From positions 1-41,589 of the forward strand of contig NZ_KE384192.1 in the NCBI RefSeq assembly GCF_000424445.1: 41,589 nucleotides of DNA, read 5' to 3'. This DNA is from Oribacterium sp. NK2B42. Its GTDB lineage: Bacteria; Bacillota; Clostridia; Lachnospirales; Lachnospiraceae. Position numbers and translations under genes: made by a program. Below are positions 1-41,589 of the stretch, piece after piece (the stretch's first letter is position 1; each line of letters starts with the position of its first letter). The notes beneath the pieces are model-generated. The model did not search any database. It saw nothing but the letters and a program-made list of their open reading frames with translations, and was not told where the DNA came from.

Positions 1-1169
1 CGGCAGCCGGGGAGAACATAGCTTCGCTTCAGGCGCTGGTGAATTCTATGGAAGCCGATAAGATAAGTCCTGTTTCGGATGGCAAGGTTGAACTGGTAAC
101 CGAGAAGCTTGTTACAGAGGCGAAAGCACCTACAGTAATTGCTTCATCAAAAGTTTCCGATGATTCCACAGGACCTGTGCCGGTACTGCAGAATGCCGTT
201 CCCACCGAGGATGGAAGGTCCATCACATTGGATAATAAAAACGGCGAAGATACGGAAGCAGTAAAGAAGACAGCACTTGAGACTGAAAGAAACGGCGCTG
301 CTGTCACAGATTCCAAAACCGAGAACAAGGTCAGTGACACAAAAGTAGACAGTGACGTTAGTGACACAAAGGGAAACAGTGCTACAGCGTTTAACAGAAA
401 AGGAAACGTTGATGACACAGGAAAGAGCCCCGAGGAAATACTAAAGAGCCTTGAAGGCCAGGGACACATCGTATCAAGCAGCGGCAGTTATCCTAAAGGA
501 GAACCTTCCAACGACACCAACGGACCTACGGGAAGACCGGGTGACACCACTATCGAAAAGACATTAAAAGCTGAGAAGGGTCCCGGTGCTTCAAAGACTG
601 ACACAAATAAGGAAACAAATACAGAAGCAAATACTGAGACAGCTCAGGATCCGACAGCAGCAGTTCCGGTAGGATTTGCTACTCAGACTCAGAAAACCAC
701 AGCACAGCAGGAATTACCTGTAGGCACAAACGAGACCATGATGATGCGTACAACAGAATCAACTCTTACAGATGACCTTACAAATCTTGTTTCTTCAAGA
801 TTCCCATCAAAGAACGGTCAGCTTACCATAGAGCTTGATCCTGAAAATCTCGGTAAGATCACCATCAATGTGAATTACGACAGCGGACATGCAGCGGTAT
901 CTATAAGTGCCACAAACAGTAAGACCCTGGAGATGCTTACCCAGAGTGCTCCTCAGATGGCAAATATCATTCAGCAGAAGACAGGACAGCAGACTGATGT
1001 GTTTGTGCCAAATACACAGCAGAGCAACACAAAGCATGACATGGCTGAGGGAAGAGAGTCAAATGAGAACAGAGAACAGCAGAGATCACGCCAGAATGAG
1101 CAGCAGTCAAGGACCGATGAGACAAGCAATACAGCATTTCTTCATCAGATGAGACTCGGACTTGTGTGA
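1..1169 (+). CDS. fliK: Flagellar hook-length control protein FliK, 5'-truncated by window edge
   Basis: FliK is secreted through the flagellar export gate, measures the growing hook and, by contacting FlhB, switches export from hook to filament proteins. The reading frame is open from the first bases (codons in phase from base 3), so the in-frame GTG at 39 and ATG at 48 are probably internal and the N-terminus lies outside the window. About 240 visible residues are low-complexity, rich in Thr, Ser, Lys, Glu and Asn, as expected of the unfolded ruler part. The C-terminal part (about 815-1020) has the compact Flg_hook pattern, with LTIELDPENLGKITINV followed by a hydrophobic strand and a helix ending before TDVFVPN. 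A Gln/Arg/Glu-rich tail follows. flgD is 63 bases downstream. The family call is firm; true length is unknown. Confidence 0.9.
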   Translation, partial: AAGENIASLQALVNSMEADKISPVSDGKVELVTEKLVTEAKAPTVIASSKVSDDSTGPVPVLQNAVPTEDGRSITLDNKNGEDTEAVKKTALETERNGAAVTDSKTENKVSDTKVDSDVSDTKGNSATAFNRKGNVDDTGKSPEEILKSLEGQGHIVSSSGSYPKGEPSNDTNGPTGRPGDTTIEKTLKAEKGPGASKTDTNKETNTEANTETAQDPTAAVPVGFATQTQKTTAQQELPVGTNETMMMRTTESTLTDDLTNLVSSRFPSKNGQLTIELDPENLGKITINVNYDSGHAAVSISATNSKTLEMLTQSAPQMANIIQQKTGQQTDVFVPNTQQSNTKHDMAEGRESNENREQQRSRQNEQQSRTDETSNTAFLHQMRLGLV

Positions 1170-1176
1170 GGTTAAC

Positions 1177-1202
1177 TAAAAAACATTATTAAAAGCCGAT
1201 TC
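1177..1202 (+). promoter_or_regulatory. Weak candidate sigma-28 promoter before flgD
   Basis: TAAA at 1177-1180 is followed after 14 bases by GCCGATTC (1195-1202). The -35 fits the sigma-28 consensus exactly and the -10 matches 6 of 8 positions of GCCGATAA. flgD is normally an early gene and could simply be read through from fliK, so this is a pattern match only. Confidence 0.2.
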
Positions 1203-1232
1203 ATGAAGATGTGAATCAGAAAGGAGAAGTAT

Positions 1233-1751
1233 ATGGCAGATGTTTCGGGAGTATCCGGAAGTACCAGTCCTTACAATACCGGAAGCTATACCGCAGAAAC
1301 CACCGATAAGAATACTCTGAACATAACCAGTTACTTTAAGCTTTTGTCAGCACAGCTGGCAAGCCAGGATATGACAAACCCAATGGATAACAGTGAGCTT
1401 CTTGCACAGATGTCACAGATGGCCATGGTACAGTCACTTACATCCATGACGAAAGCAGTTGACAGTCAGATCGATTTTGCACAGCAGAGTTACTCCGTCG
1501 GGATGATTGGTAAAGAGGTAACGGTACTTGTGGAAGGTGAAGCCGGATCGGGACAGCAGACCACAACCAAAACAGGCATTGTGGAATCTGTACATCTTAC
1601 AGATGATGAACCTATTATCAGGTTACAGAACGATACCACAGATTATAAGCTGTCTGATATCGCAAGTATCAAAAACAGCAGCGGCAGTTCAGCTGCAGGA
1701 CCATCACCTGTAGACACATCACCTGCAGGACCATCTTCTGAAGAACCATAA
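1233..1751 (+). CDS. flgD: Flagellar hook-capping (scaffold) protein FlgD
   Basis: FlgD caps the tip of the growing hook and helps FlgE subunits assemble. The N-terminal signature is clear at residues 27-75: a TLNITSYFKLLSAQL stretch, then QDMTNPMDNSELLAQMSQM, the FlgD_N pattern. The middle (about 85-150) is beta-rich. The last 20 residues are a Ser/Pro/Gly-rich tail with a GPSPVDTSPAGPS near-repeat. At 172 residues it is shorter than enteric FlgD (about 230), so the C-terminal immunoglobulin-like part is reduced. The start is supported by AAGGAG 8-12 bases upstream. It lies between fliK and flgE, as in most Firmicutes. Confidence 0.93.
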   Translation: MADVSGVSGSTSPYNTGSYTAETTDKNTLNITSYFKLLSAQLASQDMTNPMDNSELLAQMSQMAMVQSLTSMTKAVDSQIDFAQQSYSVGMIGKEVTVLVEGEAGSGQQTTTKTGIVESVHLTDDEPIIRLQNDTTDYKLSDIASIKNSSGSSAAGPSPVDTSPAGPSSEEP

Positions 1752-1794
1752 AACAGCCGGATGGGTAAAAAAGAATATTGAAGAAAGGAAAGAT

Positions 1795-2187
1795 ATGGAT
1801 TTTGATCTAACTTCTAGGAGACTGCAGTCGGTAGAGTACAGTAATCTCACAAAAAAGACTTCCGCAGTCAGCACAGAAGATACCGGTACTTCCTTTCAGG
1901 AACAATTGACTAAACTGCAGAAAGAGACAACGGAAGATTTAAGCTTCAGTAAGCACGCTGTGAGACGTCTTTCGGAGAGAAACATAGAGATGAATGACGG
2001 TCTTATGGATGATCTCAGGAATGCAGTTTCGGAGGCGAAAAAGAAAGGCGCCAGGGATGTAGCGGTTATCGGCCGTCAGGGCATTTTCATAGTAAATGTT
2101 CCAAACAATGTTGTGGTGACTACCATGGCAGAGGACGATATGAGAAACAAAACACTTACAAATATAGACAGCGCGGTATTTATGTAG
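1795..2187 (+). CDS. Small flagellar-operon protein (TIGR02530 type)
   Basis: This 130-residue protein sits between flgD and flgE, where Clostridia and Bacilli usually carry a small protein of the TIGR02530 'flagellar operon protein' family. The match is by position, size and the pattern KHAVRRLSERNIEMND followed by an AVSEAKKKGARDVAVIGRQG segment and a final VVVTTMAEDDMRNKTLTNID. The C-terminal 80 residues look like a compact alpha/beta domain; the N-terminal 45 are polar and probably flexible. There is no signal peptide or membrane segment. Its biochemical role is not established; a part in hook assembly is inferred from context. An AAGGAAAG ribosome site precedes the ATG. Confidence 0.75.
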   Translation: MDFDLTSRRLQSVEYSNLTKKTSAVSTEDTGTSFQEQLTKLQKETTEDLSFSKHAVRRLSERNIEMNDGLMDDLRNAVSEAKKKGARDVAVIGRQGIFIVNVPNNVVVTTMAEDDMRNKTLTNIDSAVFM

Positions 2188-2345
2188 GCAGGACCTTTTC
2201 AGGATGCCGGGAGCCCGTCCCGAAGTGACGGCTCCGGAATCGCGCCGTTCTATCGAGAAACTTATCAGGATGAATAAGGTGAACAGTGATCATGCGGTTG
2301 GGATGCCGCAAAAACCTGTTCCGGTTACAGAAAGGATTTAGAATT

Positions 2346-3554
2346 ATGTTAAGAGCAATGGATGCAGCAGTTGCAGGATTAAGAGCACATCAGGGCAAGA
2401 TGGATGTATTATCCAACAATATTGCCAATGTCAATACCTTTGGCTTCAAAGCTCAGAGTTACTCCTTTAAGGATACTCTGTATCATACGACCAATGCTTC
2501 AGCATCAGGAACACAAAAAACTGTTAATAATGGAAATAATAATGGAAATGTAGCCGTTACAGGCGGTAAAAATGCTGCTCAATATGGTTATGGTTCACTG
2601 ACAGGAAGTATAGCCACGGATTTCACATCTTCAACACCTTCCTATATAGGTGGCTTTAATGCTTCCATAAATGGACCCGGATTTTTCATTACGAGTCCGC
2701 AGAATGATGTAAGCGGAATTCAGGTGGATATAAACAGCTCCAATGAAGGTGTTACTAAAACTACAACCACAATGAAAGCAACCAATTTTTATTATACAAG
2801 AGTAGGTCAGTTCAATGTTGATAGTAATGGTATGATCGTTGATTCCAATGGAAATTTTGTATATGGATTCAGACCGGATTACTATACAGATGCTGAGACT
2901 TATGGAAAAACAGTTAATGAGAACTCAGGAGGTAATAACGCAGGAGGTAATAACTCAGGAGGTAATAACTCAGGAGGTAATAACTCAGGTGATGGAGACT
3001 CGGGTACTTCAGCTGATTATAGAAATCTTGTTCCTCTGAGGGCACCTAGTGCAGGTAAAACAGTTATTACGGTGGAAAAAGATGATTCTACAGGCGATAT
3101 TTCTTATACTCGTAAAGCGACATCTGACGCTGATTTTGCAACTCTTCCTTCAATGCCAATCAAGAGCATTGAGATAGGAAATGATGGTGTAATCAAGGCG
3201 ATAGTCGAACAGAAGGTTAAAACAAGCGGAGCTGAAGATGAGATTACTAAAGAAATCTCCATAGTTATAGGAAAAGTTGCCATCGCTTCCTTCCAGAACC
3301 AGGAGGGTCTCATGAAGGCCGGAAACAATACCTTCACAACTGCGGCAAGTGACAATACCGGTAATGTAACAGCAACCGAGCCGGGCGTTGGTGCTACACC
3401 TACTCTTATGGCAGGCTACCTTGAGAACTCCAATGTTGATCTCGCAAAGGAATTTACCGATATGATCACCTCTCAGAGAGGTTTCCAGGCTAATTCCAAA
3501 GTTATTACGGTTTCTGACGAAATTCTGCAGGAGCTTGTAAATATGAAGAGATAA
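2346..3554 (+). CDS. flgE: Flagellar hook protein FlgE
   Basis: FlgE polymerises into the hook, the universal joint between rod and filament. I start it at ATG 2346, preceded by AGAAAGGA, because the protein then opens with the family N-terminus LRAMDAAVAGLRAHQGKMD and the ANNIANVNT-type rod/hook signature. An upstream in-frame start at 2286 would add 20 unrelated residues. The 402-residue protein ends with the family C-terminus (DLAKEFTDMITSQRGFQANSKVI). The central 150 residues are variable and Asn/Gly/Ser/Thr-rich, including four GGNN[SA] units (2925-2984). Residues around MKATNFYYTRVGQFNVDSNG match the conserved mid-domain of hook and rod proteins. The centre is visibly more A+T-rich than the ends. 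Confidence 0.95.
   Translation: MLRAMDAAVAGLRAHQGKMDVLSNNIANVNTFGFKAQSYSFKDTLYHTTNASASGTQKTVNNGNNNGNVAVTGGKNAAQYGYGSLTGSIATDFTSSTPSYIGGFNASINGPGFFITSPQNDVSGIQVDINSSNEGVTKTTTTMKATNFYYTRVGQFNVDSNGMIVDSNGNFVYGFRPDYYTDAETYGKTVNENSGGNNAGGNNSGGNNSGGNNSGDGDSGTSADYRNLVPLRAPSAGKTVITVEKDDSTGDISYTRKATSDADFATLPSMPIKSIEIGNDGVIKAIVEQKVKTSGAEDEITKEISIVIGKVAIASFQNQEGLMKAGNNTFTTAASDNTGNVTATEPGVGATPTLMAGYLENSNVDLAKEFTDMITSQRGFQANSKVITVSDEILQELVNMKR
2925..2984 (+). repeat. Four tandem 15-bp units in flgE
   Basis: Four copies of the 15-base unit TCAGGAGGTAATAAC run from 2925 to 2984; the second begins GCA instead of TCA. They encode a repeated SGGNN peptide in the surface-exposed variable part of the hook protein. 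Being a multiple of three, gain or loss of units would change length but not frame. Confidence 0.9.
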
Positions 3555-3584
3555 ACTTATAATAAATAGGATAAACTTATAATA
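3550..3584 (+). repeat. 20-bp-spaced direct repeat at the flgE 3' end
   Basis: GATAAACTTATAATA occurs at 3550-3564 and again at 3570-3584. The first copy includes the flgE stop codon. Each copy contains TATAAT, but no good -35 lies at the right distance, so I do not call it a promoter. Its function is unknown. Confidence 0.8.
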
Positions 3585-3610
3585 TCACTTAAATAGCATA
3601 AAAATCTTGA

Positions 3611-3636
3611 TAGTGGCGTTATATATAACGCCGCTA
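3611..3636 (+). promoter_or_regulatory. Palindrome overlapping the flbD-motAB promoter
   Basis: GGCGTTATATATAACGCC (3615-3632) is a perfect 18-bp palindrome. With flanking TAG/CTA arms it extends to 3611-3636 with one G-T pair. It covers the -35 and most of the spacer of the candidate sigma-28 promoter ending at 3646. There is no following T-run, so it looks more like an operator or an RNA fold than a terminator. Confidence 0.5.
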
Positions 3637-3646
3637 TAGCCGATAA
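3620..3646 (+). promoter_or_regulatory. Candidate sigma-28 promoter for flbD-motA-motB
   Basis: GCCGATAA (3639-3646) is an exact sigma-28 -10 consensus. TATA lies 15 bases upstream at 3620-3623 (TTAT with a 16-base gap is the alternative). It stands 22 bases before the flbD ATG, between the hook gene and the motor stator genes, where a late-class promoter makes sense. No mapped start supports it yet. Confidence 0.5.
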
Positions 3647-3667
3647 TTTGAGAAGGAATACTATTTT

Positions 3668-3877
3668 ATGATAGAACTCATCCGATTAAACGGTGAACCG
3701 CTGTACGTAAATTATCTCCAGATATTGTCGATAGAAAAGATACCTGAAACCAAGGTGAAGCTCACAACAGGTGATTATTATCTGGTTAAGAATACATTGG
3801 AGGACATCGAAGAACAGATCATGAGATTCCTGCATGAGGTAGTGATTTTCAGGGAAAAGAGTATCCATGCCGGATAA
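3668..3877 (+). CDS. flbD: FlbD/SwrD-family small flagellar protein
   Basis: A 69-residue protein beginning with a MIELIRLNG motif, then LYVNYLQILSIEKIPETKVKL and a TTGDYYLVKNTLEDI segment. This is the compact FlbD family typically placed between flgE and motA in Firmicutes. In Bacillus subtilis the equivalent SwrD is needed for full stator torque and swarming, and that role fits the location directly upstream of motA. There is no membrane segment. The start has GAGAAGGA upstream. motA follows after 30 bases, so flbD-motA-motB form one transcription unit. This is not the unrelated Caulobacter regulator also named FlbD. Confidence 0.88.
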   Translation: MIELIRLNGEPLYVNYLQILSIEKIPETKVKLTTGDYYLVKNTLEDIEEQIMRFLHEVVIFREKSIHAG

Positions 3878-3907
3878 AACAGGTGGGTTTACAGGAGGCT
3901 TAGGTAG

Positions 3908-4708
3908 ATGGATTTAACGCTTTTGATCGGCTGGTTTTTGGCAGCAGCTCTAATTGTAAACGGTATCACCGTGGAAAAGCTGGGGAACTTTTGGGATCAG
4001 CCGTCTTTCGTCATCGTTGTTGGAGGTACTATTGCAAGTCTTATAGCATGTTATCCCTTCAGGATGCTTAAGGATGTTCCCAAGCACATAGGAACCTGCC
4101 TGAGAGGCAGTAAAAAGTATGATGTTCCGAAGACTGTGGAGCAGATAGTAGATCTGGCGATGATAGCAAGACAGAGCGGACTGCTGGCACTGGAAGAGAA
4201 GGCCGGAGAGATAAAGGAACCGTTTTTCAAAGCTGCAGTACTTATGATAGTAGATGCAAACGATCCGGATAAAGTCAGATTTGTACTTGAAAGGCAGGTT
4301 GAGGATATGATGTCCCGCCATGATGAAGCAAGAGGCATGTATATTAAGGGATCGGCTCTTGCACCGGCCTTCGGAATGATCGGCACACTGGTTGGACTTG
4401 TAAACATGCTTAAGGGCATGGATCTTTCCGGATCCGGTGGAGCAAGCTCCCTCGGACAGGACATGGGTGTTGCGCTTATCACAACCTTCTATGGATCTGC
4501 ATTATCCAACGTAATATTCCACCCTATCGCCCAGAAGCTTGCGGTGAGAGAGGGTGAGGAGGTTCTTTACTGCTCTACGGTTATCGAAGGAGTTATATCC
4601 ATTCAGTCAGGTGAGAACCCCAAGTACATAAGAGAGCATCTTCTTGCATCACTGCAGAGAGGACAGCAGACCAAGCTGCTCAAGAAGGCCGACGGAGGAG
4701 GTAAATAA
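3908..4708 (+). CDS. motA: Flagellar motor stator protein MotA
   Basis: MotA and MotB form the inner-membrane stator channel that uses ion flow to turn the rotor. The 266-residue protein has four hydrophobic segments in the family order: two near the N-terminus (residues about 2-20 and 31-50), then the conserved pair containing GSALAPAFGMIGTLVGLVNM (about 146-170) and GVALITTFYGSALSNVIFHP (about 185-210). The cytoplasmic loop of roughly 90 residues carries the charged segment that contacts FliG. The Pro in the third segment, important for torque, is present. It ends with a Lys/Gly-rich tail. motB starts 3 bases after the stop, so the two are translationally linked. Confidence 0.96.
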   Translation: MDLTLLIGWFLAAALIVNGITVEKLGNFWDQPSFVIVVGGTIASLIACYPFRMLKDVPKHIGTCLRGSKKYDVPKTVEQIVDLAMIARQSGLLALEEKAGEIKEPFFKAAVLMIVDANDPDKVRFVLERQVEDMMSRHDEARGMYIKGSALAPAFGMIGTLVGLVNMLKGMDLSGSGGASSLGQDMGVALITTFYGSALSNVIFHPIAQKLAVREGEEVLYCSTVIEGVISIQSGENPKYIREHLLASLQRGQQTKLLKKADGGGK

Positions 4709-4711
4709 CAG

Positions 4712-5746
4712 ATGAAAAAGAAAGGCGGAGGAGGTGACGAAGGCGGAAGCTGGATGGACACATATGGTGACCTCGTAACCTTGCTTCTGTGCTTTTTCGT
4801 TCTTTTGTACTCCATGTCAAGTGTAGACAGCCAGAAATGGGATCTTTTTGTGCGAAGCATATACCCTGACGGCAAAACCCCAAGTGAGAGAGCCGCTGAA
4901 GCTCAGGATAATGCCCTTGTCAACGCACAGGTGGTGGAAGAAGGAGTTCCGCCGGAGGGTATCGTAGGAAATCCCGAGATAGATGAGAATCTTCTGAAGG
5001 AGTCGGATCTGTCCGAGATTTATCTTCAGATAGCCCAAAAGCTTAACGAGGCAGGCATCGAAGGGGTAACCGTAACCCGGGGTGAAGACTACACCTTCGT
5101 GGTTTTTAAGGACAAAGCCTTTTTTGCCGGTGACAGCTCTGTATTATCAGAACAAGGACAGAAGACACTGGATATATTATGTGATACAATAAGAAACGAT
5201 AATGAATTGATATCACAGCTGAATGTAATGGGTCATACCGCACAGGCTGATCCTAATAAGATAAACAATGCAAGAAATGACCGCATGCTTAGCTCCATGA
5301 GAGCCGCAGAGGTTTGTATCTACATACAGAATAAGGAATTCCTGGATCCGGATAAGCTGGTAAGCATTGGATACGGACAGTTCAGACCCCTTGAAGACAA
5401 TAACACGGCTGAGGGAAGAGCTGCCAATCGAAGGGTTGAGATACTGATCATAGATAAGGACGGTGATGTCAGGGATCTGGATGAGTATTATAAGGAATTG
5501 AATGAAGGCATTAACGCTGACACCACTATCATTACAACCGGTGAAAGCGTAGCAACGGCAGATGATGGATTGTCTGCCGGTATAAGTGAAAATACGGTGA
5601 TGCTGACTCCTGCCGGAGGAAGTGATACATCGTCTGTTACCTCATCCGCCGAGGGAGTGTCGGGTCAGGCTGATTTAGAAAGTTATGCAGCAAACGCAGT
5701 GAATGATCTAAATTCACTGGATGCCGCTTTACAGGCCGGACCGTAG
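4712..5746 (+). CDS. motB: Flagellar motor stator protein MotB
   Basis: MotB anchors the stator to peptidoglycan and carries the ion-binding Asp. The N-terminus is Lys/Gly-rich, then WMDTYGDLVTLLLCFFVLLYSMS forms the single membrane segment; Asp20 in YGD is the predicted ion carrier. A linker of about 90 residues leads to the OmpA-like peptidoglycan-binding domain (about 130-250), with the NARNDRMLSSMRAAEV and YGQFRPLEDNNTAEGRAANR motifs. An extra tail of about 80 residues rich in Ser, Thr, Ala and Gly follows the domain; most MotB proteins end near it. The next gene is fliM; fliL, common at this spot, is absent. Whether H+ or Na+ is used cannot be told from the sequence. Confidence 0.95.
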   Translation: MKKKGGGGDEGGSWMDTYGDLVTLLLCFFVLLYSMSSVDSQKWDLFVRSIYPDGKTPSERAAEAQDNALVNAQVVEEGVPPEGIVGNPEIDENLLKESDLSEIYLQIAQKLNEAGIEGVTVTRGEDYTFVVFKDKAFFAGDSSVLSEQGQKTLDILCDTIRNDNELISQLNVMGHTAQADPNKINNARNDRMLSSMRAAEVCIYIQNKEFLDPDKLVSIGYGQFRPLEDNNTAEGRAANRRVEILIIDKDGDVRDLDEYYKELNEGINADTTIITTGESVATADDGLSAGISENTVMLTPAGGSDTSSVTSSAEGVSGQADLESYAANAVNDLNSLDAALQAGP

Positions 5747-5815
5747 TTTTTTATTACGTCTGCCGCGTAAAGAGGTGTATTAACCTGGTATGATAAACAG
5801 AGGGGTGTTTAACAT

Positions 5816-6910
5816 ATGGCAGACGTATTATCCCAGAGTCAGATTGATGAACTTCTGAAATCAATGGCCGGTGGCGGCGGTTCCTCTCCCAAAGAGGAAA
5901 AAGCAGAGGTAACCAAAGCAGCAGAGCCGGAAAAGAAAGAAGAAAACTTTAATAAGTATGATTTCTACAGTCCTCGTAAGTTTACAAAGGATAAGATCAA
6001 GCTCCTTAGAAGTATTTATGAGAACTATGCGAGAATCCTTACATCTCAGGTAAACGGTGTATTCCGCGTACTTACGGATATCACTGTTATAGAGCTCAGA
6101 GAGAGCCGTTACTATGAGTATGTAAACATGTTCCATGAGAATGACTGCATGACCATCGTTGATGCTTATATCGACGAAAAGGGCAAGAGCAATGTGCCTC
6201 TCATGATATATTGCACACCGGGTCTTATCATTACCCTTATAAACCATATGTTGGGAGGAGGAGATTCGGTTATTCGTGTAGAGGATAATTATCGTTATTC
6301 CGACGTAGAGATGGCGCTTTACAAGAGGGTGCTTGACTATGTTATACATTCCATGGACGATGGATTCTCCAACTACATAAACATTGAATTCAAGATGCAG
6401 AGAGTGGAGGAAAATCCCTCCATGACTCAGGAAATAGGTCTTGATGAGACGGTTGTTATCCTGGTTCTCAATGTAGACGTTTCCGGAATAGCGGCAGAGA
6501 AGATAAGACTCTGCATACCGGGTACTCTGCTTGAACATATCTTTAAGATCATAGATAACCGTAAGCATATCGCAAGAGGTTTCTCTTACGAGAACAATTC
6601 CGATGTTATCATGAATCATATAAAGGATACCAAGTTCCCTATCACAGGTCAGCTTGGAGTTATAAAGCTTGATATAAGTGATATTTATCATTTACAGGTT
6701 GGGGATGTTATAGATCTGAACAAATCCACCAAAAGCCAGGTCAAGCTGTATGTGGGCAGACAACCCTGGTTCACGGGAACTATGGGAGTCCATAAGAAAA
6801 ACATCGCGGTACGTATTGAAGACAGAATAAGACCGATGGGTAAAGATAAACCCACGGAGGAGATTATCGCGGATCTTTTAAGTGAGTCTGTTGAGCAGAA
6901 GACAGGATGA
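5816..6910 (+). CDS. fliM: Flagellar motor switch protein FliM
   Basis: FliM is the C-ring protein that receives phosphorylated CheY and, with FliG and FliY, sets rotation sense. The 364-residue protein begins with the CheY-docking motif LSQSQIDELL (residues 5-14), then a Gly/Lys/Glu linker and the CheC-like middle domain (about 50-245). The middle domain includes HMLGGGDSVIRVEDNYRYSDVE, where GGxG-type residues contact FliG. The C-terminal SpoA/FliN-like domain (about 265-350) contains LGVIKLDISDIYHLQVGDVI. The ATG overlaps an NdeI-like catATG and has AGGGGTG upstream. cheY follows after 61 bases and fliY comes two genes later, so the whole switch is encoded together. Confidence 0.96.
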   Translation: MADVLSQSQIDELLKSMAGGGGSSPKEEKAEVTKAAEPEKKEENFNKYDFYSPRKFTKDKIKLLRSIYENYARILTSQVNGVFRVLTDITVIELRESRYYEYVNMFHENDCMTIVDAYIDEKGKSNVPLMIYCTPGLIITLINHMLGGGDSVIRVEDNYRYSDVEMALYKRVLDYVIHSMDDGFSNYINIEFKMQRVEENPSMTQEIGLDETVVILVLNVDVSGIAAEKIRLCIPGTLLEHIFKIIDNRKHIARGFSYENNSDVIMNHIKDTKFPITGQLGVIKLDISDIYHLQVGDVIDLNKSTKSQVKLYVGRQPWFTGTMGVHKKNIAVRIEDRIRPMGKDKPTEEIIADLLSESVEQKTG

Positions 6911-6971
6911 TGTCGCTCTAACAGTTCATGATATATTACGTACATTTTATTAAAAGCTAGGAGAAAAAAGT

Positions 6972-7340
6972 ATGGCTAAGATTATGCTTGTTGATGATGC
7001 TGCATTCATGCGTATGATGGTTAAGAATTCCCTTACAAAGGGCGGCTTTGCTGATTGTGAATATGTTGAGGCACAGGATGGTGCCGAAGCAGTAAAGAAG
7101 TATGATGAGGAGAATCCTGACCTTGTTATCATGGATATCACCATGCCCAATATGGATGGTCTTCAGGCGCTTAAGAAGATCAGAGAAGCTCATCCGGATG
7201 CAAAGATCGTTATGTGTACCGCAATGGGACAGGAATCAATGGTTGTTGATGCTATAAAGTCCGGTGCAAAGGATTTCGTTGTAAAGCCATTTAATGCAGA
7301 AAGAATCACTTCTACAGTAAAGAATATTCTTGGTGCTTAA
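6972..7340 (+). CDS. cheY: Chemotaxis response regulator CheY
   Basis: A stand-alone receiver domain of 122 residues that, when phosphorylated, binds FliM/FliY and changes rotation. The acidic pair is Asp8-Asp9 in LVDDAAFMR, the phosphate acceptor is Asp55 in VIMDITMPNMDG, the switch Thr lies in VMCTAMGQ, and the conserved Lys is in FVVKPF. There is no DNA-binding domain. The placement between fliM and fliY matches many Firmicutes. AGCTAGGAG precedes the ATG. Confidence 0.95.
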   Translation: MAKIMLVDDAAFMRMMVKNSLTKGGFADCEYVEAQDGAEAVKKYDEENPDLVIMDITMPNMDGLQALKKIREAHPDAKIVMCTAMGQESMVVDAIKSGAKDFVVKPFNAERITSTVKNILGA

Positions 7341-7392
7341 ATGAACCTGAACGACATATTTCTTTGTACTTTCCTGGAAGAGAGGGAATGAT

Positions 7393-7845
7393 ATGTCATT
7401 TTTGAGTTCGTTCGATATAGCAGCCTCCGGAATGAGTGCCCAGCGTCTCAGGATGGATATAGCTGCTGAGAATATAGCTAATGTTGATACTACCCGCACT
7501 GAAGCAGGCGGCGCGTATCAGCGTAAGGATGTTGTGTTTGAGAGCTTCGGAGAGGGATCTTTCGCGGATGCATTCAGGAATGCCCAGCGAGGCAGAGGCT
7601 TTCGTGCACAAACAAGATCGGGAGTCAGAGTATCGGAGATCATTACTGACACCCGTGAGATGAAACGAGTATACAATCCTTCACATCCCGACGCGGATGC
7701 GGATGGATATGTGGAAATGCCCAATGTTGATGTACTGAAGGAAACAGTAGACAGTATGTCCGCTACCAGATCTTATGAAGCGAACGTTACTGCCCTTAAT
7801 GCTATGAAGGCGATGGCACAGAAGGCACTTGAAATAAAGACTTAA
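7393..7845 (+). CDS. flgC: Flagellar basal-body rod protein FlgC, outside its usual cluster
   Basis: FlgC builds part of the proximal rod. The 150-residue protein carries all FlgC hallmarks: an N-terminal FDIAASGMSAQRLRMDIAAENIANVDTTRT, a NPSHPDADADGYVEMPNVD block, and the C-terminus ATRSYEANVTALNAMKAMAQKALEI. FlgC genes normally sit in a flgB-flgC-fliE group at the head of the operon. This one is alone between cheY and fliY, with no flgB or fliE beside it, so it may be a relocated gene or a second copy. The start follows GAGAGGGAATGAT. Confidence 0.93.
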   Translation: MSFLSSFDIAASGMSAQRLRMDIAAENIANVDTTRTEAGGAYQRKDVVFESFGEGSFADAFRNAQRGRGFRAQTRSGVRVSEIITDTREMKRVYNPSHPDADADGYVEMPNVDVLKETVDSMSATRSYEANVTALNAMKAMAQKALEIKT

Positions 7846-7878
7846 CTACTAGATTTTGAGGGGTAAAGGAGAGTAGGA

Positions 7879-9315
7879 ATGGGTGCTGGTCGCTTTAATG
7901 ATATGGAAATCGACGCCATAGGCGAGATAATGAATATCAGCCTTGGCTCTTCGGCAACAGCATTATCAACGATGCTCGGCACGAAGGTCAATATCACTAC
8001 GCCTAAGGTAAAGGTACAGAATCGAAATGAGTTTGAGTTCAGGGAGCTTGAACCGGCCATCGGTGTTGAGATTTCTTATGTAAAGGGTCTTGACGGAAGA
8101 AATGTCATGATGTTCAGCCGGAACGATGTCCGCGTCATCGTCAGCATGATGATGGGCATGGATATTCCGGAGGAAGAGTTCGTGATGGACGAGATGAATG
8201 CGTCTGCAATCCGTGAAGTCATGAACCAGATGATGGGCTCTTCAGCAACAGCGCTTTCAGAGTTTCTGGGGACAACTGTAGATATTTCCACACCGGTATC
8301 GTTTGAGATTCCAAACGAAAAAGAATTTAAGGATAAATATTTTCCCGGTGACAATGACGAGGTTGTAGTTAGCTTCACCCTTGAAATAGAAGATAAGCAG
8401 CTGGAAAGTGAATTCCTTAATATCATGCCTGTTCCTCTCATGAGGCGACTGCTTCAGCCCTTTGCCGAGCAGTTTGGCCTGGAGCTGAGTTCTGACGATG
8501 ATGAAGATATACAGGCAGTAGAAGCAGATGTCCCGGAGGCGGTTTCAGAACCTGAGTCTGCACCGGCAGCGGCAGCATCCTCAGGGCCTTTGGATCAGTC
8601 AGCAGTGGATGCCCTTCTTCACGGTGAAGCAGCAGCCTCCGAGCCTGCACCCGCAGCATCTTCAGGACCTTTGGATCAGTCAGCGGTGGATGCCCTTCTT
8701 CATGGTGGAGCAGCAGCCTCCGAGCCTGCACCCGCAGCCCCGGTGCCACAGCCTGTACCTGCTCCTGCGGCAGCGGCACCACAGCCGGTACCCACACCAC
8801 AGCCTATACCAGCACCTGCAGCGGCAGCGACACAGCCTATACCTCAGCCTCAATACGTTCAGACTGTAGCAGCAGCTCCGGACCCTATGACCTTGCAGCT
8901 TCTTAACCAGATGCAGCAGTCACAGACCCAGATGATGCAGCTTATAAAGGACATGGAGGAAGACAGAAAGAATGCAAGAAAAGAACCGAGACCCGGAGTC
9001 AAGGTTCAGTCTCTCAACTCACCTGAATATGCCGATTCTGTTGAAGGCGAAGAGCAGGAAGAGAACAGAGAGATGCTTATGAAGGTTCCTCTGGATATCT
9101 CTGTAGAGATCGGAAGAACCAAGAAGCTTGTCAAGGATATACTTGAATTCACCCAGGGTTCCCTGGTGGTTCTTGATAAGATGGCCGGTGAGCAGGCAGA
9201 TCTTTATGTAAACGGTGAATGCATAGCCCGGGGAGACATAGTTGTTGTTGAAGATAACTTTGGTATCCGTATCACCGAGATCATCAATAAAGAAATAAGT
9301 CCGGAAGGTTTGTGA
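7879..9315 (+). CDS. fliY: Motor switch phosphatase FliY (CheC-like plus FliN domain)
   Basis: FliY replaces FliN in many Firmicutes: it is part of the C-ring and dephosphorylates CheY. Both CheC-type active sites are intact: Asp12/Glu16/Asn19/Pro42 in DAIGEIMN, and Ser109/Glu113/Asn116/Pro139 in SAIREVMN. Residues about 390-475 form the SpoA/FliN domain (VPLDISVEIGRTKKLVKDIL). At 478 residues it is longer than Bacillus FliY (378). The extra length is mostly a Pro/Ala/Gln linker (about 215-335). It holds two tandem 27-residue units with GPLDQSAVDALLHG (residues 236-249 and 263-276), closely like the FliM docking motif. There is no such motif at the N-terminus, where Bacillus FliY has it. fliO overlaps the stop by GTGA. 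Confidence 0.95.
   Translation: MGAGRFNDMEIDAIGEIMNISLGSSATALSTMLGTKVNITTPKVKVQNRNEFEFRELEPAIGVEISYVKGLDGRNVMMFSRNDVRVIVSMMMGMDIPEEEFVMDEMNASAIREVMNQMMGSSATALSEFLGTTVDISTPVSFEIPNEKEFKDKYFPGDNDEVVVSFTLEIEDKQLESEFLNIMPVPLMRRLLQPFAEQFGLELSSDDDEDIQAVEADVPEAVSEPESAPAAAASSGPLDQSAVDALLHGEAAASEPAPAASSGPLDQSAVDALLHGGAAASEPAPAAPVPQPVPAPAAAAPQPVPTPQPIPAPAAAATQPIPQPQYVQTVAAAPDPMTLQLLNQMQQSQTQMMQLIKDMEEDRKNARKEPRPGVKVQSLNSPEYADSVEGEEQEENREMLMKVPLDISVEIGRTKKLVKDILEFTQGSLVVLDKMAGEQADLYVNGECIARGDIVVVEDNFGIRITEIINKEISPEGL
8578..8739 (+). repeat. Two tandem 81-bp units in the fliY linker
   Basis: The segment 8578-8658 is repeated almost exactly at 8659-8739; the peptides differ at one residue (HGE versus HGG). 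Each unit encodes SSGPLDQSAVDALLHG followed by an Ala/Glu/Pro stretch. The nucleotide copies differ at a few mostly third-codon positions, so the duplication is not brand new and the peptide has been kept. Confidence 0.9.
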
Positions 9316-9674
9316 TAATTATGTATAGTACTATTTCACTCTTATCCGGCTTTTTGGTATTTGTTATTATTCTGCTGCTGGCTTACGTCTGCAGCAGATA
9401 TTTAGGTAAGACCTGGCAGTTCCACGGAACCGCAAAATATATGGAAGTCATAGATCAGCTTGCAGTTGGACAGGATCGCCTGCTTCTGATCGTTAAGATA
9501 AATGATAAAAATTATCTTATGAGCTCTTCTTCTCAAGGGGTTTCTATCCTCACGGAGCTCGATGGCGATTTCTTGTCGGAAGAGAGTACAGGTCCTCATA
9601 CGACCGGCGATTTTTCTCAGTATCTGAACAGATATTGGAAGCAGTTCAGAGACGGAAAGGATAGCAGTAAATAA
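9312..9674 (+). CDS. fliO: Flagellar biosynthesis protein FliO
   Basis: FliO is a small membrane protein that helps build the FliP5R1 export-gate complex. The 120-residue product has one N-terminal membrane helix (about residues 5-27, SLLSGFLVFVIILLLAYVCS) and then a cytoplasmic domain with MEVIDQLAVGQDRLLLIVKINDKNYLMSSSSQGVSILTEL, the usual FliO pattern. It starts either at GTG 9312, overlapping the fliY stop, or at ATG 9321; I cannot decide between them. Its stop overlaps the fliP ATG by one base (TAATG), indicating translational coupling. The order fliO-fliP-fliQ-fliR supports the call. Confidence 0.88.
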   Translation: MIIMYSTISLLSGFLVFVIILLLAYVCSRYLGKTWQFHGTAKYMEVIDQLAVGQDRLLLIVKINDKNYLMSSSSQGVSILTELDGDFLSEESTGPHTTGDFSQYLNRYWKQFRDGKDSSK

Positions 9675-10330
9675 TGGGGGATTTACTGACCGGATTAAAT
9701 GGCGGAAACGTTCCGACCTTGGATTTGATTTTTATGCTGACGATGGTGGCCCTGGTGCCATCCATTGTCGTCATGATGACTTCGTTCACTCGAACAATCA
9801 TTATCCTGTCTTTTACAAGAACAGCAATGGGTGTTCAGCAGACACCGCCTAACATGGTCATAGCAGGTATGGCCCTGTTTCTTACGCTCTTTATCATGAG
9901 TCCCACCATTGCCCAGATAAACGAACAGGCATATCAGCCTTACAGAGCTGGAAGGATCAACCAGGAAGAGTGCATCAGACGTATGGTGGTTCCCGCTAAG
10001 GAATTCATGCTCAGAAATACGGAAAAGGAAACCCTCGACAGATTTGTGGAGATGGCTGAAGTAGCGGTTCAGGATGATGTGAGAGATTATCCCATTACCA
10101 TCATAACGCCTGCTTTTATGACCTCAGAGCTTAAAAGAGGCTTTACTGCAGGTTTTCTTATCTATCTGCCGTTTCTTCTGATAGATATCGTTGTTTCCAC
10201 GACCCTTATGGCCATGGGTATGGTAATGCTGCCGCCTGCAATGGTTTCCATGCCTTTCAAGCTTTTGCTGTTTATATCCGTGAATGGATGGGAATTGATG
10301 TTTTCCACCATCATCAGGAGTTTCAGATAG
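9674..10330 (+). CDS. fliP: Flagellar export gate protein FliP
   Basis: FliP forms most of the central pore of the flagellar type III export gate. The 218-residue protein contains the family block VALVPSIVVMMTSFTRTIIILSFTRTAMGVQQTPPNMVIAGMALF, cut across the first two membrane segments, and the C-terminal pair around SELKRGFTAGFLIYLPFLLIDIVVSTTLMAMGMVMLPP. There is no cleavable N-terminal signal peptide: the first 15 residues are short and polar, whereas enteric FliP has one. The upstream fliO stop overlaps the start. A 12-bp inverted repeat lies between it and fliQ. Confidence 0.96.
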   Translation: MGDLLTGLNGGNVPTLDLIFMLTMVALVPSIVVMMTSFTRTIIILSFTRTAMGVQQTPPNMVIAGMALFLTLFIMSPTIAQINEQAYQPYRAGRINQEECIRRMVVPAKEFMLRNTEKETLDRFVEMAEVAVQDDVRDYPITIITPAFMTSELKRGFTAGFLIYLPFLLIDIVVSTTLMAMGMVMLPPAMVSMPFKLLLFISVNGWELMFSTIIRSFR

Positions 10331-10341
10331 GAAATAAGTAA

Positions 10342-10382
10342 ACAGTTCGGCCTTTGGACCATGGGGACGGAGGCCGAACTGT
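10342..10382 (+). repeat. Inverted repeat between fliP and fliQ
   Basis: ACAGTTCGGCCT (10342-10353) and AGGCCGAACTGT (10371-10382) are perfect 12-bp inverted arms around a 17-base loop. It is not followed by a T-run. It lies inside an otherwise tight operon, so a role in RNA processing, stability or partial termination is more likely than full termination. Confidence 0.75.
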
Positions 10383-10405
10383 CATACAAATACAGGAGAT
10401 ATATT

Positions 10406-10672
10406 ATGACCACCGGACTTGCACTTGACACATTGAGAGAGACCTTTATGCTGGCTCTGGAGATAGCTTTGCCTCTTTTGCTGATAAGTATGATTGTCGG
10501 CATAGTACTGGCTATTTTCAGTGCTGCCACCTCCATAAATGAACAGACTCTCACCTTTGTGCCGAAGCTTTTGTCCATTCTTATAGTGCTTTCTCTTCTT
10601 GGCAGTACCATACTTGTAAAGATCCAGGAATTTTTTGTTAAGATTCTGAATATGATAGCTACCGGAGGCTGA
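10406..10672 (+). CDS. fliQ: Flagellar export gate protein FliQ
   Basis: FliQ is a two-helix membrane protein that wraps the FliP-FliR core of the export gate. I choose ATG 10406 because it gives 88 residues, the normal FliQ length, and has ACAGGAG upstream. An in-frame ATG at 10361 lies within the loop of the upstream hairpin and would add 15 atypical residues. The helices are at about residues 14-40 (FMLALEIALPLLLISMIVG) and 52-75 (KLLSILIVLSLLGSTIL). They are joined by the conserved AIFSAATSINEQTLTFVPK loop. fliR begins one base after the stop. Confidence 0.94.
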   Translation: MTTGLALDTLRETFMLALEIALPLLLISMIVGIVLAIFSAATSINEQTLTFVPKLLSILIVLSLLGSTILVKIQEFFVKILNMIATGG

Positions 10673-10673
10673 T

Positions 10674-11429
10674 ATGATCATTCTTTTCAGCTACATAGTA
10701 ATGCGTGTTTCGGGAGTCATCACCTTTAACCATGTTATCTCCAGAAATGAGTTTTCACCCTCTATAAAGGGTATGTTTGTATTCATGCTTTCTGCCATGA
10801 TGTTCATCTGGAATGAAGGACTTCTTTATACGGAACCGGAAACACTTCTTGAATATGGGGTACTACTGGTTAAAGAGCTTGCCATAGGTGCCTGTATCGG
10901 CTTCGGAATGGATATCACCTTTGCTGTTGTACGCTTCGGCGGAACTGTTATTGACTTTTTGATGGGCCTCAACATGGCTCAGGTATTTGACCCTTCTTCC
11001 AATCAGCAGTCCACACCAACCTCCAATCTTCTTGCTATGTTTATGAGCATGGTGTTCTTCACTTCCGGAGGGCATATAAGATATATTGGCATATTGTTTA
11101 ATTCCGTTAAATATATTCCATTTGGACAAGTACAATTGAATTTCGGTATCGCAAGATACATGTTTGAACTGTTTTTTGACTGCATGGTATTGGGGCTTCA
11201 GATAGCATTTCCCATACTTGCAATTGAGCTTTTGTCGGAGATATCCCTGGGAATTCTTATGAGGATCAATCCTCAGCTTAATATTTTTTCAGTAAACTTT
11301 CAGTTGAAGATCATTGCCGGTATGATGATGCTTCTGGCGCTTTTTACTCCGATGTCGGAAATGATCATACGGATAATGGAAGGTATGTTTACACATCTTG
11401 ATGAAATAGTTAGAATCCTTGCCGGATAG
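10674..11429 (+). CDS. fliR: Flagellar export gate protein FliR
   Basis: FliR completes the export-gate core with FliP and FliQ. The 251-residue protein has six hydrophobic segments. It contains FGGTVIDFLMGLNMAQVFDPSSNQQSTPTSNLL, given here across segments, the usual FliR signature around GxxIDxxMG and the Q-x-T/S linker. The C-terminal part has ELLSEISLGILMRINPQLNIFSVNFQLKI split over two helices, as in other FliR proteins. It starts one base after the fliQ stop and is followed after 90 bases by flhB. It could be checked against SpaR/YscT of injectisomes, but the flagellar context settles it. Confidence 0.95.
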   Translation: MIILFSYIVMRVSGVITFNHVISRNEFSPSIKGMFVFMLSAMMFIWNEGLLYTEPETLLEYGVLLVKELAIGACIGFGMDITFAVVRFGGTVIDFLMGLNMAQVFDPSSNQQSTPTSNLLAMFMSMVFFTSGGHIRYIGILFNSVKYIPFGQVQLNFGIARYMFELFFDCMVLGLQIAFPILAIELLSEISLGILMRINPQLNIFSVNFQLKIIAGMMMLLALFTPMSEMIIRIMEGMFTHLDEIVRILAG

Positions 11430-11470
11430 CAGGTGAGTATCCTAAACGTTTGTAACCCGTAGTTCCTGCT

Positions 11471-11489
11471 TTACAGGACAAACCTGTAA
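11471..11489 (+). promoter_or_regulatory. Small stem-loop upstream of flhB
   Basis: TTACAGG and CCTGTAA form a perfect 7-bp stem with a 5-base loop in the 90-base fliR-flhB gap. It lies about 30 bases before the flhB start, outside the ACAGGAGG ribosome site. No T-run follows. A minor structural element at most. Confidence 0.35.
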
Positions 11490-11519
11490 GCATAAGTAGC
11501 ATTAACAGGAGGACAACCA

Positions 11520-12590
11520 ATGGGTGATGATGGCGCTGACAAAACCGAGGAGCCTACCGGGCATAAGATAAGCGAGGCAAGAAAAGAAGGTAACGTCTGT
11601 CAGAGCAGAGATGTTGCAACAGTGGTTATGCTGCTGGGCGTTTTTGTTATGATCCGGATTATGATGCCAACTATTTACAGGTTCATAAGCAGTATGTTCA
11701 GATTTGTTATAGAGTGTATAGGGTACACTAAGTATGACCCCTTAGGACCGCCACTTTTCTACAGATTTATACTGTATGCTCTGGTATGCAGTATGCCTAT
11801 ACTGCTGGTTTCCGTGATACTTGCCATACTGGCACACGGAGTACAGACAAGGTTTAATTATTCAAAAAAAGCAACAAAGGTTAAATTCAGCAGATTAAAC
11901 CCCATATCCGGGATGAAGAAGCTGTTTTCTCTCAGTAAGGTTGTAGAGACAATAAAAAGCATCCTGAAGATCTCAATCCTGTTGATTCTTTTGTATGTGA
12001 TCATAAAGGATAAGCTGCTACCCATAGCAAGAATGCTGGATATGACTCCTTTCAATTCCGCCTTGATACTGCTGAGCTTCATCTGGGATCTTATACTCCG
12101 GGTTGTGATTGCATTCTCTGTTATAGCATTTGCCGATTATATGTATCAGAGATATAAGTATCATAAAGATCTCATGATGACTAAACAGGAAGTCAAGGAT
12201 GAGATGAAGATGATGGAGGGTAATCCTGAAGTAAAGAACAAGATGAAACAGAAACACAGGGAAATGACCAATCGCCGTATGATGCAGGAAGTTCCCCAGG
12301 CTGATGTAATCATCCGTAACCCGACACACGTGGCGGTGGCACTCAAATATGATCCCGAAAAACGGGGCGCACCCTATGTGGTGGCAAAGGGCCTTGACCT
12401 TATAGCTCTTCGTATCGTAGATGTAGGAGAACATAATGATGTTCCCTGGATAGAGAACAGGCCTCTTGCAAGAGCGCTTTATGCTTCCTGCGAAATAGGA
12501 CAGGAGATTCCCATTGATTATTACAGTGCTGTTGCGGAACTTCTGGTTTATATTTATAAACAGAAGAATAATGGTGAAGTGCCGGCCTGA
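11520..12590 (+). CDS. flhB: Flagellar export switch protein FlhB
   Basis: FlhB is the export-gate component whose self-cleavage changes substrate specificity from rod/hook to filament. The 356-residue protein begins with the typical GADKTEEPTGHKISEARKEGNV and has four membrane segments (about 35-50, 80-110, 140-160, 175-200). Its cytoplasmic domain carries the autocleavage motif Asn267-Pro268-Thr269-His270, followed by VAVALKYDPEKRGAP. A strong AGGAGG site precedes the ATG. It ends the fliO-flhB block; flhA follows across 264 bases with its own promoter. A separate short protein at 33805 resembles the part of FlhB after the cleavage point. Confidence 0.97.
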   Translation: MGDDGADKTEEPTGHKISEARKEGNVCQSRDVATVVMLLGVFVMIRIMMPTIYRFISSMFRFVIECIGYTKYDPLGPPLFYRFILYALVCSMPILLVSVILAILAHGVQTRFNYSKKATKVKFSRLNPISGMKKLFSLSKVVETIKSILKISILLILLYVIIKDKLLPIARMLDMTPFNSALILLSFIWDLILRVVIAFSVIAFADYMYQRYKYHKDLMMTKQEVKDEMKMMEGNPEVKNKMKQKHREMTNRRMMQEVPQADVIIRNPTHVAVALKYDPEKRGAPYVVAKGLDLIALRIVDVGEHNDVPWIENRPLARALYASCEIGQEIPIDYYSAVAELLVYIYKQKNNGEVPA

Positions 12591-12620
12591 TAATGACGGA
12601 ATACCCCGGTTTTTTACTGT

Positions 12621-12660
12621 TTTTGCATGGAAATCATCATGATTTGTGCAAGATGCAAAA
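12621..12660 (+). repeat. Nested inverted repeats downstream of flhB
   Basis: TTTTGCAT (12621-12628) and ATGCAAAA (12653-12660) enclose a second palindrome, AAATCATCATGATTT (12631-12645). The fold has no strong T-run after it. It may be a protein-binding site or a weak end signal for the flhB transcript. The rest of the 12591-12854 gap is very A+T-rich, with a further short TTTGAGC/GCTCAAA hairpin near 12687-12710. Confidence 0.55.
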
Positions 12661-12751
12661 GTAATTCTTGGCTAAAAATATTAATTTTGAGCATTTTTTG
12701 GCTCAAATTAAACATTTTTTGAAAAAAATTAAGAGATTTTATAACTTTTTC

Positions 12752-12780
12752 GAGACAAGTTATTAAAAAAATATTATAAT
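12752..12780 (+). promoter_or_regulatory. Sigma-A-type promoter for flhA-fliA unit
   Basis: TATAAT (12775-12780) is an exact -10 consensus. GAGACA (12752-12757) lies 17 bases upstream and matches the last four positions of TTGACA. The surrounding sequence is A+T-rich, like an UP element. It would start transcription about 65 bases before flhA and so drive flhA, fliA and the genes behind them. Confidence 0.65.
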
Positions 12781-12854
12781 GAAACTATATCTTAGTTTTG
12801 TTCGTAAGGTATAGAGAATAGAATAACGAGAAGAAAAGAAACAGATCACAGACT

Positions 12855-15017
12855 ATGAAATGGACTAAATTTGTAGCGGATAATTCCATAGTTGTTATGG
12901 CTCTGGTAATCATCCTGTTGCTGATCATCCCACTTCCTCCATTTATGGCGGATCTTTGTATAGTCCTCAACATGGCTATATCTATGATGATCCTCGTAAT
13001 CACGATGACGATCCACAGTCCGTTGGAATTTTCGATTTATCCTTCATTGCTTCTGTTGACTACACTGTTCCGTCTTGGCATCAATGTTTCAACAACCAGA
13101 AACATCCTGTCTAACGGCGGTTCCTCCGGACAGGTCATCGCAGCTTTTGGTGACTTCGTTCTGCAGGGAAATGTTGTTGTCGGTCTTGTAATCTATATCG
13201 TCATTGTTCTCATGAACTTCACGGTTATCACAAAGGGTGCTGAGCGTGTAGCAGAGGTTTCTGCAAGATTCAACCTCGATGCTATGCCCGGTAAACAGAT
13301 GGCCATTGACTCAGACCTTAACGCAGGTCTCATCGATGAGCAGGAAGCTGCACGTCGTAGAATGAATGTTCAAAGAGAATCCGATTTTTACGGCTCCATG
13401 GACGGTGCTACGAAAATTGTTAAAGGTGACGGAGTCATGTCGCTGATAACCACTGCGATAAACTTAGTGGGAGGCAGTATCATTGGTATCGTTCAGTCCG
13501 GACAGGACATAGGTACCGTATTAAACACATACACAATTGCAACCGTTGGTGATGGTCTTGTGGGACAAATCCCATCACTTCTTATTTCTACCGCAACCGG
13601 CATGATCGTAACCCGTGCCGTGGCAGAGGGATCACTTAACGAGGACATATCAAAGGAGTTTTTGGCACAGCCAAGATCATTTATGATCGCAGGCGGTGTT
13701 ATTTGTGTTCTCTGCATTATTCCGGGTATGCCCCTGCTCCAGATCCTTATGGTAGGTATCGGATTCATCGCAGCGGGATATGTAATGCAGCAGAGGATAC
13801 TCGAGGCACCTGAAGCAGTCAGGGCAGAGGCCTACAGGTCAGCTAGTCAGGGAGCGAGACAGAGAATCGGAAATGTCGGAATCGGGGAGCCTGAAGCTGC
13901 GGAGGAAGAGCAGACACAGAAACCACCTCAGCAAACACAGGAAGAATTTTTTAAAGATGTTAACAACGTATATCATTTGCTTCAGGTCGAGCCTATCGAA
14001 CTGAATTTTGGTTACAGTCTCATACCTCTTGCGGACGAATCCGTGGGAGGAAGACTTATAAGCCGTATTGTAGTATTCAGAAGACAATATGCCCAGGAGA
14101 TGGGATTTGTCATTCCGTCGGTAAGACTCAGAGACAGTGCCAAGCTTGGAACTAATGAGTATACGATCAAGATCAAGGGCGAGTCAGTTGCAGTGGGAGA
14201 GGTTCTTACGGATTTCTACCTGGCACTGGAGCCTGATCATCTTGAAAAGGAGATCGATGGTATCGATACCATCGAACCGGCCTACGGTATCCCGAGTAAA
14301 TGGATAAAGCCTGAACAAAGGGAAAGAGCGGAAATGTACGGATATACCGTCATTGACCCGTTATCGGTACTTGTTTCCCACATGAGTGAGGTTATCAGGC
14401 AGCATAGTTACGAACTTATCACAAGGCAGGAGGTTTTCCGTCTTGTGGAAAATCTGAAGAAATCAGCGCCGGAGCTTGTTAATGAAGCATTCCCGACACT
14501 GGTATCCTACAATCTCTTACAAAAGGTTCTTACGATGCTTCTTAAGGAAGGAGTATCCATAAAGGATCTTGAGACCATAGTGGAGACTATGGTGGACGTG
14601 ATCACAGAGACGGGACTACCGGTAAAGGATATCGACGCGCTGGTGGAACAGGTTAGAATCTCATTAAAACGTACTATCACAAGAATGTATTGTGAAGACG
14701 GAAGCATGAAGGTAGTGACTCTTGATGCGGATCTGGAAAGATCCATGGTAGGTTCACTGTCTAAAGGTGAAAATGGATATTATCTTGCATTAAGCCCTGA
14801 TGTTTTACAGAGCCTTGTAAGACAGGTATCCGAAGAGGTCAAGAAATTCAAAGAACTCTCACAGACTCCCATCATACTGACTTCAGAGGTTATGAGAGCA
14901 CATTTCTATCACCTTATAGAACAGTTCTATCCTCAGGTAAGAGTTCTTTCCTTCAACGAAGTTGCAAACAATGTCCAGATCCAGGCGATAGGGAGCCTGA
15001 AGCTGGAGGAAAAGTAG
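12855..15017 (+). CDS. flhA: Flagellar export apparatus protein FlhA
   Basis: FlhA forms the nonameric ring of the flagellar export apparatus, which couples ion flow to export and docks chaperone-substrate complexes. The 720-residue protein has a membrane half (about 1-325) with eight predicted helices. The conserved FHIPEP-family block is RFNLDAMPGKQMAIDSDLN. A charged linker (about 335-365, Glu/Gln-rich) leads to the cytoplasmic domain. That domain has the typical EPIELNFGYSLIPLAD, YGIPSKWI and LVSHMSEVIRQHSYELITRQE stretches. The length is normal. fliA follows after 41 bases; flhF and flhG, common between flhA and fliA in Firmicutes, are not here. Confidence 0.97.
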   Translation: MKWTKFVADNSIVVMALVIILLLIIPLPPFMADLCIVLNMAISMMILVITMTIHSPLEFSIYPSLLLLTTLFRLGINVSTTRNILSNGGSSGQVIAAFGDFVLQGNVVVGLVIYIVIVLMNFTVITKGAERVAEVSARFNLDAMPGKQMAIDSDLNAGLIDEQEAARRRMNVQRESDFYGSMDGATKIVKGDGVMSLITTAINLVGGSIIGIVQSGQDIGTVLNTYTIATVGDGLVGQIPSLLISTATGMIVTRAVAEGSLNEDISKEFLAQPRSFMIAGGVICVLCIIPGMPLLQILMVGIGFIAAGYVMQQRILEAPEAVRAEAYRSASQGARQRIGNVGIGEPEAAEEEQTQKPPQQTQEEFFKDVNNVYHLLQVEPIELNFGYSLIPLADESVGGRLISRIVVFRRQYAQEMGFVIPSVRLRDSAKLGTNEYTIKIKGESVAVGEVLTDFYLALEPDHLEKEIDGIDTIEPAYGIPSKWIKPEQRERAEMYGYTVIDPLSVLVSHMSEVIRQHSYELITRQEVFRLVENLKKSAPELVNEAFPTLVSYNLLQKVLTMLLKEGVSIKDLETIVETMVDVITETGLPVKDIDALVEQVRISLKRTITRMYCEDGSMKVVTLDADLERSMVGSLSKGENGYYLALSPDVLQSLVRQVSEEVKKFKELSQTPIILTSEVMRAHFYHLIEQFYPQVRVLSFNEVANNVQIQAIGSLKLEEK

Positions 15018-15058
15018 GGAAACAGAAATAGATATACGAAAGTTAGAGGGGATGAGAT

Positions 15059-15844
15059 ATGATCGACACTATTTACAGGGGAGCAGTTGATGATCTCGAA
15101 GCGATGACCAATGAAGAGCTTTTCGGGCTGTATCAGAAACGGCATGATAACCGTATCAAACAGGAGCTCACCATGCGCTACGTTTATATAGTAAAAAGCG
15201 TAGCGTATCAGATGAGGGATGTTTACAGTGATTCCATGCAGGCTGAGGATATCATTAACGAAGGCGTGATTGAAATCATGAAGGCCATCGACAGATATGA
15301 TATCGAAAAGGACAATAAGTTCGAAACCTTCATATCCAGACGTATCAGGGGTATGGTTATCGACCTGATACGTAAGAATGACTGGATGCCGAGAAACTAT
15401 CACAGAGACCGGAAGAATATCGAGGATGCCAGAGATGAACTTCAGCGGAAGTTGGGACACGCGCCCAGTGACGAAGAGATATCCAAGTATTACAAGATGG
15501 ATGTCAAGAAGATCAAAAAGGTGGACAGAATGCGCACTATGGTGAATGTTCTGTCCCTGGACATGACCTATGATGACAATGATGAGACTCTGTTTCAGGT
15601 GGCTTCAGAGGACATAAACACACAGCCGGAGGGTAGTTTCTTGCAGAACGAAACAGTAGCAATATTGGCAAAAGCCATTGATTCATTAAAGGATAGTGAG
15701 AAAAAGGTTATTTCTCTTTACTATGTTGACGAATTAAATATGAATCAGATTGCTGAGGTTATGAATATCAGCCAGCCGAGAGTTTCCCAGCTTCATTCCA
15801 TAGCCATAGAGAAGCTTAAGGGCTATATGTCAAAGATGTCATAA
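15059..15844 (+). CDS. fliA: RNA polymerase sigma-28 factor FliA/SigD
   Basis: This sigma factor directs RNA polymerase to late flagellar, motility and chemotaxis genes. The 261-residue protein has region 2 (DVYSDSMQAEDIINEGVIEIMKAIDRYD, split here by its helices), then FETFISRRIRGMVIDLIRK with the -10 recognition helix and NDWMPRNY. Region 3 lies at about 120-165. Region 4 (about 205-258) has EKKVISLYYVDELNMNQIAEVM and SQPRVSQLHSIAIEKLK for -35 contact. The WhiG/FliA subfamily is clear from the RRIRGxxID block. Its anti-sigma factor FlgM is encoded at 31747. Candidate target promoters occur before flbD, fliD, flgK, flgM, the 32406 gene and fliC. Confidence 0.96.
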   Translation: MIDTIYRGAVDDLEAMTNEELFGLYQKRHDNRIKQELTMRYVYIVKSVAYQMRDVYSDSMQAEDIINEGVIEIMKAIDRYDIEKDNKFETFISRRIRGMVIDLIRKNDWMPRNYHRDRKNIEDARDELQRKLGHAPSDEEISKYYKMDVKKIKKVDRMRTMVNVLSLDMTYDDNDETLFQVASEDINTQPEGSFLQNETVAILAKAIDSLKDSEKKVISLYYVDELNMNQIAEVMNISQPRVSQLHSIAIEKLKGYMSKMS

Positions 15845-15928
15845 CAGAGTACTTCAGTATTTTTTTGGATCCGCTATTTAAAATATTAAGTGGGTCATTT
15901 AAAGGGTGGGACCCTTAAAGGAGCGAGA

Positions 15929-16765
15929 ATGTATCAGGGATTTTACAATCTGACATCCGGAATGCTTACACAGCAGAGAAGACTCAATGTTGTCAGTAAC
16001 AATATGGTCAATATAGAGACGGCAGGTTATAAAAAGGATACTATGACTTCCACTACATTTCAGGAAGAAATGCTTGTCCGGACCGGAAGATATAACAAGG
16101 ATAATCCTACGGATCTTGCCACAACTTCGAAGATAGTTACTGCACAGCAGACCTATACGAATTTTGAACAGGGTGCATTCAATCCGACAGACGGTATATA
16201 TGATTTTGCCGTAGGCGGAAACGGATGGTTCTCCATACAAACGGAACAGGGAGTACGTTATACAAGAGACGGTGCGTTTTCCGTAGATCAGGAAGGTTAT
16301 CTGGAGCTTAGCGGTCTCGGACGTGTGCTTGGTTCCAATGATCAGCCTATACGTATTCCTACAGAGAATTTCACTGTTGCTGAAGACGGAACCATCTGGG
16401 TGGACAAGACTCAGGCAGCATTAACCACGGGAAAACCCGAAGTTCCCTCCAATGAAGCTCCCGAAGCTCAGGAACCGGAACAGCGTGAATCCTACGGACA
16501 GATCAAGCTGGTGGATTTTCAGGATTATGGACAGCTACATAAGGAAGATAACGGTTTGTACTCCACCAATCAGGCAGCCAATGTTGTTAACGGACAGGAT
16601 GGTACCTCTCTCATGTGGGGAATGCTTGAAAGGGCCAATGTTGATATGGTGGATGAGATGACTACCATGATCTCATCCCAGAGAGCGCTGCAGAGTGCAG
16701 CACAGATGCTCAAGATGTACGATTCGGTTATGGCAAAATCTTCCTCGGATGTTGGAAGACTCTAA
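15929..16765 (+). CDS. flgF: Flagellar rod protein, FlgF/FlgG family (first copy)
   Basis: This is a rod/hook-family protein of the type that forms the middle or distal rod in Firmicutes. I place the start at ATG 15929, after AAAGGAGCGAG. The product is then 278 residues and opens with YQGFYNLTSGMLTQQRRLNVVSNNMVNIETAGYKK, the standard rod N-terminus. An in-frame ATG at 15890 would add 13 residues. It contains a central FAVGGNGWFSIQTEQGVRYTRDGAF block and ends with MVDEMTTMISSQRALQSAAQMLKMYD. A short Glu/Pro linker lies at about 170-195. Whether it is FlgF or FlgG cannot be fixed by eye; a second such gene follows 154 bases downstream. Confidence 0.88.
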   Translation: MYQGFYNLTSGMLTQQRRLNVVSNNMVNIETAGYKKDTMTSTTFQEEMLVRTGRYNKDNPTDLATTSKIVTAQQTYTNFEQGAFNPTDGIYDFAVGGNGWFSIQTEQGVRYTRDGAFSVDQEGYLELSGLGRVLGSNDQPIRIPTENFTVAEDGTIWVDKTQAALTTGKPEVPSNEAPEAQEPEQRESYGQIKLVDFQDYGQLHKEDNGLYSTNQAANVVNGQDGTSLMWGMLERANVDMVDEMTTMISSQRALQSAAQMLKMYDSVMAKSSSDVGRL

Positions 16766-16919
16766 AGAATTATTGATCGATAAGGAGACATTAAGATCCG
16801 CATTCGCATGTCATAAATAAACATTTGGAAACGTGTATTAACAGAGCCGGTTAGCTGTGCCTCTGTGTGTCAGATATTAAGGCTCCAAAAACAGCGTTAA
16901 TAGATGAGGAGTATAGAAT

Positions 16920-17729
16920 ATGAATATGTCATTTTGGACCGGCGCGGTTGGGGCTGATCATTTCAAAAACAGTCTTGACGTGGTTTCCAATAACCTTGCC
17001 AATATCAATACAGTAGGCTATAAACCTAAAAACTCTCATTTCAGAGAGCTTATTAATTATAACATTAATGATTCGAGAGAAGCAGTCACAGAGCTTCAGG
17101 CAGGAGCAGGGGCCATCATTAATGAGACTCCGACCAACTTTAAATTCAGCAGTATGAATATCACCAATTCGGAAACAGATTTCTGTCTCATGGATGACAA
17201 TACATTTTTTATGATTCAGGATCCGAACGACAATTCCATAACTTATACAAGAAACGGACATTTTCACAGGGGCCTGATGCCGGATGGAGAGTTTTATCTA
17301 ATGACCGAATCCGGGAAGTATGTTCTTGATCAGAACGGAGAAAGGCTGAAGGCGGATGTCATCGATTTCGAAACACTTCGCGGAAAAAGTGAAGAAGAGA
17401 ATGGTGAAACCACCGCTGAAACCACAGAAACCGAAGAAACACAAGAAAATGAAGAAAAACCGAGAATTGGCGTTTATACTTTTCCGCATCCCAGCCGATT
17501 AATAAGTCAAGGGGACAATGAACTTGCAGTCCGGGAAGGTGACAATCAGAATACTCCGGCTCTTGTGAGCTATCCACATTTGGAGAGTGGAGTTTTGGAA
17601 AGCTCCGGTACGGACATGGCATTGGAAATGACAAAGATCATAGAGAGTCAGAGAGCATTTACCTATGCCTTAAAGATGGTGACAACTTCGGATGAGATAG
17701 AAGGTACCATCAATCAGCTAAGAGGATGA
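16920..17729 (+). CDS. flgG: Flagellar rod protein, FlgF/FlgG family (second copy)
   Basis: A 269-residue rod/hook-family protein. Its N-terminus (SFWTGAVGADHFKNSLDVVSNNLANINTVGYK) and C-terminus (TDMALEMTKIIESQRAFTYALKMVTTSDE) are the conserved coiled-coil ends. The middle has FFMIQDPNDNSITYTRNGHF. An acidic low-complexity stretch of about 25 residues, nearly all Glu, Thr, Asn and Gln, interrupts it at 17385-17460; rod proteins of this class do not usually need it. Paired genes of this class are normal in Firmicutes. cheC starts 22 bases later. Assignment to FlgG rather than FlgF is by gene order only. Confidence 0.85.
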   Translation: MNMSFWTGAVGADHFKNSLDVVSNNLANINTVGYKPKNSHFRELINYNINDSREAVTELQAGAGAIINETPTNFKFSSMNITNSETDFCLMDDNTFFMIQDPNDNSITYTRNGHFHRGLMPDGEFYLMTESGKYVLDQNGERLKADVIDFETLRGKSEEENGETTAETTETEETQENEEKPRIGVYTFPHPSRLISQGDNELAVREGDNQNTPALVSYPHLESGVLESSGTDMALEMTKIIESQRAFTYALKMVTTSDEIEGTINQLRG

Positions 17730-17751
17730 TTAATTTAGTGGGGAATGGGTA

Positions 17752-18375
17752 ATGAGGATACATGATTATGGGGAAATGAACCTTCACGACCTGGATGTCA
17801 TGAGGGAGATCGGAAGTATAGGTACCGGACATGCGGCAACGTCGCTGTCACAGATGCTCCAAAAGGAGGTCCGCATTACTTTTCCGCAGATTAAGATACT
17901 TGGATATGATGAAGCTGTCGAATCCATCGGCGGAAACGTGGAAGAGATTGTTGGTGCGACTCTTGTTAAGATGGATGATGACATCAACGGTATAATGTTA
18001 TTCCTGTTTAATCTTGAACTTGCCAATACCGTTTTTGAAAAAATGATGGGCATGACATATCCGAGCTTTGAGCAGTTTGATGAGATGGCATATTCTGCCA
18101 TGACTGAAATCGGAAACATCATCATATGCTCCTATGTCAATGCTTTTACGGAATTTGTAGATCTGAATATCAGTCTTTCGGTTCCAAGCTCCTGCGTCAG
18201 CATGCTTGGAGCGATACTCGAGGTACCCATAGCAGAATATGGGTATGAGACTGATAAGCTTATGTATTGTACCGCTGATTTTGTGATAGAAGGTAAAACC
18301 TACAGAGACTGGCTTTTGATGCTGCCGGATATCGCATCCCTGAATAACATACTGAAAAAGCTTGGGGTTGATTAA
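17752..18375 (+). CDS. cheC: CheY-P phosphatase CheC
   Basis: CheC dephosphorylates CheY-P, especially when bound to CheD, and so takes part in adaptation. The 207-residue protein has the doubled CheC fold. The second site is intact: Ser115, Glu119, Asn122 and Pro145 in SAMTEIGN. The first site has Asp15, Glu19 and Pro45 at the right spacing, but Ser22 replaces the Asn that is usually catalytic (REIGSIGTGH). So probably only one half is active. cheD begins 3 bases after the stop. In this cell FliY, with two intact sites, would add a second phosphatase. Confidence 0.93.
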   Translation: MRIHDYGEMNLHDLDVMREIGSIGTGHAATSLSQMLQKEVRITFPQIKILGYDEAVESIGGNVEEIVGATLVKMDDDINGIMLFLFNLELANTVFEKMMGMTYPSFEQFDEMAYSAMTEIGNIIICSYVNAFTEFVDLNISLSVPSSCVSMLGAILEVPIAEYGYETDKLMYCTADFVIEGKTYRDWLLMLPDIASLNNILKKLGVD

Positions 18376-18378
18376 TAT

Positions 18379-18861
18379 ATGGACAGACAACTAAAGGTCG
18401 GGATCGGAGACATGAAGCTGACCCGTGGACAGGGAGAGATAATCACTTATGCCCTTGGTTCATGTATCGGAATCGTATTTTATGATCCTTTTCTGAAGTT
18501 AGGGGCCCTGCTTCATATCATGCTTCCTGTGAGGCAGAACAAGGATGATCCCAATTTAATGAAATATGCAGATACAGGCCTTGCTGAGACTATCCGTAAA
18601 ATGACAGCTTTTGGGATGTTAAAGTCCAGGGCGGTCGTTAAGATCGCCGGGGGAGCAAAGATGTTCGAAATCAGCGGCAATGCCAGTTTCGGTAATATCG
18701 GTGAAAGAAACGCGGCTACTGTCCGTGAGATACTGAAAAGGGAAGGTTTTCGTATCGCTGCAGAGGACTGTGGAGCGAATTATGCAAGAACAATGAGCCT
18801 GGATGTGGCTACGGGGGATGTGGTGATAAGGTCCTCGGGGCGTCCGGAGAAACATTTATAA
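18379..18861 (+). CDS. cheD: Chemoreceptor glutamine deamidase CheD
   Basis: CheD deamidates glutamines on chemoreceptors and stimulates CheC. The 160-residue protein has the catalytic set Thr23 (ITYALGSC), Cys29 and His46 (ALLHIMLP), plus the later KIAGGAKMFE and GNASFGNIGERNAATVREIL blocks of the family. It is the normal length and has no membrane segment. The short gap to cheC indicates one transcript, consistent with the known CheC-CheD partnership. cheV follows after 26 bases. Confidence 0.96.
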   Translation: MDRQLKVGIGDMKLTRGQGEIITYALGSCIGIVFYDPFLKLGALLHIMLPVRQNKDDPNLMKYADTGLAETIRKMTAFGMLKSRAVVKIAGGAKMFEISGNASFGNIGERNAATVREILKREGFRIAAEDCGANYARTMSLDVATGDVVIRSSGRPEKHL

Positions 18862-18887
18862 ATTTATCCGTTAGGAGGAAACCTGAA

Positions 18888-19838
18888 TTGAAGAAGAACA
18901 AAAAAGACGGAATCTTGCTTGAGTCCGGTACGAACGAAATTGAGATCATGAAGTTCAAGGTCATGAATGAGTACTATGGCATCAATGTTGCCAAGGTTGT
19001 AGAGATCATGATGACGGAGAAGGTTAAGCCTATGCCTCATTCACATCCGGCAGTTGAAGGTTTCTTCAAACCAAGAGATGTTCTCATCACAGTTATCAAC
19101 CTGGGACAGTATCTCACAGGCGAACGTAAAGAATATGGCGAAAGAGACCTGTTTATCATTACAGGCTTCAATAAAATGATGGTGGCTTTCCGTGTTGACA
19201 GCATTGAAGGCATCAGCCGCATATCCTGGAAGAGTATACAGAAGCCGGATAAGACCTTGGGTTCCGGTGACCAATCCGTAGCCACAGGTATCGCGCAGTG
19301 TGACGATCAGCTTGTAACAGTTCTGGATTTTGAAAAGATCGTAGCTGAGATTGCCCCTGAAACAACTATTCAGGTTTCAGAGATTGATGAGATGGGTGAC
19401 CGGCCTATCAATGAGGCACCTGTTGTTATTGCAGAGGATTCTGTCCTTCTTCAGAAGATGATACTTGATTCTCTCCAGAGAGCGGGCTTTACGGATATCC
19501 ATATGTTCAACAATGGACAGGAATGCTGGAATTATCTGGATGAGATCAGGGAGGATCCACATGTTTATGAACAGGTCAGCATCGTTATCACTGACCTTGA
19601 GATGCCTATGATGGATGGACACAGGCTTACGAAGCTTATTAAGACAGATCCGCATCTTCGTCATATTCCGGTTGTTATCTTCTCATCGCTTATTGATGAG
19701 CAGATGCGTGCAAAGGGTAAGGAGCTTGGCGCCGATGAACAGCTTTCCAAGCCTGAGATCGGACATCTGGTTCATATCATGGATACTCTTATCAGCAGAT
19801 ATGAAGAGCAGAGAAAGAATGATTTTAAGGGCGTATAA
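18888..19838 (+). CDS. cheV: Chemotaxis scaffold/adaptation protein CheV
   Basis: CheV joins a CheW-like coupling domain to a receiver domain and links receptors to CheA. Residues about 15-160 are CheW-like (EIEIMKFKVMNEYYGINVAKVVEIM, then VITVINLGQYL). Residues about 180-305 are the receiver, with acidic residues in VIAEDSVLLQKM, the phosphate acceptor Asp236 in IVITDLEMPMMDG, and Lys in LSKPEI. The start is TTG 18888, supported by AGGAGG 10 bases upstream; it agrees with the family N-terminus. It ends the flhA-cheV unit before a clear terminator. cheA, cheB, cheR and cheW are not in the window. Confidence 0.95.
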   Translation: MKKNKKDGILLESGTNEIEIMKFKVMNEYYGINVAKVVEIMMTEKVKPMPHSHPAVEGFFKPRDVLITVINLGQYLTGERKEYGERDLFIITGFNKMMVAFRVDSIEGISRISWKSIQKPDKTLGSGDQSVATGIAQCDDQLVTVLDFEKIVAEIAPETTIQVSEIDEMGDRPINEAPVVIAEDSVLLQKMILDSLQRAGFTDIHMFNNGQECWNYLDEIREDPHVYEQVSIVITDLEMPMMDGHRLTKLIKTDPHLRHIPVVIFSSLIDEQMRAKGKELGADEQLSKPEIGHLVHIMDTLISRYEEQRKNDFKGV

Positions 19839-19854
19839 TCGTCTATATTTGTTG

Positions 19855-19886
19855 GGGCAGGTCTGGTCAGGAACCTGCCCTTTTTT
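19855..19886 (+). terminator. Rho-independent terminator after cheV
   Basis: GGGCAGGT (19855-19862) pairs with ACCTGCCC (19873-19880) and is followed at once by six T residues. It lies 17 bases past the cheV stop and should end the long flhA-fliA-cheV transcript. Confidence 0.9.
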
Positions 19887-19912
19887 CGCGATAAGGCTGT
19901 CACGCAGACGTT

Positions 19913-19998
19913 GTACCACCGGGGACGGTTCTTGCCGGGAGGGACGGTTCTCTCCGGAGAGAACCGTCCCTCCCGGCAAGAACCGTCCCCGGTGGTAC
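19913..19998. repeat. 86-bp perfect palindrome built from an 11-mer
   Basis: The arms 19913-19955 and 19956-19998 are exact reverse complements over 43 bases with no loop; the centre is TCTCCGGAGA. Each arm contains two copies of GGGACGGTTCT (19922-19932 and 19941-19951, mirrored at 19960-19970 and 19979-19989). It is markedly richer in G+C than its surroundings. It ends 21 bases before the start of the next gene, just ahead of its GGGAGGA ribosome site. Repeats containing GGGACGGTTCT recur in many bacterial genomes, some near REP-type transposases; I recall this but have not checked it. No transposase is in the window. Confidence 0.95.
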
Positions 19999-20019
19999 TG
20001 GACTAATAGGGGGAGGACT

Positions 20020-20991
20020 ATGAAACAGAACAGGATAACTTTGGAGAATGGGATGCTCATCATCATATTAATTCTTTTGATGGTATCTGTGTACTCCCAT
20101 AGGGCATCAGCCGAAAGCTGGGTTTATGAAAAGGGAAAATGGTACTATTATACCTATGATGAACCTGTGGAAAAGCAGTGGATAACCTATGGCGGAAATG
20201 AGTACTATATCGGTTCACAAGGTCTCATGTCTACGGATAAATGGGAAAAGGATCCGGATACCGGTAAAACATATTATGTGGGGACCAACGGAATCAAACA
20301 AAGAAATGTCTACACTGCAAAAGGAGACAAGTTTGTGGGTGATGACGGAACCGAACTTGTCACCTTCGATGACTGGAGAAAGGATGCAAAAAAGAAGCTT
20401 AAAGAGGTGATCAAAGCCTTAAACAAGAAACAAACCGTTACCTCCGATCAGAAGGCCTTACTGGCTCAGTACAATGCCTCTAACGCGGCATTTACACTTT
20501 ATGATCTAAATGGAGACGGATTCAGAGATATAATCGTAATAAATAAAGAATCCTCAGATAATCAGGTATTGGATATACTTCTCTGGAATCCGGATGAAAG
20601 AGAATTTTATGCCATCATGGAGCTGGATTTCATTTCGGATGAAAGTGCAGTGCTAAAAAGAGAACCTCAATATGGAAATGCCTGGGCTATCGTAACCAGG
20701 GGTGTAAATGATATTTCTTTTTGGCAGTTAAAGCTTCATGAATATAATTTTAATGATGTAGAACACTACCATTTCGGTTATAATGAATATGGAGACGTAA
20801 TTTATTATATTGATGATGGTGAAGTGGAGGCCGGCTATTGGAATACCTCACTTATGGAGATGACACGACAGGCCGGATCAGGTATATTTACAGATTATTA
20901 CGACCTGAATGAAGCTTCCATCAACGCGCAGGTGGATGCATACCCTCTGGATGCAGAGCTTTATCTGTTCCAGGAGGCAGACACGGATTAG
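20020..20991 (+). CDS. Secreted protein with cell-wall-binding-type repeats and Asp-rich loop
   Basis: The start is ATG 20020 with GGGAGGA upstream; the longer open frame from 19615 runs through cheV, a terminator and the palindrome, and is rejected. The 323-residue product has a signal peptide (hydrophobic IIIILILLMVSV region) with a likely cut after ASA near residue 29. Next come about 65 residues of aromatic repeats (WVYEKGKWYYYTYDE, YGGNEYYIGSQGLMS, GKTYYVGTNGIKQ), like choline/glucan-binding modules. The C-terminal 200 residues contain LYDLNGDGFRDIIVI, an EF-hand-like calcium loop also seen in FG-GAP-type proteins. I do not recognise the full protein. It shares the aromatic repeat style with the genes at 34124 and 35591. 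Confidence 0.75.
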   Translation: MKQNRITLENGMLIIILILLMVSVYSHRASAESWVYEKGKWYYYTYDEPVEKQWITYGGNEYYIGSQGLMSTDKWEKDPDTGKTYYVGTNGIKQRNVYTAKGDKFVGDDGTELVTFDDWRKDAKKKLKEVIKALNKKQTVTSDQKALLAQYNASNAAFTLYDLNGDGFRDIIVINKESSDNQVLDILLWNPDEREFYAIMELDFISDESAVLKREPQYGNAWAIVTRGVNDISFWQLKLHEYNFNDVEHYHFGYNEYGDVIYYIDDGEVEAGYWNTSLMEMTRQAGSGIFTDYYDLNEASINAQVDAYPLDAELYLFQEADTD

Positions 20992-21034
20992 TCTATAGAA
21001 TATAGGATGCCACTCCTGCCAAAAGGAGGAAATT

Positions 21035-21727
21035 GTGAGTACAGAACCATTAAACGAAGAAAGACCGGAGAAGGATGGGTTTGAATCAGTCGACCAGGCT
21101 CAGGAGTTTGCGGAAAATATAGCGGGTACCATCAAAAACGGACTTAAACAGGCTCCGAAGATCTTTGTTCCCGACAGCAGGGAGGTTTCAGATATCACCG
21201 AATCCGGTAGTGCAAAAGATAAAGACCGGACGGATACGGAGAAAGCCGTGGATGAAGATTTAAGAGGTACTTCACTTGATTACCGCCCCTACGGAATTGA
21301 TGATATCAATCTGAGAAATGAGGTCGTCCAGGAAAAGAAGAGAGCCATAAGAGTCGAATCCTCAGAGGACAGAGATATTCTTTCTGATGCCATCCAGAGA
21401 AGACTTGAGGAGCGGGTTTTTGGCGAGGCAAAGGAACATGAGGGCTTTCATATCGTAAATATCATGCAGGAGTGCCTGAAGAGCGAGGATATACTTGCAT
21501 ACATGAAGAAGAATAACTGCTGTACCTGCGAGAGATGTCAGGCAGACGTGCTGGCTGCAACATTATCTCACCTTCCTTCCATGTACGTAGTTATGTATAA
21601 GAAGTCCACTTCTGCGAGAATAAGTTTCTATCATGCGAACTATAGGATGGATATCCTTTCTGCCATAATGAGAGCTATCCGGGACGTTAGTGAGCATCCT
21701 CACCACGGCAATGACCGTATACAGTGA
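21035..21727 (+). CDS. ComFB-domain protein
   Basis: The 230-residue protein has a polar, charged N-terminal 130 residues and a C-terminal ComFB domain (about 140-222). This runs from HEGFHIVNIMQECL through CCTCERCQADVLAATLSHLP to MYVVMYKK. Cys162, Cys163, Cys165 and Cys168 are positioned as the metal-binding cysteines of ComFB. ComFB was first named in the competence operon of Bacillus; family members elsewhere have been reported to bind cyclic-di-GMP. A signalling role in motility is my inference from the location between cheV and fliD. The start is GTG 21035, with AAAGGAGGAA upstream. A strong hairpin closes the unit. No membrane segment or signal peptide is visible. Confidence 0.8.
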   Translation: MSTEPLNEERPEKDGFESVDQAQEFAENIAGTIKNGLKQAPKIFVPDSREVSDITESGSAKDKDRTDTEKAVDEDLRGTSLDYRPYGIDDINLRNEVVQEKKRAIRVESSEDRDILSDAIQRRLEERVFGEAKEHEGFHIVNIMQECLKSEDILAYMKKNNCCTCERCQADVLAATLSHLPSMYVVMYKKSTSARISFYHANYRMDILSAIMRAIRDVSEHPHHGNDRIQ

Positions 21728-21730
21728 TAA

Positions 21731-21771
21731 AGCCGGAGGGCATCCAGGTTTTAAATGGATGCCCTCCGGCT
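21731..21771 (+). terminator. Strong hairpin ending the ComFB unit
   Basis: AGCCGGAGGGCATCCA (21731-21746) pairs perfectly with 21756-21771 around a 9-base loop. A second, weaker TCCAG/CTGGA stem follows and leads to CTTTTTATTT at about 21798. The large stem lacks its own immediate T-run, so termination may depend on the second element. Confidence 0.75.
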
Positions 21772-21827
21772 CCAGTCTGTTTATGTCTCGGCTGGACTTT
21801 TTATTTCAATACTTTTTTGAGTTTAAG

Positions 21828-21854
21828 TTATAAAATCAAATATTATGTCGATAA
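21828..21854 (+). promoter_or_regulatory. Candidate sigma-28 promoter for fliD-fliS
   Basis: GTCGATAA (21847-21854) matches the sigma-28 -10 at 7 of 8 positions. TTAT lies exactly 15 bases upstream (21828-21831). The same spacing and core occur upstream of flgM and fliC. It is 66 bases before the fliD ATG. Confidence 0.55.
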
Positions 21855-21920
21855 ATGTAGTGAGGAATATTGTTTACAGGCCAGGGAAGGTCTTTGTTTT
21901 TATTATGAAGGAGCATTTTT

Positions 21921-23537
21921 ATGAACGTATCAAGCAGCAGCTCAAGCACGAGCTCATTGGGAAATACCTCCTTAAAAGGTTTTGGAGGACTTGCATCCGG
22001 CCTTGACCGTGATGCGTTGATCGAACAGCTTACATTAAATACCAACAATAAGATAACCAAGACAAAGCAGAATATAACCAAGCAGGAATGGCGTCAGGAG
22101 GCCTATAACAGCATCACCAACCAGCTGATGGATATGGAGGATGATTTTCTGAGCTATTCCGGAAAGACGAGTATTGTAAACAACGATCTTTACGCGAAGT
22201 CTGTTATCACTACACAGGGTAACAGCTCGTCAGCAGCCCTTCTCACAGCCTCAGGGGGTTCTAATCTTCTTGATTATGTATCTGTAAAGGGTGTAAGCCA
22301 GCTGGCATCATCGGCAAGCTTTACATCACACCAGCTGACTACAGAAGCAGGAAAAGCTTCGGCCTCTTCAAAGCTTGGTGACCTTACCGGATTCTCTGGG
22401 GAGGATATTTCCTCCATGACTATCAATGGAAAATCCTTTGATGTTACTGCTGATTCCACCATCAATGATCTTGTCAAGGAGATCAACAAAAGTGACGCAG
22501 GCGTAAAGGCTACCTATGTTGAGAGTACAGGACAGCTCATGTTCTTCGATAAGCAAACTGGAGAAGAGAGTAAGATAGAGCTTAACGAGACGGCGCAAAG
22601 GCTGTTCGGAGGAGATGGCTCAAACTCTACGAACGGTAAGGATGCCGAGATGTATGTAAGCTACGGTGGTTCCGATCCTGTTAAGATAACAAGCCATACC
22701 AATACCTTTAATGTGGACGGACTTAAGATAACCGCCAACGGAACCTTCGGCGATATTAAGGTGGGCTATGACGGAAAGGTCACCTCCTATGATGCCAATG
22801 CAAGTGTAAGCTTTACAGCCTCAGCCAATGCTGATAAGGCTACGGAGCAGGTTAAAAAGTTTATAGAAGCCTATAACAAGCTTGTGGATGAGGTTAACAC
22901 CCATGTGACCACCAAACCTGCCAAGGGTTATGATCCTCTTACTACTGAGCAGGAAGATGAGATGACCGAAAAGGAAATCGAAAAGTGGAACGAGAAGGCT
23001 AAACAGGGAATTCTGTATAATGATAATGAGGTTCGTGACCTTGCCTTTGAATTCCATGGCATGATGAATGATATCATGAATGCCGGGATCAAGTACAGTG
23101 ACCTCGAAAGCATAGGCATAACTCTAAGCTCAGATCATGCAGATGGCGGCCAGCTTAGCTTTGATGAGGATAAATTCCGTAAGGCTATGGAAACGGATGC
23201 CGAAAAGGTTGAAAGGATAATGAGCGGATATGAGGATAATACAGGCTTCGGAGCAGTCATCAACAAGCAGGTAACGCCTTATGCCACAAGGTATGCATCA
23301 AGAAACGGCAACTCCTACGGACGTCTTGTAGAGGTTGCGGGATCCGAAAAGCTTTCTGCTACAAAGCAGAAAAATCAGATATACGATAAGATAAAGGAAT
23401 ATAACTCTGAGCTTGATAAGTGGAAGGATAAGCTTCAGATGGAAAGAGACAGGTACATAAAGCAGTTCTCTAATCTGGAAACCCTTATAAACAGCATGAA
23501 TACCCAGTCAAGTTATCTTTCCAGCTTATCTTATTGA
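21921..23537 (+). CDS. fliD: Flagellar filament cap protein FliD (HAP2)
   Basis: FliD caps the filament tip and helps flagellin fold into place. The 538-residue protein starts with a Ser-rich peptide, then the conserved GFGGLASGLDRDALIEQLT and TKTKQNITKQEWRQEAYNSI region. The middle is variable, with the Flagellin_IN-like piece SMTINGKSFDVTADSTINDLVKEINKSDAGVKATYVESTGQL (read as two strands and a helix). The C-terminus has NELV-type VKKFIEAYNKLVDEVNTH, LSSDHADGGQLSFDEDKF and a final coiled-coil LETLINSMNTQSSYLSSL. fliS follows, as is usual. ATG 21921 has GAAGGAG upstream. Confidence 0.95.
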   Translation: MNVSSSSSSTSSLGNTSLKGFGGLASGLDRDALIEQLTLNTNNKITKTKQNITKQEWRQEAYNSITNQLMDMEDDFLSYSGKTSIVNNDLYAKSVITTQGNSSSAALLTASGGSNLLDYVSVKGVSQLASSASFTSHQLTTEAGKASASSKLGDLTGFSGEDISSMTINGKSFDVTADSTINDLVKEINKSDAGVKATYVESTGQLMFFDKQTGEESKIELNETAQRLFGGDGSNSTNGKDAEMYVSYGGSDPVKITSHTNTFNVDGLKITANGTFGDIKVGYDGKVTSYDANASVSFTASANADKATEQVKKFIEAYNKLVDEVNTHVTTKPAKGYDPLTTEQEDEMTEKEIEKWNEKAKQGILYNDNEVRDLAFEFHGMMNDIMNAGIKYSDLESIGITLSSDHADGGQLSFDEDKFRKAMETDAEKVERIMSGYEDNTGFGAVINKQVTPYATRYASRNGNSYGRLVEVAGSEKLSATKQKNQIYDKIKEYNSELDKWKDKLQMERDRYIKQFSNLETLINSMNTQSSYLSSLSY

Positions 23538-23607
23538 AAATATTGCCGATATACAATATGTAGTAGAAGAAGGTTTTTTGATACATATTTTAGAGAAGGT
23601 GTTGAGC

Positions 23608-24009
23608 ATGGCTTATAAAAATTATAAAGAAGATACGCTTTTTACTATGTCTCCGGTAGAACTCCTGGTGCTTTTGTATGATGAATGCATGAAGGATCTC
23701 CGAAAGGCGCAGATTGCTCTTGAGGATGGAGATATGACGATATTTGAAGAGTATGTGGGTAAAGCTCTTAAGATCATAAGATATCTCATAAATACTCTTG
23801 ATATGTCTATCCCTGTAAGTAACGACTTAAGAAGACTCTATGATTATATAATCTACGATCTTTCTAAGGTAAGGGCCGCCGGAAAGCGTATGTCCGGTGA
23901 GATTCCGAGGCTTATTGAGATCATTATGGATCTGCGCGAAGGCTTTGATGGTGCCAGCAAGGTGGTTCAGGATACACATGAGGTCAGACAGGCAGGCGTT
24001 GTGGGTTGA
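23608..24009 (+). CDS. fliS: Flagellin export chaperone FliS
   Basis: FliS binds the flagellin C-terminus in the cytoplasm, stops premature polymerisation and delivers it to FlhA. I start at ATG 23608, with GAAGGTG upstream, giving 133 residues and the typical opening AYKNYKEDTLFTMSPVELLVLLYDECM. An in-frame start at 23578 adds 10 residues. The rest is a helical bundle (LRKAQIALEDGDM, ALKIIRYLINTLDMS, LRRLYDYIIYDLSKV). It lies 70 bases after fliD and is followed by the FliT-like gene. Confidence 0.94.
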   Translation: MAYKNYKEDTLFTMSPVELLVLLYDECMKDLRKAQIALEDGDMTIFEEYVGKALKIIRYLINTLDMSIPVSNDLRRLYDYIIYDLSKVRAAGKRMSGEIPRLIEIIMDLREGFDGASKVVQDTHEVRQAGVVG

Positions 24010-24027
24010 TGCTTTACGGTGATAGGT

Positions 24028-24429
24028 ATGGAAGATGTTTTGGATGTTGAGAACCTTGCGATTCTTTGTCAGAGAAAATATACATATCTAAAGGATTTGA
24101 AGAGTATTACAGATGAGCTTACCGAAATCCTGTCAGGAGAAGACGGATATACGGCAGAGCTCCTTCTCGATGAAAGGATGGACAAGCTAAAAAAGGTTCA
24201 GGATACGACAGAACGTATAGAGCTTCTGGGTGAAGTGGGACCTAAGTCAGCTTTTGCGGCGCACCGACTTATATTTTCAGAGCCGGAGGATATCAAGCCG
24301 GAAACCCCTGATGAAAAGCTTGTTAAAGAAATAAGGATCAAAACAAGGACCCTCATAAGAGAACTCCAGGATCAGGACAGGCGTTTAAACATGCGGCTTT
24401 CCGGAGAAAAGTCCTATTACACGAGTTGA
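24028..24429 (+). CDS. Probable FliT-like flagellar chaperone
   Basis: A 133-residue, highly charged and helical protein directly downstream of fliS, where Firmicutes normally carry fliT, the chaperone of FliD. I see no strong sequence signature. It is predicted to be mainly coiled coil (LAILCQRKYTYLKDLKSITDELTEIL, a Glu/Asp/Lys middle, IRIKTRTLIRELQDQDRRLNMRL). The start could be GTG 24019 or ATG 24028; the GGTGAT at 24018-24023 favours 24028. An FlgN-like protein is the alternative, but flgN is already assigned at 31294. Confidence 0.55.
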   Translation: MEDVLDVENLAILCQRKYTYLKDLKSITDELTEILSGEDGYTAELLLDERMDKLKKVQDTTERIELLGEVGPKSAFAAHRLIFSEPEDIKPETPDEKLVKEIRIKTRTLIRELQDQDRRLNMRLSGEKSYYTS

Positions 24430-24463
24430 GTTACGAGTAACATAAGTTGATAATAAGTACCGG

Positions 24464-24514
24464 TACCGGTTTAGCCGATGATCATGAGGAACGGAGTCAT
24501 CGGCTGAACCGGTA
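24464..24514 (+). repeat. Long inverted repeat downstream of the FliT-like gene
   Basis: Arms 24465-24481 and 24497-24513 pair over 17 bases with a single G-T pair, plus one flanking T-A pair. The loop is about 15 bases. No T-run follows. It lies 35 bases past the stop codon and may end or protect the fliD-fliS transcript. Confidence 0.7.
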
Positions 24515-24545
24515 TATAAATCAAAGGTTTTATATGCATTTTACG

Positions 24546-24570
24546 AATCACAGAGATTTTCTCTGTGATT
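24546..24570 (+). repeat. Second hairpin, upstream of the 24651 gene
   Basis: AATCACAGAGA (24546-24556) and TCTCTGTGATT (24560-24570) form a perfect 11-bp stem with a 3-base loop. The following sequence is T-rich but not a run. It directly abuts the extended -10 at 24577, so it could act as a weak terminator or as an operator covering the -35. Confidence 0.65.
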
Positions 24571-24576
24571 TATTTA

Positions 24577-24585
24577 TGGTACAAT
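24577..24585 (+). promoter_or_regulatory. Candidate extended -10 promoter
   Basis: TGGTACAAT (24577-24585) is an extended -10 (TG-N-TACAAT). No clear -35 is seen; the position 17 bases upstream is in the hairpin at 24546-24570. It would give the 24651 gene its own sigma-A-type start, with a leader of about 60 bases. Confidence 0.45.
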
Positions 24586-24650
24586 GTTATAAAAAGAAAT
24601 CCCGTCAGAAATCCATGAATTATTCAAGGATTTTCAGGAAGGAAAGTAGT

Positions 24651-26522
24651 ATGAATCGTACAGTATTTGAAGGACGGTACCTTGTAGATCTTGTGGGGGC
24701 GTTGATTAAACAGAAGGATTTTACAAAAAAATCCATGAGGATGGATTGGGAGAGGTTATTCCATCTTGCCGACTATCATAAGATCGCCAATATCGTATAT
24801 ATCGGTATGCTTGGGGCTTCAGGACAGATCCCGGAGAAGTGGGGAGCAAGGCTTTATGAACGATATCAGGAAAGTCTTATGTATTCCACAAGCTATGAGA
24901 ATTCCGAGCTTGAGATCCTTACAATGCTTAATATGCATAAAATATCCGCAACTGTTCTTGAGTCCTCAGCTACGAGACGCCTTTACAGGATTCCGGAGAG
25001 CGCCAGCAACAGCCCCCTGAGACTCCTTATGGGTGAAAAGGATTACAGCCTTGCCAAGGGTTTTCTCATCGATCTCGGTTACCTCACAGATCACTTTTAT
25101 CCGAAGTTCGGGGAGCATATGAGAGCGGGCAACGGATTTACGGTAGAAATTTACTATAAGCTTCCTTTCATTACAAAGAATTATCAGAAGTGCATGACCT
25201 CTCTTATGGAGAGAGCCTATATAGACAAAACCTTCGAGTCCATGCATACCTTTTCTCTGGAATCAAGCTTTGTGTTCCGTATGGCTGAGGTCTGTTACAA
25301 TTATTGTGAGGATGCACTTACCATTCGTAAGCTTCTTGATGTTTTTCTCTTTTATCATCAGTTTAGGTCCAAGATGAATCAGGATTTCATCTGGGCAAGA
25401 TTTAAAGAGTTTAAGATCGATGTCATAGCCGAATGCATGATACATATTTCCTCAATATGGTTTGGCACAAGAGCCGATGATATGCCGGAGCTTACCATTG
25501 AGGATGCGGATATTTATGACAATATAGAGAGCAGGATCCTGAGCAACGGTGTCATCGGTTCAGACATGGTTAATCAGTCAAGCGCTTTGAGAAATGATAT
25601 ACAAAGGGAGCTTGATAAAGAAAAGCGCCAGGAGGAAAAGGAACTCCGCAAACAGGAAAAGGGAGAATTCTGGCATAGATTAAAGCAGGAGATTCTTTGG
25701 ATATTCCCTGAATATAAGTATATGAGTTCCCTGTATCCAACACTCGAAAAGGTGCCTGTATTGCTTCCGGTTTTCTGGATCATTAGAGGCTTCAGGATGA
25801 TAAAAGAGATGATGGGCTTTGGATCATCCAGAAAAAGGGACGCTTCTAAGGAGCTTAATAAGGAAGCTTCCAAAACATCCTCCGGGAAAGCTGCTTCAAA
25901 GGGAGGTATATCGTATCTTCCGAGGGAAACCAAAACCACCAAGGCTCTCAAGGAAGAGAATATGGGTGGCATGGCGGTCTCTTATGAAGACAACAGCAGG
26001 TCAGGAAGGATTTATGATTCTGTTCAGGCTGACAGAGAGCAGAAGTCAAGGCTTGAAGAAGAGATCAAAAAAAGTGCAGGTGATAATGTTACTGAAGATG
26101 ACTTCAGGATGGACGAAAATGCAGAAAGCTCTATAGGTCTCTGGGAGTTCCCTAAACTTAAGAATGTTCAGGAGGATGCAGCGCCTATACAGAAGCAGAA
26201 TACTGTGACAGAAAAATCCCGGAATGAAAAACCTGAAGAATACGAGGGAAACGATCTTCTGGGCATGGATGTGTCACTATTCAACAACATTTTATCCAAC
26301 GAAAAAAACAGAACCTCCGATAGGGTGACCATAGTTCCGGAGTATACGGATTCAGGAAAGCTTGAGTACAGTTTTACAAAAGAGGGAGCATCATCAAAAA
26401 CTGAAAGACCGCAGGAGCCGGAGATAGTTGTGGCTCAGGATGAGAATCACAATTCCATAGGTGTTCAGAAGTGGCACTTTCCTACGTTGGAGGAAGTGGA
26501 AGAGAAGGAAAAGAATTCATAG
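24651..26522 (+). CDS. Degenerate nucleotidyltransferase-fold protein with charged C-terminal half
   Basis: The start is ATG 24651, with AGGAAGGAAAG upstream; a longer open frame from 24447 crosses two hairpins and is rejected. Of 623 residues, about 1-310 resemble the 'nucleotidyltransferase family protein' NTP_transf_5 fold. A helical N-terminus leads to TVLESSATRRLYRI, SPLRLLMGEKDYSLAKGFLIDLGY and IYYKLPF. The usual Lys-Gly and Asp-x-Asp positions read Glu-Ser and Leu-Arg-Leu-Leu, so catalysis is doubtful. Residues about 320-623 are mostly Lys/Glu/Ser-rich and probably disordered. They include two copies of a short W-x-FP-x-L motif (IGLWEFPKLKNVQE and QKWHFPTLEEVEE). The function is unknown; the fold call is tentative. 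It sits between the filament-cap unit and the convergent csrA. Confidence 0.55.
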   Translation: MNRTVFEGRYLVDLVGALIKQKDFTKKSMRMDWERLFHLADYHKIANIVYIGMLGASGQIPEKWGARLYERYQESLMYSTSYENSELEILTMLNMHKISATVLESSATRRLYRIPESASNSPLRLLMGEKDYSLAKGFLIDLGYLTDHFYPKFGEHMRAGNGFTVEIYYKLPFITKNYQKCMTSLMERAYIDKTFESMHTFSLESSFVFRMAEVCYNYCEDALTIRKLLDVFLFYHQFRSKMNQDFIWARFKEFKIDVIAECMIHISSIWFGTRADDMPELTIEDADIYDNIESRILSNGVIGSDMVNQSSALRNDIQRELDKEKRQEEKELRKQEKGEFWHRLKQEILWIFPEYKYMSSLYPTLEKVPVLLPVFWIIRGFRMIKEMMGFGSSRKRDASKELNKEASKTSSGKAASKGGISYLPRETKTTKALKEENMGGMAVSYEDNSRSGRIYDSVQADREQKSRLEEEIKKSAGDNVTEDDFRMDENAESSIGLWEFPKLKNVQEDAAPIQKQNTVTEKSRNEKPEEYEGNDLLGMDVSLFNNILSNEKNRTSDRVTIVPEYTDSGKLEYSFTKEGASSKTERPQEPEIVVAQDENHNSIGVQKWHFPTLEEVEEKEKNS

Positions 26523-26544
26523 CCCTTATATAAACTGTCACTAA

Positions 26545-26575
26545 AAAACCTTCGCCTTAGCAGGGCGAAGGTTTT
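26545..26575. terminator. Bidirectional terminator between convergent units
   Basis: AAAACCTTCGCC (26545-26556) and GGCGAAGGTTTT (26564-26575) form a 12-bp stem with a 7-base loop. T-rich sequence lies on the plus side and an A-run (T on the minus strand) on the other. It can end both the 24651 gene and csrA. Confidence 0.9.
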
Positions 26576-26609
26576 ATTATATTTTGATTTTATTTTTTGG
26601 GGTTTAAAC

Positions 26610-27062
26610 TTAAGGTACGACATTTTCAGCTTTAGTCCCGGATTTGGTTTCATTTTCAACTTCAGTGACCGTTTTAGCTTCGTCTTTGGCATCATTTTCA
26701 GCCTCAGTGTCAGATTTTGCTTCTGCTTTGGTTTCAACCTTAGCTTCATTATCGATACCTGCCTCGATACCCGTTTCAGCAGTATCCTTTGGCTCCTTAG
26801 CAGCCTCGGCTTCAGCCGGTTTATTTTTTTTGAAGGTGATATGCTTAAGAGAATCCTGAAACCCTGTGATGGCAGCAAGATGAGGTGAGGAAGCACTTTT
26901 GTTCTCCTGCTCTGCTATGGAAAGCTCCTCACGGAGAATGGAAATCTGTTTGGGAGCATCTATGGCAAGTCTTACGCCGTCTGAAGCACTTTCCACCACA
27001 GTTATCCTGATATTGTCCCCTATAAGTATACTTTCATTTTTTTTGCGTCTTAATATCAGCAT
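26610..27062 (-). CDS. csrA: Carbon-storage/flagellin translation regulator CsrA with long tail
   Basis: CsrA is an RNA-binding dimer that blocks translation of flagellin mRNA by covering GGA motifs in the leader; FliW relieves it. Residues 1-55 are canonical (MLILRRKKNESILIGDNI, ITVVESASDGVRLAIDAPKQISILREEL). A normal CsrA ends near residue 60-75. Here a tail of about 75 residues follows, almost wholly Lys, Glu, Ala, Thr and Asp, with repeated EAK/TEAE units. It is in frame, with no stop or frameshift signs. The tail is predicted to be disordered or coiled-coil. In Bacillus, FliW contacts the CsrA C-terminal region, so the extension could affect that control. csrA is the last gene of flgK-flgL-fliW-csrA. 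Confidence 0.92.
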   Translation of the reverse strand: MLILRRKKNESILIGDNIRITVVESASDGVRLAIDAPKQISILREELSIAEQENKSASSPHLAAITGFQDSLKHITFKKNKPAEAEAAKEPKDTAETGIEAGIDNEAKVETKAEAKSDTEAENDAKDEAKTVTEVENETKSGTKAENVVP

Positions 27063-27105
27063 TTGATCACCTGTCCTGTACTTGATTTACCGGTACGATC
27101 GATCG

Positions 27106-27582
27106 TTATTCCTCAGAAGCCTTTACCTCAAGTCCTTCCTGAACAGTGGCAAAAGAGCTTAATTTATGCCTGAAGCCATATTCGGACTGACTTAAGATCA
27201 CCTGCATGCCTATGCGTTTATCAGGATTTATAACGATCGGTGCTTTCATATTAACAGTATTTTCTTTATGATTGTTCTTTAATACACAGATAACATAATA
27301 TGAAAGATCATTCTCTGATTTGACATTGAGATAAGACAATTCCTCCGGGCTTAAGACCGGATTGTAATCCGGATCCAGGGTGAATGGATTGATAATCACA
27401 AAAGCAATGTCCGTGTTCTCTATGGACTGCAGCAGGAGTATGGTACTGTCCTCATTTTCATCTAGCACGAGAGGGATGTAATCCTTTAAATCATTGAATC
27501 CAAAAAGTCCGTCTGTGAAATGGATAAGATCAGACTCCTCATACTCGATCGTTCCGTAGTCTTTGGTTTCTAATGTCAACAT
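27106..27582 (-). CDS. fliW: Flagellar assembly factor FliW
   Basis: FliW binds CsrA or flagellin; when flagellin is retained in the cell it takes FliW away, and CsrA then represses fliC. I start at ATG 27582, 9 bases after GGAGG; a TTG at 27591 lies directly on that site and is unlikely. The 158-residue protein has the FliW pattern: LETKDYGTIEYEESDLIHFTDGLFGF, then IAFVIINPFTLDPDYNP and a VNMKAPIVINPDKRIGMQVIL C-terminus. The neighbouring csrA and the leader sites at fliC complete the known three-part circuit. Confidence 0.95.
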   Translation of the reverse strand: MLTLETKDYGTIEYEESDLIHFTDGLFGFNDLKDYIPLVLDENEDSTILLLQSIENTDIAFVIINPFTLDPDYNPVLSPEELSYLNVKSENDLSYYVICVLKNNHKENTVNMKAPIVINPDKRIGMQVILSQSEYGFRHKLSSFATVQEGLEVKASEE

Positions 27583-27652
27583 GAATGACAACCTCCATTA
27601 AGTATATCTTATAATATTAAATTTTTCTATGTCTTTAATAGAATTATTGTTC

Positions 27653-29224
27653 TTACTGTACAAAATCAAAAAGAGAATTCTGCATTATCTTTGAACCCAC
27701 CTGCATCGCCGCATTGTAGGAGTACATATGCTGGTACATCTGGACTATGGCATCGTAGGTATCTATAGCCATATGATCGTTATATTCCTTGATGTAGGTG
27801 TCTTGAGCAGTCTGGAGCTGATTGTCTACTTCATCAAGAGTGGCAGTCGCAACACCGATACGACGGAAGGTGTTGCTGACGCTGATCATGGCATTATCCC
27901 ATTTGCCGAGAGCGTAGTTAAGATCCTCGTTCAGTTTTTGAAGGGCTGACTCCTTGGATATTTCCTTTTCTTCTTCGGTCATGGGGCGTTCTACCGTTTG
28001 GGTTGTTGTCGTTATAACTGGAACGCTATTTGTAATAATAGGTGGAGAGGTGGACGATTCACCATAATAAAAATGAGTCATTATGCCAGTATTTTCATCA
28101 TAAGAAAGGAAATCAGTTTCAGGGTCATGATTACTGTTGTAATCATTAATGAAATTTCCAATTGTATCGCTAAATGGTATTGACATTTGAGACCCATTAC
28201 TAAATTGGATATAAGGACTAACATAATTACCCAATGCTAAGGCTGTTTCACTCCATACTGTATTTAAACTGGCATATGTAGTATTAGATGTGATACTAGT
28301 TGTTGTCGTTGTATCTGTGGTCATAGTTTCATAAAAAGAATCCCTATATTTTTTTGTAGAATCAATAACCTGTGCATTTAATCCAAAAGCAGAGGTGTTC
28401 ATGGCGTCCTGAATAGCGATTTTTGCTTTTTTGGGGTCCATGGCACGAAGCTTGTCTGAGGTAAGTCCTGTGACCATGTTGAGACCGCCATAGTAGGTGT
28501 CCGGAAGGGTTTCTAAAGTATTGATATCTCCATAGCCCAAGGACATTCTGCCTTGTTCTTTCATTGCTTGAAGTACTTTATCAAGTACTTCATCTTCTGT
28601 ATTAAATGACTTTTGGGTTGCGATAACTCTGCCTGTTGTTGGATCAGTCGTTGTTTCATAGTATGTTCCGCTATAATTAAAGCTTTTATTATCCGGATCA
28701 TATTTCATGGTCATGGTGGTTTCGTAGCTATCTCCCGGAAACTTATGATGATAAGTCAGTTCCATACCATCTGCTGACATTGTGAAGGGAATAGTTGTCT
28801 GGTCATTGCCTCCCATGACATAGTAATTTTCATAGGTTGCATTAAGATCCTGAGTCAGGGTCTGCTGTTTGTTCAGTACATAAGTGTACATGGTATCTAC
28901 AGTTTCTACGCTGCCCTGGTAGGATGCAGAAGCCATTTGCTCATATTTTATATTAAGGTCACTCATCTGAGAATGGAATGTTCTGGATGTGGTTTCCTGC
29001 TGTTCCAGACGATTGATAACGTCCTTAATCATAGTATCCTTTGTGACTACATCGTTATAGAGATTATCTATCTTTTTTCCGGCGTAGTAGTCAAGAGGAT
29101 TCTCGTAGGCATTCTCATATTTTTTTCCACTGGAAACCTGCTGCATACTTTTGTTGTATATGGATTTCAGATCCTGAACAGATTTCGCGTAGTCCTTGTA
29201 AAAGGTTGAAGCTGTGACACGCAT
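27653..29224 (-). CDS. flgL: Hook-filament junction protein FlgL (HAP3)
   Basis: FlgL joins the hook-associated FlgK to the filament. The flagellin-like ends are clear: N-terminal YAKSVQDLKSIYNKSMQQVSSGKKYENAYENPLDYYAGKKID, and C-terminal DTYDAIVQMYQHMYSYNAAMQVGSKIM. At 523 residues it is longer than many (300-400). The extra part is a central region, about residues 160-410, that is Thr/Ser/Asn-rich and more A+T-rich in its DNA, typical of exposed, fast-changing domains. The ATG at 29224 has AAAGGAGA upstream on the minus strand. flgK lies just upstream. Confidence 0.93.
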   Translation of the reverse strand: MRVTASTFYKDYAKSVQDLKSIYNKSMQQVSSGKKYENAYENPLDYYAGKKIDNLYNDVVTKDTMIKDVINRLEQQETTSRTFHSQMSDLNIKYEQMASASYQGSVETVDTMYTYVLNKQQTLTQDLNATYENYYVMGGNDQTTIPFTMSADGMELTYHHKFPGDSYETTMTMKYDPDNKSFNYSGTYYETTTDPTTGRVIATQKSFNTEDEVLDKVLQAMKEQGRMSLGYGDINTLETLPDTYYGGLNMVTGLTSDKLRAMDPKKAKIAIQDAMNTSAFGLNAQVIDSTKKYRDSFYETMTTDTTTTTSITSNTTYASLNTVWSETALALGNYVSPYIQFSNGSQMSIPFSDTIGNFINDYNSNHDPETDFLSYDENTGIMTHFYYGESSTSPPIITNSVPVITTTTQTVERPMTEEEKEISKESALQKLNEDLNYALGKWDNAMISVSNTFRRIGVATATLDEVDNQLQTAQDTYIKEYNDHMAIDTYDAIVQMYQHMYSYNAAMQVGSKIMQNSLFDFVQ

Positions 29225-29247
29225 AGGATTATCTCCTTTCTATGATA

Positions 29248-31035
29248 TCAGACGATTCCAAGAAGAGTCTGTAAGGTTTCGTCAAAGGCACTCATGACCT
29301 TTGCGGCAGCATTGTATGAGGAAACATAAATCATCATATTAGCTGCCTCTTCATCCAGGCTGACACCGGATAACTGATCCTTGGAACTTGTAATGCTGTC
29401 AAGAACGATCTTGTTGGTGTCGAGAGCATCCTTATTGTTGGCCTGGTCATTTGCAAGTCTTGTAGAAAGAGTATTCATGTAGTTTGCAAAGGTTTTGTCT
29501 CCGAGCTCTGAATGTGGTTGTGTCATGGATCTCAGCATATTAAGGATGGTTTCGTTAGAATCTGATCCCATGAGACCTATATGTACATCGCCGTTTATCC
29601 AGTTTTTATTGAGGGCAACATTTTCTGCTGTGATTCCTGCTGTGGTTCCAGAATCTCTGTTAACAAGCATAGCATATTGATCTAAATTGGTAGTAGAGGT
29701 GGGATCAATGCCGGTATTTCCTTTATAGTTATACTTATTAAACTCTTGAGCAAGAGTCTGTGCCAAATTGTCAAGTTGATCCATGTAGTAGTCATAACCG
29801 TAGTAGGTACCTTGCTTTAAGCCCGTAGTTGCTTGTTTGCTTGGATCTGACTTTGCAAGCATATCGAGGCCTGCCTGAACCGAACCACCTGAGAAAGTAG
29901 CAAATGTTGTAGTGCTGCCTTCTTCAACTTCTTTTTTAGATGTGCTGTTGGCGGTTGTAATGGATTTGGCTGTTGCAGGGTCTCCTTTTTTGTCGGTTGC
30001 TGTTGAAATAAAATCAAGCTGTACGTCCAAAGGACCGGGTGCATCTTCTATGGTAGAATTCCATTTGGTATATTTGGGAGAACCATCGTCATTTGTGGTA
30101 AGCTTAACCTGTCCGTAGTTTTTACCATAGCCATCATCATAAGTACCGTTTACAAGGATGATACTTTCCTTTTTGACAGCACCGTTAGCATCGGTGGTGG
30201 TGTAATCAAGGGATATACGAAGATCCGATGGCCAGTCAGATTTTCCGGCAATCTCGCCGGTCTGGTTGTATCGATAGATTTTCATCCTTTCCTTGCCATC
30301 AACCGTATAGGTTTCAGAGAAGCTCTCAACAGTTATGGGGATGTAGGAAGAAAGCTCATCTATCTTCATGTTTCTTTCGTCCTGAAGCTCCAGAGCTTTG
30401 TTTCCCATAATCTGGTTATGTTTGATTTGCTTATTGAGCTCACCTATTTCCTGGAGAAGGTAGTTGATTTTCTCAACGGCACCACCTTCAGAGGTTCCCT
30501 CACCATAGAGCTTTTCAAATTCATTATCTTCGGCGGTTTTTATCTTGCTGGCTGCCGAATTCAGGAGCACGGAGGTTGCATTCAGTGTAGACTGAAGCTG
30601 CCCTTCATATACCGGATCCTGAACCTTGGAGGTATCCTGCATGGTGGTGAGGGCTGTCTGGACATCGTCAAGAGAAGCTCTTATGCCATCCATATTGGAC
30701 TCATCCATAAAGCTTCCGAGAGTGTTTAGAGAATATTCTGTTGTTTTGTTGTAAGAATATTTTGTGTTCTGATCCCGGTACTGTATATCCAGAAACTGGT
30801 CGCGAAGCTGGACAACCTCATCCATGGAAACACCGAAGCCAACATTAACATCATTTTCATTCATGTAAAAGGATGTGGGGTTGTTGTAGTTAAGGCTGGA
30901 GGTCTTTAATTGCTGCCTGGTATAGCCTTCTACGTTCATATTGGCAAGGTTCTGTGAGGTTACATCAAGCTTTTTTGAGTTCGACTGCAGAGATGTGAGA
31001 GCAGTCTGGAAACCTCCGAATGTTGGGCGAACCAT
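29248..31035 (-). CDS. flgK: Hook-associated protein FlgK (HAP1)
   Basis: FlgK is the first junction protein laid on the hook. The 595-residue protein opens with TFGGFQTALTSLQSNSKKLDVTSQNLANMNVEGYTRQQL, the conserved rod/hook-family N-terminus. It continues with the long coiled-coil (EKINYLLQEIGELNKQIKH) and ends in SLDEEAANMMIYVSSYNAAAKVMSAFDETLQTLLGIV. The middle (about 220-400) is variable, with Thr/Ser/Asp-rich stretches. GGAGG lies upstream of the ATG on the minus strand. A candidate sigma-28 promoter lies 58 bases upstream, and a terminator separates it from flgN. Confidence 0.95.
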   Translation of the reverse strand: MVRPTFGGFQTALTSLQSNSKKLDVTSQNLANMNVEGYTRQQLKTSSLNYNNPTSFYMNENDVNVGFGVSMDEVVQLRDQFLDIQYRDQNTKYSYNKTTEYSLNTLGSFMDESNMDGIRASLDDVQTALTTMQDTSKVQDPVYEGQLQSTLNATSVLLNSAASKIKTAEDNEFEKLYGEGTSEGGAVEKINYLLQEIGELNKQIKHNQIMGNKALELQDERNMKIDELSSYIPITVESFSETYTVDGKERMKIYRYNQTGEIAGKSDWPSDLRISLDYTTTDANGAVKKESIILVNGTYDDGYGKNYGQVKLTTNDDGSPKYTKWNSTIEDAPGPLDVQLDFISTATDKKGDPATAKSITTANSTSKKEVEEGSTTTFATFSGGSVQAGLDMLAKSDPSKQATTGLKQGTYYGYDYYMDQLDNLAQTLAQEFNKYNYKGNTGIDPTSTTNLDQYAMLVNRDSGTTAGITAENVALNKNWINGDVHIGLMGSDSNETILNMLRSMTQPHSELGDKTFANYMNTLSTRLANDQANNKDALDTNKIVLDSITSSKDQLSGVSLDEEAANMMIYVSSYNAAAKVMSAFDETLQTLLGIV

Positions 31036-31092
31036 AAATTTACCTCCTGTCTATAAGCATGCTGACGCATAATCATCTTATTTCTTCTATAT

Positions 31093-31119
31093 ATATCGTC
31101 GGTTTTTCTGAAAACATTA
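31093..31119 (-). promoter_or_regulatory. Candidate sigma-28 promoter for flgK-flgL-fliW-csrA
   Basis: On the minus strand, TAAT (31119-31116) is followed after exactly 15 bases by GACGATAT (31100-31093), 7 of 8 matches to GCCGATAT. It is in the flgN-flgK gap, just downstream of the flgN terminator, which is where a promoter for the junction-protein unit is needed. Confidence 0.55.
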
Positions 31120-31225
31120 GATAAAAGGGGTAAAATTAATATAAAGATACCATTCGGGCGGTGGACCCTGGGGATGGATTTAGTGGTTCGTCGTTTGAAT
31201 AGACGCAAAGAAGGAAATGTGCGCA

Positions 31226-31261
31226 TAAAAAGACAGCCGCACACGAAAGTATACAGCTGCC
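31226..31261 (-). terminator. Terminator after flgN
   Basis: On the minus strand a 12-bp stem (31261-31250 with 31243-31232, four G-U pairs, loop CTTTCG) is followed by TTTTTAT. It is 33 bases past the flgN stop and splits flgM-flgN from flgK-flgL-fliW-csrA. The only other content of the 31036-31293 gap is the promoter above. Confidence 0.75.
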
Positions 31262-31293
31262 CTGCAACTCAATTATGATTTTAAAGGGTAAAA

Positions 31294-31725
31294 TCAAGCT
31301 AAAGTATCCTGAAATGCTTTTGGTATTTTATTGGTGGATATCGCAGCATTAACATCATTTAGTCTGATATGCATGATCCTTTCGGCAGACTCCTGACTTT
31401 CCTTCAGGATTTCAAGAGCTTCCTTCAGATCTTCAAATAAGGGGCTTAATACCGATTTTTCTTCTTCAGACACCAGGGCCAGTATCTGGCTGAACCGAAG
31501 ACCCTTCCAGCCGAGCCTTTCGGCAAGCTGGATACGTTTCTTTTCGAGACTCCGAAAATTGTAAAGATCCGGTTGAGCCTCCTTGACAAGGACATCAAGT
31601 TTTTTGGGGTCATCATGTGAGGCGGCCGCGGTTAATTCCCGCTCCAGCCTGATGAGTTTTTTTACAACGGACACCTGTCCTGTGAGTGCCTTTGTAAAAT
31701 CGTTAAATGCTGCAGAGTCTGTCAT
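31294..31725 (-). CDS. flgN: Flagellar export chaperone FlgN family protein
   Basis: FlgN binds the C-termini of FlgK and FlgL and guides them to the export gate. The 143-residue protein is wholly helical and charged, as in the family: an N-terminal FTKALTGQVSVVKKLIRLERELTAA, a LVKEAQPDLYNFRSLEKKRIQLAERLGWKGL centre, and a C-terminal helix with ILKESQESAERIMHIRLNDVN. It lies between flgM and flgK, the standard order in Firmicutes (flgM-flgN-flgK-flgL). AAGGAG precedes the ATG at 31725. The sequence alone would be weak; the context makes it good. Confidence 0.82.
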   Translation of the reverse strand: MTDSAAFNDFTKALTGQVSVVKKLIRLERELTAAASHDDPKKLDVLVKEAQPDLYNFRSLEKKRIQLAERLGWKGLRFSQILALVSEEEKSVLSPLFEDLKEALEILKESQESAERIMHIRLNDVNAAISTNKIPKAFQDTLA

Positions 31726-31746
31726 ACTTACTCCTTAAAGGGTATA

Positions 31747-32061
31747 TCATCCTCTGTATCCAAGCATACGTTCCGCAATCCTTGTTGAATCCACATTATA
31801 TGTGCCGGACTGAACCTGTGCTTTGAGCTCCGCAACTCTGCTGGCGCTCACGCCTGATTTCATAGAAGCGGCGGTTTTTGAAGCAAGCATCGATGCGAAG
31901 CTGTCATCACTGACAGAGTTAGTTGAGAAAGATGCCTTATCAAAACTGCTCACATAAGATGCGGATGATGCGGAAGAGGATTTTGTTTTTTTGTTTACAT
32001 TCTTGTCTGTATTGGTATATCCTACCTTACCAAACAGAGCAGTACGTAAATTGACGTCCAT
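31747..32061 (-). CDS. flgM: Anti-sigma-28 factor FlgM
   Basis: FlgM holds sigma-28 inactive until the hook is finished and is then exported. I start at ATG 32061, where GGAGG stands 8 bases upstream; the upstream in-frame start at 32088 adds 9 residues and has no ribosome site. The 104-residue product has a Ser/Asn/Lys-rich flexible N-terminal half. Its C-terminus, SASRVAELKAQVQSGTYNVDSTRIAERMLG, matches the FlgM sigma-binding helices (VxxLKxxIxxGxYxVDxxxIAxxML). It is the first gene of flgM-flgN, under a candidate sigma-28 promoter, so the system would regulate itself. Confidence 0.92.
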   Translation of the reverse strand: MDVNLRTALFGKVGYTNTDKNVNKKTKSSSASSASYVSSFDKASFSTNSVSDDSFASMLASKTAASMKSGVSASRVAELKAQVQSGTYNVDSTRIAERMLGYRG

Positions 32062-32116
32062 AAATTGCCTCCTTGCATAAACGCACAATTAAATCAATGA
32101 GTTCCTTCTGCTTATA

Positions 32117-32143
32117 TTATCGACAGTAGTATCAAAAAAATAA
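32117..32143 (-). promoter_or_regulatory. Candidate sigma-28 promoter for flgM-flgN
   Basis: On the minus strand TTAT (32143-32140), 15 bases, then GTCGATAA (32124-32117). This is identical in both boxes and in spacing to the fliD promoter candidate. It is 56 bases before the flgM start. Confidence 0.55.
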
Positions 32144-32322
32144 CCCATATTTAAAATTCTTTTCATTAAAAAATTGTGCTTCCTGTTTTTATTTAATCAT
32201 ATTATCGTCCCTTGCCCGGACAATATAACATCAAGAAATTGATAATGCTATAAAAATTTTAAATTGCATATGTTAAACGGCAAATTTTCTAAAAAATATA
32301 AGTGTATTTTTATATTTTTTTC

Positions 32323-32350
32323 TAATAGTTCATTATCAAGAAGTCGATAT
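32323..32350 (+). promoter_or_regulatory. Candidate sigma-28 promoter for the 32406 unit
   Basis: TAAT (32323-32326) is followed after 16 bases by GTCGATAT (32343-32350), 7 of 8 matches to GCCGATAT. It is 56 bases before the ATG at 32406 and would place the FliK-like, FlhB-like and downstream envelope genes in the late class. Confidence 0.5.
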
Positions 32351-32405
32351 AATGTTATTGAGATACTTATCACGCGATATCGGTCGCTTTAAGGAGATAA
32401 ACAAT

Positions 32406-33818
32406 ATGGCCAATATATTACAGGTTCAGAATCCTACCTTGAACAGTCAGGGTATCGGCTCCCCCGGGATATATCCCCATACGCCGCAAAGTCCGCAGAT
32501 ACAGTCTCCCGATCGAGTGATCTCTTCTCCTCCCGGGGAAAATGGGGAACAGATAGGTCCCGAAGTAGGGGGAGGCAATGTAAACTTTGAATCGAATTAT
32601 ACGAATTTTGTTCAGAGAATGCATGAAGGCATGCAGCTCACCCTGGAGATGGAACAGCTTCTTTTTACGGATGGAGCTGCATTGCAGACAATGGGAGATA
32701 CCGAGATCCAGGAAGTCCTTACCCGGCTTTTCGCAGAGATGGAGACTGCGGATCCGAAGGAGCTGATGACTCTTATGGAATCCCAGCAGCAGGCGCAGGT
32801 AAAATTTTCCGGAGAGCTTTTCGATGGATTACGGGATATCCTGAACGAGAAGATTTCACCCTCCTTCAGAGAAACGATTCTCGATTTTGTCAAAACTTAT
32901 AACAATTATGCGTCTAGTGAGCATCTGCTCAATCAAATGGAGTCTCTCGGTAAAGACATTGAGAGCCTGCTCCTTCCTTCTTCAAGAGAGAGTTTTTCTA
33001 AACTGATGGAACAGTTGGATAAAAACGCAGCTCCCGGAGATATAGAAAAAAATACAGAGATCATCAACAAGGAAATCATACCGTTTCTTTCAAAGTATGT
33101 CTCAAAGACCCATAACTATGGTGCTGTCAGAACTGCCAGTGTCCTGTTCTCCCTTTATGCCGTAAAATATGAGGCAGGAGACAAGAACGTGCTTCAGCAG
33201 CTGTTTAACAAGATGATCAGAAACGGTGACTTCCGTATGTTCTTTAAAGGAGATCCTGAGGAGGCCCTTGAAAAGGCTATGGAGAATCTGAGACCACAGT
33301 CAGAGAAGGCCAAAAATTTTCCGGAGATGCTTACAAAGCTTATACAGAAGGGGACGGAAGGAAGCGCGGGAGCGGAAAGTGTAGAAAAATATTATAAGGT
33401 GCTGAATCATCTTTTGATGAATGAGAGTGTCTATATGCCGCTTCTTCATTTGCTGGTTCCTTTCAGATACCAGGATAAGAATGTCATGTCGGAAATGTGG
33501 ATAGATCCTGACGCGGAGAGAGAAAGGCCTGATGCCGCAAAAAAGCAGAAGCTGTTTATAAAATTCAGCATTCAGAATGTGGGCAATTTTGAGCTGATAT
33601 CCCTGGTGAATAACGGTAATGTCAATATGCAGATTTTTGTTCCTTCCACATTTACCGAACCGCAGGAAAACGTTTCCAGAAGTATCCAGGACATCATCAC
33701 AAGAAACGGTCTCAGGGTAAGCACCGTGGAGCTGGGGGTTCTTACAAGAAGCCACAGAGTTGACGAAGTATTTCCTGAGATAAAGGAAAAGGAGAAAGGA
33801 ATAAATGTCGCCGTCTGA
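32406..33818 (+). CDS. FliK-like protein paired with a short FlhB-like protein
   Basis: The start is ATG 32406, with TAAGGAG upstream. The 470-residue product has a Pro/Gly/Ser/Gln-rich N-terminal 75 residues, a long helical middle (about 80-370), and a C-terminal 100 residues with the strand/helix order of the FliK Flg_hook domain: LFIKFSIQNVGNFELISLV, MQIFVPST, SIQDIITRNGLRVSTVELGV. The classical LxLxPExLG signature is missing, so the link to FliK is remote. A similar pairing of a FliK-like and a short FlhB-like gene is known in Bacillus subtilis (ylqG-ylqH). The next gene overlaps it by 14 bases. Its role is unknown; I infer a second ruler or export-switch function. Confidence 0.6.
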   Translation: MANILQVQNPTLNSQGIGSPGIYPHTPQSPQIQSPDRVISSPPGENGEQIGPEVGGGNVNFESNYTNFVQRMHEGMQLTLEMEQLLFTDGAALQTMGDTEIQEVLTRLFAEMETADPKELMTLMESQQQAQVKFSGELFDGLRDILNEKISPSFRETILDFVKTYNNYASSEHLLNQMESLGKDIESLLLPSSRESFSKLMEQLDKNAAPGDIEKNTEIINKEIIPFLSKYVSKTHNYGAVRTASVLFSLYAVKYEAGDKNVLQQLFNKMIRNGDFRMFFKGDPEEALEKAMENLRPQSEKAKNFPEMLTKLIQKGTEGSAGAESVEKYYKVLNHLLMNESVYMPLLHLLVPFRYQDKNVMSEMWIDPDAERERPDAAKKQKLFIKFSIQNVGNFELISLVNNGNVNMQIFVPSTFTEPQENVSRSIQDIITRNGLRVSTVELGVLTRSHRVDEVFPEIKEKEKGINVAV

Positions 33819-34146
33819 ACCTATCAGAAAGAAAAGGGCAGCAGCCTTAAAATATGATCCCGATAAAAACGGAGCACCGGTGATAGTTGCTTCGGGAATG
33901 GGATATACAGCAGAAAAGATCACGGAAACGGCCATGAAGGCAGGAGTGCCTGTATATGAGGATGATTCTCTTGCGTCACTCCTTACACAATTAAAGCTTG
34001 GAGCCGAGATTCCCCCGGAGCTTTTCAGTGCAGTTGTGGAAATCTATGTTTATTTCCTGAGATTTGCAGAAAAAGAAAAAAACAAGGTAACTGAGCCAGA
34101 ACCGCCTAAGGATGTAACAGGAGATGAAGATATCATTCAGTCGTGA
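33805..34146 (+). CDS. Stand-alone FlhB C-terminal-like protein
   Basis: A 113-residue protein with no membrane segments. KRAAALKYDPDKNGAPVIVASGMGYTAEKI aligns with FlhB from just after its NPTH cleavage site (THVAVALKYDPEKRGAPYVVAKG). It also shares the later VPVYEDDSLASLL, LGAEIPPELFSAVVEIYVYF blocks. The NPTH motif itself is absent, so the protein looks like an already cleaved FlhB cytoplasmic part. This is the EscU/YscU/FlhB-switch family short form (YlqH/FhlB-like). Its start overlaps the FliK-like gene by 14 bases, and the next gene overlaps its end by 23. It may substitute for, or compete with, the FlhB C-terminal piece in export switching. Confidence 0.88.
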   Translation: MSPSEPIRKKRAAALKYDPDKNGAPVIVASGMGYTAEKITETAMKAGVPVYEDDSLASLLTQLKLGAEIPPELFSAVVEIYVYFLRFAEKEKNKVTEPEPPKDVTGDEDIIQS

Positions 34147-35557
34147 AAAAATGAATAAGGAAGCCGTAGTAAAGGCAAAAGAATACAAAAATTTTTGGCG
34201 GAAGCTTTTTCCGTTGATACTGATACTTCTGTGCCTTTCCGGAATATCTTCCCTTGCCGCTACACAGCCCATCAACAATGTGACCATCAAGGTTAAATCA
34301 AAGCTTGAGGCAGGCAGAAAGATCCCTGAGGATATCCAGGTTGAAAAGTCATCCGTAGATGACAATGAGATAGCCGTGTCTACCGGCGGTAATAAGTACT
34401 CAATTACAAAAGCCGAGTGGACAAGCGGGGGAGATACGAGAGCCAAGAGTGGAGAGACTCCCTCTATGAGAGTTACTCTAAAGCCTGAGGATATAGCAAA
34501 AAACTACTTTCTCAGCAGCTACAGAAGCTCCAACGTAACCATAACCGGCGGTACCTTTGTGAATGCCACGAAAAGTAAGGACGATCTCATTATCACCCTT
34601 AAGATCGATCCCATAAAGGGAAATTATGAAGCTCCTACGGATGTATTCTGGAATGATAATAAACTTGGTGAGATAAGGTGGACAAGACCTGACAATACCT
34701 CGGGCACATATGAACTGAAGCTTCTGAGGGATAAAAAGAATGTGACCACCGTCACAAGTACCAGTCTTCTCTATAATTTTTATCCCTACATGACCCAGGC
34801 AGGAAAATATTCGGTAGAGATAAGGTCCATAGTTACAGACAGTAAGTTGAAGAAATATACCGGTAACAGTGAATGGGTGGAATCTACAGAGCTGGTGATC
34901 ACAGACAGAGATGTATCTGACGGAAAAGGCCAGGGGGGAAGCGGCGGTCAGGCAAAGGCTCTATATCAGTTCGGATGGTATAAAGACAATGGCTTCTGGT
35001 ATTACAGATATGTTTCGGATAACACACTTCAGGGAGCCGGCTGGGCATACATAGATAATGACTGGTATCTCTTTAATCAGTACGGGCAGATGCAGACCGG
35101 CTGGCAGATAGTTGACGGAAGGACCTATTTCCTTTTAAAGAGCGGCGCCATGTATACCGGTTGGATGAAGAATGGTTCAGACTGGTATTACCTGATCCCA
35201 AGAGATGAGCTGAGAAACGGTGAGGTCTACGGGCAGACCGCCAATAACGGCTGGCGCATGATTAACGGCCATTACTATTATTTTAAGAGTAACGGTGCCA
35301 TGTATACAGGCTGGCTTTACGAGAACGGAAAATACTATTTCCTTAATGATATCGATAATTCGCTTCTGGGAGTCATGTTCACGGGATGGATTCACAGGAA
35401 TGGTAAGACCTACTATTGTGACTATGACGGTACCATGGTGGAAGGCTGGCACAATGTGAACGGAAACTACTATTATTTCTACCCGGGCAGCGGACAGATG
35501 GCTGCCAATGCTTATATCGGTGAGTATTATGTCAACAATGACGGGATCATGCAGTAA
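34124..35557 (+). CDS. Secreted protein with C-terminal aromatic wall-binding repeats (paralogue 1)
   Basis: A 477-residue protein with a signal-peptide-like segment at about 27-46 (LFPLILILLCLSGISSLAA). Next are beta-rich domains (about 48-270), including a fibronectin-like stretch (DVFWNDNKLGEIRWTRPDN, YELKLLRDKKNVTTV). The last 195 residues are about eight GWxxxxGxWYYxxxxGxMxTG units, the choline/glucan-binding (CW_binding) repeat type, for example AMYTGWMKNGSDWYYL. The start is either ATG 34124, overlapping the previous gene, or ATG 34151; neither has a textbook ribosome site, so translation is probably coupled. It shares domain order with the 35591 gene. The ligand is unknown. Confidence 0.82.
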   Translation: MKISFSREKMNKEAVVKAKEYKNFWRKLFPLILILLCLSGISSLAATQPINNVTIKVKSKLEAGRKIPEDIQVEKSSVDDNEIAVSTGGNKYSITKAEWTSGGDTRAKSGETPSMRVTLKPEDIAKNYFLSSYRSSNVTITGGTFVNATKSKDDLIITLKIDPIKGNYEAPTDVFWNDNKLGEIRWTRPDNTSGTYELKLLRDKKNVTTVTSTSLLYNFYPYMTQAGKYSVEIRSIVTDSKLKKYTGNSEWVESTELVITDRDVSDGKGQGGSGGQAKALYQFGWYKDNGFWYYRYVSDNTLQGAGWAYIDNDWYLFNQYGQMQTGWQIVDGRTYFLLKSGAMYTGWMKNGSDWYYLIPRDELRNGEVYGQTANNGWRMINGHYYYFKSNGAMYTGWLYENGKYYFLNDIDNSLLGVMFTGWIHRNGKTYYCDYDGTMVEGWHNVNGNYYYFYPGSGQMAANAYIGEYYVNNDGIMQ

Positions 35558-35590
35558 ACAGCGAAAAATGCATCAAAGATGAGGTGAAAT

Positions 35591-36784
35591 ATGCCTGAGC
35601 CATATAACAGAAACAGATCTTCATTTAGAGACCGTATACGGGAGAAAAGAGAAGAAAGACTGGAAAAGCTTGAAAGAGATGCCAGGAGAATCAATAAGGC
35701 AGCAAAGATATTTTTCTTTTTACTTCTTGTGGCATATTTTGTCATTACCCATAAAAAAACTGCCAAGGCTGATGGAAGCATCCTGGAGAAGATCAATGTA
35801 AAGGTGGAACAGAATTATGGGGAGCCCGGCGAGATCCTGGAACCGACAGTCACAGTTAGTACAGGAAATGTCAGTGTCGGAGAGATCGATTATTCAAAGA
35901 AGCCTGATAAGTGGAGACCGGGAAATAAGATCCTCATCACTATAGATCTGCACGCAGATGAGGGCTACTATTTCGCAAAAAACTGGAACAGATCAGCGGT
36001 AGCCTTAAATGGAGCCGAGTTCAGTCATTGCGGCAGAGTGGATGACGGAGATATTCTGAGACTAAAGGTGTATTATATGCCCTGTACAGTTCTGGAATCC
36101 ACGACGTCTGCAGGATGGGACTATAATTTTAAAAAAGCAGTGTGGAAAGAGGTTGAGTACGCACCGGGGTACGAGGTTACCCTGTATGAAAATGACAAGT
36201 CCATTCTGACAAAGAAGGTCAGGGGCACCTCGTTGGATCTTTCCGATAAGATACCTGAATATACTAAGGATACTTACTATTATGAAGTAAAAGCCATAGC
36301 CATGACTTCTGATGAAAAAAAATACCTTAAGGATGGTGAAGCGGTTACCTCGGAGGAGGATGTGGTCAATTCCCATACAGGTACTAAGGGTGTTACGCCT
36401 ATAGGGTACAATACCACTACTAGTGAAGGAACTGCTACCGTATATAACAGTGCCAAAGGAAGTACCACCGGCTGGTACTATCCCGGAGGAGCGTGGTTTT
36501 ACTATGATGACTACGGAAGAGCAGCCACCGGCTGGCAGCTTATAGGAGACAGCTGGTATTACTTTGATAATAAGGGTCAGATGATGACAGGATTCCTGGT
36601 GGACGGTGACGGAAGCACCTATTATCTGGATCCTACCTACGGAAGGATGCACACAGGATGGGTGTTTATAAACGGCTTCTGGTATTATTTCAACAGCAGT
36701 GGACGGATGCAGACAGGATACCTATATGATGGGGGTAAGGTCTATTATCTTGATGACTACGGCCGGATGATGGCCCAGCAATGA
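35591..36784 (+). CDS. Secreted protein with C-terminal aromatic wall-binding repeats (paralogue 2)
   Basis: A 397-residue protein with a long, very basic N-terminus (about 36 residues rich in Arg, Lys and Glu) before a membrane segment (KIFFFLLLVAYFVI) and a likely cut at AKA-DG near residue 58. It is followed by beta-rich domains (about 60-285), arranged like those of the 34124 product, for example VEYAPGYEVTLYENDKSIL. Four or five aromatic repeats run from about residue 293 to the end (WYYPGGAWFYYDDYGRAATG, SWYYFDNKGQMMTG). GAGGTGA precedes the ATG. With 34124 it forms an adjacent paralogous pair, probably from tandem duplication. Confidence 0.8.
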   Translation: MPEPYNRNRSSFRDRIREKREERLEKLERDARRINKAAKIFFFLLLVAYFVITHKKTAKADGSILEKINVKVEQNYGEPGEILEPTVTVSTGNVSVGEIDYSKKPDKWRPGNKILITIDLHADEGYYFAKNWNRSAVALNGAEFSHCGRVDDGDILRLKVYYMPCTVLESTTSAGWDYNFKKAVWKEVEYAPGYEVTLYENDKSILTKKVRGTSLDLSDKIPEYTKDTYYYEVKAIAMTSDEKKYLKDGEAVTSEEDVVNSHTGTKGVTPIGYNTTTSEGTATVYNSAKGSTTGWYYPGGAWFYYDDYGRAATGWQLIGDSWYYFDNKGQMMTGFLVDGDGSTYYLDPTYGRMHTGWVFINGFWYYFNSSGRMQTGYLYDGGKVYYLDDYGRMMAQQ

Positions 36785-36823
36785 TTTAAATATATTTTTA
36801 CCGTATAAAGGGGGATGTGTTTT

Positions 36824-37654
36824 ATGCCACTTATGGAGTCGATCTCTGAGATCAATAATACAGGAAAGGGAAGACCTGAGGGAACCACCATTCTTTCGAA
36901 GAATGCAAAAACCTTCAAGAATGTTCTGGATGGCGTGAAGGCAGCGGGAACAGCCGAGAAAACGGTTTCCGGGACAGCAAACACTCTTGATTCGATCTTC
37001 AAAAAAGCCGCCAGTACTTACGGGATCCCGGAGAAGATACTTAAAGCGGTTGCGAAGACCGAATCTGATTTTCAGGTAACTGCGGTCTCCAAGGCAGGTG
37101 CCATGGGTATAATGCAGCTTATGCCGGCAACTGCGAAGGAGCTGGGAGTCAGCGATCCCTTTAATCCGGAACAGAATATCATGGGTGGAGCCAAGCTTCT
37201 GGCATCCAACCTTAAGGAATTCGGCGGTGATCTGAAGCTTGCCCTTGCGGCCTATAATGCAGGTTCCGGAGCTGTAAGAAAATATGACGGTATACCTCCT
37301 TATAATGAGACTCAGAATTATGTCAAAAAGATAATGGCGGATCTGGAAAGCGACTCCGCAATAGACATTAACTCTGTACTTGGAGCTGCCGGAGAGGCAG
37401 CGTCAGGCTTCATAGGTGAAGGCAGCAGCATTTCGGAGCTGAAATCCCTGATATCCACTCTTGGGCTCGGTTCTTCCCAAAACAGCGGAATGCTGGGCAT
37501 AAGCTCCATGTTCACAAGCCTTCTTAATCAGGAAATCGATGAGACCGGCAAGGTGGATAAAAATATGTTTGCAAATTTCATCGAGATTCTCAGGCTTCAG
37601 ATGCTTATGAATACCACGAACAGTATCGGCGATCTGGATTTTGATGATGACTGA
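36824..37654 (+). CDS. Lytic transglycosylase (SLT domain)
   Basis: This enzyme family cuts the glycan strands of peptidoglycan between N-acetylmuramic acid and N-acetylglucosamine. I start at ATG 36824, 9 bases after GGGGG; ATG 36815 abuts that site. The 276-residue protein has a polar N-terminus, then an SLT domain (about 55-165): TYGIPEKILKAVAKTESDFQ with catalytic Glu80, AVSKAGAMGIMQLMPATA, NIMGGAKLLASNL and LALAAYNAGSGAVRKY. There is no signal peptide, which is unusual for a wall enzyme and suggests export by the flagellar apparatus, as for FlgJ. The C-terminal 100 residues are Ser/Gly-rich, then helical. It probably opens the wall for the rod or filament. Confidence 0.88.
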   Translation: MPLMESISEINNTGKGRPEGTTILSKNAKTFKNVLDGVKAAGTAEKTVSGTANTLDSIFKKAASTYGIPEKILKAVAKTESDFQVTAVSKAGAMGIMQLMPATAKELGVSDPFNPEQNIMGGAKLLASNLKEFGGDLKLALAAYNAGSGAVRKYDGIPPYNETQNYVKKIMADLESDSAIDINSVLGAAGEAASGFIGEGSSISELKSLISTLGLGSSQNSGMLGISSMFTSLLNQEIDETGKVDKNMFANFIEILRLQMLMNTTNSIGDLDFDDD

Positions 37655-37695
37655 TACTATAGAATGAGTGTAACCGTAATAATAAGAGGTAACAG

Positions 37696-38367
37696 ATGAT
37701 ACTTAAGGATTGTCACAGCGGTGTCGTTAGATATGAGGATAAGGATTACAAGGTCAGAGTTGTAAGCGGAATTGACAATAAGCCTGCCTTGTATTTTAGA
37801 GATCCTGATCTTCAGGATATGCGAATGGGCAAAACAGAGGTCATTTTCAATGATAATATAAAGGGTTGCATCAAAGCAAAATGTGAAGTGGTGGTTCATA
37901 AAAATCCGGTATATCCCAGGATGAGCGAGTTCTGGATGGGTGAATGTGAGATCCTTGAGGTTATAGAGATCATACAGAGGCAGCAGGATATAAGAGCTTC
38001 AGTGGATATAACTGTCCAGTTTACCTCGGAAAACGATGGAAATAGCTTTTTCGGAGTTATCACAAATATAAGCGCCGGCGGTATATATATCGTTACATCC
38101 CAGTCCCTGACTATCGGTGAGGTCATCGGTTTTCATTATGCCTTTAAAAATACTGAAAGACCCTTTAGATGCATGGTGGTCTGGGGGCAGCTGGATGATT
38201 CGGGGAATAACGGCTATGGCTTAAGATTTGTTGAACTTAACGAGGGCGGCGAGACGGCCATCCGCGGTTATGTCTTTAATGTACTTAGAGAGCAACGCAA
38301 CGCAGAAATGAGGCTGAGGAGAGCGGGGAACAATGATCGTAAACTTAGTGATGATCGTAAAAAATGA
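37696..38367 (+). CDS. PilZ-domain protein (YcgR/MotI-like)
   Basis: A 223-residue cytoplasmic protein with an N-terminal YcgR-N-like beta domain (about 1-92) and a C-terminal PilZ domain (about 93-210). The cyclic-di-GMP motifs are RQQDIR (Arg95-Arg100) and NISAGG (Asn124-Gly129); the second fits [DN]xSxxG, while the first departs slightly from RxxxR spacing. Such proteins slow the motor by acting on the stator or switch when cyclic-di-GMP is high. AAGAGGTAACAG precedes the ATG. The 3' end overlaps the next gene by 35 bases. Confidence 0.87.
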   Translation: MILKDCHSGVVRYEDKDYKVRVVSGIDNKPALYFRDPDLQDMRMGKTEVIFNDNIKGCIKAKCEVVVHKNPVYPRMSEFWMGECEILEVIEIIQRQQDIRASVDITVQFTSENDGNSFFGVITNISAGGIYIVTSQSLTIGEVIGFHYAFKNTERPFRCMVVWGQLDDSGNNGYGLRFVELNEGGETAIRGYVFNVLREQRNAEMRLRRAGNNDRKLSDDRKK

Positions 38368-39451
38368 AGAACGTTGTCTGGAAAAATGCTTAAGTGCAGC
38401 TGCGCCCTTTGTGGACAATATAGTCATAGCGGACAGCGGTTCTACGGATGGTACCATCGAAATAGCAAAGAAATTCGGTGCCCATGTTTACGATTTTCCC
38501 TGGGTCAATGATTTCTCGGAAGCAAGAAACTTTGCCCTTGGTCATTCAGAAAGAGATCATGGCGGAGAGATTCACCTGGTTTTGGATGCAGATGAATATC
38601 TGAGAAATGATGAAGTAAGTAATCCGAAAGCGCTGAGAGACTTTATCGACATGATGTATGATCGTCAGGGCATGAGATGGCTGGGTCTTATAAAAAGAGA
38701 GGATTCGTATCCTAACGGTACGGAGATAGACAGAAGCATTACCCAGATACCCAGGATAATTCCTGCCGGGATGAGATATAAAGGAAGCATTCATGAGCAG
38801 ATCAATGCCAAGGTGCTTAATAAGGTGTCTCCCCTATATGCGGAGCATGACGGTTATCTTCAGGAGGGTAAGGGTCAGAGGAACCTTGAGTATCTTATCG
38901 AGGCCTTGAAGAAGGAACCAAATTATCCTTACTACAATTATCAGATGGCTATAACACTCCGGAATTTAGGAAGAGAAGAGGAAAGCCTCCCCTACTTCAG
39001 AACCTTTTTCAGGTTTTCCGGCAAAAAGGAGATACGCCAGGCACCGTACTGGACCGACGGGATCATGAGATATCTTTATACTCTTTATGATATGGATACC
39101 GTGGAAAGCCTTGAAGAAGCCGGAGATATCATGGGAAAGGTCCAGTACGATTTCACAAGAAACCCGGATTTTTATTTCTACTCAGGTCTTTTCTATATGA
39201 AACTGGTACTTAAAAATACTGAGAAATATCAGCATTTGCTCCCATATATAGAAAAAAGCTATCTTAAGTGTTTAAGCCTTGGGGAGGTTGAGAGACCGGA
39301 AGGGGTTATAGGCACAGGCTCCTTTAAGGCGGCATATAATCTGGGAACCTGGTATGAAGTATCAGGGCAGAAGGAAAAGGCACTTTACTATTACAAACAG
39401 GCTTCGGAGCAAGGGTATAAAAAGGCTTCTGAGCGACTAAAGGCTTTATAG
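38333..39451 (+). CDS. Family 2 glycosyltransferase with TPR-like C-terminus
   Basis: A 372-residue cytoplasmic GT-A-fold enzyme. The N-terminus (NLVMIVKNEERCLEKCL), the nucleotide-binding DSGSTDGT and the metal-binding Asp85-Ala-Asp87-Glu88 (LDADEYL) are all present. An HEQ motif (SIHEQINAKV) lies at about 160. The C-terminal 190 residues contain TPR-like helices (YYNYQMAITLRNLGREEESLPYFRTF, KALYYYKQASEQGYKKASERL). This arrangement is common in protein glycosyltransferases of the SunS/flagellin type. Its position between a PilZ protein and flagellin suggests flagellin glycosylation; the substrate is inferred. The start lies within the last 35 bases of the PilZ gene, so the two are co-expressed. 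Confidence 0.88.
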   Translation: MIVNLVMIVKNEERCLEKCLSAAAPFVDNIVIADSGSTDGTIEIAKKFGAHVYDFPWVNDFSEARNFALGHSERDHGGEIHLVLDADEYLRNDEVSNPKALRDFIDMMYDRQGMRWLGLIKREDSYPNGTEIDRSITQIPRIIPAGMRYKGSIHEQINAKVLNKVSPLYAEHDGYLQEGKGQRNLEYLIEALKKEPNYPYYNYQMAITLRNLGREEESLPYFRTFFRFSGKKEIRQAPYWTDGIMRYLYTLYDMDTVESLEEAGDIMGKVQYDFTRNPDFYFYSGLFYMKLVLKNTEKYQHLLPYIEKSYLKCLSLGEVERPEGVIGTGSFKAAYNLGTWYEVSGQKEKALYYYKQASEQGYKKASERLKAL

Positions 39452-39561
39452 ACTTATCAGGGGGTACATCTGTAGGTCAGGCAAAAATCGGCAAACAGGT
39501 ATTTGTGGGTGAGACCTTGCAAATGAGGATAAAGGTTATGTGACAAAAAGGGGATGCTTGC

Positions 39562-41157
39562 ATGGGTAAGATCAACGAATTCTTTGACAGGATCAATCAA
39601 GACCATCCATTAAGTGCATTCACCAGACTACTTAATGGTAATGACAAAGGTCAGGAGAAACCTGTTGAATATCAATACAGCAATAAGCCTTTATCACTTT
39701 ACAATATTTCCGGGGAGGAGATAGTGGAGCTTACTCCGGAATCCAAAGTGAATATAAAGAAAAATGAAGGCAGTAATCAGATAATTGTTGAAGCTGTCAA
39801 CGGTCAGGGAGTGAGATCAGTCATAACAACCTGTGAAGCAGCGGATGATCAAAACGATCTTAATGAAATCGATCAGATGCTGAAAATATTGGTGCAGAAT
39901 ATATCAAGAGCCAGAAGAAACGGCGTGGAGGGACTGACAGTTCCTATAAATGAATATGAGCTGGTGGCTTATATACAAAACCGTCCGTCAATAGAGATCG
40001 ACCTGGACCGCTTGGAGGAAGCCATCAATTATCGTCAGAGGCATGAGGTTCTGTCGGATTTCATCAGTGATCTTCACCAGAATAAAAGGGTGGATATATA
40101 CACTGCATGTAATAATATCTATAATGTTGAGGCTTCAAACATTTTAAAAAGCGAATATCAGAAGTATTCCAATATCAAGTTCTATGACTTAAAGGAAAAC
40201 TATGATCACATGATTTTCTGGAATGATGAGGTAATACTTAAAAACATAAAGAGATCACCTGAGGCGGTGATCATAGGCATAGGACTTGCAGGCGAAAAGC
40301 CCATGCATGCAATCTCCATCAGAAATGACAGGGAATCAAGTGTTATCAGGAAGGTGTCATTTCTTACAGATCATACCATGAATGTAAGGGAGGAAATGTT
40401 AAATGCCCAGTTCATGAGACATGCTTCCGGTATCGAAGAGGTAGCAAAATCAAGGAGCATGTCTGAGGAGATAAAGAATAAGGTCATACTGGAGCTTGCG
40501 GTAGCGGAGGCCAAATACAGATATGATGATGTGAGGATCCATGAATTCCTGAGATCCATTCTTAATATATATTATACAGAAACTAAGATGAAGCTTATAA
40601 GGGTACCCTTCAATGACCCAAATCTCATCATGAATCTGATCCCGGAAGCCTCATCCGGACTTCTTGCGGAGATAAGGGAGGAGCAGATCATCTATTATGG
40701 CTTTGATTCCGCAGCAAAGATACTGGTGGATGAATATGGATGGATAGATATGGGTTATGGCAGGGCCGGTCATGATGCCTCAAGGGTAAGCATGAGGATT
40801 TATGAAAAGCAGGCTTCGGAAACAACCATCAGGGCAAGGTATATATCCGAGATGAATCAGGTTCTGGTGGCAAATGAAAGACGATCCGCTACTGCTTCTT
40901 ATAAGTATGTAAAGGAAGTGGTGCTTAAATACAGCGATATAGGCCTTGATGCTGAAGCCCAGATCGGTCTTCTTTCGGAGATCCCGTCAATAAACGATCC
41001 GGGTTACAGGGTGTCCATAACAAACATCATAAAGGAAACATTAACAAAGGAATCTCCCTTCAGATTATTCGGAGAGGTAAGAAGGCGAGTAAAACCAAAG
41101 AAAAATGAGCCGGAAACCGAAAACGGAATATCCGAAAGTCCAATTGGTTATGATTGA
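39562..41157 (+). CDS. Unrecognised conserved-looking protein directly upstream of flagellin
   Basis: I do not recognise this 531-residue protein. It has no signal peptide or membrane helix. Residues about 1-100 are polar, with a short beta stretch (LYNISGEEIVEL, QIIVEAVNGQGVRSVI). Residues 105-200 are helical (QMLKILVQNISRARRNGV). A central alpha/beta part (about 215-300) includes EAVIIGIGLAGEKPMHAISIRND. The remainder is helical, then alpha/beta (YYGFDSAAKILVDEYGWIDMGYGRAG, MRIYEKQASETTIRARYIS), with a Lys/Arg-rich tail. Composition and codon use match the neighbours. It starts at ATG 39562 after AAAAAGGGGATG and stands alone, with a 110-base gap from the glycosyltransferase and 181 bases to fliC. 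Confidence 0.7.
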   Translation: MGKINEFFDRINQDHPLSAFTRLLNGNDKGQEKPVEYQYSNKPLSLYNISGEEIVELTPESKVNIKKNEGSNQIIVEAVNGQGVRSVITTCEAADDQNDLNEIDQMLKILVQNISRARRNGVEGLTVPINEYELVAYIQNRPSIEIDLDRLEEAINYRQRHEVLSDFISDLHQNKRVDIYTACNNIYNVEASNILKSEYQKYSNIKFYDLKENYDHMIFWNDEVILKNIKRSPEAVIIGIGLAGEKPMHAISIRNDRESSVIRKVSFLTDHTMNVREEMLNAQFMRHASGIEEVAKSRSMSEEIKNKVILELAVAEAKYRYDDVRIHEFLRSILNIYYTETKMKLIRVPFNDPNLIMNLIPEASSGLLAEIREEQIIYYGFDSAAKILVDEYGWIDMGYGRAGHDASRVSMRIYEKQASETTIRARYISEMNQVLVANERRSATASYKYVKEVVLKYSDIGLDAEAQIGLLSEIPSINDPGYRVSITNIIKETLTKESPFRLFGEVRRRVKPKKNEPETENGISESPIGYD

Positions 41158-41211
41158 GATCAGATTTCCATTCTTCGAAATCAGAAAAATATAAATTTTT
41201 TGTAAAATCGT

Positions 41212-41238
41212 TTATATTTTTGAGAAACCGTGCGATAA
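41212..41238 (+). promoter_or_regulatory. Candidate sigma-28 promoter for flagellin
   Basis: TTAT (41212-41215), 15 bases, then TGCGATAA (41231-41238), 6 of 8 matches. Spacing and CGATAA core equal those of the fliD and flgM candidates. It would give a leader of roughly 90-95 bases for fliC. Flagellin is the classic sigma-28 gene. Confidence 0.5.
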
Positions 41239-41269
41239 TAAAAGTGTAAAAAATCATAATAAAAGGCTT

Positions 41270-41291
41270 GGTGCTCAAGAGATTGAGTACC
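41270..41291 (+). promoter_or_regulatory. Leader hairpin in the fliC transcript
   Basis: GGTGCTCAA (41270-41278) pairs with TTGAGTACC (41283-41291), one G-U pair, around a GAGA loop. It lies in the predicted 5' leader, just before the upstream CsrA-type site, and may stabilise or present that site. Confidence 0.55.
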
Positions 41292-41298
41292 GGTTTGG

Positions 41299-41336
41299 AC
41301 AAGGAAGTTCTTACACGGGCCGACAATAGGAGGAAT
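41299..41336 (+). promoter_or_regulatory. Candidate CsrA-binding sites in the fliC leader
   Basis: ACAAGGAAGT (41299-41308) is close to the known CsrA consensus RUACARGGAUGU. A second GGA, in the ribosome site AATAGGAGGAAT (41325-41336), is about 26-29 bases away, a distance suited to one CsrA dimer bridging both. Binding there would block translation of flagellin, matching the csrA and fliW genes at 26610-27582. Confidence 0.6.
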
Positions 41337-41338
41337 TT

Positions 41339-41589
41339 ATGGTTATACAGCACAATATTTCAGCAATCGATTCTTACAGAAACATGTCCAAGAACACCAC
41401 AGCTCTCAATAAGAACTTAGAGAAGCTGTCATCTGGATACAAAATCAACAAGGCCGGCGACGACGCTGCAGGACTTGCCATCTCCGAGTCAATGAGAAAC
41501 AAGATCAACGCTCTTGATCAGGCAGAAGCAAACGCAAACGACGCTATCGGACTTATCCAGACAGCTGAAGGAGCTCTTACAGAGACTCA
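41339..41589 (+). CDS. fliC: Flagellin FliC, 3'-truncated by window edge
   Basis: Flagellin is the filament subunit. Only the first 83 residues are in the window: [55 protein letters not shown] and the start of the next helix, written here from the conserved D0/D1 domain. The [20 protein letters not shown] signature is unmistakable. The ATG at 41339 follows AGGAGG. It would be expressed from the sigma-28 candidate at 41212 and controlled by CsrA on the leader. The variable middle and the C-terminus lie outside. Confidence 0.97.

Follow-up and report, generated by a model that had tools for sequence, protein, structure and literature searches.

An 86-bp perfect palindrome beside cheV in Oribacterium sp. 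NK2B42, a probable four-unit member of a dispersed, RAYT-associated repeat family

The palindrome and its setting

The window (the whole stretch of DNA analysed, 41,589 nucleotides of Oribacterium sp. NK2B42) carries cheV, whose product has CheW and response regulator domains and whose stop codon ends at 19838, followed by the gene of a 323-aa protein starting at 20020. Between the two genes, positions 19913-19998 are exactly self-reverse-complementary, with 43-nt arms and a loop of 0. The palindrome, its arms, its coordinates and the repeated 11-mer had been described in a first-pass annotation, and all proved correct when recomputed on the window. The features of the locus are as follows.

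19913..19998, no strand: 86-bp perfect palindrome, a four-unit (++--) repeat element (own reverse complement computed)
19922..19932, + strand: unit 1, motif GGGACGGTTCT (motif scan)
19941..19951, + strand: unit 2, motif GGGACGGTTCT (motif scan)
19960..19970, - strand: unit 3, motif GGGACGGTTCT, inverted (motif scan)
19979..19989, - strand: unit 4, motif GGGACGGTTCT, inverted (motif scan)
19919..19992, no strand: five CCGG joints, starting at 19919, 19935, 19954, 19973 and 19989 (positions computed)
20009..20019, + strand: ribosome-site-like GGGGGAGG with spacer, outside the palindrome (by eye and fold prediction; ATG at 20020)

The locus reads GTACCACCGGGGACGGTTCTTGCCGG, the inner units and CCGGTGGTACTGGACTAATAG, in that order. 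The CCGG joints may be regarded as self-complementary short stems common to adjacent units, an arrangement that would make the palindrome loopless. With up to one mismatch, GGGACGGTTCT has one further place in the window, at 25837; the resulting five matches compare with 0.44 expected, and none of 100 shuffles reached five. Only one more perfect palindrome in the window has an arm of 10 or more (arm 11 nt); in 10 mononucleotide shuffles the arms reached 8 at most. When folded, the palindrome is predicted to form a hairpin with 41 base pairs and a loop of four bases. As to the upstream terminator of the first-pass annotation, a hairpin-like shape is visible by eye near 19853-19886, and the terminator scan did not list it. 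The sigma-70 scan returned one site, within cheV, where shuffles give 0.7. Six Rfam matches (E up to 1) all scored under their gathering scores and were taken as chance; five were miRNA models on the palindrome (best mir-3122, 50.8 vs 92) and the sixth was mcrA at 20213-20239 (16.4 vs 57.6).

The repeat family and its transposase

In the whole genome (G000; 3.79 Mb in 95 contigs) the 11-mer occurs 84 + 85 times, against 1 + 1 for the pattern reversed. These copies, and those counted in other genomes of the genus (below), contradict the prospect, entertained in the first-pass annotation, of a palindrome found only once and in none of the relatives. When the element was searched for together with 10 bases of flank per side, there were 92 matches, most of them places that matched on each strand. 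The organization of the copies was analysed in 40 stretches round listed places plus the window (669,953 bases), chosen for holding matches; the clusters were drawn among the first 100 motif places listed and are a sample rather than a whole-genome census. A cluster was defined by at least one exact motif, with one mismatch allowed for its further motifs. The inverted doublet is the main form in these match-selected stretches, as 46 of the 61 clusters are two-unit '+-' elements. The others comprise five '++-', one '+--', two '++--' (the window copy among them), one '+++', two one-way arrays with 13 and 8 motifs, and four motifs that stand singly. No perfect palindrome in the sampled stretches is longer than the window copy, the runner-up having an arm of 32 nt. 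The motif is contained in 19 of the 23 perfect palindromes with an arm of at least 16 in stretches L078-L117. Fifty-four of the 61 clusters lie outside ORFs of at least 150 aa and seven within them (these ORFs cover 82% of the sequence). The family is thus a short palindromic repeat, in high copy and mostly extragenic, as is characteristic of REPs. Judged by their result lists, literature searches on strings from the motif (main texts) returned no paper apparently on bacterial repeats, and those on REP, RAYT and Clostridia no paper naming the motif. A second palindrome family, with GGGGACGGAGTT, was observed at L110 9869-9912, and also in the sequence that L261 has inserted at the site of L081.

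Y1-type transposases, to which the first-pass annotation had pointed, are present in the genome, and the gene of one is bracketed by motif copies. This gene (C1:192934-193725) encodes a 263-aa Y1/HUH transposase (Y1_Tnp match 2.4e-16), and the copies lie at C1:192793-192822 and 193744-193773. The protein has the TnpAREP class 2 signature, with the HUH motif NHVH and Y133ILQNP (Y---NP). A C-terminal helix-turn-helix (HTH_3 at 232-260) scores 22.3 bits, slightly below the cut-off of 23, and was counted as present; this extension aligns in L118-L123 and L128. The NCBIfam model REP_Tyr_transpos gives the protein 54 bits, under the curated cut-off of 80, and a PDB sequence search yielded no match at 0.001. 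Eight clusters lie in the 11.4 kb round the gene, where about 0.27 would be expected in 12 kb (Poisson 5e-10) if the genome is assumed to hold 85 elements. A second RAYT, on C10 (L063 1231-2621), is without the HTH extension and scores 80.7 bits with REP_Tyr_transpos; the motif was not found near this gene (L144), and two small genes beside it are presumably a RelE-type toxin and an HTH antitoxin. Separately, 22 of the 30 Y1_Tnp matches of the genome are, by our own reading, no more than 10 bases away from the end of a contig (L051, L053-L057, L059-L062 and others), which suggests that the assembly is interrupted by a multi-copy element of the IS200 type.

The association of motif and transposase extends to other organisms. 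Among eight named relatives of the transposase (35-39% identity), six have GGGACGGTYC near the gene: on both sides in Formimonas, a Clostridia MAG and two Atribacterota MAGs, with the right-hand copy 2.7 kb away in an unclassified bacterium, and on one side in a Clostridiaceae MAG whose gene starts at a contig end. The Peptoniphilus and Neofamilia relatives have no GGGACGGTYC near the gene, and the C-terminal extension is also absent from them. The 30 best profile-search loci (own included), scored within 400 nt with one mismatch allowed, have the motif on the left in 23, on the right in 22, on both sides inverted in 20 and on at least one side in 25. It was not found near the genes of the HTH-bearing relatives L131, L132 and L135. 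Exact units, 74 of them distinct, came from 37 of the 60 loci obtained in the transposase searches. The flanks of the motif pair over a mean of 5.65 bases in these units, compared to 2.99 (sd 0.15; largest of 500, 3.46) with the right flanks re-dealt; 46 of the 74 have a stem of at least 6, and 57 different left 8-mers occur among them. Since the flanks pair while the left 8-mers vary, the word of the motif is constant and its stem variable.

Across 398 genomes of the phylum, that of NK2B42 included, motif copy number tracks the type of transposase described above. Motifs were counted in all of them. The transposase profile was built from eight proteins with the motif (seven) or the variant GGGACGCTTC (one) beside the gene, and was therefore aimed at the motif-bearing subfamily; 117 genomes were positive at E <= 1e-30 and the rest were taken as negative. 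At least 10 motif copies are present in 63 of the 117 positive and 17 of the 281 negative genomes (odds ratio 18; p 2.5e-25, a value that is too small because the genomes are related, the profile is aimed at the motif subfamily and the own genome is in the sample). At least 40 copies are present in 22 of 117 and 1 of 281, respectively, and the reversed-motif control stayed at or below 7 across the 398 genomes. Fewer than 10 copies occur in 54 of the 117 positive genomes. Copy numbers in 17 genomes of the same genus are 169 in G000, 121 in G001, 174 in G011, 73 in G013 and 9 in G005, with 0-2 in the other twelve. The motif was not found near the matched transposase of G001, G011 or G013, and that of G013 is without the HTH extension. 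Therefore, either copies outlive their cognate gene or the gene lies in unassembled sequence. At the place in G013 that matches the C1 locus, the transposase is missing and an interrupted element is found. Two further genomes are recorded here: G025 has 60 motif copies and no transposase match, and G447 has 69 copies and no match in the profile search.

Sister species and competing explanations

The cheV locus was compared among 14 relatives. In two sister species, G011 and G013, most of the palindrome is missing from the same place.

19939..20001, no strand: missing in sister G011, 63 bp (GG at the join; equivalent placements possible; counted by hand)
19929..19992, no strand: missing in sister G013, 64 bp (CGG at the join; equivalent placements possible; counted by hand)

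The G011 site has TTGCCGG directly joined to ACTAATAG, with the left unit and TTGCC as in NK2B42. The G013 site reads ATACCACCGGGGACGGTGGTAT; both outer ends are kept, and the outermost pair is changed on both sides. Because outer ends are retained, the two sites would be deletions and not early forms. An alternative deletion product, CCACCGGTGG, occurs once in G011 and not in G000 or G013 in the stretches examined. Since shortened remnants are present at this site in both sisters, the element is probably older than their divergence. Inner units like those of the window copy were seen at the cheV site in none of the other assemblies. G009, G010, G014, G015 and G016 have cheV followed by the same gene (by eye), and the element is absent; the remaining loci are more diverged or have another neighbour. 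Judged from these sequences, the palindrome is dispensable at the cheV locus, because its middle is gone from two sister species, and in at least five further ones the neighbourhood is the same but holds no element. The statement of the first-pass annotation that a palindrome so retained must have arrived recently or have a use under selection is not supported: two sisters have shortened remnants at this site and keep the downstream gene without the middle.

Of the 61 elements of NK2B42, 10 have a matching place in the stretches examined of G011 and 12 in those of G013, some of these orthologous placements being poor, with negative gaps. Both sisters have an empty site at L090 5575. Among eight orthologous pairs of two-unit elements, a set that counts site L079 twice (against two species), there are differences at 26 of 176 pair positions; 10 of these changed on both arms, compared to 1.8 expected (p 2e-7); seven of the 10 are Watson-Crick in both species. 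Addition of a ninth pair, L089/L281, which has one-sided changes only, gives 10 of 30 vs 2.0 expected (p 1e-6), and omission of the indel pair from this larger set gives 9 of 26 vs 1.7 (p 1.6e-6). Such co-change of the arms is as template switching would give, and selection for pairing would also yield it. The middle unit of the L112 element is flipped in G013. A scar, CCACCGGGGACGGTGG, occurs four times in G013 (L285, L286, L287, L288) and 0 times in nine other same-genus genomes searched. Both flanks match an element of NK2B42 in two of the four (the window site and L099); in a third only the left flank does, beside the L078 array, and the fourth has a left flank alone, in L089, at a place with no listed element of NK2B42. 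The scar join differs in position from longer CCGG repeats. A segment bounded by two elements, L082 12857-14400, is inverted relative to both sisters (L253, L267), which have other sequences at the breakpoints. Two side observations belong here. At the L082 18362 element about 2.7 kb is absent that is present in both sisters. In G011, L253 about 895-945 has outer arms AAAACCACC/GGTGGTTTT as in one element of NK2B42 and a different palindromic core with GGGAGCAGTT, reflecting either core exchange or a second repeat family.

Four other accounts of the palindrome were weighed. The strongest of them, itself improbable, is a family of protein-binding or structural sites (cruciform, nucleoid or gyrase site) kept for its function, the link to the transposase being secondary. 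The extragenic bias and the selection for pairing that could underlie arm co-change would fit this account, as would the distribution over gaps of at least 80 bp (between ORFs of at least 100 aa), in which convergent gaps are occupied more often (13 of 38) than gaps that are tandem (38 of 221) or divergent (3 of 36); the window element is missing from the tandem list, which we attribute to a long overlapping ORF. However, the number of copies varies from 0 to 174 among the 17 same-genus genomes, and beside transposase genes it is the motif that is constant while the stems differ. Somewhat less probable still is a selected cis-acting leader hairpin that controls the downstream secreted protein as a switch, stabilizer or roadblock. 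Its location between cheV and the ATG and the strong fold of the 174-nt region (-105.5 kcal/mol, z -11.3) speak for such a hairpin. Yet the ribosome site is outside the predicted palindrome hairpin, being unpaired in the centroid and, in the minimum-energy structure, partly engaged in weak local pairing. The gene is kept in G011 and G013 without most of the palindrome and in the five relatives that are devoid of it, and the same element recurs at many unrelated sites. The expression switch of the first-pass annotation thus finds no support in the fold predictions or in the persistence of the downstream gene without the palindrome.

MITEs are often short dispersed palindromes, and the element could on this ground be a non-autonomous MITE of another transposase, or else have been delivered by a phage or plasmid. 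We consider this quite unlikely: the motif-bracketed gene is a Y1 gene, the window element is unmatched in plasmid and phage collections at E 1e-5, and its two-unit core has 0 exact matches in viral contigs. The least probable account is an assembly artefact, in which a shorter element was joined to itself by folding back. Assembly classically produces perfect inverted repeats as artefacts, and this is a draft in 95 contigs. Against it, the separate assembly of G011 has the same left unit with TTGCC, that of G013 retains both outer ends, and elements with two or three units are found again at orthologous sites of independently made assemblies. The 'mobile REP/MITE-like unit' among the proposals of the first-pass annotation fits best, given a dispersed, mostly extragenic family and a bracketed Y1-type gene; its mobility is putative. 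The palindrome is very probably a four-unit member of a dispersed RAYT-associated repeat family of the REP/REPIN type.

Proposed mechanism and relation to known systems

The family, the bracketed transposase and the phylum-wide tracking together argue that the repeat is of the REP/REPIN type, belongs to a RAYT and has a distinct signature, GGGACGGTTC. The element would work like a REPIN. Each unit would consist of GGGACGGTTCT between short complementary stems, which are CCGG in this genome, and the standard element of two inverted units, about 42 bp or more. The window copy would have two units per arm with shared CCGG joints, and hence no loop. The HTH-bearing Y1/HUH transposase may mobilize, or may once have mobilized, the inverted pair as single-stranded DNA, and the number of units and the identity of the arms would have changed later through hairpin template switching in replication. 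At its present place the window copy would be tolerated and not selected. A broader proposal is tentative, its chances falling a little short of even: the HTH-bearing RAYTs of Bacillota and Atribacterota may have one common recognition word, GGGGACGGTTC, with a freely diverging hairpin stem, adding a third to the REP signatures GTAG and CGTC, and the G013 scar CCACCGGGGACGGTGG may be a footprint of enzyme-directed excision and not of slippage.

The bracketing of the own transposase gene by motif copies, with both-sided copies likewise at 20 of the 30 best loci (own included), is as in RAYTs. Inverted pairs of short repeats, hairpins, extragenic location, clustering at RAYT genes and compensatory changes are shared with REPIN/REP doublets as described in the available portion of PMC3116915, which also reports asymmetric excision footprints for REPIN/RAYT. 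Unlike the REPINs of that portion, the units here carry GGGACGGTTC as their signature, next to a short stem or inside it, are joined without spacer via CCGG and have no GTAG foot. The GTAG/GTGG foot of canonical REPs is essentially missing: within 16 nt before the motif, GTAG and GTGG each occur at 1 of 92 ends of two-unit elements, and within 12 nt at transposase loci, at 5 and 7 of 74 units, respectively. The mark of CGTC-tagged REPs, an unpaired CGTC at one hairpin end, is likewise missing on the side counted: directly 5' of the motif, CGTC was found at 0 of the 92 ends and in 0 of the 74 units; CGTC is present on the complementary strand within the motif.

The transposase is probably of the TIRYT/TnpAREP subclass 2.1 kind. 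The accessible part of PMC3733652 describes for TIRYT/TIRtron a transposase with a C-terminal HTH, flanking inverted repeats that contain GGGG and, in some species, repeat families, all of which resemble the present case. In contrast to TIRYT, the flank consensus published there, GGGG[AT][CG]A[CG], is found in 0 of the 74 units, and GGGGACGG in 55. For subclass 2.1, the 2018 survey (PMC6006769), in the sections at hand, reports no REP-like sequences near the genes; unlike in that survey, the flanks here are hairpin units repeated through genomes. A fixed-word hairpin repeat would thereby be provided for HTH-bearing RAYTs, a type without REP-like sequences nearby according to those sections. 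The genus allows the growth of palindromes, the homogenization of arms, loss and element-bounded inversions to be traced site by site. Arm homogenization and spacer inversion are given as the marks of template switching between inverted-repeat arms in the consulted text of PMC8604942, which concerns yeast coding genes, unlike the dispersed bacterial repeat studied here; as in that work, both types of change are seen here, between sister species.
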